From a virus, in IMG/VR virus record IMGVR_UViG_3300046740_000104, positions 1 through 41,078 of that record: a DNA stretch of 41,078 nucleotides, one strand, 5' to 3'. Position 1 is the first letter of the stretch, and every line of letters begins with the position of its first letter. Below, piece after piece: positions 1-41,078 of the stretch. The position numbers and the translations under genes are program-made. The notes below the pieces were generated by a model that searched no databases, had not been told where the DNA came from, and saw only the letters and a program-made list of their open reading frames with translations.

Positions 1-177
1 AGGCGGCGCGTGCCGAGTGGGGCGAGAACATCAACCTCAAGCAGGTGAAAATGCCGTTCCGCGATTGCGGCGAGAAATCATATGACGGGTATCATCCCGG
101 CCATACGTTCATCAGCCCGTGGTCGAAGAACAAGCCCGGCGTCGTCGACACCAACCGGCAGGACATTCTGCTTCCTG
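1..177. repeat. Left copy of the contig-end overlap
   Basis: Bases 1-177 match 40902-41078 except at positions 11, 44, 47 and 50. All four differences fall in third codon positions of the SSB gene and are synonymous. Bases 51-177 are identical. This indicates a circular map or a circularly permuted assembly with a unit of about 40,901 bp, not a defined chromosome end. Confidence 0.9.
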
Positions 178-380
178 ACGAGGTTTGGAGCGGCCAGCTT
201 GTGCGTGCGAACGTCGTGCCGTTTGCGTGGACGCACACGGGGCGCAAGGGTGTCTCGTTTGGCCTTAACCACCTACAGATCATCCAATCCGAAGGGCGTC
301 AGCGCCTCGACGGACGCCCCACGGCCGGTTCTGCTTTCGACGACGGCGAAGTCAAGGAAAAGGAAGAGGTGCCGTTCTAA
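1..380 (+). CDS. DUF2815 ssDNA-binding protein, 3' part
   Basis: This is the C-terminal part of a phage single-stranded-DNA-binding protein of the DUF2815 family (Enc34-type SSB). The gene begins at 40739 and runs across the contig ends. Joined through the 177-base overlap it is 543 nt, or 180 residues, with no frame break. The frame is open from base 3, so the GTG at 45 and ATG at 51 are internal codons, not starts. The protein ends in an acidic tail (DDGEVKEKEEVPF), as SSBs usually do; such tails recruit replication partners. It follows the DUF2800 nuclease, the pairing known from Enc34-like phages. The stop overlaps the next start (TAATG). Family assignment is by recognition of the sequence. 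Confidence 0.85.
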   Translation, partial: AARAEWGENINLKQVKMPFRDCGEKSYDGYHPGHTFISPWSKNKPGVVDTNRQDILLPDEVWSGQLVRANVVPFAWTHTGRKGVSFGLNHLQIIQSEGRQRLDGRPTAGSAFDDGEVKEKEEVPF

Positions 381-709
381 TGTCGAATGTCCCCGCAAGA
401 CCCCATCCGGGCGAATTGCTCTCCCACGCATTCGAGTTAATCAACGCGCGCGGAGACGAGTACAATACCGCTAACGACATTGAACAGCACTTCCGCGAAG
501 TGGCCGCCGTGGCGGCGGTGGTGCTGGGCAAGGAAGTGACGGCGCGCGACGTCGCGATGATTATGGCCTGCATCAAGCTGGTGCGGTCGAAGGCGTCGCC
601 GGACAAGCTCGACAACTACGTCGACGGCATGAACTACATGGCGTTCGCGGCCTGTTTCACCGGCCTGATGCCGTTGCCTCCACTGGGGCTCAAGGTAGCC
701 GCCGAGTAA
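380..709 (+). CDS. DUF6378-family phage protein
   Basis: A 109-residue protein that I recognise as DUF6378-like, a family common in tailed phages and without a firmly known function. Visible hallmarks are the N-terminal helix with ELINARGDEYN, a central EVTARDVAMIMACIKLVR helix, and the DNYVDGMNYMAFA segment near the C-terminus. The fold is probably all-helical. Some members sit near nucleotide-metabolism genes, but I see no catalytic signature here. It is the last gene of the plus-strand early/middle operon. It starts one base inside the SSB stop (TAATG) and is followed directly by a strong bidirectional terminator. Confidence 0.7.
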   Translation: MSNVPARPHPGELLSHAFELINARGDEYNTANDIEQHFREVAAVAAVVLGKEVTARDVAMIMACIKLVRSKASPDKLDNYVDGMNYMAFAACFTGLMPLPPLGLKVAAE

Positions 710-710
710 A

Positions 711-744
711 AAGAACCCCGCCAGAGCGATCTGGCGGGGTTTTC
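711..744. terminator. Bidirectional rho-independent terminator
   Basis: There is a perfect 11-bp stem (714-724 with 731-741) around the loop AGCGAT. It is followed by TTTT on the plus strand and preceded by AAAAAG, which reads as a T-run on the minus strand. It separates the plus-strand operon ending at 709 from the minus-strand late operon ending at 773. Confidence 0.9.
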
Positions 745-772
745 AGTTGCTTACCCGTTTCGGGTTATAGCA

Positions 773-1735
773 CTACTGCGATCCCTTTTGCAGCCACGCA
801 TTTGCCGCATCCTGTCCGACAATCCCCGAGAACGTGTTCCAGTCGCTCGGCGACATGCCTAGCTGCTGATAGCTTTGGCCGCCGCCGCCGATGTTCCCCA
901 GCGTGCGTTGCAGGTCGTTGGTCATCTGCTGCGGATTGTACTGCTGCATGCCGCCGCCCGGCGCGAAGGTGTTCGCCATGCCCGGGTTGTAGCCGAGGTT
1001 CGGGTAGGGCCCGTTGGCCGGGGTCATCCCGACCATCTGCTGTGCGAGCGCGTTCCGTGCCGCATCGCCTTGGCCTGCGGCTTCCATCGTCCGCTGCCAC
1101 GTCGCCTTGTCACCGGCCGACATGCCGCTGAAGATGTCGGGCTGGCCCGGGGCCCGGGCCGCGTCGCTGCCGATGCCGCCGCCGCTATAAAGGTTCTGCG
1201 GTGTGTAGCCGAGAAGCCGCTGCATGTCGGGATTGCCGCCCGGGGTCGGGCTCCAGCCGCTCGGGGTCTGACTGTTGCTCCCCGGCGAAGAAGGCTCTGC
1301 GGCAGGGGCTGCCGGGTAGTCGCTGGTCGTCGTGTTGAAATACTTGTTCCAGTCCACCACCGGATCTTGATTTTGATACTGGCCGGGTGACTGGCCCGCG
1401 TCGCTGCCGATGCCGCCGCCCATGGTCCGGTTGAACGTCTGCTGATCCCCGGGGCTCATGGTGCTCCATGTTCCGGGGTCGACGCCGAAGGAGTTGGCGT
1501 TGACGGTGCCGCCGAAGCCGCCGGTTGCGCGGCCGTAGGCGGCTCCCGCTCCCGAATAGATATCGGTCAGGGCCCCGAAGCCGCCAGACTGGGCAAACGG
1601 GTCATACTGGGGGCCAGTGATCTGTCGGTTCAGGCCACTCAGGAAATCGTTGCTCTGCGCCTGCGAGCCGTAGGCGTTCTGGAGGCCCGAGAACGGGTTG
1701 TTCGAGCTGTCGGAGTAACCGCTGAACAGATCCAT
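773..1735 (-). CDS. Gly/Gln/Pro-rich phage protein with MSPSD motifs
   Basis: A 320-residue protein of unknown function, rich in Gly, Gln, Ser and Pro and low in predicted regular structure. It carries three related short units (TMSPGDQQTFNRTM, GMSAGDKATWQRTM, GMSPSDWNTF) and two GGGIGSDA elements each followed by a PGQ turn. The same GVDPxxW...MSPxD unit opens the gene just upstream (1741-2421), so the two are probably duplicates of an ancestral module. It is the last gene of the late operon, downstream of the endolysin, and is closed by the terminator at 711-744. A minor structural or virion-associated role is plausible from composition and position only. Confidence 0.65.
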   Translation of the reverse strand: MDLFSGYSDSSNNPFSGLQNAYGSQAQSNDFLSGLNRQITGPQYDPFAQSGGFGALTDIYSGAGAAYGRATGGFGGTVNANSFGVDPGTWSTMSPGDQQTFNRTMGGGIGSDAGQSPGQYQNQDPVVDWNKYFNTTTSDYPAAPAAEPSSPGSNSQTPSGWSPTPGGNPDMQRLLGYTPQNLYSGGGIGSDAARAPGQPDIFSGMSAGDKATWQRTMEAAGQGDAARNALAQQMVGMTPANGPYPNLGYNPGMANTFAPGGGMQQYNPQQMTNDLQRTLGNIGGGGQSYQQLGMSPSDWNTFSGIVGQDAANAWLQKGSQ

Positions 1736-1740
1736 GATTT

Positions 1741-2421
1741 TTAGCTCCCCGGATAGTAGTTATTACCGGAGGGGAAACTGCTGTTAAACCGGTCGCTGAA
1801 CGTATTGCCGGGGCCCTGATAGTTGCCGAAGGGGTCCATCGAACCGAGCTGTCCTGACCCCGGGAAGCCGTAGAGATTGGTGTCCGGGCCTCCGAATTGC
1901 GAAGGCGTCTCGGTCGAGGATCGCGACTGCGGCGGCTGCGTCGGCTGCTGTTTGGCTACGCCACCGCTGCCGAAGAAGTCGGCACCGCCATAGCCGCCGC
2001 CGTAGAGCCCGCCGCCGATGTTGGCGGGAGGAAGCCCCGCGCCGCTGAAGGCGTTATAGCCGCTGGGGATCTGCGGGGCCCCCATCGCGCCGCCGCCATA
2101 GGGCCCGGCCACGCCGGTCGGAATGGCCTTGCCTTGCGACGCTTGTCTGAACAGGGCGATATCGCTCGGCGACATGCGCGCCAGCAGGGATGCGGGGATA
2201 TCCGAATTGTCGGCTTGCGCCGGGACGCCGGTCGGGGCCGTCGGCGTCGAATACTGCACGGTGCCGCCGCTCAGGGCTTGCTGCGGCTGTTGCGCCATCT
2301 GCTGCGCAAGCTGATCCCGGCCGCCTCCGGCACCGGCCATGGTCTGGTTGAACTGCATCATGTCGGAAGGAGACATGCGGCCCCACAGGCTGGGATCTAC
2401 GCCATAGGTGTTATCGGGCAT
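1741..2421 (-). CDS. Gly-rich phage protein, paralogue of the 773-1735 product
   Basis: A 226-residue protein of unknown function. Its N-terminus contains YGVDPSLWGRMSPSDMMQF, closely matching a segment of the next gene (SFGVDPGTWSTMSPGDQQTF). A second MSPSDIALF unit occurs at about residue 87. The remainder is Gly/Tyr/Pro-rich with GLYGGGYGG-like stretches and is probably disordered. It lies 3 bases past the endolysin stop and 5 bases before the next start, so it is cotranscribed in the late module. No signal peptide, membrane span or enzyme motif is visible. Confidence 0.65.
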   Translation of the reverse strand: MPDNTYGVDPSLWGRMSPSDMMQFNQTMAGAGGGRDQLAQQMAQQPQQALSGGTVQYSTPTAPTGVPAQADNSDIPASLLARMSPSDIALFRQASQGKAIPTGVAGPYGGGAMGAPQIPSGYNAFSGAGLPPANIGGGLYGGGYGGADFFGSGGVAKQQPTQPPQSRSSTETPSQFGGPDTNLYGFPGSGQLGSMDPFGNYQGPGNTFSDRFNSSFPSGNNYYPGS

Positions 2422-2424
2422 TGC

Positions 2425-2988
2425 TCAATCCTCCGGAATGTCGACGATCTGGGGCATCGGGTGCGGCGACGGTGGCGTGTCCGCCTTGCCGTCGTAGTTC
2501 TCGTCGGGAATGTTCTCGAACATCAGGGCCTCCGAGGCCCGGCGTCGGGTCAGCCCCGCCAGCTCCTTGCCGTTGGCTTTGTTCCAGCGTTTGAACTCTT
2601 GGGCCGCGCCCTTGTAGTCGCCCGCGTTGAGTTTCTTCAGCAGCGTGCTCTTGCTCAGGGCCCCTTCGCCGACGTTGTAGGTGAAGGACACCAGCGCGTC
2701 GAACTGATACGCCGTCAGCGGCACCGTCACCAGATGCTTCACGGCGTCCTCGAAGCCCTTCATGTCGTCGGTGAAAGCCGCATCGCAGTCGGCCTGCGAC
2801 CAGACGTCCTCGTTGGTGAACTTGATGCCGTGGTGGTTGGTGTGGCCCCAGCCGATCGTCAGCACGCCTGCCGGGCACTTGTAGGCCTTGAAACCGTCTT
2901 TCACGGGCTTCAGGCAACTCTCGAAATGCTTGACGAGGTTGGCTCCGCGTTCGGTGAGAATAAGGCTGTCGTTCTGCTCGTGGCTCAT
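2425..2988 (-). CDS. Endolysin, GH24 lysozyme (muramidase)
   Basis: A 187-residue cell-wall hydrolase that cleaves the glycan strand of peptidoglycan at the end of infection. The GH24 catalytic region is plain: E23 in KHFESC, then AYKCPAGVLTIGWGHT with C38 where many relatives have Asp, and T44. This is the E-C-T version of the triad seen in P1/R-type lysozymes. The E-to-C spacing is longer than usual because of a short insertion (residues 26-33). There is no N-terminal membrane anchor or signal peptide, so release presumably depends on a holin. The start overlaps the stop of the upstream membrane-protein gene (ATGA). Confidence 0.92.
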   Translation of the reverse strand: MSHEQNDSLILTERGANLVKHFESCLKPVKDGFKAYKCPAGVLTIGWGHTNHHGIKFTNEDVWSQADCDAAFTDDMKGFEDAVKHLVTVPLTAYQFDALVSFTYNVGEGALSKSTLLKKLNAGDYKGAAQEFKRWNKANGKELAGLTRRRASEALMFENIPDENYDGKADTPPSPHPMPQIVDIPED

Positions 2989-3329
2989 TTAGGGCCTCCA
3001 CAGTTGGGCGGGCTCCACTCCAGCATGTCGGCGCGGGCCACTTCGTAGACGTGCAGGCCCTCCTGCATCCCCGCGCTGGCTCGCTTGGGCTGGTCGACGT
3101 GGTCTTTCACCCAGCCTTCGAACAGCTTCTGGGTGTGGGCCTTCAGGGCGAGACCGAGGCCCTCCAAGGTCAGCTTGCGGATCGTCTCCCGGGCCTCGTC
3201 GTCCATGCATAGCGTCTGCGCCGTTGCCGGTTGGGCCTTGTCGGGGAATAGCGCCTGCGCCAGCAGCGCCAGCAAGACCGCCACGCCTACGGCGACAAAC
3301 GCCATCCACCAATCCTTGACCGGCAACAT
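2985..3329 (-). CDS. Single-span membrane protein of the lysis cassette
   Basis: A 114-residue protein with one N-terminal hydrophobic segment (about residues 8-28, MAFVAVGVAVLLALLAQALF) followed by a soluble, mostly helical domain. That layout suggests an N-in, C-periplasmic membrane protein. It lies directly upstream of the endolysin with an ATGA overlap. An inner-membrane spanin or an accessory holin/antiholin would fit the position and topology, but no nested outer-membrane spanin lipoprotein was recognised. The assignment to lysis is an inference. Confidence 0.6.
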   Translation of the reverse strand: MLPVKDWWMAFVAVGVAVLLALLAQALFPDKAQPATAQTLCMDDEARETIRKLTLEGLGLALKAHTQKLFEGWVKDHVDQPKRASAGMQEGLHVYEVARADMLEWSPPNCGGPK

Positions 3330-3390
3330 CTTCTAGCATCCTTTGCAGATCCTCGGTTGACCGGTGTCCAGCGGCGGCATCGGCTCAATC

Positions 3391-3612
3391 TCACCTCCCG
3401 AAGTGGAGAAAGGGATTGGGGCCGCCACCTACCAAGACGGAAATCAGCGCGATGAGGGCGAGAAGCAGCACGATCACCCATACGCCCTTTTTGACCTGCG
3501 CGGGGATCGGAAAGATGAAACTTTCGATCACCCAGATCGCGAGGTAGATCACGCCCGCGAGCACGATCAGGCCAATGAGGAACCAGAGTACGGAAATTGC
3601 CATTGCAGCCAT
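3391..3612 (-). CDS. Putative holin, two transmembrane segments
   Basis: A 73-residue, very hydrophobic protein with two clear membrane spans (about residues 7-35 and 43-61), a short loop containing PAQVKKG between them, and a short C-terminal tail. Size, topology and position two genes upstream of the endolysin suggest a small class II-type holin that would open the inner membrane for the GH24 enzyme. Similar small two-span proteins are common in the tail/lysis region of phages of Gram-negative bacteria. There is no sequence hallmark that proves holin activity. Confidence 0.6.
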   Translation of the reverse strand: MAAMAISVLWFLIGLIVLAGVIYLAIWVIESFIFPIPAQVKKGVWVIVLLLALIALISVLVGGGPNPFLHFGR

Positions 3613-3628
3613 CGTAGCCTCCTGTTTG

Positions 3629-5140
3629 TTACGCCGGTCGCGTCCCCGCCGCGCCTTCGAGTTGCGCGACCCGGGCCCTCAGGGCTTTGAGTTCCTGCAA
3701 CAGCACCGGGACATACTTCGAGTAATCCACGCCCCAGAAATCTTCCTGTTCGTTGTGCGATACGGCCTGCGGATAGATCTCGTTGGCCTGCTGCGCGCTG
3801 ACGCCGTAGGACCGCTCGCCGGTTGACTTCCACCTGAAAGAATAGACTTCGGTGCCGTCGATGATGTTGCCAGCATCAAAGGCTTGCAGATCTTCCTTGA
3901 GGCGGATGTCGGACGCAGTAGTATAGTTTGTTGCTGAGACCGTCGTATTGATGTTCCCGACTTGCCCGGCCCCGGAGTTATAAAAAATATGTGGATAGGC
4001 AGGATCGGCGCTTGGTCGCCACGTCGCGCCACAGGCAGCGCCTGAGTACCCGACATTTATCATTCCGGCAGTATTTGCGATCCCTATCACCCCCGCGACA
4101 TCAAGAGCACCGCCCACCAGATTGAAATTGATGCCGTCGTATTGCAGATATTTGGTGCCGGTGTTGCCGAAAGCGAGGACGCCTGCGGTCCCGCCGTATC
4201 CAATAGTTGCATTCCCGGTAGCGACTAAAGCAGGGGCAATGAACGAGCCACCCGCCAAATTGAAATTGGTGCCGTCGTAGCTGAGATACTTGGTGCCGGT
4301 GTTGCCGAAATAGTAGAAGCCGGTTGTCGCCGAAAGTTGGGATTGAACTATCCCTGAAACATACGCGCCCGCATTTATGACGAACGAACCACCAGTCAGA
4401 TTGAAATTGGTGCCGTCGTATTGCAGATACTTGGTGCCGCTGTTGCCGAATTGGTACATGCCAGCCGTCGCAGACGTGCGCGACCAAACATTTCCAACCA
4501 CGACACAGTCGGGGGTGTTCATCACTATGCCACCGCCCACCAGATTGAAATTGGTGCCGTCGTAGTTCAGATACTTGGTGCCGCTGCTGCCGAAGTAGTA
4601 GCTGCCAGCCACGCCGCCGCCGCCAGCGACGACAGGTCCGTAAAAAGATGCACCACCGGACCCGGCACAAGTAATGCCGCCACTGGCGCGATTGATCGTC
4701 AGATAACTGGCCTTTTGCGCGCCAGCATCGTTGTAGGCGTAGATGCCAAAATTCGATCCGGCATCGCCGCCGGTTTCCGGCGAACCATCGCCCAGATACA
4801 GCCCCCAGCGAGGTAAATTGCTGTGGGTGCCGCCATACAGAACGCCGCCACCAGCCGCCCCGCTGGAATACATTGAGATGGCGGGCGAAACGGCAATTTG
4901 GTTTAATTGACCACTCATGGTGTCGCCAGCCTTGGCAACTCTCGCCGTGTCGCTGGGATGGACGTGATCGCCGCGCGAATACAGCGCCGAGACACCCGGC
5001 GCGGCGACGCTGTCCATGATCGGGCTGGAATTACTAGGCGTCGAGCCTCCGGTGGGCGTGACGATCCACTTCTCGCCATCCCATGTGTAGGGGCCCGAGA
5101 TCTGGCCGTTGGTCGGGGCGTCCGGGAAGTTCATGCCCAT
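3629..5140 (-). CDS. Tail spike/fibre with S74 intramolecular chaperone
   Basis: A 503-residue tail appendage. The N-terminus contains a PIMD...YSRGDHVHPSDT module also found in the fibre at 5425-6825. The middle has four repeats built on F-G-x-T/S-G-T-K-Y-L-x-Y-D-G-x-N-F-N-L, about 47 residues apart, likely forming a beta-rich trimeric shaft. The C-terminus is a Peptidase_S74 chaperone (SDIRLKEDL near residue 410, then YGVSAQQANEIYP, ending in a coiled coil LLQELKALRARVAQLEG). In this family the chaperone trims itself off before the conserved Ser after trimer folding. The protein probably binds the host surface receptor. Confidence 0.88.
   Translation of the reverse strand: MGMNFPDAPTNGQISGPYTWDGEKWIVTPTGGSTPSNSSPIMDSVAAPGVSALYSRGDHVHPSDTARVAKAGDTMSGQLNQIAVSPAISMYSSGAAGGGVLYGGTHSNLPRWGLYLGDGSPETGGDAGSNFGIYAYNDAGAQKASYLTINRASGGITCAGSGGASFYGPVVAGGGGVAGSYYFGSSGTKYLNYDGTNFNLVGGGIVMNTPDCVVVGNVWSRTSATAGMYQFGNSGTKYLQYDGTNFNLTGGSFVINAGAYVSGIVQSQLSATTGFYYFGNTGTKYLSYDGTNFNLAGGSFIAPALVATGNATIGYGGTAGVLAFGNTGTKYLQYDGINFNLVGGALDVAGVIGIANTAGMINVGYSGAACGATWRPSADPAYPHIFYNSGAGQVGNINTTVSATNYTTASDIRLKEDLQAFDAGNIIDGTEVYSFRWKSTGERSYGVSAQQANEIYPQAVSHNEQEDFWGVDYSKYVPVLLQELKALRARVAQLEGAAGTRPA
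4116..4593 (-). repeat. Four ~55-bp repeats in the tail spike gene
   Basis: Near-identical DNA segments begin at about 4116, 4255, 4396 and 4538 and encode the repeated FGxxGTKYLxYDGTNFNL unit. The copies differ at a few positions, mostly silent. This suggests expansion by recombination followed by divergence. Copy-number change here would lengthen or shorten the spike shaft. Confidence 0.85.
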
Positions 5141-5421
5141 ATGGATTTCCCCAAGGTCTTTGCGATGAAGTCGGCGCGGGTCAGAGGCGGCTGGCCTTCG
5201 AGGGCCCGGACGCGGTTCTCGTGGTCGTAGAGAACCTGTTCCTGCGGCGTCGCTGTTGGTGGCACCTGCGGAGGCTCGACGTAGGGATCGGGCACGCCGC
5301 CGTTGGCGAGCCAGTCTTGGTACTCGACCCAGTCGCGGTTGGCGGGATCGTTGGGGATGCAGGCCCCGTCGGCGGTGCGGATGACGGAGGCGTCGGTTGC
5401 GGTGAGTTGATAGTCGGACAT
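5131..5421 (-). CDS. Small tail-fibre-associated protein
   Basis: A 96-residue protein beginning SDYQLTATDASVIRTADGACIPNDPANRDWVEYQDWLANGG, a start typical of short proteins next to fibre genes in tailed phages. It continues with a Pro-rich segment and a C-terminal helical part (VLYDHENRVRALEGQPPLTRADFIAKTLG). Relatives are annotated as hypothetical or as tail-fibre assembly-like. It overlaps the start of the spike gene by 10 bases and follows the collagen-like fibre by 3 bases. A chaperone or adaptor role in fibre assembly is an inference from position. Confidence 0.7.
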   Translation of the reverse strand: MSDYQLTATDASVIRTADGACIPNDPANRDWVEYQDWLANGGVPDPYVEPPQVPPTATPQEQVLYDHENRVRALEGQPPLTRADFIAKTLGKSIWA

Positions 5422-5424
5422 TGG

Positions 5425-6825
5425 TCAGAGCCTCGCATCTAAACTGAGTGTTTGGTACGCCCGCGCAGTTTGGTAAAACTGAGCACTACCGGTAAAAAGA
5501 GAGCCGACAACAAAACCCGCACCACCTCCGGCTACTGTAGGGTTTGCTCGCATCGCGGTTTGAAAAATTGTAGTTTGGCTGACCGTAGATGTATCGACGA
5601 TCACGCCTTCCAGCTTCTGCCAGTACCGCTTGCACGTCAGCAGCTCCTGATCGTAGGGCCGCATGATGAGCGGCGCGCGGGCGGCGGACGGGGCCTCGAT
5701 GCCGGGGAGGACGACGACGCCGCCAATGCGAAATATGTCCGACGTGGCGGCAACGCCGTTGATCTGGCCGGGCGCGGCAAAGAGGTTTCCGGCAGTCCAG
5801 ACGTTTGCGGTTGGCACCTGATAAGTGGTGCCGCAAGCCATTGGAAAATCAATGACCAGTCCAATCGTGTTGTCTATCGCCCACGTCCCCGCCGTATCGC
5901 CGGGGATGGTGACGACATTGTACTGCGGCCCATCGGCCACATTGTGGGTGTACGTGGTCGCGTAGCTGCGGTTGGCCGATGCATTGTTGACGGCTACGCT
6001 GTAGATGCCGGGTCGATGATGATCGGACCAGAACCCGACGGTCAGCGGCTGTGCGTTGGGCGTGCCCCAGCCCAACCGCGTGACCCGATAGCCTTCGATG
6101 CTTTGACGGACAAGGACGAAGCTGCTTGCGGCAAGTGCTGCCTCCGCCGTCGAGACGGTAATACCCAGAAAATAATTTTGACCGACAGTAAGACCGCCAG
6201 TTGGCGTACCACCATAAACCGCAGCGGGAGTGACAGAAGGTCCAAGTTTGCCTAAAACCCAACCGTCGCAGATATAGGTAGCATTGAGTGAAGTGCTGCC
6301 AGAGCCGGTCTGAAAAACATCAAAGTTGCCGTTGACCTGCATGCCGCTGTAGGCCATCGCGTCGAACGGCGCGGCGTAGATGCTCTGGCGTGACGTGACG
6401 ATGTTGGCGACGTCGCTCAGGTTCGAAGCCTTGGACAGCTTCGTGGTGTCGCTGGGGTGAACGTGATCTTCCCGCGCGTACTTGGTCGCGACCCCGACCA
6501 CCGCAGCACCATCCATGATCGGAGCGACCGTCGCTGGCGGCACCATGCCGCCGCCGGGGCCGACCATCACCCACTGGCTGGAGGTTCCGTCGTTGTACCA
6601 CGCGTAGAGATACCCGGTGTCGCTTTCCCACCACAGCGCGCCGTTGGCGGCTCCCACGGGAGGCGTATCGCTGATGATGGTCGTGGCGGTGCCGCCGGGG
6701 CCCATCGGGCCCGTAGCACCCGGCGGGCCCTGAACGCCGGGAGCCCCCTGAGGGCCCGCCGGTCCGGGAACCGTGCTGGGAGGACCAGCGGGACCTCTAA
6801 TATTGGTTTCAATGCCCCATGCCAC
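5425..6825 (-). CDS. Collagen-like tail fibre protein
   Basis: A 466-residue fibre protein. After a short N-terminal anchor comes a collagen-like Gly-X-Y run (about residues 10-45, including GPAGPQGAPGVQGPPGATGP), then a GALWWESDTGYLYAWYNDG strand typical of phage fibres. Next is the PIMDGAA...YAREDHVHPSDT module shared with the 3629-5140 spike. The C-terminal 300 residues form a beta-rich domain of the carbohydrate-binding-like type often found at fibre tips (for example VGFWSDHHRPGIYSVAVNN and QELLTCKRYWQKLEG). Roles are receptor recognition or attachment of the neighbouring spike. No enzyme motif is seen. Confidence 0.82.
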   Translation of the reverse strand: MAWGIETNIRGPAGPPSTVPGPAGPQGAPGVQGPPGATGPMGPGGTATTIISDTPPVGAANGALWWESDTGYLYAWYNDGTSSQWVMVGPGGGMVPPATVAPIMDGAAVVGVATKYAREDHVHPSDTTKLSKASNLSDVANIVTSRQSIYAAPFDAMAYSGMQVNGNFDVFQTGSGSTSLNATYICDGWVLGKLGPSVTPAAVYGGTPTGGLTVGQNYFLGITVSTAEAALAASSFVLVRQSIEGYRVTRLGWGTPNAQPLTVGFWSDHHRPGIYSVAVNNASANRSYATTYTHNVADGPQYNVVTIPGDTAGTWAIDNTIGLVIDFPMACGTTYQVPTANVWTAGNLFAAPGQINGVAATSDIFRIGGVVVLPGIEAPSAARAPLIMRPYDQELLTCKRYWQKLEGVIVDTSTVSQTTIFQTAMRANPTVAGGGAGFVVGSLFTGSAQFYQTARAYQTLSLDARL

Positions 6826-6828
6826 CGA

Positions 6829-7437
6829 TCACACTCCCTTGAAGGCCGACCACGTTTGCGTCGTGGCGCTCCAGCGGTAGACGTCGCCGTTTCCTTCATC
6901 CAGCCACATGTCACCGTCGACCCTTGTGTCGGGAACGGCTACAGGAGGCCCTGAGCCGGTGTACCAGCGCGATCCGCGCACGCCCGGGTCTCCCTGAGCC
7001 CCTACTGGCCCAACCGCACCCATGGGCCCCGCAGGGCCTTGGGGCCCCTGTGGGTAGCTGGCGGGGCCTAGCGGGCTGGAGGCCAGATAGCCGTACCCCG
7101 TCAGATCCACCTTCCCGACCGCCAGCATCCTTTGCGGCTGCCCGATCGAGTTCCGCTCGTAGACCTCGACGGAAAAGCGGTCGTTCATGACGGTGCCGGG
7201 AATGGTGGCGATGCCCGAGGCCCCGGTGGGGTCGTTGATGACAATGTCATAAGCGTACAGCGCCCCGGTCGTGAACGGGCGCAGCACCACCTGCGGATAC
7301 AGGCTGGCGATCGCCGGGTAGGCGATGTTGCTCTGCGTCTTGAAGTCGAACCGCATGTCCCCCGGCATGCCTGCGGCTTGGGCAAAACCGATCGGGGTGG
7401 CCCCGACCGGGTCGATGTGAACGACGGCGCGGTGCAT
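6829..7437 (-). CDS. Tail protein with C-terminal collagen-like repeat
   Basis: A 202-residue protein. Residues 1-120 look like a compact beta-rich head (MPGDMRFDFKTQSNIAYPAI; VLRPFTTGALYAYDIVI). Residues about 128-155 are Gly-X-Y collagen-like (PQGPQGPAGPMGAVGPVGAQ), followed by a DGDMWLDEGNGDVYRWS strand that resembles the start of the next fibre. It probably trimerises and forms part of the tail-fibre network with the gene 3 bases downstream. Function is inferred from composition and neighbours. Confidence 0.7.
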   Translation of the reverse strand: MHRAVVHIDPVGATPIGFAQAAGMPGDMRFDFKTQSNIAYPAIASLYPQVVLRPFTTGALYAYDIVINDPTGASGIATIPGTVMNDRFSVEVYERNSIGQPQRMLAVGKVDLTGYGYLASSPLGPASYPQGPQGPAGPMGAVGPVGAQGDPGVRGSRWYTGSGPPVAVPDTRVDGDMWLDEGNGDVYRWSATTQTWSAFKGV

Positions 7438-7438
7438 G

Positions 7439-7843
7439 TCAGGGCCCCTTCTTGGCTTCGAGGGCTTCGAGCCGCTTCAGGATCTCGGCCAGCGGGTCCG
7501 GCCGTTTGACCGGCGGCGGCGGGTCGCTGAAGGTCTTGCTGGCGGCGTCATAGGCCTTGCCGCCGACGGCTTTCTGCGGGTCGTCCACCGTGACGCCGAT
7601 CACCTCGATGACGTTGCTGTCGCCGGGAAACAGCGTCGTCGGGTCGACATTGGCAGCACCGACGATGCCGCCGACGACGGTCATCTTGATGCTGGTGACG
7701 TCGAAGTTCGACGCGTCCTTGACGTAGGCGTACCAGTCGACGCCGTCGCCTTCGCGGCGCGAGAACATCGCATTCGGCGGCGCGCCCGGCGGCGGTTGAT
7801 CGGGCTTGTAGCGGTGCCAGACGCCGTGATCCCTGATCTCCAT
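7439..7843 (-). CDS. Hypothetical tail-region protein
   Basis: A 134-residue protein of unknown function lying between two tail-fibre genes with 1-base spacing on either side. The N-terminal half is probably beta-rich (NFDVTSIKMTVVGGIVG). The end is Pro-rich and helical (LAEILKRLEALEAKKGP), a likely short coiled coil. No signal sequence, membrane span or known catalytic motif is seen. A baseplate or fibre-linker role would fit the position. Confidence 0.65.
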   Translation of the reverse strand: MEIRDHGVWHRYKPDQPPPGAPPNAMFSRREGDGVDWYAYVKDASNFDVTSIKMTVVGGIVGAANVDPTTLFPGDSNVIEVIGVTVDDPQKAVGGKAYDAASKTFSDPPPPVKRPDPLAEILKRLEALEAKKGP

Positions 7844-8713
7844 TTAGGCGTACCCCACTGTGTACCAGTTGTCGGTGTAGATTTGCAGATAGCGGAGCCG
7901 GAAGGACGTCGCCTCGGCAATCCCGGCGACGATGGCCCACACCCAGCCGGTGATGACCGCCCCGCCATAGGGCTCGTAGACCGAACTCTGGGGGCCCGTC
8001 GCGATCGCGACGTCTCCCGCGTAAGCCAGCCGCAGACTGGTAATCGACGACGGATGGAAATTCTCGGTGTAGATCCGCCCTATGTCGGAACTGTCGACTT
8101 GGGCGCGCAGCGTGGTTCCGTCCCAGCCGATATAGATCTTGTTGGCCTGCTGGTAGAGCCCGCCGCCTTGTTGAACAGGCGTGAAGCCGAGGCTGGCCTG
8201 CTTGGTGTTGATCTGGTTTTGCAGCGAGGTGTCCGTCGCCTGTAGGGTCGCAACCTGCCCGTTGACGTAACCCTGCGTGGCGAGGGCCCCGACATTCGTA
8301 TTGTCGATCCACGCTTCGACATTGCCGCCGTTCCAGTCGAAGTTGAACCAGTTCGCGCCTGCGGGCCCCGCAAGGCCCTTGCGGGTGCCGTAGCCGGTCG
8401 CCGTGACGGTTCCGGCAACGGTGATCGGACCGGTGAACGTGCCGCCCGCCAGCGGCATCTTGGTGTCGGCGTAGGCCTTGGTCGAAGCATCCTGCGCGTT
8501 GACGGGATCAGCGAGGCCCGTGATCCGTTTCGAGTTGAACGGGATATTCTGGGTGATGGTGGTCTGGCCGTCCTTGGCGATGCAGTTCGTAAGACCTGCT
8601 GCGAAACCATCATCCTCGGCGTCGTGGTAGTCGGCGCGGATCTTGATGCCAGCCGTCGCATCCGCGACCCAGTTGCGCACCCGCTGAAAAACGCCTGAAC
8701 CGTTGAACGGCAT
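7844..8713 (-). CDS. Tail fibre protein, podovirus-type N-terminus
   Basis: A 289-residue fibre. The N-terminus (MPFNGSGVFQRVRNWVADAT, then AGIKIRADYHDAEDDGFAAGL) is typical of podophage fibre proteins and probably attaches to the tail. It is followed by a KRITGLADPVNAQDASTKAYAD module, a very common phage-fibre repeat, and PLAGGTFTGPI. A beta-rich C-terminal part and a coiled-coil-like stretch (LQATDTSLQNQINTKQ) suggest a trimer. It begins a run of appendage genes transcribed toward the spike at 3629-5140. Confidence 0.8.
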   Translation of the reverse strand: MPFNGSGVFQRVRNWVADATAGIKIRADYHDAEDDGFAAGLTNCIAKDGQTTITQNIPFNSKRITGLADPVNAQDASTKAYADTKMPLAGGTFTGPITVAGTVTATGYGTRKGLAGPAGANWFNFDWNGGNVEAWIDNTNVGALATQGYVNGQVATLQATDTSLQNQINTKQASLGFTPVQQGGGLYQQANKIYIGWDGTTLRAQVDSSDIGRIYTENFHPSSITSLRLAYAGDVAIATGPQSSVYEPYGGAVITGWVWAIVAGIAEATSFRLRYLQIYTDNWYTVGYA

Positions 8714-8715
8714 GA

Positions 8716-8892
8716 CTACCTCTTTTTCTTCACCGTCTTCGGCAGGTTGAACTGCCCTGCCTTGCGCTTGGCTTCGTCGGCTTTATTGAAATCTTCACCC
8801 ACGGATTGCGGGATCTTCACCTTGGCCGCGAACTTCGGCGAGTGCGCGACGGCCTGCATCAGTCTGGCTTGCGCTTGGGACTTTGACGGCAT
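8716..8892 (-). CDS. Small basic phage protein (MPSKSQAQ family)
   Basis: A 58-residue basic protein found by reading the minus strand between two larger genes. It begins MPSKSQAQARLMQAVAHSP and continues with FAAKVKIPQSVGEDFNKADE, ending KTVKKKR. I recognise this start as that of a very widespread family of short phage proteins of unknown function, usually near head or tail genes. The start codon overlaps the upstream stop (TAATG) and the stop lies 2 bases before the fibre start, so translation is probably coupled. It may bind nucleic acid or virion components; this is not established. Confidence 0.8.
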   Translation of the reverse strand: MPSKSQAQARLMQAVAHSPKFAAKVKIPQSVGEDFNKADEAKRKAGQFNLPKTVKKKR

Positions 8893-9170
8893 TATTTCTT
8901 ATCCTTGTCCTTGTCCTTGTAGCCGCCGCCGGGGAGTTTCGGCTCGTCCATGTCGGTGTCGGGCATCACATGGATGCGCAATTTCACGCCCGGGCCCTTC
9001 GGCGGGGACTTCGGCAGGCCGAACTGACTGGGGCTCTGCATGCCTTTTTGCATCGCCTTGGTGGTCGTGTAGCCGGGCGATCCCGTCGCGTCGGCAATCG
9101 CGCTGGGCCTTGAAGCCCGGGAAAATTCGCTGGCGACCTGCGGGGGAACGTCTGCGGTGGTTCTTGCCAT
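8892..9170 (-). CDS. Hypothetical virion-region protein
   Basis: A 92-residue protein of unknown function with a Pro/Lys-rich middle and a highly basic-acidic tail (GGGYKDKDKDKK). The coding DNA at the tail contains a short CTTGTC tandem repeat (8896-8915), which creates the KDKDKD end. It lies between the internal virion protein genes and the small MPSKSQAQ-type gene. No domain is recognised, and it is likely disordered at the C-terminus. Confidence 0.65.
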   Translation of the reverse strand: MARTTADVPPQVASEFSRASRPSAIADATGSPGYTTTKAMQKGMQSPSQFGLPKSPPKGPGVKLRIHVMPDTDMDEPKLPGGGYKDKDKDKK

Positions 9171-9175
9171 GAGGT

Positions 9176-10822
9176 TTATTCCTTGTTGAAGAAGCTGCTG
9201 CTGTAGCGGCTTGCGCCGCGTTTCAGTTGTTCGGCCGCCAGAACTTTCGCCAAAGCATCGCGCGGCGTGTTGATGACGTCCCGGTTGGTGGAGCCGGTGA
9301 CGATGTTGCGGACCAGATCGTTGACACGCTCCGTGCCCCGGTTGGCGATCATCTTGCTAACCCCGTGCGCGCCGCCTTTACCCAGCAGGCCGAGCCCTAC
9401 CGAAGTCGCGCCGCCAGCACCCACCAGATTGCCCGCGCCGGTCTGGTCGCCGAAATAGTGCGCGCCGCCGCCGCCGACCAACCCGAGGGTGCCGAAGCTG
9501 AGAAGATTGGTGCCGTGACGCTGTAGCAAGGCCTGCGTGGCTGACAGCTTGGGATCGCCCTTGGCGATCTCCGCCATCAGGTTCATGTTGTCCGAGCCTT
9601 TCGGCCCGTAGGGATTGAAGCGTCCCGGCTTGTTGACCTTGTCGATCTCGCTGCCGAAATTCGTTTGCAGCTTGCGGTTCGCGTCTCGGGTGGTGAGCAT
9701 GCCTTTGTCGGCGAGGTACTCGACGTTCTCGGCCTGCGAGCCCCTGCGCCACAGGTCCCGGGCCGCCTTGCTGTCCTCGGCGACGTTGACCTGTCCGACG
9801 CTGCGCGAGGGCAATGTCGGCCGGGCGGTCTCGACGAAGTTGTCCAGCGTGTCGCCGAGATACCCTGCCATCTTCCGCACCCGCTTGTCGTCGCTGGCCT
9901 TGGCGTCGCTGATTTGCGTGCGGATGTTCTGGAGCTGGGTCCACGTCGCGGGCTTGCCCTTCAGGGCCCCGATCTGATCGAGCACGGGAACCAGCTCGCT
10001 GTGGATTTCCTTGTTGAAGCCCTTGTTCGCCATCGTCTGCACGGTATCCGTCAGCAGCTTCGGGGTTTCCTTGTCGCTGAACTTGATGCCCGCCTGATCG
10101 AGTTTAGTGTAGAGCGCGCTGCCTTCCGTCTTGAGGCCTTCCGAGCCGCCTTCGCGAACGGCGGCGTTGACTTCCTTCTGGGCGGCTTTCACGCCGGGCG
10201 CGCGGCTTGTCGCGGCCCCGAGAAGGCCTCCAGTGACGCCGCCAACGACACCACCGACACCGCCGCCTATCAACGCGTTCGGCACACTCTCGGCGTTGTG
10301 GGCCGCGCCTTCGATGGCCCCCGAGCCTGCCGCGCCCATCAGGGCCCTGCCGATCTGCGCGAGCCTCGACGGGGCTTCCTTGGCGACTGTCGCCGCGCCT
10401 GAGACAAGTTGCTTGCCGGGCCCTCCGGCGGCGAGGCCGCCGACAACATCTGTAGCTGCGCCGAGATAAGGATTGGTGTTCCGCTCGGCCCGCTTGACGT
10501 AGTCTTCTTCGGCACCGACGCCTGCGCGGTAACGCTCGCCTGCGGTGCCTTCGCCGCCGATGGCGGCCACCGCACCGCTGATCGGACGTCCGAGCCCAAA
10601 CGTGAAATTATCCGCCAGCCGGGTGCCGTAGCCGGGCTCGCCTTTGGTCTCGATCAGCTTCTTCAGGTAGTCGGCACGCATCTGCATGTCGGAGGGCAAG
10701 TCCTGCGCGGCGCGTCCGATGGACTTGGGCTCGTCGAGTTTGAAGCCTGCCGGAACGTCGTCCAGCTTGAAGCCTGCCGGGAGATCGTCGAGCTTGAAGC
10801 CCGCAGGAAGGTCGTCAGCCAT
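9176..10822 (-). CDS. Internal virion/DNA-ejection protein with DLPAGFKLD repeats
   Basis: A 548-residue protein. I start it at the ATG at 10822, which overlaps the upstream stop as TAATG; an in-frame ATG 15 bases earlier is less well placed. The N-terminus has three tandem DDLPAGFKLDD-type units (residues 2-31), then a long Ala/Gly-rich region with hydrophobic stretches (VVGGVTGGLLGAATS near residue 200; LLSFGTLGLVGGGG near residue 455) that could cross or perturb membranes. Similar short LPxGFxLD repeats open many phage internal proteins. By position between neck and fibre genes it is probably ejected with the DNA. No enzymatic domain is recognised. Confidence 0.75.
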   Translation of the reverse strand: MADDLPAGFKLDDLPAGFKLDDVPAGFKLDEPKSIGRAAQDLPSDMQMRADYLKKLIETKGEPGYGTRLADNFTFGLGRPISGAVAAIGGEGTAGERYRAGVGAEEDYVKRAERNTNPYLGAATDVVGGLAAGGPGKQLVSGAATVAKEAPSRLAQIGRALMGAAGSGAIEGAAHNAESVPNALIGGGVGGVVGGVTGGLLGAATSRAPGVKAAQKEVNAAVREGGSEGLKTEGSALYTKLDQAGIKFSDKETPKLLTDTVQTMANKGFNKEIHSELVPVLDQIGALKGKPATWTQLQNIRTQISDAKASDDKRVRKMAGYLGDTLDNFVETARPTLPSRSVGQVNVAEDSKAARDLWRRGSQAENVEYLADKGMLTTRDANRKLQTNFGSEIDKVNKPGRFNPYGPKGSDNMNLMAEIAKGDPKLSATQALLQRHGTNLLSFGTLGLVGGGGAHYFGDQTGAGNLVGAGGATSVGLGLLGKGGAHGVSKMIANRGTERVNDLVRNIVTGSTNRDVINTPRDALAKVLAAEQLKRGASRYSSSFFNKE

Positions 10823-11961
10823 TACTGCGCCTCCCATTTTCCGCCACGGCGGATCATCTTCTCGCCATTGGGTCCGGTAGCGGTGCGGCCCTCCAGCGGG
10901 TCAGCCCCGCCGCCGCCTGACTGCGGCGTTGCGGTGCCACCGACGTTCGGCTTCGGCATCGTCGGCACTTCGCCGCCCGCCTCCTTGATGCTGTTATTGT
11001 GGACCTGCAACAGGCTGCCGACCTTGGCTTGCAGCCACATGATGGCCTTGCGCTTGTTCTCCACCGTGGAGTTCGGGTCGTTGGCGATCTTGAAGTTGAC
11101 TTGAACGTCCTTATCCGAAGAAGCGCCTTTCATCTGGTTCAGTAAATTCAACGCCTGCTCGCCCATGATCTGGTTGAAGCGTTGCGTGTTCGCCGTGGTC
11201 TCCGGGTCCGGCAGCATGCTGGAGCCCTGCATGAACTTCGGCGTGTTTTCTCCGATGGACTGCACCATGCCGCCTTGGGCCCCGGCATGAATGCCCTTGG
11301 GGTGGTTGGTCAGCGCGAGAGCCTCGTCCAGCGTCCCCAGCAGCGACTGCCCGGCGACGCTCTTTTCCTGCTGGTCGGTGATGAACTTCTTTTCGCTGAC
11401 CGAGCCCTCGGTGATCTTCTTGATGTTGGCCTGAACTTCTGCCTCTGTCGGCTTGCGCCCGAGGGAATGCGTGAGTTTTTCAAGCTCGGTCTGCGGCCGC
11501 GCCTGAGCGCGGGTTTCTGCGGCAACAGCGGCGGCCTCGTCCAGCTTGGCTTTTTCAGCCAGCGTCTTGTCCTGTTGACCGAATAGATCCTGCTGCTTGC
11601 GGCGGTCTGCGATCACTCCCAGCACATCCTTGTACATATCGGGTGCGAGAACGGCCATTCGCGCCTGCACCTGCGGGCTCGGGTTCGTCGGATCGCCGCT
11701 CGCGATCAGCTTCGATAGCTCGTCTTTCTGCGCGGCAAGCGCCGCGTCGGTGCGCGACTGCCGGAACTGATCGCCGAGCTGGTTGGCAAGCTGGCCGAAG
11801 CCCTGAATGGGGGTCTGGGTATTCTCGGGCGTGAAAGCCTTGGCCTGCTCCGTTGCCATCTGCGCCTGCATGTCACGCTGGCGCTGTTCGAGGGCCTTGA
11901 TGCTCAGGGCTTTGAGGGGATCGCCGTAGCCCGACGTCGTTGTTGAGGCAAAGATCGCCAT
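10822..11961 (-). CDS. Internal virion protein, helical
   Basis: A 379-residue protein with long predicted helices and high Gln/Lys/Glu/Ala content (ALEQRQRDMQAQMATEQAKAF; AAAVAAETRAQARPQTELEK), so partly coiled coil. The Gly/Pro-rich C-terminus ends GPNGEKMIRRGGKWEAQ, a common end for phage internal proteins. It overlaps both neighbours by one base (TAATG downstream, shared base 11961 upstream). Together with the lytic transglycosylase gene and the 548-residue protein it forms a three-gene ejection-protein block such as P22-like and T7-like podoviruses have. The role is inferred from this context. Confidence 0.7.
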   Translation of the reverse strand: MAIFASTTTSGYGDPLKALSIKALEQRQRDMQAQMATEQAKAFTPENTQTPIQGFGQLANQLGDQFRQSRTDAALAAQKDELSKLIASGDPTNPSPQVQARMAVLAPDMYKDVLGVIADRRKQQDLFGQQDKTLAEKAKLDEAAAVAAETRAQARPQTELEKLTHSLGRKPTEAEVQANIKKITEGSVSEKKFITDQQEKSVAGQSLLGTLDEALALTNHPKGIHAGAQGGMVQSIGENTPKFMQGSSMLPDPETTANTQRFNQIMGEQALNLLNQMKGASSDKDVQVNFKIANDPNSTVENKRKAIMWLQAKVGSLLQVHNNSIKEAGGEVPTMPKPNVGGTATPQSGGGGADPLEGRTATGPNGEKMIRRGGKWEAQ

Positions 11962-12758
11962 CAGACCAGCCTTCCGCTATTGAGACGTTGCATGGCGTAA
12001 GCGAGCTGTTGCCGCTGCATTTCGGCACGCTTGGCGTCCATCATCGGGATCGGGCCCTGAGCTGCCGATGTCATCACTGTCGGGATATTCACAGGGCCCG
12101 AGGCCTTGGCCGCGTTTTTGGCGACCGGGCCCTCGGCAAAAGTTTTACCGAGATCGGCAACCGTATCCCCGGCAATATCCTGATAGTCTTTCTGCTTCTT
12201 GTCTTTTTTCTTCTCGTCCTTGGTCGCGGCGTCTTCGCTGGGCGTGGTGGTGCGGGCGGTGTCGGTCTCCGGTACCGGGTCGCCGGAATAGAAATCGGTG
12301 GTCTTCCCCGCGCCTCCGGAGCCCGTGCCGATCCCTTCAAACTGCCCGATGCCGGTGTTCTTCGCGCCGTACCACGGGCCCCAGCCGCCCTGAGACGCCT
12401 GTTTCAGCGCGTAGTCGATGGTCGCCCTCTCGTTTTTGGGGTCGGACGGATCGAGCCCGGTCTCTTTCTGGAACAGGTTGCCGAGGCCTCCGCCCGTGTA
12501 GAGCTGGAATGCGCCGTAGCTGGGCTCCTGCACGCCGTTCTTGAATACGCCCGACTGGAAACTGGACAGGCCCTCGGACTTCGCCACCCGCAACGCGACG
12601 TTCGGGTCGATCCCGTATTTGGCTGCCGTCGCTTGGATGAACGCCGTCAAGCCGCGCGGGTCGCTCGGGTCTGTTGGCGTGGGCACCGAGGCCTGCACCA
12701 TCGGAGGCCTGACCGGGGCCACCAATTGCGTATTGCGCGGCAGGTTGTACTGGGCCAT
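11961..12758 (-). CDS. Virion-associated lytic transglycosylase-like protein
   Basis: A 265-residue protein whose residues about 35-135 resemble an SLT-type lytic transglycosylase. AAKYGIDPNVALRVAKSEG places a likely catalytic Glu at E62. EPSYGAFQLYTGGGLGNLF matches the usual GxxQ(L/I) and Gly-rich substrate region, and ATIDYALKQASQGGWGPWYGA matches the end of the fold. The remainder is disordered, with a Lys-rich stretch (KDEKKKDKKQKDYQDIAGD). Such proteins cut a local hole in the peptidoglycan during DNA entry. It is transcribed with the other internal virion proteins, and no signal peptide is present. Confidence 0.8.
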   Translation of the reverse strand: MAQYNLPRNTQLVAPVRPPMVQASVPTPTDPSDPRGLTAFIQATAAKYGIDPNVALRVAKSEGLSSFQSGVFKNGVQEPSYGAFQLYTGGGLGNLFQKETGLDPSDPKNERATIDYALKQASQGGWGPWYGAKNTGIGQFEGIGTGSGGAGKTTDFYSGDPVPETDTARTTTPSEDAATKDEKKKDKKQKDYQDIAGDTVADLGKTFAEGPVAKNAAKASGPVNIPTVMTSAAQGPIPMMDAKRAEMQRQQLAYAMQRLNSGRLV

Positions 12759-12761
12759 TTG

Positions 12762-13280
12762 TCAGCCTCGGCTCCGCCAGTCAGTCGGGAAACCGCTGTT
12801 GGTGTTGACCTGCACCGGATACGGCGTCACCCAGCCGCCCGGAGGCGTCGGCAATTGTTGCGCGCCCGGCGGCGGGGCGAGCCCGTTCGCGAAAGGCCCG
12901 CCGCCACCGCCCAAGCCCATCGTCCCCGCAGGCGCAGCTCCGCCGCCCGCCATCGTCGCCGCCAACTGGCTGCGCGGATCGGCTCCACCACCAGCAGCGG
13001 CGGGAGCAGCGGCCGCGTCGCCGCCTCCGAGCGTGTTGCCGACGGTGCCGCCGCCGGGATTGGGCTTGGTGTACTTGAACATGTCGGGCCTCAGGCCCGT
13101 CGCGACGTCGTTCGAGCCCTCGGCTTTGGCGTCGGGCAGGAAGTTCTGGAACTGGCCGTAGGAATACGGATCTATGTTGGCTCCGCTCGAACCCGCGACC
13201 GGAAGCCCCGCGATCGGCTGGGCCGCCTGCATCGCCAGCAACGAACTCAGACCGCCATCGCCGCCACCGCTTGAACTCAT
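12762..13280 (-). CDS. Gly/Pro-rich virion-region protein
   Basis: A 172-residue protein of unknown function, dominated by Gly, Pro and Ala runs (AAAPAAAGGGADPR; PAGTMGLGGGGGPFANG) and with little predicted fold. The start SSSGGGDGGLSSLLAMQAAQP is followed by a short aromatic segment (NIDPYSYGQFQNFLPDAK). It lies between two internal virion protein genes and ends 3 bases before the transglycosylase start. The composition is like the gene pair at 773-2421. Confidence 0.6.
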   Translation of the reverse strand: MSSSGGGDGGLSSLLAMQAAQPIAGLPVAGSSGANIDPYSYGQFQNFLPDAKAEGSNDVATGLRPDMFKYTKPNPGGGTVGNTLGGGDAAAAPAAAGGGADPRSQLAATMAGGGAAPAGTMGLGGGGGPFANGLAPPPGAQQLPTPPGGWVTPYPVQVNTNSGFPTDWRSRG

Positions 13281-13290
13281 GATCCATCTC

Positions 13291-14217
13291 CTAGAAAGGT
13301 AGCGCCTTCAGCGCACCGCCAGCGAGACCGAACAGACCCGCATTGGTCTGCGACGCCGCCGCGCTCTGGGCCTTGTACTGGTCGTTGATGTATTGCGCGA
13401 TGTTCGGGGCCGCGACCTGCGAGCCTTGGAACGCCTGAAACTGCGGAATGGTCGCCTGCGCGCCACTCATCAGCGCGCTGATCTCGTTGATCGGCTGGTT
13501 GCGCTGGGCGTAAGCCTCGGTCGCCTGCCCGCCGCGCAGCGTGTTGTAGTAGTTCGCCAGCGACTGGTCGATGTTGAACTGCCCGGTCTGGGCGGCGTTG
13601 TAGGCCCCTTGCGCGGCCCGGGCCTCGTTGCCCGAACCGAGATAGGCTTGGCGCGCAGCTTCGGCCCGGTTGTCGTCGCGCTGCATCTGGTAATTGCCGT
13701 AGCCCTGCGAGCCCGGCGAAAGACCTCGCGCCGCGAGGCTCGCTTCCTGCGCCTGTTCGGTCGGCGCGGTCGAGCGGTTGTAGCTCTCCATCATCGCTTT
13801 TTCGATGCCGGGGCGATCCGTCGGGGTGGCGTCGTTGCGCAGGGTCTGCCCCTGTAGACTGGTCTGCCACGGCGTCCACGAACTGGTGTCCATCGGCTTG
13901 TTGAGCGTGTCGCGTATCCGCGCCGACTGTTCGACCGCCGTGGTGCCGAGGTTGTACTTGCCTTGGGTTTCCAGCCCCATGAGCTTCTGCTGGTCGGGCG
14001 AAAGCGTCGTGGTGCGTTGATAACGCGGCGCGTAGCCGCTGATCTGCCCGTTGGTGTAGACCGGCACCTGCTCGACGGCGTTGTAGCTCACCGTGCCGTA
14101 GGGATTGACCTCGTTCGCGTTGCTGCCGACGGTCGAATACTGCGCGGCGGCTTGGTTCTGCGCGCCTTGCGCCGCAGCCGTTGCATAGGGGTTGGGGGCG
14201 TCGGGTTGCGAGACCAT
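13291..14217 (-). CDS. Putative internal virion protein
   Basis: A 308-residue protein rich in Gln, Ala, Asn and Tyr, probably largely helical (TEQAQEASLAARGLSPGSQG; DDNRAEAARQAYLGSGNEAR). The start MVSQPDAPNPYATAAAQGAQ and the end GLFGLAGGALKALPF recall phage proteins near the neck genes of P22-like podoviruses that are packaged and ejected. It overlaps the GNAT stop by one base (TGATG). The role is assigned by gene order: neck, acetyltransferase, then ejection proteins. Confidence 0.7.
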   Translation of the reverse strand: MVSQPDAPNPYATAAAQGAQNQAAAQYSTVGSNANEVNPYGTVSYNAVEQVPVYTNGQISGYAPRYQRTTTLSPDQQKLMGLETQGKYNLGTTAVEQSARIRDTLNKPMDTSSWTPWQTSLQGQTLRNDATPTDRPGIEKAMMESYNRSTAPTEQAQEASLAARGLSPGSQGYGNYQMQRDDNRAEAARQAYLGSGNEARAAQGAYNAAQTGQFNIDQSLANYYNTLRGGQATEAYAQRNQPINEISALMSGAQATIPQFQAFQGSQVAAPNIAQYINDQYKAQSAAASQTNAGLFGLAGGALKALPF

Positions 14218-14708
14218 CAGTGGACCCTCTCATAGACGTAGTCCGGCAGCGTCGGGGTCGCCATCACGGTCGGGCCCTGATACCCCGGCAGGTATTTGCA
14301 GTCGGCTTTGAGCATGCCGTAAACCAGCGTGTCGCGGGTGCCTTCGAGCCCCAGACGGCGGTAGCCCTCGTAGACAAATCCCAACCGCTGCACTTGCCGC
14401 AACGCGCGTCGGTTATCCGGCTCGACTTCGGCAGTCAGCCGCCGCGCCTGAGAGAAAGCCGCCGTGAAGATCGCGCGCAGCACGCGCCGGGACATGCAGC
14501 GGGGATCAAGGACCATAATGGTCACGCGGCCCTCGAACCAGAACGGAAACTCGATGGCGAAGATCCCGGCGATATGCCCGAGATCGTTGCGCGCCCACGC
14601 CGAGAACCAGCGCGGGGCCTTGAAGTCGCAATGCGTGAAGTCGACGCGAAGATGCCGGGTCAGCATGTCCTGCGCGTCCTTGGGGAGATCGCCGAAACTG
14701 ATCCTCAC
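14217..14708 (-). CDS. GNAT-family N-acetyltransferase
   Basis: A 163-residue acetyl-CoA-dependent acyltransferase of the GNAT fold. The start is GTG at 14708, overlapping the stop of the upstream neck gene as GTGA. The C-terminal signature NRRALRQVQRLGFVYEG (residues 99-115) is the usual alpha4-beta7 region of GNATs, and the middle has the beta4-beta5 strands (AGIFAIEFPFW; RVTIMVLDP). The substrate is unknown. Its place inside the virion operon suggests modification of a virion protein or of a host target early after ejection, but neither is shown. GNAT genes in this position occur in other podophages. Confidence 0.82.
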   Translation of the reverse strand: MRISFGDLPKDAQDMLTRHLRVDFTHCDFKAPRWFSAWARNDLGHIAGIFAIEFPFWFEGRVTIMVLDPRCMSRRVLRAIFTAAFSQARRLTAEVEPDNRRALRQVQRLGFVYEGYRRLGLEGTRDTLVYGMLKADCKYLPGYQGPTVMATPTLPDYVYERVH

Positions 14709-16288
14709 ATCAGCCCTCCCAGTTCGTAGATCACGTCGAGGCCCGAAATCGACAACGTACAGCCGGAGACGCTGACGCGGATACGGGCCGCACCGACACG
14801 TCCGAGGCCCGTGATACCCTGCCAGTTCTGCTTGGGTTGCGTGGTCAGGGCCCAGTCGGAGGTGTCCCAAGACGCCGTATTCCAGACGGCACCGCCCGAG
14901 GGCCCGAGCGTGATCTCGGGCTGGTTGGTTGGCGGCACGTTGTTGTAATCCACTTCCAGATCCATGTACGGACGCGGCAAGCCATCGGTGATGGTGTAGA
15001 GCCGCATCATCTTGAAGTTCTTCTTGGCGGCGCTGCGGAAGCTCGACCACGCGAAGCGCACGTCGGCGTTGATCGCTGCGCCGTTGTCGTTGAGGTATTC
15101 CGAGCCCCCGAAATAGATCCCGCCGTCGTTGGAGCCGAAATAAGTATGGTTGTTGAGCCAGCCCCAGCAGCGCGCCGGAATGTCTTCCCACTTGAACCAG
15201 ATCGCCCCGGGCATCAGCCGTACCATCTGCTGGTACTTGCCCGCGCCGATCGGCATGTTGCAGATCGCGTGGTTGGTGTGGTGATTGAGCATGACCTGCC
15301 AGCCGAAATCGTCGCGGTGGTTCTTCGAGATCGTATCGAACTCCGCCATGATGCCGAGATCGGACTTGCCCAGCTGTTCGGTTTCGGCGCGCAGCAGCGT
15401 CGTCATCGGCACGAAGCCGGTCGAGATCATGACGTAGAGATCGCCGCCGAAATTGATGAGGCTGTTCTTCGACATCGGCGCGTCGAAACGGAAGATGCCG
15501 ATCAACTGGAAATTGCTCGCGGGATCGACGCCTTGGTAGATCGCGCATTCGCCGTTGCTGGTGAAGATCGCCAGCGCGTCGTCCATGCCCGCGCCGCCGT
15601 CGATTGACCATGTGGCGATGGCCTGAATGTTGCCGCCGCGCTTGAACAGCGCGTTGAGCGGCAGCAGCAGCAGCGTTCCGGATTTCTGCTGGACCGGCAG
15701 ATAGTACACCGCGAGGTTATCGCTGTCGGCGAACCACAGCCGGTTCATGTGCGAGAGGATCTTGTCGAACTTGTCGGGCAGTATCCACGTCTCGGCCGCC
15801 GGGGCCGTGACGGTTTCCTTGACGAAGGTGGTGCCGTCCCACGACCAGACGCCGTTGGTGCCGTTGACCATGACGGTGTAGTCGACGGCGGAGAGATTGG
15901 CGAAAGCCGTCCACGCCCAGTTGTCGCTGGTGAAGCCGCCTTGCAGCAACGCACCAGCGGTGTCGTAGATCCCGGTCCCGGCAGCGGCGGCGATCTTGCC
16001 GGTTGCGCCATAATACGAGATCAACGTCGAGATCGGGGTGTTCGCCGCAATCTGCCCCAGCTTGATGTAGCCCGGCCGCACGGTGATGCGGTCGTCCTCG
16101 ACGATCCAGTTCGTCAGGATCGAGGCCAGTTGCGGATCGGCGTCGCCGAGTTCGGCGTGGCGGGAGAGCCCCTTGAGGGGCGCGCCGGTATGCGCGACCC
16201 GGGCGGCGGGGCGACCTTTGTTCAGGGCCCGGGTCGGGGTGCCCCGAGGCTTCTTCAGCTCCAGAAATCCTGAAGGGCCCATTCTCAT
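14705..16288 (-). CDS. Tail hub / packaged-DNA stabilisation protein (P22 gp10-like)
   Basis: A 527-residue protein that I take for the podovirus neck/tail hub equivalent to P22 gp10, which closes the portal after packaging. It has the expected size and the repeating beta-strand pattern (for example GVWSWDGTTFVKE, NRLWFADSDNLAVYYLP, DALAIFTSNGECAIYQG and DLYVMISTGFVPM), typical of a beta-propeller-like hub. It is preceded by a small gp4-like neck gene with an ATGA overlap. The first 35 residues are basic and Pro-rich. No tape measure follows, consistent with a short tail. Confidence 0.8.
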   Translation of the reverse strand: MRMGPSGFLELKKPRGTPTRALNKGRPAARVAHTGAPLKGLSRHAELGDADPQLASILTNWIVEDDRITVRPGYIKLGQIAANTPISTLISYYGATGKIAAAAGTGIYDTAGALLQGGFTSDNWAWTAFANLSAVDYTVMVNGTNGVWSWDGTTFVKETVTAPAAETWILPDKFDKILSHMNRLWFADSDNLAVYYLPVQQKSGTLLLLPLNALFKRGGNIQAIATWSIDGGAGMDDALAIFTSNGECAIYQGVDPASNFQLIGIFRFDAPMSKNSLINFGGDLYVMISTGFVPMTTLLRAETEQLGKSDLGIMAEFDTISKNHRDDFGWQVMLNHHTNHAICNMPIGAGKYQQMVRLMPGAIWFKWEDIPARCWGWLNNHTYFGSNDGGIYFGGSEYLNDNGAAINADVRFAWSSFRSAAKKNFKMMRLYTITDGLPRPYMDLEVDYNNVPPTNQPEITLGPSGGAVWNTASWDTSDWALTTQPKQNWQGITGLGRVGAARIRVSVSGCTLSISGLDVIYELGGLM

Positions 16289-16707
16289 TGCACGCGCCCC
16301 GGGTCCACGTTGAGGTCGATCACGGGGGCATTACGCCCCGCGATCTTGTTGAGGCGCGAAATGAAGTCGCGCTGTTCCTCGCCATATTCCAAACCTTTGG
16401 CCTTGAGAAAACGATACTTGAGCCCGTTCACGGCAAGCCGGGGATCGAACAGGATGATGTCGGTGTCGGCGGTGGGCCGGGACTTCCTGACCTGAAGGCC
16501 CGTGTCGATCAGCCAGTTGCCGTCGCCGAGCTGGTCCCGGTACGGCGGGTCGAGCAGTAACTCGTCCGCAACATTCTGTAACAATGCCGCCATCTGCGCG
16601 ATGTCCTGATCCGTCGTGCCGACAACGTTGGTCACGGGCTGCTGCACGAGACCGATCTCAAGCGATGCATCGGACACGGCATCGACGATGGTGGACAGTC
16701 TCGGCAT
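16285..16707 (-). CDS. Head-tail adaptor (P22 gp4-like)
   Basis: A 140-residue mainly helical protein. It begins RLSTIVDAVSDASLEIGL and contains TDQDIAQMAALLQNVADELLLDPPYRDQL, then a C-terminal segment with FDPRLAVNGLKYRFLKAKGL and AGRNAPVIDLNVDPGRVQ. This pattern (helical domain, DPRL..NGLKYRFL, short tail) is that of podovirus head completion/adaptor proteins that bind under the portal. It sits between the capsid region and the hub gene, matching the P22 order gp5-gp4-gp10. Confidence 0.78.
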   Translation of the reverse strand: MPRLSTIVDAVSDASLEIGLVQQPVTNVVGTTDQDIAQMAALLQNVADELLLDPPYRDQLGDGNWLIDTGLQVRKSRPTADTDIILFDPRLAVNGLKYRFLKAKGLEYGEEQRDFISRLNKIAGRNAPVIDLNVDPGRVQ

Positions 16708-17259
16708 TTATGCAGCCGCCTTCAGCCGGAGGGTTTCGATCAGGGCTTTCTGCGCGGAAATGGTCGCAAGCGCCTCGGTGAATTGCTCTTTCAGCGCATC
16801 GAGCTGGCCTTGCAGATCGCTGACGATGGCCTCGTACTGCCCCGCCTTGCCGTGCAGCTCGATCATCTTGACGGCCCGGTCGGCGATCTCGATGACGTCG
16901 GGCGGCATGGTCTTGAGGGCTTCGGCACGGCGCTTCTTGCTCATGGTCTGCGCCAGTTGCTCGACGGTGAAGATGTCGCGCGCCACGCACATCTGGAAAA
17001 TATGCGGCGGGCAGGCAGGCCAGAGGGCGAGCGGATAGCCGACGATCTCTTTGCGGCCCGCGCACGTCTTCAGGTACATCTCGTAGGGCCCGGGGTGGTC
17101 GACGATGTCGGCTTCCTCGGCCTCGCGCTCGATGGAGAGGTAAGGCGGCCGGTCCATCCGCACACGGGTCGTCTCACGGTACAGCGGCAGCCCGTCGGGG
17201 CCGTTGCCGTCGCGTTCCCAGCCAGTGGTGAAGCGGACGAGGGTCGGGGTATCGGACAT
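16708..17259 (-). CDS. Head-region protein of unknown function
   Basis: A 183-residue protein. The N-terminal half (DTPTLVRFTTGWERDGNGPDGLPLY, cut here; YLSIEREAEEADI) is probably beta-rich. A second half (VEQLAQTMSKKRRAEALKTM; QYEAIVSDLQGQLDALKEQF) is strongly helical and likely a coiled coil. It follows the capsid gene behind a terminator-like hairpin and has a clear AAGGAG ribosome-binding site just upstream of its ATG. A head-completion or linker role is possible but unproven. Confidence 0.65.
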   Translation of the reverse strand: MSDTPTLVRFTTGWERDGNGPDGLPLYRETTRVRMDRPPYLSIEREAEEADIVDHPGPYEMYLKTCAGRKEIVGYPLALWPACPPHIFQMCVARDIFTVEQLAQTMSKKRRAEALKTMPPDVIEIADRAVKMIELHGKAGQYEAIVSDLQGQLDALKEQFTEALATISAQKALIETLRLKAAA

Positions 17260-17285
17260 GGATGCTCCTTCAGGGAGCAGCGGGG

Positions 17286-17324
17286 AAAACGGCGACCGCG
17301 CTCCCCGCAGACGGTCGCCGTTTA
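17286..17324 (-). terminator. Hairpin after the capsid gene
   Basis: A perfect 12-bp inverted repeat (17287-17298 with 17312-17323) lies just past the major capsid stop. On the minus strand it is followed by TTTTCCCC, a short T-run. It probably acts as a partial terminator or mRNA 3'-end stabiliser, giving more capsid mRNA than downstream mRNA. Confidence 0.75.
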
Positions 17325-17328
17325 CAGC

Positions 17329-18282
17329 TCAGGTGCCCGTAGCGGTCAGCCTGCCCTGCATGGATCGGTTGGAGAGCGTCAGCGCCCCCATGAACGCCAT
17401 GTGACGGGTGACGGCATCCATGTCGGGGCTCTGGTCGGGAAGGTCGAGGGCCTCGAAGTTACGTCCCGAGTAGATCTCGAACTTCATGTACTTGGTGTTC
17501 AGGAAGTAGGCTCCGGTGATGCCGGTGGCCGCGCCGTCGAACACCAAAGGTGCGCTCTTGTATTTCAGCGTCTCGAAACCGAGAGATCCCAGTTTGGCAT
17601 CGGCGTAACGCTGGTTCTCCTGAAGGCCGCTCTCGTAGGTGGAATAGATTTCGCCGTCGGCGACGATCAGGTCGGGCTTCTCGGCACCACGAATGAGTTT
17701 CATCCAGAGTGCGTTCATGCCCGCCTTGAGGGCGGGATATTGCAGGCCCGTGGCCCGGGCCACCGCTTGGAACTGGTTCTTCCAGAAGATCCAAGTGCCC
17801 GCGTCGATGCCGCCGATGATGCCCAAGCCGTCAACCGTGACGAAGGCCTTGAGGCCCGCGAAGGATTTGGCAACGGTGCCGTCGCCGTAGACGGCTTTGG
17901 TGATGTTGTTCTTCATGGTGCTCTCGGCGTTGTCGAGCTTGCCCTCCAGAAGATTGAGGATGCGCTCCCGCGAGCGGTTCTTGGCCAGATCGGGGCCCGA
18001 GAGGGTCACGGAGGCCACGGCGTTCGCCGGGTCATAGTGCGCCTCGGAGATGGTGTCTTTGGTGGCTCGCGAGAGCAGTTCGGTCCCGAGGTACCACGCA
18101 AAGGTTTCCTCGGCGTAGGTCAGCGGGCAGGAAATCTGCTTGCCGCCTTCGATGACGCGGACCCGGTTGCCTTCGCGCAGAAGGGCCGTGACCGCATTCG
18201 AGTTGGAGACGTTATCGGCGAACTGCTTGTGGTAGTTGTTGATCGTGGTCGCAACGAGCATGGAGACTGTCGGGTCGGCCAT
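17329..18282 (-). CDS. Major capsid protein
   Basis: A 317-residue major head protein, assigned by size, position after the scaffold gene, and sequence features of podovirus coat proteins: LVATTINNYHKQFADNVSNS at the N-terminus, a VRVIEGGKQISCPLTYAEE strand, and a conserved middle GTVAKSFAGLKAFVTVDG. It has a strong ribosome-binding site (AGGAG, about 8 bases before ATG) and a hairpin behind it, as expected for the most expressed gene. No cleavage site or protease gene is apparent, so maturation probably relies on scaffold release, as in P22. Confidence 0.85.
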   Translation of the reverse strand: MADPTVSMLVATTINNYHKQFADNVSNSNAVTALLREGNRVRVIEGGKQISCPLTYAEETFAWYLGTELLSRATKDTISEAHYDPANAVASVTLSGPDLAKNRSRERILNLLEGKLDNAESTMKNNITKAVYGDGTVAKSFAGLKAFVTVDGLGIIGGIDAGTWIFWKNQFQAVARATGLQYPALKAGMNALWMKLIRGAEKPDLIVADGEIYSTYESGLQENQRYADAKLGSLGFETLKYKSAPLVFDGAATGITGAYFLNTKYMKFEIYSGRNFEALDLPDQSPDMDAVTRHMAFMGALTLSNRSMQGRLTATGT

Positions 18283-18299
18283 ATGGCGCTCCTATGAAG

Positions 18300-19502
18300 T
18301 TAAAATCCAACCTCGTCGGCAGACTGCTCGATGGTGTCCCGAATGCCGCCCCGCGAGGGCCCGTCCGCGCCGTTGGGCCTTGCGACGGGAGTGGTAACCC
18401 CCCGTGTATTGCCCCTTTGCGCGATCCGGGCCTTGGCGATGTCAGTCTGCGACTGCGACCGAAACTGTTCGGCTTGCAGTAGTTGCTTCCTGACTTCCGG
18501 GTGAGCCCAGCAGGCAGCGTCATAGGCCTCGGCCAGATTGCGTTGCGGATTGGCCTTGAAGAAGTCGATGAGGATCGGCAGCACGGCGTCGAAGTGCGGA
18601 CGCAGCGGGCGTCCATCCTTCGACTTTTCGTCCGCGAAGCCGTCGATCCCCTGTCTGGCACTTCTGACACTCCAGTCAGCCCGAGCCTGCTGCTCGATCT
18701 GATCCCTGCGTTGCAACTCGCCCCGGATGGTTGCGAGTTCGTTCGACGTCTTGCCGAGGTGGTCGGCGATGAACTTGACTGCCGGGTCCTTGAGGTCCTC
18801 TTCCGAGAGGTTCATCGGGCCCGGCGGCGGCTGGTTCTGCAAGGCGGAGAAAATGCGCGCTGGGTCCAGCCCCATGCGTTGCGTCAGTCCCACCAGCAGC
18901 TTGAACTTGTCCTGCTGGTCGGGCGAGGTGCCCATCTTGTGCCAAGTCGCCCATTCCTGAATGGCTTGGACCGGATGAACCCCCGCCTGCCGCAACGACG
19001 CCGCGATCTGCGGATCGTTGAAGACCGGCGCAAGCGCCTGCGTGAACTGGACTGCTCCCGCACTCGCCTGTGATTTGCGCGTGAACTCGGCTTCCATTTC
19101 GCCGTGACGCTTCAGCAGGAAGGCTTGGCCCTCTTGAGGAAGTTTGGCGAAGGTCGCCTTGTCTTCCGCGCTCCAGTGCTCGGGGACCTGATTGCTTCGC
19201 GGCGCTGGTGCGCTGGCTGGATCAGTCGGCGGCTTCTGGACTTCAATTTTCGGTTTCGGGGCTGGATCGAGAGGTTCGATTGCTTCACCCGGCTGGGAAC
19301 CGTCTTTGGCAACCCAACGCCCCGACTTATCGCGCGGTCTGTCGTCCGTGGCAAGGGGTTGTTCGGCAGGGGCCTCGTCCGTAGGGCCCGGGCCTTCGGC
19401 GGGGGCCTCGGCCTCGGCGGCGGTTTCGAGATCGTCGTAGGCCTGTTCGGCGATGTCCCTAAGAGAGGGCGGCGCTTCGTTGGTTGGATTGTCGACGGGC
19501 AT
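18300..19502 (-). CDS. Scaffolding protein
   Basis: A 400-residue acidic, helix-rich protein just upstream of the capsid gene, the usual place for a scaffold. The N-terminal 110 residues are Ala/Pro/Glu-rich and probably disordered. The centre is helical (EHWSAEDKATFAKLPQEG; FLLKRHGEMEAEFTRKSQ), a signature I know from phage scaffold-like proteins ("PExWsaeaKa.F..LP"). The basic C-terminal segment (TDIAKARIAQRGNTRGV) could bind the coat protein, as in P22. It would direct procapsid assembly and leave before DNA packaging. Confidence 0.78.
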   Translation of the reverse strand: MPVDNPTNEAPPSLRDIAEQAYDDLETAAEAEAPAEGPGPTDEAPAEQPLATDDRPRDKSGRWVAKDGSQPGEAIEPLDPAPKPKIEVQKPPTDPASAPAPRSNQVPEHWSAEDKATFAKLPQEGQAFLLKRHGEMEAEFTRKSQASAGAVQFTQALAPVFNDPQIAASLRQAGVHPVQAIQEWATWHKMGTSPDQQDKFKLLVGLTQRMGLDPARIFSALQNQPPPGPMNLSEEDLKDPAVKFIADHLGKTSNELATIRGELQRRDQIEQQARADWSVRSARQGIDGFADEKSKDGRPLRPHFDAVLPILIDFFKANPQRNLAEAYDAACWAHPEVRKQLLQAEQFRSQSQTDIAKARIAQRGNTRGVTTPVARPNGADGPSRGGIRDTIEQSADEVGF

Positions 19503-19734
19503 CTTTGGCTCTCCTGAAGGACGCGGGGGTGTCCCGGGGGTCGTAGCTTCCCGAGGCGTGAAGATCTTTGTCGCGCTGGCGATGCGACGAAATGGTGCTG
19601 TCGTTGATAGGAGAGGCGTACGTCTCGAACGACTGCACGGCGGGGGCCGGAAGATCGGAGGCGGCGTGTGTGGACCGCGCCGGGCGATACCTCTTGTCGA
19701 TCAACCGGCCCTCGTAGAGAACATAGACGGGCAT
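19459..19734 (-). CDS. Small conserved phage protein upstream of scaffold
   Basis: A 91-residue protein, missed if only long frames are considered because its frame continues upstream into the neighbour's shadow. It starts at the ATG at 19734, overlapping the previous stop as TGATG. The sequence MPVYVLYEGRLIDKRYRPAR and the later ASPINDSTISSHRQRDKDLH, followed by GSYDPRDTP and RRAKDARRQ, form a conserved pattern in phages, usually next to capsid genes. Function is unknown. It is basic, overlaps the scaffold gene by 44 bases, and may help head assembly. Confidence 0.78.
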   Translation of the reverse strand: MPVYVLYEGRLIDKRYRPARSTHAASDLPAPAVQSFETYASPINDSTISSHRQRDKDLHASGSYDPRDTPASFRRAKDARRQSNQRSAALS

Positions 19735-20006
19735 CAGTCGTCTCCGTGCATCACCGCAGCGGCAGCCCACTGTGTCGCTTCTTCCAGCTTGGTGAAGGCC
19801 AGCGACATGCGGCGGTTGCCGGGGCGAGAGCCTTCGGTGGTGCCGTCGAGTTCGTGAAGCACGAGACGAAAAGCCTTCTCGGCTTCCCTGAGCTTCGTGA
19901 GCCGCGCGGTAACGACGGGCGGCAGCACGAAGCCGGTCCACGGATCGACGGGGACGCCGAGGCCCGGCAGGTGCATCTGGTCGTTCGGTCGAAGGCCTGA
20001 GGTCAT
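19734..20006 (-). CDS. Probable Acb2/Tad1-type cyclic-nucleotide sponge
   Basis: A 90-residue protein with an extended N-terminus (residues 1-30, Pro-rich) and a helical hairpin. Helix 1 is ARLTKLREAEKAFRLVLHEL (34-53). After a short loop comes helix 2, NRRMSLAFTKLEEATQWAAA (64-83). The pattern R..SLA.TKLEEA..WA..A is the hallmark I recognise for the Acb2/Tad1 hairpin family (also T4 Vs.4). Members bind and sequester cyclic oligonucleotides or gcADPR made by CBASS and Thoeris defences. It sits between the IPT/TIG gene (ATGA overlap) and a small head-region gene. Family membership is by motif only; ligand and activity are inferred. Confidence 0.72.
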   Translation of the reverse strand: MTSGLRPNDQMHLPGLGVPVDPWTGFVLPPVVTARLTKLREAEKAFRLVLHELDGTTEGSRPGNRRMSLAFTKLEEATQWAAAAVMHGDD

Positions 20007-20605
20007 GTGTAAATAAAGTTGTCGGCCGCGCCACTGATGGCGCTGGAGCCTTTCGGCGTGGTGACGCGCACGTCGACGGTGCCGACGGCATGCGCGGGCG
20101 TGGTTGCGGTGATGGTGTTGGTGTTCACGACGACGACGGCGGTGGCAGCAGTACCCCCAACCGTCACGCCGGTAGCTCCGGTGAAGCCCGCACCGGAGAT
20201 CGTGATGGCGGTGCCGCCAGCGGCGAGGCCCGTGCCGGGACTGACATTGGTCACGATCGGCGGCGAGGTGGCGTCAGGATAGGGCGCGGAGGGCGCAACA
20301 GGGCCCGTGCGCCCCGCTTGGCCCGCATAGGCTCCGGTGTCGAGGCCGAGATCGTCGAGGATCGGCAGCGCGGGGACCATGGCGGCAGCCTTGGCGGACT
20401 GCGTCTTGGGCGCATAGGGCCCGACGGTGACGCCGGAGACGTCCGTCAGCGAACTGGTCGCGGTGGCGACGTCTTCCTCGTTGCCGGTGGCACCACCCTG
20501 CCAGTCCGCGCCCGACGTGTAGCGCGGCTTGGCCTCGTTGGTGGCGTTGGCGCGTGCCAGCATCGCGGCGGTGATCGGCAGCGGATAGCGGATCATGCCC
20601 ATCAC
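20003..20605 (-). CDS. Head-region protein with C-terminal IPT/TIG Ig-like domain
   Basis: A 200-residue protein. The C-terminal 85 residues form a recognisable IPT/TIG immunoglobulin-like domain (PPIVTNVSPGTGLAAGGTAI, then GAGFTGATGVTVGGTAATAV and a final VGTVDVRVTTPKG strand). The N-terminal half (ITAAMLARANATNEAKPRYT) looks head-associated. Ig-like domains on phage head proteins are usually surface decorations that bind weakly to carbohydrate. It is overlapped by four bases at both ends (ATGA), so it is strongly coupled to its neighbours. Confidence 0.75.
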   Translation of the reverse strand: MMGMIRYPLPITAAMLARANATNEAKPRYTSGADWQGGATGNEEDVATATSSLTDVSGVTVGPYAPKTQSAKAAAMVPALPILDDLGLDTGAYAGQAGRTGPVAPSAPYPDATSPPIVTNVSPGTGLAAGGTAITISGAGFTGATGVTVGGTAATAVVVVNTNTITATTPAHAVGTVDVRVTTPKGSSAISGAADNFIYT

Positions 20606-20883
20606 GCACCGCCTTTCGGGATCGGGTTGCCGAAGGCGTCGGAAGCCGGGGCTTTCTTGACGTCGGGGGCCTTGGCGGCTCGCGCGGGCGGCGTGTCGGA
20701 GGACGGATAGGGATCGGACGCGCCGATGCCCAGATCCTCCATGGTCTCTATCGGAGCCGGTTCTTCGGCAGGGGTGACGGGCCCTACGCCGCTGCCGCCG
20801 GTCGAGGCGTCCTGCTCCTTCTCGGTCAGGTAGTCCTCGGGAGGAAGCGCGTTCGCGGGTGTCGCTGTCGGGGTATCAGCCAT
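20602..20883 (-). CDS. Small Pro-rich head-region protein
   Basis: A 93-residue acidic, Pro/Ala-rich protein, probably disordered (TATPANALPPEDYLTEKEQD; APDVKKAPASDAFGNPIPKG). It lies directly after the portal gene (15-base gap) and overlaps the IPT/TIG gene by four bases. No domain or localisation signal is recognised. A role in head assembly is suggested only by position. Confidence 0.6.
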   Translation of the reverse strand: MADTPTATPANALPPEDYLTEKEQDASTGGSGVGPVTPAEEPAPIETMEDLGIGASDPYPSSDTPPARAAKAPDVKKAPASDAFGNPIPKGGA

Positions 20884-20898
20884 GGCGGTTCTCCTCGG

Positions 20899-23316
20899 TT
20901 ACATCGGCGGTGGACCGCCCATGCCGGGCGGGGGTGGGGCTTGGGTTGGAGCTGGTTTGGGAGGACCCCTACCGTTCTGGCCGCGCGTCGGGGCTGGCGG
21001 GGCCCCGGGCGGGCCCTGACCGGGCGGACCGGGAGGCGGCGGCGGGCGCATCATCGCGCCCGTGGGATCGACCTGCATGTAGGCGTGCAGCATTTCCTGA
21101 TAGCCGTCGATCAGGTCGACGACGCCCCGCGAGTGTCTTACGGGATGCAGAAGCATCTTGGTCATTTCCAAGACGAGATTGATGACCATCGGCGGCGGCA
21201 GCATGCCCGACATGAGAAGCCCCTGACCCGCCTGCATCACGCCGCCGATCACCTGCATGATCTGGGCGTTGGCTTCCTTTTCGGTGGCCTCGTCGGCTTG
21301 GATGGTGCTGTCGGTCTCGATGTTGATGCTGCACATGCGCGAGAAGTCGTTGCGCAGAATATCCATGACGGGCGGCGTGACGTTTTCTCCCGTCATTCTC
21401 GTAAGGGTTTCGGCGTCGAAGTTGCGGGCGATGATGTCGCCCTTCAGCCGCATCAGGTCGCGGACGAAATTGCCGACGGAGTTCTGCACGCCCGCCATGC
21501 GGCCGGAGCCAACCGTGCCCTTCATGCGCTGCGCGGTGGCGGTTTCGTACGGGTTGGTTGCGCCCCTGACGATGTCGCTGATGCCGATGATCTCGTAGAT
21601 GGCGTTCTTCTGCTGGTCCCTCGACATGTAGAGTTCTTTGAGCGCGTTGACCCATTCGAGGATGGGGACGAGCCAGATATGATTTTGAAGGCCACCCGAC
21701 ATAAGATCGACGCCATCCACAGGCAGCAGCTTACCGTCATCAGCCGTAAGGAGGTTTGCGATGTCCTTGTTCGCAGAGTTATAACCTCCCCGGACCTTGA
21801 TTTTAGCCGTAAGGTCGCTGATCCGTCGGGATGTGTCGTCCAGATCGGCGGCGAGGTGCGCGTAGAGGTCATAGAACGCCTTCGGGATCATGGTCTCCGT
21901 GGTGACCACGGCGTAAATCGGTTTCGGAATGGGGTAGAAGCCCTCCAAGCCAAGCACGTCCGGATCGACGCGCAGCGCGCAGCCGCCGCCCTCGCGGATG
22001 ATCCAGAGCACTTCTCGCGTCGATCGGTTCCAGATCTCCCAGACCATGGCTTTCCGGACAACGCTGTCCAGCTTTCCAGAGGCCCGGGTCGCCTGCCCGC
22101 CGCCGACGGGGGACTTCGCCGCGCTTTCTTCGGTCCATTTCAGCAGCTCCGATAGCTTGCCGTCTTTCTGGTAGGATTTCAGTTTCTCGCTGTCGCCGAA
22201 CTCTTCGGTCAGCGCCTTCTCGGCGAACAGATGCCGGAACGCGATCCATTCGACGTCGCCGTGGTTGCGCACGGGGTCGATGAGAATATCCTCCCAGAAG
22301 ACGTATTCGTCGTCCACCGTCTCCCAGATCTTGGCGTCTTTCATCACGGGCTGGCCGGTGCCGGGATGTTGCAGCGGGCCGCCCATGACCGGGTCTTCAA
22401 CAGGTATCTGTTTGAGAACGGGCTTCCAGCGCACGCGGCAGATGCCTCGGCCGGGGAGCAGCATGTCGCGGACGGCGGCTTTCACCGCTTCGTGCGACGC
22501 CTCGTCGGCCACCACGATCTCCAGCGCCTTCTCCATGACGGCAGCGGCTGTCTCGATGTCCTGCTGCGACGGCATGCCCGGCGGCATCGGCGAGGGCTGC
22601 GGCACCGTCTGGGGCCCGACGGGCGGCTGCGGCGGAGGAGGCGGAGCGGCACCAGCATCCATCATATCGCCCCCTCCGGGGGCTGGCGGGCCCCCGCCAA
22701 CGGGCGAAGGAGGCGGAGGCCCTATTCCCGGCGGAGGGGGGCCTGCACCGGGAGGTGGAGGTGGTGGAGGTGGTTGGGGAACGGGGGCCCCGGGCGGAGC
22801 CAACCCCGCTGGAGGGCCTCCGGGGCCCTGCATCGGAGGAGGTTCACCCGGGGGCCCCATCCCCGGAGACGGTGGAAGGCCCGGAGGGCCCATCCCCGGA
22901 GGAGGAGGACCGCCCAGCATCGGCGGCATCGGCGGCATCGCGGATTTCTTCACGAAGCGGCTGCGCACGACCGGGTCGGGCGGCTTGGAATACGCCGCCG
23001 GTAGCATCACTTCGGTGTTGGCGTACAGGATGTTGAAGGTGGAGGACTGGCCCTGTTTGGTGGAGGGCATGAACTTACCGGCACGGGGGCGGGTGATCGG
23101 AATGTCGCCGCGATAGATCTGGACAATCTCGCGGCCTCTTTGACGCCAGTCCTTTTCGGCACGCTCGGCGTCGGCGAGGGCCCGTTCCCAGAAAGACGTA
23201 TCCACGTCCATCGGGTCGGAGGCGGCAACCGGCGGGCGGTCGGGGTTATCGCCCTCGGGGGAGATGGGCGCGACTTGCGGAAGGTCGTCGCCTTTGGTGT
23301 AGGTGCTCTCTGCCAT
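20899..23316 (-). CDS. Portal protein with large Pro/Gly-rich insertion
   Basis: An 805-residue portal, assigned by position directly after the large terminase gene and by podovirus portal features: WERALADAERAEKDWRQRGR at the start, SSTFNILYANTEVMLPA, then ARNFDAETLTRMTGENVTPP near the end. The portal is the dodecameric gate through which DNA is packed. It is oddly long: residues about 127-250 are almost pure Pro/Gly/Met (runs of eight or more Pro), and the last 60 residues are similar. Both are absent from typical portals and are probably disordered. The first interrupts the portal core after residue 126. Confidence 0.88.
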   Translation of the reverse strand: MAESTYTKGDDLPQVAPISPEGDNPDRPPVAASDPMDVDTSFWERALADAERAEKDWRQRGREIVQIYRGDIPITRPRAGKFMPSTKQGQSSTFNILYANTEVMLPAAYSKPPDPVVRSRFVKKSAMPPMPPMLGGPPPPGMGPPGLPPSPGMGPPGEPPPMQGPGGPPAGLAPPGAPVPQPPPPPPPPGAGPPPPGIGPPPPSPVGGGPPAPGGGDMMDAGAAPPPPPQPPVGPQTVPQPSPMPPGMPSQQDIETAAAVMEKALEIVVADEASHEAVKAAVRDMLLPGRGICRVRWKPVLKQIPVEDPVMGGPLQHPGTGQPVMKDAKIWETVDDEYVFWEDILIDPVRNHGDVEWIAFRHLFAEKALTEEFGDSEKLKSYQKDGKLSELLKWTEESAAKSPVGGGQATRASGKLDSVVRKAMVWEIWNRSTREVLWIIREGGGCALRVDPDVLGLEGFYPIPKPIYAVVTTETMIPKAFYDLYAHLAADLDDTSRRISDLTAKIKVRGGYNSANKDIANLLTADDGKLLPVDGVDLMSGGLQNHIWLVPILEWVNALKELYMSRDQQKNAIYEIIGISDIVRGATNPYETATAQRMKGTVGSGRMAGVQNSVGNFVRDLMRLKGDIIARNFDAETLTRMTGENVTPPVMDILRNDFSRMCSINIETDSTIQADEATEKEANAQIMQVIGGVMQAGQGLLMSGMLPPPMVINLVLEMTKMLLHPVRHSRGVVDLIDGYQEMLHAYMQVDPTGAMMRPPPPPGPPGQGPPGAPPAPTRGQNGRGPPKPAPTQAPPPPGMGGPPPM

Positions 23317-23337
23317 GTTCTGGGGCCCTCAGAGCCC

Positions 23338-24750
23338 TCATACACCCAGTTCGTCGAGCTTGAAAGCATTCTTCACCAGAAGGGGATTGAGATCCTCGTC
23401 GCTTTCGACGCGGGCCCCGAAGGGCCTCGACATGCACGCGTATCTGATGTCGTCGACGGCGTGGTCCTCGCCTTCTGTATCAAGATCCTCCATGCGGTTC
23501 TCGTCATGTTGTTGCATCGGCAGCGTGCGGATGCTGTCGCGGCAATGGTCGACGAAGAAGATCATCGGGTCGCCGTCGTCATCGCCACGGAGCCGCCAGC
23601 GGACCTGATCCCAACCACCCATCCGCTTCGGCGTAGAGACACGGCTGTTGTCGGCACGCCGGAAGTAGACGCCGTGTCGTGCAAACGTCTCACCAATGCT
23701 CGGACCCGACACGACCTGAAAAGCGGATGGGTCGAGGATGCCGTAGGCGATGGGCTCGCGAAATCCCTTGCCGTCTGTTTCACGTCTCACAACCTCCTTC
23801 GCAACGGCATCCGCCGGAAGTTTCAAACCTTTGTTGGGGCCCGAGGCTCCGTACCATTCGCGGTATCTTATAATGCTGTTTTTCGGAATGCGGCGCTTGT
23901 CGTGAATGAAATCTTCCTGTGCTACGATCCACCAGCCGAGAGAAAACGGCGAAGCACTTCCCCAGTCCATCGACCTGAACCGCGTCCAGTGCAGCGGCAT
24001 CCTGATCGGAGTTATCACATGACGGGCGGGATCGAACTCGGGGAAGAACGCGCCCTCGATCACGTTCCAGTCGCCTTCGAGCCAAGCACGAACGAGTGCG
24101 GCGCTGCCGGAGGCGCGCAGCCGGTTGATGTAGCCGGGATCGTTGTTGAGAAGCTGCGGATTATCCGAAATCTTCGCGGGGATGAAGATGCGGATCAGGC
24201 CTGTCTCGCTGTCCTTGACTGGCTTATACGCGCCGTTGTCGATCACCCATGATTTTACCCAGTGATGGCCCGGGCCGCCGGGGTTGCAGGTGGCGCGAAA
24301 TTGACAGCGCGCACCGCTGGTGGTCCTCAATGTCGCGAACAGCCTGAAGATACCCGCAGAACTGGCGTACTGTGTCAGCTCCTCCACATAGACGCGCGTC
24401 AGCGACCAGCCCTGATAGTTCATCGCATCGGCATCGCTCTCCAGATAGGCCATGTGAAAAACGGCACCATTGCGGAAACGAAACTGCTTCTCCTTGTCCT
24501 TCCACTCGGCGGCATCCCCGTACATCTGACGGGCGACATCTATGGTGTCCTTGAGATCCTCGCGAGAGCGGCGCAGCATCAAGCCCTTTGCGGCGGGCCC
24601 CCAATCCTCCGCATGGCACCAAAATTCGCCAAGCGAAGCGAAAGATTTCCCGCCGCCCCGGGCACCGCCGTAAACCACAATATCGGCAGGGCACGTCAGA
24701 AAATGGTGCTGGGGCCCGGGCTGGGGCTTGAACCCCGTGATGATCTTCAC
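23338..24750 (-). CDS. terL: Terminase large subunit (TerL)
   Basis: A 470-residue DNA-packaging motor. The ATPase has Walker A GGARGGGKS (28-36), Walker B VYVEE (120-124) and the coupling motif ATCNPGG (153-159). The nuclease has acidic residues D262 (SMDWG), D340 (LDPSAF) and D433/D434 (AVDDIRYA), the usual RNase H-like set. It starts with GTG at 24750, overlapping the small-subunit stop as GTGA. It would cut concatemers and pump DNA through the portal encoded next. I cannot assign the packaging type (headful or otherwise) from sequence alone. Confidence 0.95.
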   Translation of the reverse strand: MKIITGFKPQPGPQHHFLTCPADIVVYGGARGGGKSFASLGEFWCHAEDWGPAAKGLMLRRSREDLKDTIDVARQMYGDAAEWKDKEKQFRFRNGAVFHMAYLESDADAMNYQGWSLTRVYVEELTQYASSAGIFRLFATLRTTSGARCQFRATCNPGGPGHHWVKSWVIDNGAYKPVKDSETGLIRIFIPAKISDNPQLLNNDPGYINRLRASGSAALVRAWLEGDWNVIEGAFFPEFDPARHVITPIRMPLHWTRFRSMDWGSASPFSLGWWIVAQEDFIHDKRRIPKNSIIRYREWYGASGPNKGLKLPADAVAKEVVRRETDGKGFREPIAYGILDPSAFQVVSGPSIGETFARHGVYFRRADNSRVSTPKRMGGWDQVRWRLRGDDDGDPMIFFVDHCRDSIRTLPMQQHDENRMEDLDTEGEDHAVDDIRYACMSRPFGARVESDEDLNPLLVKNAFKLDELGV

Positions 24751-25664
24751 CCGAATAACTCCTCCGCGCTAGGCCATTCGCTTTCCCCCGTATTGGTACT
24801 GGTACCCTTATCGCTAATCAACCCCTCTTTCTTTGAGGGGGTGGGGGGTGAAACCCTTTCGCTTAATAGCTCTGTGCTCCCGCACCCAACAGGGGTCCCG
24901 GTTACCGGGCTCGATGGGGCCCCGTTTTCGGATCGCCCCGCCACCGGGCCGCCGGGCCCTCCTAACCAATTGATATCATTAAGTAATTCAGGGCCCGAGG
25001 GCCCGGGCCCTGCGGATTGGGATTGATGTATTGGTGGTTCAGGGCTTGCTAAGTTATTGATTTGATTTAGGTTTGAGGGCTCAGGGCTCGAAGGCTCGGG
25101 GCCCAATAGGCTGGCGGGCGCGTCGGCGAGGCGCAGAAACGTGGCCTGTCCTGAGGGCTCGCCTAAGGCCTGCGGGCCCGGGCCCGGAAGGGCTGGCAGG
25201 GCTTCAACCCATGCGCTCAGGGCTTGCTCTGAAGGCGCATCGGGATCACGCGAAGGCCTGCGGATAACTTCCAAGGTGGCCTTGTCCGTGACGTGGCCGT
25301 AAAGCCGGGCGAGGCTGAAGGCCGCGTTATGCGCGGCGCTATACTCTCCCTCGCTGTGAGCCCCGGCGAATACTCTCTTGAGCATGTCCGTGACCTGCGG
25401 CAACGAAACCGCGCCCGTTGCGCGCCTCGCCTCAAGTATTGCCCTCGCCCTCTCTTGAACCCTTGGCAGATTGAAAAGGTTTGACGGCGCATTATTCGCC
25501 CTGCTTTCAAAACCAGCCCTCTTGAAAGCAAGCCCCATGGGCAGGCCATCGCAAACCAGAACAACAAAAAGTTCCTCTCTTGCGTCTCTCAATTCAACAC
25601 CAAGCAAAACGGCCTCGCGCCCTATTTTGCTTGAACCGCGTTTCGGAACCAATGCACCTGCCAT
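24747..25664 (-). CDS. Terminase small subunit-like protein with long disordered tail
   Basis: A 305-residue protein upstream of TerL with a GTGA overlap. The N-terminal 140 residues are helical and include an HTH-like stretch (FVVLVCDGLPMGLAFKRAG; VQERARAILEARRATGAVSL), fitting DNA recognition by TerS. About 160 residues follow that are rich in Pro, Ser, Gly and Glu and probably disordered (SLLGPEPSSPEPSNLNQINN). The DNA of this tail is packed with GGGCCC. It has a GGAGG ribosome-binding site and opens the late operon. Identification rests on gene order and the N-terminal pattern. Confidence 0.75.
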   Translation of the reverse strand: MAGALVPKRGSSKIGREAVLLGVELRDAREELFVVLVCDGLPMGLAFKRAGFESRANNAPSNLFNLPRVQERARAILEARRATGAVSLPQVTDMLKRVFAGAHSEGEYSAAHNAAFSLARLYGHVTDKATLEVIRRPSRDPDAPSEQALSAWVEALPALPGPGPQALGEPSGQATFLRLADAPASLLGPEPSSPEPSNLNQINNLASPEPPIHQSQSAGPGPSGPELLNDINWLGGPGGPVAGRSENGAPSSPVTGTPVGCGSTELLSERVSPPTPSKKEGLISDKGTSTNTGESEWPSAEELFG

Positions 25665-25908
25665 CTCTAGCCTCCAAAATCGCAGGGGTTGTATTTCAGC
25701 CCCTTTTCCCGTGAGAACAAAACGCGAAAACGCCGCCCATGCGTTATTTCACCTAAACCCATGTCCGATACCGGGCCCGCGAAAGGGCCCTCAGCAAGGC
25801 TCCAAATCAATCCTAGAGGGGTTGACACCTAAACCCTTCCCGTGCTTCATATTCATAGGGCCCGCAAAGGGCCTTGAGCCCATTTAACAAAAACCTAAAG
25901 GAAAACAA
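25665..25908. promoter_or_regulatory. Divergent control region
   Basis: A 244-bp gap between the late operon (minus) and the AAA+/VWA cassette (plus). It holds two copies of GGGCCCGC(G)AAAGGGCC (about 25773-25790 and 25858-25873), each able to fold into a hairpin. CACCTAAACCC occurs twice (25750-25760 and 25826-25836). A GGGGTTGACA box lies at 25818-25827. The AT-rich stretch before 25909 ends with an AAAGG ribosome-binding site. Late-gene promoters on the minus strand could not be recognised with confidence. Confidence 0.65.
25822..25853 (+). promoter_or_regulatory. Candidate promoter for the AAA+/VWA cassette
   Basis: A consensus -35 box TTGACA (25822-25827) sits inside GGGGTTGACA and is followed by only a weak -10 region (TTCATATT, 25846-25853). 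The same GGGGTTGACA occurs at 27448 and 34596. The spacing to the -10 is imperfect, so confidence is limited. Confidence 0.45.
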
Positions 25909-27447
25909 ATGCTTACCCAAAACACCCAAATTCCGACTGCTTCGCGCGGTGCCGTTCGCTCTATCGTCAAGGGTCACAGTGACTGGCCTGCTTTCCTGAT
26001 CGAAAAAGGCCTGATTAGCGCCAGTGCACGCAATGCAGACCTGATCGAATTCGCGCTGCGTTATCCGGCGCTCACAGCCAAAATCGAGGCCATCCTATCC
26101 CTGAGCCCGCAAGGCGCGCAAGCGGATGCGCCCGACACCATGATGGAAGATAACGATATGACAGACTTAGGCGGCGCAACATCACGCGCTCTCGGCGACA
26201 CCATGGTAGCCAATGGAACAATGACCCAGCACGAACGCAACGCAATTGACGCCAATGCAGCCGGTTTCGAGTTGGACAATATCTTGGGCACGGTCGACCA
26301 ACTGCTTTCGCCACTGGTACGCAAGGAAATTGCGGGCGCGCTTGCGCCTGTCATTGCCGCAGCCAATCGAGGGCCAATCGAAGTCGAACGCATTGTTGAA
26401 GTCGAACGCATTGTTGAAGTCGCACCCGGCGAAGGCCCGCGCATTGCGACTGCGCCGAAAGCACGCCGCGACAAGCGCGTATCCGTTCGCACGGTATTGG
26501 GCTCAAAGAAAAAAGACGCCTATCTTGACACGCCTTTGACGCTTTGGACGGGCGCGGCCTCGCCTGCCGCTGATCCTTTCTACGTCATCGAACGCAGCCA
26601 GATGGCCCTTCTAATGACGGCCTTCGAGCGCGGTACGAATGTCTGGCTGACAGGCCCTGCTGGCACAGGAAAAAGCACCATGCCTGAGCAGGCCTGCGCG
26701 ATGCTGGGAAGGCCCTTCACAAAGATCGGCATGACACGCCAGACAGACGTCGAAACCCTTGTAGGCGGCCCGGGCCTGCGCGCTGGCGCTACGGTTTGGG
26801 AAGACGGTGCTTTGGTCAAAGCGATGCGCCAGCCCGGCATGGTGATCTTGATCGATGAACTGACATTCGCGCCCGCAGGCGTACAGGCCATTGTGCAGCT
26901 AGTCGCGGATGACCATAGGTCCCTGACCCTGCCGACGGGCGAGGTGGTGCGCGCTGCGGATGGTGTGGTGTTCTGCGTTGCCGATAACACCACGGGCGCG
27001 GGCGATGAAGGCGGCCTCTATGCTGGCACCAATATCTCTAACGCGGCTTTGGTGACGCGGTTTAAGCGCATGATCCACGTTGACTACCTGAGCCCGCAGC
27101 GGGAAGCGGAAGCCCTCGCCAACCATACCGCATGCCCGTTGCCTGCGGCGCAGCACTTGGCGGATTTTGTCGCGCAATGCCGCAGGCAACCGACGCTGGC
27201 AGGGATTGTGATTTCGCTGCGGCAAATGGTTGGCTTCGTCCAGTGCATACAGGACGGTTTCAGCGCAAAAGAGGCCTTTGAAACCACCATTTCAAGCCGC
27301 ATGCCTGCGACCGAAAAGGCCACGATTGAAGGCCTTTGCGATCTCGCATGGTCAGAGGCCTTTGAGGCCTTGATGCACAACAAGCCGGTACCGGCGACAC
27401 CCTCGAATAGCGCCGCGTCCAATGCCTTTGCCGACACCCAATACTAG
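25909..27447 (+). CDS. CobS/MoxR-like AAA+ ATPase
   Basis: A 512-residue AAA+ ATPase of the MoxR/CobS type (AAA_5-like). It shows Walker A GPAGTGKS (249-256), Walker B VILIDE (312-317), a sensor-1-like N360 in ADNTTG, and an arginine-finger region ALVTRFKR (380-387). The N-terminal 240 residues are unusual for CobS and include a tandem EVERIV duplication from two 18-bp DNA repeats (26383-26418). Partner VWA proteins normally pair with such ATPases, and one follows at 27547. Cobalt chelation is unlikely because no CobN is present; remodelling of a protein target is more plausible. The GGGCCC hexamer typical of the rest of the genome is absent. Confidence 0.88.
   Translation: MLTQNTQIPTASRGAVRSIVKGHSDWPAFLIEKGLISASARNADLIEFALRYPALTAKIEAILSLSPQGAQADAPDTMMEDNDMTDLGGATSRALGDTMVANGTMTQHERNAIDANAAGFELDNILGTVDQLLSPLVRKEIAGALAPVIAAANRGPIEVERIVEVERIVEVAPGEGPRIATAPKARRDKRVSVRTVLGSKKKDAYLDTPLTLWTGAASPAADPFYVIERSQMALLMTAFERGTNVWLTGPAGTGKSTMPEQACAMLGRPFTKIGMTRQTDVETLVGGPGLRAGATVWEDGALVKAMRQPGMVILIDELTFAPAGVQAIVQLVADDHRSLTLPTGEVVRAADGVVFCVADNTTGAGDEGGLYAGTNISNAALVTRFKRMIHVDYLSPQREAEALANHTACPLPAAQHLADFVAQCRRQPTLAGIVISLRQMVGFVQCIQDGFSAKEAFETTISSRMPATEKATIEGLCDLAWSEAFEALMHNKPVPATPSNSAASNAFADTQY
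26383..26418 (+). repeat. Tandem 18-bp duplication
   Basis: Two perfect adjacent copies of an 18-bp unit (26383-26400 and 26401-26418) encode the repeated VERIVE segment in the AAA+ protein linker. The perfect match suggests a recent slip or expansion. Confidence 0.9.
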
Positions 27448-27468
27448 GGGTTGACAGTCAACCCCTAG
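27444..27468. promoter_or_regulatory. Perfect 25-bp palindrome at the end of the AAA+ gene
   Basis: Two 12-bp arms (27444-27455 and 27457-27468) flank a single A. The left arm contains the AAA+ gene's TAG stop and GGGGTTGAC. No T-run follows, so a protein-binding operator or an mRNA-protecting hairpin is more likely than a terminator. The arm matches the GGGGTTGACA boxes at 25818 and 34596. Confidence 0.75.
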
Positions 27469-27481
27469 ACCGTTAAAACGA

Positions 27482-27523
27482 GGCCTCGTTTTACCGCAAA
27501 AGCGGGAAAAACGAGGCCTTTTT
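27482..27523 (+). terminator. Terminator or attenuator between the AAA+ and VWA genes
   Basis: The arm GGCCTCGTTTTACCGC (27482-27497) pairs, with one mismatch and one bulge, with 27502-27518 around the loop AAAA, and TTTTT follows (27519-27523). It would reduce transcription into the VWA gene, which has its own ribosome-binding site (AAGGA before 27547). A shorter palindrome (27475-27492) overlaps the left arm. Confidence 0.8.
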
Positions 27524-27546
27524 CACGTTAAACCTAAGGAAAAACA

Positions 27547-29394
27547 ATGTCTTATACTTACCCGGAAGCACTCTCTGCCCTCGAAAGCATCGCAAACGAT
27601 TATATCAAGATCCTGCGGCCTAGCGAAAACGCGCCCGTGCGCTTGGTTTGCGACGCATACGCGCAAACGGCCTCAGTCACTTGGGATGTTTACGCAGTGA
27701 AAATTACCATGCCAGTTCGCGCCGCAACTTCGCGCATGGCGCAGGACGAATTCGAAGACTGGGTTGGCTACGTTCTGCACGAGTTGGGCCATCCGACGCA
27801 CACGAGCAAGAGCGCGTGGAACCATGCCGTTCGCCTAGGCGTGTCGCGCATGGTCAACGCGCTTGAGGACGTCCGCATGGAAAAGGCCGTCATTGCGTCC
27901 GGTATCGTTCCCAATGCGCGCCGCGTGCTGTCGCGCCTGATCTCCCGCAAGGTGATCGAAGCCCGTACCAATGGCTGGAAACCCAATGCACGCGCTGAAT
28001 TTGGTTGGACGGTTTGTGTGCTAGGCCGCGCAGCCAATGGCTACGCCATTGACGCCGCAGACGTCGATTGGATCAGGTCGCAGATCAAGCCCGGCTCAAC
28101 GGTTGAAACCGTCATGGGCTGGGCCATGCCCGCGCTGGCGGCCTGCCAGTCCACATCCGATTGTGTGGCCTTGGCTGAAAAGATCATGGCAGCACTCAAG
28201 ACGCCGCAAACCGGCCAGCCCGGCGAAGGCGAGGGCAAAGGCCAGCCCGGCGAAGGCGAAGGCCAGCCCGGCAAAGGCGAAGGCGAAGGCGAAGACGAAG
28301 GCCAGCCCGGCGAAGGCGAAGACGAAGGCGAAGGCGAGGCTGGCAAGCCCTCAGGCGAGGCTGGCGAGGCCACTGGCGAGGGCAAAGGCGAGAGCGAGGC
28401 TGGCGAGGCCAGCGAAAAAGAACGCACGGGCGAGGCCTCTGACAGCGAGGGCGATACCAATGCCGGAAAAGGCGGTACTGGCCACGGCACGGGCGCGACC
28501 GATGATGACGAAACCCCAATCGACGACGAAAACGACTTGGCGGAACATGATCTCGCACCCGCTGGCGAAGCAATGGAACCAAGCCAAGGCGCGAACGCGG
28601 AAAGGACCGTGATCGATATTCTGCGCGACAAGGTAATTCAATCGGAACCACGCAACGGGCCTAACCCTCGCATGGGCGCGAACGGTTTGCGCTTGAAGGC
28701 CAGCGCAGCCAATGCATCCCGGCAACGGGCACTATTGGCGAGGGCCCTGCGCGCAAACGAAACCGACGATAGGGAAGGCGGCCGGAAAGCAGGCCGTCTG
28801 GACCGCAGCGCATTAGCGAGGGCCAGCGCAGGCGCGGCAAACGTATTCGAGCGCCGCGATATTTCGGAGGGTTTTGACACGGACGTTTGCGTTTTGTTGG
28901 ACGCGTCCGGCTCAATGGCAGGCGCGAACATGATAAGCGCGCTTGAAGTAGGTCTCGTGGTGTCGCAGGCGGCTGCGAGTGTCGGCGCATCCTGCACCGT
29001 CGAAGTGTTCAACTCGCAGGGTTTCATCCGCGCGGGCGCGCTGGCCTCGAAACGCACGCCTAACCCTGCCGAATTCGGCGCGCTGCAAAACGCCGCAAGC
29101 GGCGGTACGCCTTTGTCGGCGCATATGGCGAGGGCTGCGGTCAACCAAGCCAAGCGCGCGCCGCAAAAGCGCCGCGTGCTTTTCGTGGTGACCGACGGGG
29201 CTTGCGACTATGGCCCGCAAACCGTCAAGCGCATGGCGAACTATCTGGAGCAGGCCCTTGGCACGATCATGGCACACGTTTCGATCGGCACGGCATTGAC
29301 CGGCGCGTTTCGCGCGGAAGTTCGCGTTCCCTGCGGCGCAGCCCTTTCGGAAATAGGCCTAGATCACTTCGTCAAGGTTTTGCAGGCCCTCTGA
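27547..29394 (+). CDS. CobT-like VWA protein with HExxH motif
   Basis: A 615-residue partner of the preceding AAA+ protein. The N-terminal domain has HELGH (78-82) followed by NALEDVRME (104-112), the layout of gluzincin-like metallopeptidases and of CobT/DUF2201-type proteins. Residues about 219-335 are an acidic Gly/Glu-rich linker (GEGEGKGQPGEGEG). The C-terminal von Willebrand A domain has MIDAS residues DASGS (452-456), T521 and D550, so metal-dependent ligand binding is expected. AAA+/VWA pairs usually form ring machines in which the VWA protein selects the target. Whether the HELGH site cleaves anything is unknown. A strong terminator follows. Confidence 0.88.
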   Translation: MSYTYPEALSALESIANDYIKILRPSENAPVRLVCDAYAQTASVTWDVYAVKITMPVRAATSRMAQDEFEDWVGYVLHELGHPTHTSKSAWNHAVRLGVSRMVNALEDVRMEKAVIASGIVPNARRVLSRLISRKVIEARTNGWKPNARAEFGWTVCVLGRAANGYAIDAADVDWIRSQIKPGSTVETVMGWAMPALAACQSTSDCVALAEKIMAALKTPQTGQPGEGEGKGQPGEGEGQPGKGEGEGEDEGQPGEGEDEGEGEAGKPSGEAGEATGEGKGESEAGEASEKERTGEASDSEGDTNAGKGGTGHGTGATDDDETPIDDENDLAEHDLAPAGEAMEPSQGANAERTVIDILRDKVIQSEPRNGPNPRMGANGLRLKASAANASRQRALLARALRANETDDREGGRKAGRLDRSALARASAGAANVFERRDISEGFDTDVCVLLDASGSMAGANMISALEVGLVVSQAAASVGASCTVEVFNSQGFIRAGALASKRTPNPAEFGALQNAASGGTPLSAHMARAAVNQAKRAPQKRRVLFVVTDGACDYGPQTVKRMANYLEQALGTIMAHVSIGTALTGAFRAEVRVPCGAALSEIGLDHFVKVLQAL

Positions 29395-29416
29395 GCCTCA
29401 AAGGTTTGAACATCCC

Positions 29417-29443
29417 GGGCCCGCAGCGATGCGGGCCCTTTTT
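29417..29443 (+). terminator. Strong terminator after the VWA gene
   Basis: An 8-bp GC stem (29417-29424 with 29431-29438) around the loop AGCGAT is followed by TTTTT (29439-29443). The loop is the same hexamer as in the terminator at 711-744. It closes the AAA+/VWA transcript. Confidence 0.92.
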
Positions 29444-29447
29444 CATG

Positions 29448-29488
29448 CCCTCAGGGCCCGCAGGGAAGGGCCCTGAGGGGTTTATTTT
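29448..29488 (+). terminator. Second terminator-like hairpin
   Basis: Perfect 12-bp arms (29448-29459 and 29468-29479) around an 8-base loop are followed by GTTTATTTT. It sits directly behind the first terminator and carries GGGCCC in both arms. It may act as a back-up terminator. Confidence 0.7.
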
Positions 29489-29592
29489 CAACCCCTGCTA
29501 GGGTGATGGCCCGCAAGGTGCAAAACGCACGGACGGGCCTCGCAGGGCCCGTCTAGGGCCCAAGGTATTCCAGCACCCTCACACGCGCTCCT

Positions 29593-29746
29593 ACGCGCAG
29601 GCGCGCAGGCGCAGACGCGCAGGCGCGCAGACGCGCAGGCGCGCAGGCACAGGCGCGCAGGCGCAGGCGCGCAGGCGCAGGCGCGCAGGCGCAGGCGCGC
29701 AGGCGCAGGCGCGCAGGCGCAGGCGCGCACAGGCGCGGGCGCGCAC
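29593..29746. repeat. GC-rich minisatellite, 14-bp unit
   Basis: Five perfect tandem copies of AGGCGCGCAGGCGC occupy 29651-29720, with degenerate copies (including 16-bp variants) on both sides. The strands alternate G/C with a few A, so the region could adopt unusual DNA structures or act as an iteron array. The frames through it read as Ala/Cys/Arg repeats and are not credible genes. It lies in the only gene-free gap longer than 300 bp (29395-29793). Confidence 0.92.
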
Positions 29747-29757
29747 GGGGCGATCTC

Positions 29758-29790
29758 CTATAAAGACTTACTAGGGTTTTCTATAAAGAC
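29758..29790. repeat. AT-rich direct repeats next to the minisatellite
   Basis: CTATAAAGAC occurs at 29758-29767 and again at 29781-29790, 23 bp apart (about two helical turns), just past the GC-rich array and just before the stop of the next minus-strand gene. Spacing and composition suit a protein-binding or DNA-unwinding site. The function is not known. Confidence 0.7.
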
Positions 29791-29793
29791 GTA

Positions 29794-30264
29794 TCAACGA
29801 GGGTTCAGCACCTCGAACAGCGCCGCCTTGGCCCCGGTTTCCGTCCCGGCGAGGTTTTCGATGAACTGCTTCTTGTCAGTCGCGCTGTCGATCACCAGCG
29901 CGTAGTACGTTCCCGAAGGCCGGGCCCCGACAACGGCGACGCAACCCCGGGCCCTGACAAACATGTTGCCTTTCGCGGAAGTCCTCCACGCCCGCGCCAG
30001 CCAAGTCTCGCGGCGCTTCATCCGGCCTTTGAGCGTACCCTCGCGTTTCCGGGCTCCAGCCCTGTCGGCCTCCATGTTCCCGGCACAGACGCACCCGCAG
30101 CGCAGCACCCCCGGGTACTCGTCGTGCTGCATGATGTGGACGTAGCGGATCTCCATCACCTCGCACATCTGGCAGATCTCCGAAGACTCGCCCAGATCCT
30201 CCATGTCGATGCAGCACCACCCTGTGTGCGGCACTCCGGCAGTCGCCCAGAGCCCTGTCGTCAT
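29794..30264 (-). CDS. Cys-rich conserved phage protein
   Basis: A 156-residue protein. The ATG at 30264 is chosen because a GGGAG ribosome-binding site lies just upstream and because the residues before it are encoded by the inverted-repeat region. The pattern GWCCIDMEDLG, then ICQMCEVMEIRYVHIMQH and LRCGCVCAGNME, is that of a widespread phage protein family with metal-binding cysteines (CxxC, CxC), probably zinc. The C-terminal half is basic and may bind nucleic acid. Function is unknown. It is the last gene of the replication block, 120 bases after the primase/helicase gene. Confidence 0.78.
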   Translation of the reverse strand: MTTGLWATAGVPHTGWCCIDMEDLGESSEICQMCEVMEIRYVHIMQHDEYPGVLRCGCVCAGNMEADRAGARKREGTLKGRMKRRETWLARAWRTSAKGNMFVRARGCVAVVGARPSGTYYALVIDSATDKKQFIENLAGTETGAKAALFEVLNPR

Positions 30265-30286
30265 TTTTAATTCTCCCGTCTCGTCC

Positions 30287-30344
30287 TGCCCCACTGCCCC
30301 ACCGCCCCACCTCCTAAAGTAAGGGGAGGTGGGGCAGTGGGGCA
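30287..30344. repeat. Two mutually exclusive hairpins
   Basis: A perfect 17-bp inverted repeat (30287-30303 with 30328-30344) encloses part of a second perfect 10-bp inverted repeat (30305-30314 with 30325-30334). The two share bases 30328-30334, so they cannot form together. It lies in the leader of the 29794-30264 gene on the minus strand and could switch its expression or mark a structural DNA site. Confidence 0.8.
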
Positions 30345-30350
30345 AACGGT

Positions 30351-30380
30351 GGTGTGGCAAGGTGTGGCAAGGTGGGGCAA
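30351..30380. repeat. Three tandem 10-bp repeats
   Basis: GGTGTGGCAA, GGTGTGGCAA and GGTGGGGCAA are adjacent with exact 10-bp periodicity, so they fall on one face of the helix, as protein-binding iterons do. They lie just past the stop of the primase/helicase gene and next to the inverted repeats at 30287-30344, which share the same words. Confidence 0.85.
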
Positions 30381-30384
30381 ATCG

Positions 30385-32481
30385 TCAATAGCCTTCCGCT
30401 ATCTCTATGAAAGCTCTAGACATTCTCTTCTGATCGTCGTGCCACACCTCTCTAAGCAAACCGGCCTCCAACCACTGCCCCACCACCTTCTTTATCATCG
30501 CACGTTCTTTTTCGTTTTTGGGGTTTAAATTCAACGCCTTTCCGGCGGCATTTCCGATCCACTGATCGCCTGTCTGGACGTCCTTGCGCCACTCTTTCCC
30601 CTCCATGGCGACTTGCATCGCCACGAAGCTGCCCCCGGCGGCAAGCGCCTGCGCGGTTGGCGGAAACCATTGTGTGGCGACACCCACGCTGTCACCACGC
30701 CTAGGCACCCCTGCGGCACCAACGGAAAACGCTTGCGCGGCACCCCCACCGTTCCCTGCCGAAACGCTCTCCATGCGGAACCAGTCCCGCTTCGCCTTGG
30801 GCGGGGCCATGTTGGCCTTGTCGTTGAACGTGTTGAAGTATCTCCAAGGCTCCAAAATTCCGTAGGCTTTCCCGTCCACCGCCGTCATCCGGTTGACCAC
30901 CCGCACCACCCGTGCCGCGTCTGTCTTCGCCTTGGCCCCTCGCGAGCTGTCCGTCACCACCTCCGCCGAGCCTGCTTTCGAGGTGTGATCGACCAGATGC
31001 ACCGCGCACCCCCCTTCCTCCGCCACCCGCCCCCACTCCTTCACCACCATGTCCATCGCCCCGTTGTCGTTCTCCGGAACGCCGTGTGAAGACACGAACG
31101 GGTCGATCACCACCACGTCGATCTTCCGGGCCTTGATCTGCTCCACCAGCTCTCGGACCACGGGCCTCACGATCATGGGCCCTGTCCGGTCCATCTCGGC
31201 GATCACCAGCCGTTGGTCCCGCCCGCTGTCCACGAACAGCCGGTCCCCGATCTCCGCCTCTGCAATCCCGTAGTGCTTGGCCGCCGCCAGTATCTTCTTC
31301 TGCGTTTCCTCGTAAGGGTCCTCCAAATTCCACAGCCACACCCGCAACTCGTCGGAAGGGTCCTCGCCCAGCAGCGACTTCCCCGTCACCTGCGCCAGCG
31401 TCTCGACCGCTACCAGCGACGACTTGCCCACCCCTCCCGGCGCAACCGTCATTGAAATGAACTTGCGAAGAAGTATATCCCCGTAGAGCCAGTCGCGCGG
31501 CGCGGTCTTCGCGAGGTCCATCCATTTGAAAGGGGTTGCCGTAATGCCCGCCCGCTTGGGGCTCCCGGGCCCTGCAAAAGACAGATCCGCCCCGTCGTCG
31601 AACGCTCCGGCGGCTTCGCCCTGCCACCACGCTTCCACCGCAGCCCCGCCCAGCTTCTGCACCGCGTCCACCAGCAGCCCGCCCCGCGTGTGGTCTGCCG
31701 TGAACGAGTGCCATTTCCTTTCCGTGTAGTCCGGGTCGTAGACCTTCAGCGTCGTCCGCGAAGACAGTTCGTGCCAAGCCTCGCGTCCGTCCTCGTCGTC
31801 CGCCGCCCGGGCCTTGATCCGCTGCCCGACCGCGATCCACTCGTCGTACTCGAAGTCGTTGGGAAGCAGCGCCACCATCGCCTTGATGTTGCGGATCGGC
31901 TCCGAAGGCCCGACGGGCCCCGCGCTCTTGACGATGCGCACCCGCGCAATCGTGGCTGGATCTAACTCAATCCCCGGGTTCAACTCCGCCAGCCGGACCG
32001 CGAACCTGTTGTTCTGCGGCTTGGTGTTGACCCCCATCGGCAACCGCATCAGCGTTTGCGCCGCCCGAGCCTCCAAAGGCCGCGCGTGCCCGATCAGGGC
32101 CTCGATCCCCGCAAAGAAACTATCCCAGTCGCCGACCGCAACCGGCGAAGACAGCCGGTAAGCCCACTGGAAATTACCAAGGGACGTCTCGGCAATGGCC
32201 GTAGGCCGCCCCAGTGCCAGCTCCACCGCCCCCGCCGAGGGCCCCTTGGTGCCGACGTCGTCGATCACGAGGGCCCGGACGTCGAGGGCCTTGTCCTTCA
32301 AATTCGTCCCCGTGTAGCCCGCAGGAAAAGCCGCTATCGACCAGTAACAATCCCGCGTGCCGTCCAGCTTCGTGAAATCCCTGACATGCGCGGGCGGATT
32401 GAGGTTGGCGAATACCCCATGGGTTCCCCAGTCCGGAAATACCGCTTGGAGGAACCGCTCGGTGTCTGTATATGTTGGCAT
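30385..32481 (-). CDS. Primase-like/RepA-type replicative helicase
   Basis: A 698-residue replication protein. The N-terminal 200 residues resemble the primase/polymerase-like half of bifunctional phage replication proteins (PTAIAETSLGNFQWAYRLS). Residues about 205-255 look like a PriCT_2 domain (ALLPNDFEYDEWIAVGQRIK and YDPDYTERKWHSF). Then comes a RepA/RecA-like ATPase with Walker A GGVGKS (349-354) and Walker B VVVIDPF (D460). The C-terminal 90 residues look like a winged-helix tail (MIKKVVGQWLEAGLLREVWH). It would unwind and perhaps prime DNA for the polymerase encoded upstream. Primase activity is an inference. Confidence 0.85.
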   Translation of the reverse strand: MPTYTDTERFLQAVFPDWGTHGVFANLNPPAHVRDFTKLDGTRDCYWSIAAFPAGYTGTNLKDKALDVRALVIDDVGTKGPSAGAVELALGRPTAIAETSLGNFQWAYRLSSPVAVGDWDSFFAGIEALIGHARPLEARAAQTLMRLPMGVNTKPQNNRFAVRLAELNPGIELDPATIARVRIVKSAGPVGPSEPIRNIKAMVALLPNDFEYDEWIAVGQRIKARAADDEDGREAWHELSSRTTLKVYDPDYTERKWHSFTADHTRGGLLVDAVQKLGGAAVEAWWQGEAAGAFDDGADLSFAGPGSPKRAGITATPFKWMDLAKTAPRDWLYGDILLRKFISMTVAPGGVGKSSLVAVETLAQVTGKSLLGEDPSDELRVWLWNLEDPYEETQKKILAAAKHYGIAEAEIGDRLFVDSGRDQRLVIAEMDRTGPMIVRPVVRELVEQIKARKIDVVVIDPFVSSHGVPENDNGAMDMVVKEWGRVAEEGGCAVHLVDHTSKAGSAEVVTDSSRGAKAKTDAARVVRVVNRMTAVDGKAYGILEPWRYFNTFNDKANMAPPKAKRDWFRMESVSAGNGGGAAQAFSVGAAGVPRRGDSVGVATQWFPPTAQALAAGGSFVAMQVAMEGKEWRKDVQTGDQWIGNAAGKALNLNPKNEKERAMIKKVVGQWLEAGLLREVWHDDQKRMSRAFIEIAEGY

Positions 32482-32536
32482 AATGCAAGCGCCTTTCTTG
32501 GCCTGTGGTGGGTAGAGTGAGTGAGCTTTGCAGTTC

Positions 32537-32575
32537 CGGCCTTCGTGCGCCCCCGCGCGAAGGCCGTTTCTTTTT
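32537..32575 (+). terminator. Terminator-like hairpin facing plus strand
   Basis: The arms CGGCCTTCG (32537-32545) and CGAAGGCCG (32558-32566) are followed by TTTCTTTTT. The T-run lies on the plus strand, yet both flanking genes are on the minus strand. It may stop antisense transcription entering the polymerase gene from the left, or form a structure between the two cistrons. Confidence 0.65.
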
Positions 32576-32605
32576 GGGTGTCAGGAAAGCGTCATAGTCT
32601 TCCCC

Positions 32606-34552
32606 TCACGGCGATTTGGCAATCACCATGGGCGGTGCCGAAACCCCGTAGCGCCGCATGATCTTGTGTTCGCCCGCCAAGGGTAACCCCCCGGCCCACG
32701 GCGGCGGCTCCAGCATCAGCGCCTCCAGTACCGGGACAGACCCTTGCGGGTTGGCGAGCGAATAGACCAGTTCGTCATGCACCGTCATGCACGGCACCGC
32801 GCCGACCCGGCGGTGAGCCCGCAGCATCGCCTCCGACATGATGTCCCGAGCCGCCGCCTGCGTTGCGTTCTCGGCCAGCTTGCCGCCCCATGTCCGCTGT
32901 TCGACCCAGCGGCCGCCGACTTCGGCACCCCAATAGACGATGCTCCCGGTCGCCTGATCGAGCCTCGGCTTGTGATAGTAGAGAACTCTCCCGGAAGGGA
33001 GCCGCATCTGCAAAGTCCGCGTTGTGCAGCAGAACGCCACGCCCGACCCGCCGACCGGCACCGTCTGGTTCCGGTTGAGGATGGCGTGCTGTGCCGCCAT
33101 TTCCATTTCGTTCCAGAACTCGACAATCCGGCGGTTCGAGGCCCGCCAGCCGCTCTTGAACTTCTCGGCCTGCGACGGCGACAATCGCACGCCGTAGCTC
33201 TTGAGGGCGGTTTCGCGCAGCTTGGTCGCGCCCATGCCGAAGCCCAGCGCCAGCACCAGCACTTTCCCCAACTGGCGATCTTTCGACCCGAACTGCGCCG
33301 CCGCCCACACATAGACGTCCGCGCCTGCCGCGAACACCGCGAGAATATCGTGCTGGCCCGCCAGCCACGCCAAGACCCGGGCCTCGATTTGGGCGAAGTC
33401 GAAGCTCCAGAGCACTTTCTTGTCGTCGGCGGCCTTGAGGCAGGATCTCAGGGACCAGCTTACGCAGTCCAGCAGGGGTGCCGATATGACCGTGTCGAGA
33501 TGATGGGGATCGGCGGCGGCCATGTCGTAGAACAGTTGGGGATCGAAGCCCTTTGGGACGCGCGGCAGGTTCTGCACCTGCACCCCCCGCCCCGACCAGC
33601 GCCCGGTACGTCCGGCCCCGCAGAACTGGAACTGGCCCCGTATGGCCCGGGTTGTCTGGCTCGCCATGTCCAGCATCCGTTGCAGCTTGCGCGTCGAGGC
33701 CCGGGCCATTCGCAGCCTTATCGCAAGCACCTCGACCACATCGAGGCCAAGCCCTTCCTCACGCGCCACCAGCAAGGTTTCCTCGATGGTGGCCCGTTGG
33801 GTGTCGGGGAGGGTGCATTCGTTCGCCGCCAGCCACGCCAGAAGCCTTGCCGTCTGCGTCCCCGGCGAAGTGACGGCTCCGCCGGTAATCACCGCGCAGC
33901 GCGCCGCGTCGATTTTCTCGGCGGCCTCGGCGACGCCTTGCAGCGTGCAGACCCGGTTGAAGTCGATGCCCAACTCGCCTGACGTATTCATGTCCGCGTC
34001 GAGCCGCGACAACTCGGCTTCGTCCGGCGGCAACTCGGGTATTACTGCGGATAGAGCCGCCTCGGCCTCGACGTCTTTCTGGCAATAGGCCCCCAGCGCC
34101 ACATAGTCCGCAACGCTCCATGGCGCGTACACCTTCAAGGGCCGGGACATCTTCAACATCAGCCGGTGCCCGGCCATGTCTTTTTGTGAAGCCAGCCCGA
34201 GCGCCGCCGCCGCCTGCTCCAGCTTGCCGGGAAGTCCGTAGGCCAGAGCCCTTTGCATGGTGCAGCTAAGGGGGTTGGTGACGAACACGCCCAGCCAGTC
34301 CAGTACGGCGGTTTCGAACGAAGCGTTGAAGGCATGCCCCTGCACGTCGGGGTTTTGCAATGCCTGCACCAGATCCGGCGGCAAGTGTTGCGGCAGGATG
34401 GTGTGCCCCGCCGCCCTGCCGTCCAGCTTCCATGCGACGATCAGCACCTTGAACGAAGGGTCCGCGACGTAACGATGGATGCCGACTTTCTTCAGGTCGA
34501 GGTCGCAGTAGGTCTCGAAGTCGAGGTGCAGGTCATGGGTAGGTTTGGGCAT
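32606..34552 (-). CDS. Family A DNA polymerase
   Basis: A 648-residue replicative polymerase of the Pol I family. I start it at the ATG at 34552, preceded by GGAGGG at good distance; the ATG at 34582 lies in the -10 region of its likely promoter. The 3'-5' exonuclease has LDFETYCD (D11, E13), with a later QKDVEAE region. The polymerase core shows motif A FDFAQIEAR (D385), motif B RQLGKVLVLALGFG (R426, K430) and motif C VHDE (D593). No 5'-3' exonuclease domain is present. It is transcribed divergently from the 34729 operon. Confidence 0.95.
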   Translation of the reverse strand: MPKPTHDLHLDFETYCDLDLKKVGIHRYVADPSFKVLIVAWKLDGRAAGHTILPQHLPPDLVQALQNPDVQGHAFNASFETAVLDWLGVFVTNPLSCTMQRALAYGLPGKLEQAAAALGLASQKDMAGHRLMLKMSRPLKVYAPWSVADYVALGAYCQKDVEAEAALSAVIPELPPDEAELSRLDADMNTSGELGIDFNRVCTLQGVAEAAEKIDAARCAVITGGAVTSPGTQTARLLAWLAANECTLPDTQRATIEETLLVAREEGLGLDVVEVLAIRLRMARASTRKLQRMLDMASQTTRAIRGQFQFCGAGRTGRWSGRGVQVQNLPRVPKGFDPQLFYDMAAADPHHLDTVISAPLLDCVSWSLRSCLKAADDKKVLWSFDFAQIEARVLAWLAGQHDILAVFAAGADVYVWAAAQFGSKDRQLGKVLVLALGFGMGATKLRETALKSYGVRLSPSQAEKFKSGWRASNRRIVEFWNEMEMAAQHAILNRNQTVPVGGSGVAFCCTTRTLQMRLPSGRVLYYHKPRLDQATGSIVYWGAEVGGRWVEQRTWGGKLAENATQAAARDIMSEAMLRAHRRVGAVPCMTVHDELVYSLANPQGSVPVLEALMLEPPPWAGGLPLAGEHKIMRRYGVSAPPMVIAKSP

Positions 34553-34577
34553 CGGGCCCTCCGGTGGTGAGGCAACC

Positions 34578-34630
34578 AACATAGTGCATCAAAAAGGGGT
34601 TGACAATGACTTTATGCGTGCTACAACCCC
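34578..34630. promoter_or_regulatory. Overlapping divergent promoters with flanking inverted repeat
   Basis: On the plus strand, TTGACA (34600-34605), a 16-bp spacer and TACAAC (34622-34627) form a promoter for the 34729 operon. On the minus strand, TTGTCA (34606-34601), 17 bp and TATGTT (34583-34578) face the polymerase gene. The two -35 boxes overlap, so the promoters should exclude each other. GGGGTTG (34596-34602) and CAACCCC (34624-34630) form an inverted repeat spanning the plus-strand promoter and may be an operator. Confidence 0.7.
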
Positions 34631-34636
34631 CTCAAC

Positions 34637-34704
34637 AGCCGACGGCTGGCGGGGCAAGGCGAGGGGACGATCATAGTCCGTAGACCCCCTACGACCCTTG
34701 CCCC
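34637..34704 (+). promoter_or_regulatory. Structured leader of the early operon
   Basis: Three nested or adjacent hairpins precede the ribosome-binding site (AGGAG) of the gene at 34729: AGCCG/CGGCT (34637-34647), GGGGCAAGG with CCTTGCCCC (34651-34659 and 34696-34704), and inside it CGTAG with CTACG (34679-34683 and 34689-34693). This may stabilise or regulate the long operon mRNA. No known riboswitch is recognised. Confidence 0.6.
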
Positions 34705-34728
34705 GAAAAGCCTCAACAGGAGACATCT

Positions 34729-35049
34729 ATGCCCAAGACCCTAGCCGACCGTTCCCGCAAGAACACCCCCGAAGCGCGTCAGGCCGAACTGCCCAACATA
34801 CACCCCGCCGACGAACTCTCGGCGGTTCGCGAGGAGATCAAGATCCTCACCAACCGTGCCGATGAACTCCGCGACCAGCTTCTCGCCGAAGGCGCGGACC
34901 TGAAAGGCGACCAGTACACCGCCGTGATCCATCCCGGCACCCGCGAGACGCTCGACCGCAAGGCGATAACCGAAGCGTTTGGCGAAGCCGCCATTGCCCC
35001 CTTCGTCAAGGCAACCAGCTTCAAGACCGTGAAACTTGTGGAGAACTGA
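34729..35049 (+). CDS. Small phage protein with coiled-coil N-half
   Basis: A 106-residue protein, first gene of the plus-strand early/middle operon. Residues 28-56 form a helical coiled coil (ELSAVREEIKILTNRADELR). They are followed by a beta-rich part with the pattern TAVIHPGTRETLDRKAITEAFG and SFKTVKLVEN, common to many phage early proteins of unknown role. The pattern recalls proteins found next to replication genes. It has an AGGAG ribosome-binding site. No catalytic motif is seen. Confidence 0.75.
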   Translation: MPKTLADRSRKNTPEARQAELPNIHPADELSAVREEIKILTNRADELRDQLLAEGADLKGDQYTAVIHPGTRETLDRKAITEAFGEAAIAPFVKATSFKTVKLVEN

Positions 35050-35050
35050 A

Positions 35051-35338
35051 ATGCCCAAGCGTAACCGCACCATCTTCTCCCCGGCACCGCCTGTTTGGAA
35101 AGTGCGGGACATTATCGAGAAGCTCGGCGGCGTGGGCCCTACCACGGAGAAACTCATGGCGAAGGGGTTCTTCCCGCCGGGAGCCGACACGGTTCAGGGC
35201 TGGAGCACCCGCAACAGCGTTCCCGGGCCGTGGAGCCCTGCGCTGTTTTCGCTGGCGCAGGACGCGGGCCTGATCGAGACCCCGATGGACGCGCTGGTGC
35301 GCGACTTCAAACTTACCCCGAAAGGCGCACGAAAATGA
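35051..35338 (+). CDS. Putative HTH regulator (carph-isopro-like)
   Basis: A 95-residue protein. I start it at the ATG at 35051, just past the previous stop, rather than at an in-frame GTG 15 bases earlier. The segment VRDIIEKLGGVGPTTEKLMAKG is followed by GADTVQGWSTRNSVPGPWSP and a final helix. It resembles small YdaS/carph-isopro-type helix-turn-helix proteins, in which "VQxWxxRxxIP" is the recognition region. It could act at the GGGGTTGAC inverted repeats. It is the only clear DNA-binding regulator candidate in the genome, and target and action are inferred. Confidence 0.55.
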   Translation: MPKRNRTIFSPAPPVWKVRDIIEKLGGVGPTTEKLMAKGFFPPGADTVQGWSTRNSVPGPWSPALFSLAQDAGLIETPMDALVRDFKLTPKGARK

Positions 35339-35505
35339 CCAAACGCGAAATCGAGCTTGGACTGGAACTGGAAAAGGCCCTTTCCCGTATCTGGGAACTA
35401 GAAGCGGCACTGCGGGTAGCTCGCTTGCGGATTGATCCTGACCTTATTTCCGACGCCGATTACGCCCTCGTTAACGCTGCCCTCGCACCGGAGCAGGGCA
35501 AATGA
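35335..35505 (+). CDS. Small helical protein
   Basis: A 56-residue protein starting at the ATG at 35335, overlapping the previous stop as ATGA and the following start in the same way. It is mostly helical and acidic at the start (KREIELGLELEKALSRIWEL). No domain is recognised. The tight coupling on both sides supports it as real. Confidence 0.65.
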   Translation: MTKREIELGLELEKALSRIWELEAALRVARLRIDPDLISDADYALVNAALAPEQGK

Positions 35506-35573
35506 ACCCCGAGATCGTAATGATGGTGCTGATGATGCTCGTCGTGGTGTTCTGCTGTCCGGAGGGCAAATGA
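35502..35573 (+). CDS. Tiny hydrophobic peptide
   Basis: A possible 23-residue peptide (MNPEIVMMVLMMLVVVFCC and a short tail). It forms one transmembrane helix, so it could be a small membrane peptide. Its start overlaps the previous stop and its stop overlaps the RuvC-like start (both ATGA), the same coupling as the rest of the operon. The length is below the usual gene threshold, so it may be only a translational link. Confidence 0.5.
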   Translation: MNPEIVMMVLMMLVVVFCCPEGK

Positions 35574-36049
35574 TCTTCGCCGCCGTTGACCCCGGGGCCG
35601 TGCATGCCGCCGTTGCCGTCTTTCACGATGGAACCCCCGTGTTCGTCGACGATATCCGCACCGTCAACGGCATGCTGGACAGCACCGCCTTTGCCCATGC
35701 CTTGCAGGATATGAAGGTCGAGCACATGGTCGTCGAGAACGTGCATTCCATGCCCAAGCAGGGCCTCAGCAGTACGTTTAAATTCGGCATGGGTGTCGGC
35801 ATCATCCACGGCGTTGCCGGGGCCCTGCGGCTTCCCCTGACCCTTGTGACGCCCTCCCAGTGGAAGGCCCACCACGGGCTCAAAGGACCAGACAAGGAAG
35901 CCGCCCGGGCACTCGCGATCCGCCGATGGCCAGACCATAACCGCCGCCTTGAGCGGAAGAAAGACGCCGACCGGGCCGAGGCGCTTCTCATTGGGGACTG
36001 GTACTATGTGCGCTGCGTCGTCACCCGGGCCCCGGAGATTTTCGCATGA
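35570..36049 (+). CDS. RuvC-like Holliday-junction resolvase
   Basis: A 159-residue nuclease of the RNase H-like RuvC fold that would resolve branched DNA formed during replication and recombination, clearing DNA for packaging. The first acidic residue is D7 in FAAVDPGAVH, the second E56 in VVENVHS. TPSQWKAHHG (94-103) is the usual conserved central region, and the final acidic residues lie in KDADRAEALLIG (D132/D134). It begins at the ATG at 35570. It is coupled by ATGA to a zinc-ribbon gene and precedes the SNF2 helicase. Confidence 0.88.
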   Translation: MIFAAVDPGAVHAAVAVFHDGTPVFVDDIRTVNGMLDSTAFAHALQDMKVEHMVVENVHSMPKQGLSSTFKFGMGVGIIHGVAGALRLPLTLVTPSQWKAHHGLKGPDKEAARALAIRRWPDHNRRLERKKDADRAEALLIGDWYYVRCVVTRAPEIFA

Positions 36050-36231
36050 GCAGAGGCGACGGCAAGAACCCCAAGTTCCGCATCCTGTGCAAACGCTGCA
36101 ACAGCTACCAGCATACGGTCTTTAACCACATTTGGGACGACGCTCTAGGAATAAACGTCGGCATCTGCATCACCTGCCGCAAATGTCTTAACACCGCCAA
36201 CGACTTTGACGAGGAATGGCCGAATGAGTAA
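36046..36231 (+). CDS. Small zinc-ribbon protein
   Basis: A 61-residue protein with two CxxC pairs (CKRCNS near residue 15 and CITCRKC near residue 43), so it probably binds one zinc ion. It lies between the resolvase (ATGA overlap) and the SNF2 helicase, whose start lies inside its last codons. It may be an accessory DNA-binding factor for one of them. The function is not known. Confidence 0.7.
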   Translation: MSRGDGKNPKFRILCKRCNSYQHTVFNHIWDDALGINVGICITCRKCLNTANDFDEEWPNE

Positions 36232-37627
36232 GCCCCTGTTCCCCCATCAGCATAAAGGCGCGGTGCGGATCGCCGAGAAGGTTCCGACCTATCTCGCCCT
36301 CGACATGGGCATCGGCAAAACCCGCACGTTCATCGAAGCGGTCGCCATTCGCGAAGCCAAGCGCGTGCTGGTGATCTGTCCGGCTTCCGCCGTTCTTGTC
36401 TGGAAGCGCGAAATCGGCCTCTGGCACCCCGGGGCCACCTTCGTCATCGTCAAGAGCAATGCCGACCTGATAAAGCCCGCGCTCTACTTCATCGTTTCGC
36501 ACGGCCTCATGTCCGTGCTCGGCGGCGTCGCCGAAGCCTTGGCCGTCGGGCCCGCCTTCGACATGACCGCCATCGACGAGGCGCACGCTTTTAACGCAGC
36601 GGATACCAACCGGGTCAAGGCGCTGCGCCGTGCCGCGTCCCGGCTCGGTTTCGTGGTGCCCCTCAGCGGCACCCCCATGAAGAACCACGCCGGAGATCTC
36701 TACACGCTGCTGTCGATCTGCTGGCCGGAGGGCCTCAAGCATCCGTCCGGGGCCCTGATGAACCGCTACGACTTCGAGGAACGGTTCTGCAAGGTGACGC
36801 ATAGATCCTTCGGCGGCCGCCACATGGTCCGGGTGATCGAGGGCTCCAAGAACCTCGACACCCTCAAGGCGATGATCGCCCCGTTTATGATGCGGGTCCG
36901 CAAGGAAGATGTTTTCAAGGATCTGCCCGCCATCATCTGGGACACGGTTCCGGTGCCGCTGGACCGGACGCATCTGCCGCCTGCCACGGAAGGCCTGCTC
37001 GACGAGGCCGTTGGGAAAGTCATGGCGGACAAGGGTCCAACAGCAGGGCTTGACGTCATGGTTGAAGCCCTGCGGGTGCTGGGCACTAACGTCGGTCTGA
37101 TGTCCATACGCCGCATGCTGGGGCTCGCCAAGCTGCGCGGGGCCACCGAGTACATCCTCGACATGCTCGACAATCTTCCCACTGATCGAAAAGTTCTGGT
37201 GTTCGCGCACCACGCCGAAGTCATTGCCTCGCTGGCGCGGCATTTCGGTGAATACCTTCCCGCCGTGCTGACGGGACAGAACACCCCGCGAGAGCGAGAG
37301 CAGGCCGTCGACAAGTTCCTGACTGATCCCAAGTGCCGCGTGTTCATCGGCAACATTCAGGCGGCCGGAACCGCGATTACTCTCGTGGGGCCCAAATGCC
37401 GGTGCAGCGACGTTGTCTTTGTCGAGAGTTCTTGGACGCCCATGGACAACGCCCAAGCGGCATGTCGGGTGCACCGCATCGGCCAGCACGACGGCGTCGT
37501 AGCGAGGATGCTGTCGGCGGCTGGCACCGTCGACGATTTGATAAACGGGCTTCTGGTTCGAAAAGCCCGCGAGTTCACCCAACTGTTCGACCAACGAGGA
37601 GAAAGTAAAAATGAAGATCACGTTTGA
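36224..37627 (+). CDS. SNF2-type helicase/translocase
   Basis: A 467-residue superfamily 2 ATPase. It starts at the ATG at 36224, overlapping the previous gene. Motifs are DMGIGKT (27-33), DEAH (118-121), LSGTPMKN from residue 147, and the SNF2-type QAACRVHRIGQ (411-421) in the second RecA lobe, preceded by NIQAAGTAITL. Enzymes of this family translocate on double-stranded DNA. In Enc34-like phages a similar gene sits in the replication block. It likely remodels protein-DNA complexes or branched DNA together with the RuvC-like enzyme. Confidence 0.92.
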   Translation: MSKPLFPHQHKGAVRIAEKVPTYLALDMGIGKTRTFIEAVAIREAKRVLVICPASAVLVWKREIGLWHPGATFVIVKSNADLIKPALYFIVSHGLMSVLGGVAEALAVGPAFDMTAIDEAHAFNAADTNRVKALRRAASRLGFVVPLSGTPMKNHAGDLYTLLSICWPEGLKHPSGALMNRYDFEERFCKVTHRSFGGRHMVRVIEGSKNLDTLKAMIAPFMMRVRKEDVFKDLPAIIWDTVPVPLDRTHLPPATEGLLDEAVGKVMADKGPTAGLDVMVEALRVLGTNVGLMSIRRMLGLAKLRGATEYILDMLDNLPTDRKVLVFAHHAEVIASLARHFGEYLPAVLTGQNTPREREQAVDKFLTDPKCRVFIGNIQAAGTAITLVGPKCRCSDVVFVESSWTPMDNAQAACRVHRIGQHDGVVARMLSAAGTVDDLINGLLVRKAREFTQLFDQRGESKNEDHV

Positions 37628-38135
37628 AGGACATTTCGTTGACCTCGTCGCCGAGATCGAGAGCTTCCTCGCGACTGTCAAGCGAAAAGGTGTAGTGGAA
37701 AATACCCCTAATAAAAACTACGAATCAAAACCCGTAGCGCCTGCTGCTCAGGGCCCGGGCCCTGACGTCTTTGCGGCTGGGGATAAGCCTGTGGATAAGC
37801 CTGTGGATAAACCCGCGAAGCCGGTGAACCCGCAGATCGCCAAGATGCAGGCCGCCAAGGCTGCGAAAAAAGCCGAGCGGGAAGCCGCCGCCGCCCAACC
37901 GGCACCGGCTCCCGCGCCTGCGCCGAAAGCCGCCGCGCCGCTCGACCCTGCCGAGCTGGTCAAGCTGCGAACCAAGACCATCGAGGAACTCCAAGCGGCT
38001 TACGCCAACGGGCACCAGAAGGAGGTTTTCGAGCTGCTGTCCCGCTTCGGCAACGGCGCAAAGAGTTTCCGCGAACTGCCGCCGGAAGCCTTCGCGCCGA
38101 TCCGCGAGGCGATTGATCTGGGGGCCCTGACATGA
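37611..38135 (+). CDS. Replication-associated protein with Ala/Pro linker
   Basis: A 174-residue protein of unknown function. A short N-terminal beta-rich region (KITFEGHFVDLVAEIESFL) is followed by a long Lys/Pro/Ala linker (residues about 40-115) containing tandem DKPVDKPVDKP. The C-terminal helical part reads VKLRTKTIEELQAAYANGHQ, then FELLSRFGNGAKSFRELPPE. The linker DNA carries two perfect DnaA boxes. Similar proteins occur next to phage replication genes. It overlaps the SNF2 gene by 17 bases and the next start by four. Confidence 0.7.
   Translation: MKITFEGHFVDLVAEIESFLATVKRKGVVENTPNKNYESKPVAPAAQGPGPDVFAAGDKPVDKPVDKPAKPVNPQIAKMQAAKAAKKAEREAAAAQPAPAPAPAPKAAAPLDPAELVKLRTKTIEELQAAYANGHQKEVFELLSRFGNGAKSFRELPPEAFAPIREAIDLGALT
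37782..37817. other. Tandem DnaA boxes, candidate origin
   Basis: Three 12-bp direct repeats (GATAAGCCTGTG, GATAAGCCTGTG, GATAAACCCGCG) carry two perfect TGTGGATAA boxes, at 37790-37798 and 37802-37810. These are consensus TTATCCACA DnaA boxes on the minus strand, with a degenerate third (TGGGGATAA) just before. The boxes are spaced 12 bp apart. They lie inside a coding linker, as lambda's iterons lie inside gene O. Confidence 0.55.
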
Positions 38136-38392
38136 AGCGGCTCGCGCTACTTCTGGCGTTGATCCCCGGTGCCGCATGGGCCGGGGACGACACGATCTAC
38201 GTCATGCCGAAGATCCCCAGCGAGGCGGAGAAAGTCGAGGCCCTGCGCTTCGGCTACGTTCTCAACGGCTTCTCGATGAAGCGGGAATTGCATCAGGGCT
38301 CGATCGACGTGTCGGGCCTGATAGGCACGCCCGCGCCGGGCGTGGTGCGGACCATTCCGATCAGACCCGAACCCAAAAAAGCGAAACAGTGA
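38132..38392 (+). CDS. Small exported protein
   Basis: An 86-residue protein with a clear signal peptide (MKRLALLLALIPGAAWA, cleavage expected after AWA) and a short mature part of about 69 residues (DDTIYVMPKIPSEAEKVEAL ends its first half). The mature protein is probably periplasmic. It overlaps the upstream gene as ATGA. There is no lipobox, so it is not an outer-membrane spanin. Possible roles are superinfection exclusion or envelope modification; nothing in the sequence decides between them. Confidence 0.7.
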   Translation: MKRLALLLALIPGAAWAGDDTIYVMPKIPSEAEKVEALRFGYVLNGFSMKRELHQGSIDVSGLIGTPAPGVVRTIPIRPEPKKAKQ

Positions 38393-38438
38393 TACCCTGA
38401 CCCTCGCGGCTATTCCGCCGTACCCATAGGAGCACAGC

Positions 38439-39110
38439 ATGAGAAGGCTTCTTTTAGCGACAACTGCATTGCTGGCCTTGGCAATTCCCGCCAAGGCCGA
38501 CATTATTATCGACACCAACGGCCAAGGCGGTACCGGCGACAACGTGATCTTCAACTCGATCGCCAGCACCAATCTGGTTCTCGGCACGCTCAACGGCCAG
38601 CACGACGAGATCGTGCGTTTTCGCGATTTGTCCGGCAACGGCAACTTCACGGGATCGGCGGGTCAGAACGGAAACGATATCAAGATCTTCAATACCAGCG
38701 ATCTCGATATCAGCGTCTACGACAGCACCAACACCACGCAACTCGGCATCACGCGGGAGATTTTCTCCCTCAAGGGTGACGGCAATGTTTTCTTCCATCT
38801 GACGGCGCTGGAGAGCGACGGCAGTTTCAAGATCTTCAACTTTGGCGGCTACGCGCTCGGGCCCGGACAGTCCGGCTTCGATTTCCAAGCCATCAACGGC
38901 GAGCGGATCTGGGACTTCGACGTCGTGAACGTCGGCGGCACCATCAGCGACTTCGAGCATTACCGCATCGACGTGCAGCCGTTCGCCGTTCCGGGCCCGA
39001 CCGTCGGCGAGGGCCTTCCCGGCCTGCTGCTGGCGTGCGTGGCCCTGTACGGCTTCAACCGCTATCGCCGCAACCGTCGCGAGGGCGGTTTCGATGCTGC
39101 GATGGCTTAA
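38439..39110 (+). CDS. Surface-sorted protein with PEP-CTERM-like tail
   Basis: A 223-residue exported protein. It has a signal peptide (MRRLLLATTALLALAIPAKA), a beta-rich central domain of Asn/Gly/Asp-rich strands (VIFNSIASTNLVLGTLNGQH; DISVYDSTNTTQLGI), and a C-terminal sorting tail. The tail consists of VPGPTVGEGLPGL, a hydrophobic segment and a basic cluster RYRRNRR. This VPGP..G.GLPGL tail is frequent on Bradyrhizobium-type surface proteins as a PEP-CTERM-like anchor. The tail is followed by nine further residues (EGGFDAAMA). It has its own TAGGAG ribosome-binding site. The role may be to alter the host surface and block a second infection. Confidence 0.78.
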   Translation: MRRLLLATTALLALAIPAKADIIIDTNGQGGTGDNVIFNSIASTNLVLGTLNGQHDEIVRFRDLSGNGNFTGSAGQNGNDIKIFNTSDLDISVYDSTNTTQLGITREIFSLKGDGNVFFHLTALESDGSFKIFNFGGYALGPGQSGFDFQAINGERIWDFDVVNVGGTISDFEHYRIDVQPFAVPGPTVGEGLPGLLLACVALYGFNRYRRNRREGGFDAAMA

Positions 39111-39360
39111 AAAACTGCTTCGCCCGCCCTTACCGGCGGGCGAACCCTATCTGACCCGCCCGACGCCGGAAAACCTTTATGCGTTAATCAAAAAACGTTG
39201 TCCCGTCTGCGGCCTCGCGCCGCCGGACTGGACCGAAGGGCATTGGGCGCTGGATCACGACGGGCCGCAGACGGATGATGCTATCTGTGCTCGCTGCGCG
39301 GCGCACTTTCGCGTCGATCCGAAGCAAAAAACCGCTGTTCGTCTTCATCGGATGCGTTAA
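39094..39360 (+). CDS. Small zinc-ribbon/HNH-like protein
   Basis: An 88-residue protein with two Cys pairs (RCPVCGLAPP at about 35-44 and CARCAAHFRV near 68-77) flanking H-x-ALDHDGP, a pattern of a zinc ribbon or degenerate HNH-type fold. The N-terminus is basic (LRWLKKLLRPP). It starts 17 bases before the stop of the surface-protein gene, so it is cotranslated. The function is not known. Confidence 0.7.
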   Translation: MLRWLKKLLRPPLPAGEPYLTRPTPENLYALIKKRCPVCGLAPPDWTEGHWALDHDGPQTDDAICARCAAHFRVDPKQKTAVRLHRMR

Positions 39361-39372
39361 TCGAGGAAGCCA

Positions 39373-39723
39373 ATGAACCAGCTAGACGGAAACCGCCCGC
39401 TGCCATTCGACCGGGACCAACTTGGGCGCTTGGTGCGTGAGGCGTGGGTCCGTTGGGCGAAGACCCAGCCCAACCCCAAGCCTGATTGGCTCCTGCCCTA
39501 CGACGAACTTTCCGAGCCGGACAAGGAAGCCGACCGGCAAATCGGCGAGACGTTGTCCCGGTGGACGCTCATAGGCGATGCTGCCCGCGTTGCCCAAACA
39601 TCGGCCCACCTAGAAGACTTGGCCCAATGGGCGGAGGCGGCAGTCGGATTTTTCCCGGTTCACGGTGAGAAGTTCAAAGAGATCGCAACAGCACTCCGGT
39701 CTGGGCGCGCGGGCGAGCGATGA
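39373..39723 (+). CDS. Conserved phage protein, RyR-like N-terminal pattern
   Basis: A 116-residue protein. The segment LVREAWVRWAKTQPNPKPDW followed by LLPYDELSEPDKEADRQIGE is a conserved phage pattern that loosely resembles the RyR domain, which is thought to bind nucleotide-derived ligands. The C-terminus is helical. It overlaps the next gene by four bases (ATGA). The RyR resemblance is weak and no function is assigned. Confidence 0.65.
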   Translation: MNQLDGNRPLPFDRDQLGRLVREAWVRWAKTQPNPKPDWLLPYDELSEPDKEADRQIGETLSRWTLIGDAARVAQTSAHLEDLAQWAEAAVGFFPVHGEKFKEIATALRSGRAGER

Positions 39724-39908
39724 ACAAATGGGAAGCACGAAGTCGGCTGCGCTATGGTTCTGAGCACCGGGGATGGTTTGGCTCGTTACGGGCGGCCAAG
39801 CACTTCGCCGATGCCGAGATCAAGCGCAACGGTGGTGTCGGGCGCATCGAGGCAGTCAATCGCGGAACGCGCACGGTCTACTATGACGTGTACGAAGAAC
39901 TGACCTAG
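39720..39908 (+). CDS. Hypothetical small basic protein
   Basis: A 62-residue protein starting inside the previous stop. It has a basic, possibly alpha-beta fold (KWEARSRLRYGSEHRGWFGS; GRIEAVNRGTRTVYYDVYEE). No domain is recognised. Conservation of the start overlap and a ribosome-bound start suggest that it is expressed. Confidence 0.62.
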   Translation: MNKWEARSRLRYGSEHRGWFGSLRAAKHFADAEIKRNGGVGRIEAVNRGTRTVYYDVYEELT

Positions 39909-39926
39909 ACAACCGGGAGACTACAC

Positions 39927-40664
39927 ATGAGCGCGCACGCGGCATGTTCACCTTCTTCTGCCGCGATGTGGCTGGCATGCCCCGCCAGCGTCACCAAGAC
40001 GAAGGACGTTCTGCGTCCTTCGTCGCGGTACGCCAAAGAGGGCACGGCGGCACACGCGGTTGCCGAGATGACCCTGAAGGGCGATATTTTCCTGCCCGAT
40101 AAAGTCACTGTCGAGGGCGACGAGTATATCGTCTCCCCCGGCATGTGCCGGGCCCTGAACCCCTATGTCGGCTATGTTCAAGCCCTTCAGGCCCTGCCGG
40201 GGGCCCGGGTCTTTCTCGAAAAGCGTCTCGTCGTTCCCGCCACCTACGGCATGGTCTGGGGCACGCTCGACTGCGGCGTCGCCGCCGACCAAGGGTTGTT
40301 TGTCGCCGATCTCAAATTCGGCAAGGGCGTTGCCGTCGACCCCGAGGGCCCGCAACTGAAGTTTTATGCGCTGGCGCTGGCGGCGTTCGCGATGGTGGCC
40401 AACCCCGCAACCAAGGTCGTTCTGGCGATCTGCCAGCCGCGCATCGGCGGCGAACCGATCCGCGTGCACCAGACGACGCTTGCGGCCCTGATAGGCTGGC
40501 GCGACGCCGTGGCGCTGCCCGCTGTTCGCAACATCAAGGCGGGAGATACTACCGAGAACGCGGGCGCGCATTGCCGCTGGTGCGTCCGCAAGACCGAATG
40601 CACGGCGTTTGCCCGGAAGCATCAGGGCCACGCCTCGGCAGCTTTCGACGACGAACTATTTTGA
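39927..40664 (+). CDS. DUF2800 nuclease, Cas4-like
   Basis: A 245-residue protein of the DUF2800 family, a PD-(D/E)XK exonuclease related to Cas4. The N-terminal SPSSAAMWLACPAS includes the first cysteine. GTAAHAVAE carries a conserved His, and VWGTLDCGVAA followed by FVADLKFGKG gives the D...DxK core. HCRWCVRKTECTAF at the C-terminus supplies three more cysteines for a likely 4Fe-4S cluster. With the SSB encoded next it forms the pair known from Enc34-like phages and probably processes DNA ends during recombination or replication. Confidence 0.85.
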   Translation: MSAHAACSPSSAAMWLACPASVTKTKDVLRPSSRYAKEGTAAHAVAEMTLKGDIFLPDKVTVEGDEYIVSPGMCRALNPYVGYVQALQALPGARVFLEKRLVVPATYGMVWGTLDCGVAADQGLFVADLKFGKGVAVDPEGPQLKFYALALAAFAMVANPATKVVLAICQPRIGGEPIRVHQTTLAALIGWRDAVALPAVRNIKAGDTTENAGAHCRWCVRKTECTAFARKHQGHASAAFDDELF

Positions 40665-40674
40665 AATCAGACGT

Positions 40675-40713
40675 TGACAGGGGGTTTGATATCAGCTTAA
40701 AGTAACCCTGTCA
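40675..40713 (+). promoter_or_regulatory. Promoter for the SSB gene with flanking inverted repeat
   Basis: TTGACA (40675-40680), a 17-bp spacer and TAAAGT (40698-40703) form a sigma70-type promoter. TGACAGGG (40676-40683) and CCCTGTCA (40706-40713) form a perfect 8-bp inverted repeat over the promoter, a probable operator. The SSB ribosome-binding site (AGAGGA) follows. Confidence 0.72.
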
Positions 40714-40738
40714 CTAAACTGGAAAGAGGAACTAGATT

Positions 40739-41078
40739 ATGACCGCTATCAACACTCCCTATGCGACCCTCAGCTTCGCCAACATCTTCACCCCGCGCCC
40801 CCGGGCCGAGGGCGGAGATCCCGTCTACTCCTGCTCGCTGCTGTTTGACCCGGCACAACAGAAGTCGCCCGCCTACAAGGCTCTCCAAGACGCCTGTATT
40901 CAGGCGGCGCGCGCCGAGTGGGGCGAGAACATCAACCTCAAGCAAGTCAAGATGCCGTTCCGCGATTGCGGCGAGAAATCATATGACGGGTATCATCCCG
41001 GCCATACGTTCATCAGCCCGTGGTCGAAGAACAAGCCCGGCGTCGTCGACACCAACCGGCAGGACATTCTGCTTCCTG
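40739..41078 (+). CDS. DUF2815 ssDNA-binding protein, 5' part
   Basis: The 5' part of the SSB gene, which continues at base 1 of the window. It starts at the ATG at 40739 (TAINTPYATLSFANIFTPRP), with an AGAGGA ribosome-binding site 9 bases upstream. The DUF2815 fold is an OB-type domain, and RAEWGENINLKQVKMPFRDC lies in its middle. The protein would coat single-stranded DNA at replication forks alongside the Pol I-type polymerase. The right end of the window cuts it after 113 codons. Confidence 0.87.
   Translation, partial: MTAINTPYATLSFANIFTPRPRAEGGDPVYSCSLLFDPAQQKSPAYKALQDACIQAARAEWGENINLKQVKMPFRDCGEKSYDGYHPGHTFISPWSKNKPGVVDTNRQDILLP
40902..41078. repeat. Right copy of the contig-end overlap
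   Basis: Repeats bases 1-177 with four synonymous third-position differences, all in the first 50 bases. See the left copy. Confidence 0.9.

What the first reader, a model, noticed from the sequence alone, without database searches (positions are those of the whole stretch)
25909..29394. AAA+/VWA cassette with a metalloprotease-like HELGH motif
A CobS/MoxR-type ATPase is paired with a protein that joins HELGH...NALEDVRME, an acidic linker and a complete MIDAS VWA domain. No CobN is present, so cobalt chelation is not the job. A ring ATPase that presents a VWA-selected target to a zincin-like site would be a plausible host-takeover or counter-defence machine. The cassette is divergent from the late genes, has its own promoter, palindrome, attenuator and terminators, and differs in composition.
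Basis: partly seen in the sequence, partly recalled or inferred. Interest (0 to 1): 0.72.

Follow-up and report, generated by a model that had tools for sequence, protein, structure and literature searches.

The report
Phage AAA+ motor with zincin-VWA partner
This phage carries a two-gene machine, an ATP-driven ring protein plus a protein that joins a zinc-protease-like domain to a binding domain, which databases mislabel as vitamin B12 genes; relatives sit beside DNA replication or recombination genes in many phages and in conjugative plasmids, so it is more likely a protein-remodelling or protein-cutting device than a B12 enzyme.

Summary
ORF1 (25909-27447) is a MoxR/CobS-clade AAA+ ATPase. 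ORF2 (27547-29394) joins a zincin domain (HELGH 78-82, NALEDVRME 104-112), an acidic linker and a VWA domain with complete MIDAS. AlphaFold2 gives the N-domain pLDDT 96.5; its leading solved matches are zincins. HExxH is kept in 69 of 70 distinct viral relatives, and in 51 of the 52 not found through that motif.

It is not a cobaltochelatase by profile: CobS scores 51 bits against a cut-off of 558, there is no CobT hit, no CobN in 34 virus records, and 0 of 25 genuine CobT proteins has HExxH.

The architecture is not new. Iyer et al. 2021 reported it in jumbo phages and proposed virion assembly; Liu et al. 2021 called such pairs CobST. New here: (1) in close relatives the locus holds either this cassette or a DUF932 gene, never both, with at least 5 supported changes; (2) the same architecture partners 'cobS' in cyanophages (7 of 7 read) and is on IncC plasmids; (3) neighbours are often replication or recombination genes. 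Best reading: an ATP-driven, MIDAS-gated zincin acting on protein targets around DNA replication. Substrate and proteolysis are unproven.

The parts
25817..25850 (+). promoter-like element of the cassette: AGGGGTTGACA (-35-like TTGACA 25822-25827), weak -10
   Evidence: TTGAC-containing element conserved upstream of ORF1 in most close relatives; consensus scan found no sigma-70 site
25909..27447 (+). ORF1: CobS/CbbQ/NorQ-clade MoxR AAA+ ATPase, 512 aa
   Evidence: AAA_5 1.2e-17, PHROG_249 3.3e-51, CobS profile 51 bits of 558 needed; profile matches midasin, CobS, NorQ, CbbQ
25909..26112 (+). N-terminal ~68-aa phage-specific domain of ORF1, found as a stand-alone ~100-150 aa gene in relatives without the AAA+ gene
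26653..26676 (+). Walker A GPAGTGKS
27446..27466 (+). perfect palindrome AGGGGTTGACAGTCAACCCCT overlapping ORF1 stop; operator/internal promoter candidate for ORF2
   Evidence: related TTGAC elements after the ORF1 stop in most of 11 relatives
27471..27527 (+). stable hairpin with U-run between the genes (terminator or attenuator candidate)
   Evidence: RNA fold of 27440-27546: -48.2 kcal/mol, z -7.8; hairpins in the same place in several relatives
27547..29394 (+). ORF2: zincin domain, acidic linker, VWA domain, 615 aa
27547..28197 (+). zincin domain (residues 1-217)
   Evidence: AlphaFold2 pLDDT 96.5, pTM 0.91; leading VIA-align matches are zincins
27778..27792 (+). HELGH (78-82), predicted zinc site and catalytic Glu
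   Evidence: 69 of 70 distinct viral relatives
27856..27882 (+). NALEDVRME (104-112) on the second helix; D108 (invariant) or E107 is the likely third ligand
   Evidence: ligand assignment is inference
28198..28656 (+). low-complexity Gly/Glu/Ala linker with in-frame tandem repeats
28687..29391 (+). VWA domain
   Evidence: weak Pfam VWA matches; PDB CobT VWA E 0.006; alignment of 7
28900..28914 (+). MIDAS motif DASGS (T521 and D550 complete it)
29417..29438 (+). intrinsic-terminator-like hairpin after ORF2

Best explanation
ORF1 forms a MoxR-type AAA+ ring. ORF2 docks on it through its VWA/MIDAS domain, recognises a protein (or nucleoprotein) target, and places the target, opened by ATP hydrolysis, near the tethered zincin domain, which cuts or trims it with a zinc ion held by H78, H82 and D108/E107 and with E79 as base. 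The machine acts inside the cell in the replication/recombination phase of a mobile element's life, not in B12 synthesis and not mainly in virion assembly. Shown here: domain composition, motif conservation, zincin fold prediction, purifying selection, absence of CobN, accessory exchange with DUF932 in this phage group, and presence of the architecture in cyanophages and on conjugative plasmids beside replication/recombination genes. Inferred: complex formation, zinc binding, proteolysis, and the class of target.
For: Zincin fold (leading matches include ZMPSTE24, selecase/jannalysin minigluzincins, BlaR1, thermolysin, SPRTN). HExxH kept in 51 of 52 relatives that were not selected by that motif. 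Complete MIDAS. AAA+ ORF with hits in 82 of 85 loci. Same architecture in 7 of 7 cyanophages read (HEVGH, N-x-x-EDAR-x-E, DWSGS), mostly between gp46/gp47 and gp45/gp44 genes; in Vibrio phage ICP2 near a primase (HECYH, DSSGS); on IncC plasmids next to ssb-bet-exo (HEAAH, NVLEDCRIE, DMSSS). Genes flanking 48 viral loci are rich in primase/helicase and terminase families; no capsid or tail family is among the top 25. Cassette swapped with DUF932 in relatives.
Against: No biochemical proof of zinc binding or proteolysis. Foldseek alone gives no PDB match at E<0.001, and VIA Z stays below 8. Some partners in other phages lack HExxH (Pseudomonas phage nickie; Listeria and Mycobacterium phages), so a non-proteolytic role of the MoxR-VWA core is possible. 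Neighbourhood is weak evidence because phage gene order is modular; the distant-gene control also held DNA-metabolism genes (exonuclease, RusA).
Confidence: 0.47

Rival explanations
1. Viral CobST: the pair joins the host CobN and raises cobalamin production for viral replication (proposed for viral cobST clusters in PMC8651126).
For: ORF1 belongs to the CobS/NorQ/CbbQ clade (CobS E 2.5e-36); the VWA domain matches solved CobT weakly (E 0.006); a host CobN could complete the complex.
Against: CobS score 51 bits of 558 needed and no CobT family hit; 0 of 25 genuine CobT has HExxH (they have HDxxxH and EQARVE-type motifs); the zincin profile does not hit any of them at E<=10 and profile-profile comparison is not significant (P 0.069); no CobN in the window or 33 further records. 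A conserved protease motif is not needed for chelation.
Confidence: 0.1
2. Virion assembly and processing of structural proteins (proposed for jumbo phages in PMC7824862).
For: Precedent of a MoxR-VWA pair in an archaeal two-tailed virus as cited there; no prohead protease was recognised in the window proteins scanned.
Against: IncC plasmids make no virions but carry the zincin-VWA gene; the cassette is absent from close relatives with conserved packaging genes; neighbours are replication genes in ICP2 and cyanophages; here it lies on the strand opposite to the late genes.
Confidence: 0.13
3. Metallo-cofactor insertion or enzyme activation like NorQD/CbbQO: the HExxH domain holds or delivers metal, or is structural, without proteolysis.
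For: MoxR-VWA pairs of this clade activate enzymes (own knowledge; NorQ, CbbQ and CobS are among the nearest solved ATPases); HExxH-free versions exist.
Against: The catalytic Glu is kept together with both histidines in 51 of 52 relatives not selected by the motif, which metal binding alone does not require; no target enzyme recognised nearby.
Confidence: 0.15
4. Dedicated counter-defence or host-takeover protease against a host protein.
For: Accessory locus swapped against DUF932 between close relatives (at least 5 changes forced by supported branches); lower GC3; own regulatory elements.
Against: Present in as many cyanophage records as CobS, i.e. core there; replication neighbourhood; no known defence model matches.
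Confidence: 0.15

Closest known systems
MoxR AAA+ / vWA pair with N-terminal metallopeptidase in group 2.2 jumbo phages (PMC7824862)
   Same: same domain order as described there (metallopeptidase-VWA) with a neighbouring MoxR ATPase
   Different: here in a ~41-kb phage; ORF1 carries an extra phage-specific N-domain; locus swapped with DUF932; virion-assembly role not supported
viral 'cobST' clusters of haloarchaeal viruses and cyanophages (PMC8651126); Mae-Yong1326-1 CobS/CobT (PMC9503304)
   Same: same gene pair; Mae-Yong1326-1 ORF2 has HETLH...NCLEDVRIE and a MIDAS; zincin and VWA on separate ORFs in some relatives here, as reported there for HHTV-2
   Different: the published reading is cobalt chelation; the profile, CobN and HExxH tests here speak against it
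Aerobic cobaltochelatase CobNST
   Same: MoxR ATPase; VWA with MIDAS; acidic linker
   Different: no CobN; genuine CobT has HDxxxH/EQARVE, not HExxH/LEDVRxE; far below family cut-offs
Minigluzincins and SprT/SPRTN/M48-type zincins
   Same: predicted fold and HExxH helix
   Different: extra C-terminal helices; Asp or Glu in an N-x-L-E-D-x-R-x-E helix as candidate third ligand; fused to VWA and paired with AAA+
DUF2201_N putative metallopeptidase domain (PF13203)
   Same: described by Pfam as a putative metallopeptidase domain
   Different: only one of 63 relatives matches, E 0.0088

Membership tests
Aerobic cobaltochelatase CobS/CobT | score above the curated CobS (TIGR01650) or CobT (TIGR01651) cut-off | tested here: not met
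   CobS 51.4 bits of 558.55; no CobT hit
Aerobic cobaltochelatase CobS/CobT | CobT N-domain without HExxH (HDxxxH, EQARVE type) | tested here: not met
   25 genuine CobT lack HExxH; the window has HELGH and LEDVRME
Aerobic cobaltochelatase CobS/CobT | CobN subunit encoded with it | tested here: not met
   PF02514 absent from window and 33 further records, controls positive; host CobN cannot be excluded
MoxR-vWA pair with N-terminal metallopeptidase (Iyer 2021) | MoxR-clade AAA+ gene next to the VWA gene | tested here: met
MoxR-vWA pair with N-terminal metallopeptidase (Iyer 2021) | metallopeptidase-type domain N-terminal to VWA in one protein | tested here: met
   HExxH, fold, VWA MIDAS; direct comparison with ASV44728.2 not made
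MoxR-vWA pair with N-terminal metallopeptidase (Iyer 2021) | role in virion assembly | not testable with these tools
   indirect evidence against
Zincin metallopeptidases | HExxH on an active-site helix of a zincin fold | tested here: met
Zincin metallopeptidases | zinc binding and peptide cleavage | not testable with these tools
   needs biochemistry
DUF2201_N (PF13203) | Pfam match over gathering score | tested here: inconclusive
   one of 63 members, E 0.0088; the window itself had no match
MoxR-vWA-beta-propeller ternary conflict systems (bpMoxR PF20030) | bpMoxR score over 27 bits | tested here: not met
   13.3 bits
Known anti-phage defence systems (PADLOC) | match to any of 5027 models | tested here: not met
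   no match at E 0.1

The most novel reading that the evidence does not exclude
The module is a mobile-element-wide, AAA+-powered zincin that clears or cuts proteins on DNA (a functional analogue of SPRTN/Wss1-type proteases working with a remodelling ATPase) during phage and plasmid replication or recombination; the 'cobS' gene of T4-like cyanophages, long counted as a B12 gene, would be its motor.
Probability: 0.18. Interest if true: 0.82.

Novelty: new member of a known kind. Interest (0 to 1): 0.52.

Why it matters
Viral cobS/cobT genes are routinely counted as auxiliary B12 genes; cobS is listed as a core gene of T4-like cyanophages (PMC3037559), and one study says it is unknown whether it acts in cobalamin synthesis (PMC9983427). 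A conserved protease-type active site in the partner protein, absent from genuine CobT, gives a direct, cheap test of that annotation. The link to DNA replication/recombination genes and the swap with DUF932 suggest where to look for the target.

Tried and rejected
Megablast of the window's right half against phages: no match. Profile-profile comparison of the zincin domain with CobT N-domains: not significant (P 0.069, probability 0.8%), although the motifs fall in register, so a degenerate-zincin origin of CobT is only a lead. Foldseek against PDB gave no E<0.001; the VIA second look was used instead and its Z values are modest. The alignment A3 was built only from sequences with HExxH, so its invariant histidines prove nothing; the count was made on relatives not filtered for it. 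L054 (HEIGGH) and bacterial L173 (HEGAGH) have one extra residue in the motif. Rfam: nothing at gathering score. PADLOC: nothing. Papers for DUF2201+MoxR: none; DUF932 papers give no function for this setting. PDB sequence search with the zincin profile: no credible hit.
Full report
The window is a 41,078-base IMG/VR virus record of a tailed phage: terminase, portal, major head protein, tail, amidase and endolysin genes on the - strand, then primase and DNA polymerase, also on the - strand, then + strand genes near the right end. The two genes of the finding are a + strand island between the gene upstream of the terminase (putative terS) and the primase.

Observation. ORF1 (512 aa) matches AAA_5 (1.2e-17) and PHROG_249 (3.3e-51). 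A six-sequence profile matches solved midasin, CobS, NorQ and CbbQ. ORF2 (615 aa) has HELGH at 78-82 and NALEDVRME at 104-112, a Gly/Glu/Ala linker with in-frame repeats, and a VWA domain with MIDAS residues invariant in seven sequences. dN/dS against six relatives is about 0.04-0.16 in AAA core, zincin and VWA domains, and 0.17-0.32 in the linker.

The zincin domain. With a 63-row alignment AlphaFold2 gives pLDDT 96.5 and pTM 0.91; HELGH lies on helix 66-85 and NALEDVRME on helix 100-118. VIA-align's leading matches are zincins, among them ZMPSTE24, minigluzincins, BlaR1, thermolysin, SPRTN, Wss1 and ArdC, with modest Z (at most 7.2). BFVD matches include phage proteins named CobT or VWFA. 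Among 70 distinct viral relatives 69 have HExxH; of the 52 that were found only through the other motif, 51 have it. D108 is invariant and E107 nearly so in the alignment; either may be the third ligand (inference).

Not a cobaltochelatase by the tests available. CobS scores 51 bits of 558 and CobT gives no family hit. CobN (PF02514) is absent from the window and from 33 further records including complete cyanophage, ICP2 and Microcystis phage genomes, with positive controls. I took 25 genuine CobT proteins from 150 genomes: none has HExxH, and nearly all have HDxxxH followed by an EQARVE-type motif. The zincin profile does not hit them at E<=10.

Distribution. The zincin alignment finds 248 relatives in viral contigs, but only 8 in one genome from each of 84,980 bacterial and archaeal species; the scans rely on short peptide patterns, so these are lower bounds. 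Most of the 8 carry HExxH-VWA proteins, some with an AAA+ ORF nearby. One of them (L172) matches 3,532 plasmid records, 2,463 of them conjugative, though most matches cover only part of the query. The IncC example read in full has HEAAH, NVLEDCRIE and DMSSS in a VWA gene near ssb, bet, exo and an AAA family ATPase. Seven cyanophage 'peptidases' from different genera all have HEVGH, an N-x-x-EDAR-x-E motif and a DWSGS MIDAS near cobS, mostly in the gp47-gp46-peptidase-CobS-gp45-gp44 order. The numbers of Synechococcus, Cyanophage and Prochlorococcus records with the peptidase (365, 61, 24) equal those with CobS. Some phages (nickie, LP-013, Lolly9) have a CobS-like gene whose neighbour lacks HExxH.

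Accessory exchange. I collected terminase relatives and read the terS-primase interval. Among loci with enough sequence, 23 distinct terminases go with the cassette, 8 with a DUF932 gene (PF06067, 1.5e-38) and 4 with only a stand-alone homologue of ORF1's N-terminal domain; none has both cassette and DUF932. Whole-record searches agree: no DUF932 in the cassette records, including several of about 40 kb or more, and no zincin in the DUF932 records, two of them of 41-42 kb. On the terminase tree DUF932 needs 6 changes, 5 of them forced by well-supported branches. Three DUF932 loci (L121, L129, L131) also encode the stand-alone N-domain; six others do not within the sequence held. The exchange may be by recombination, so the terminase tree need not be the tree of the locus, and many of the records are fragments.

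Neighbourhood. In 136 genes flanking 48 viral loci the commonest PHROG families are primase/helicase, DnaB and terminase; no capsid or tail family is in the top 25. A control of 44 more distant genes has exonuclease, RusA, portal, terminase and integrase. This supports a place at the replication/packaging border but is weak on its own.

Regulation. AGGGGTTGAC occurs before ORF1, twice in a perfect palindrome at the ORF1 stop, and before the right-end + strand genes; 9 matches with up to one mismatch against 2.3 expected, no shuffle reaching 9. Relatives keep TTGAC-containing elements in the same places, several with dyad symmetry, and many keep a hairpin between the genes. The intergenic RNA folds with z -7.8 and a terminator-like hairpin follows ORF2. 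The consensus promoter scan found nothing, so promoter activity is inferred.

Known work. PMC7824862 described MoxR-vWA with a fused N-terminal metallopeptidase in group 2.2 jumbo phages and proposed virion assembly. PMC8651126 described cobST clusters in tailed viruses, called the peptidase label of cyanophage cobT a mistake, and proposed hijack of host CobN. PMC3037559 lists cobS as cyanophage core, and PMC9983427 states that its function in the infected cell is unknown. The present data favour the metallopeptidase reading of the protein, and weigh against both published functions as the general role: against chelation by profile, CobN and motif, against virion assembly by plasmid occurrence and by the exchange. 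The target remains unknown.

Noticed in passing
L121:5740-6789 (-), L131:4955-6004 (-), L129:4148-5254 (-): A DUF932 gene takes the place of the cassette in close relatives and was never seen together with it; its function is unknown.
   Followed up: partly
window 25909-26112; L121:5307-5663 (-), L123:5738-6106 (-), L136:3250-3585 (-): ORF1's N-terminal ~68 aa (IPTSxRGQVRARVKAHPxWxxFL...SASARNADLIEFAL) exists as a separate small gene in phages without the AAA+ gene; no Pfam match.
   Followed up: partly
genuine CobT, L180-L204: CobT N-domains keep a conserved HDxxxH and EQARVE-type motif that falls roughly in register with HExxH and LEDVRxE of the phage domain; CobT may be a degenerate zincin, but the profile comparison is not significant.
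   Followed up: partly
L205:6965-8761 (IncC plasmid pSL26_IncA/C2): The IncC 'VWA domain-containing protein' beside ssb-bet-exo and DUF3150 has HEAAH, NVLEDCRIE and a MIDAS: a zincin-VWA protein on a conjugative resistance plasmid.
   Followed up: partly
L005:4783-6611 and other loci such as L043, L047, L053: In several lineages the zincin+linker ORF ends before a MIDAS appears; in L005 the VWA is a separate downstream ORF, as reported for HHTV-2.
   Followed up: partly
L054:2216-4507 and L173:9836-11965: Two relatives have a one-residue longer motif (HEIGGH, HEGAGH).
   Followed up: no
window 29594-29745: GC-rich tandem array (14-base unit, ~11 copies) just beyond the cassette's 3' end.
   Followed up: no
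window 14217-16288: Two long - strand ORFs (464 and 527 aa) overlap by about 900 bases in different frames; the downstream one matches an acyltransferase family only near its C-terminus, so its start is probably further downstream.
   Followed up: no
window 34595-34604: Exact AGGGGTTGAC ahead of the right-end + strand genes, suggesting a shared phage promoter or operator type.
   Followed up: no
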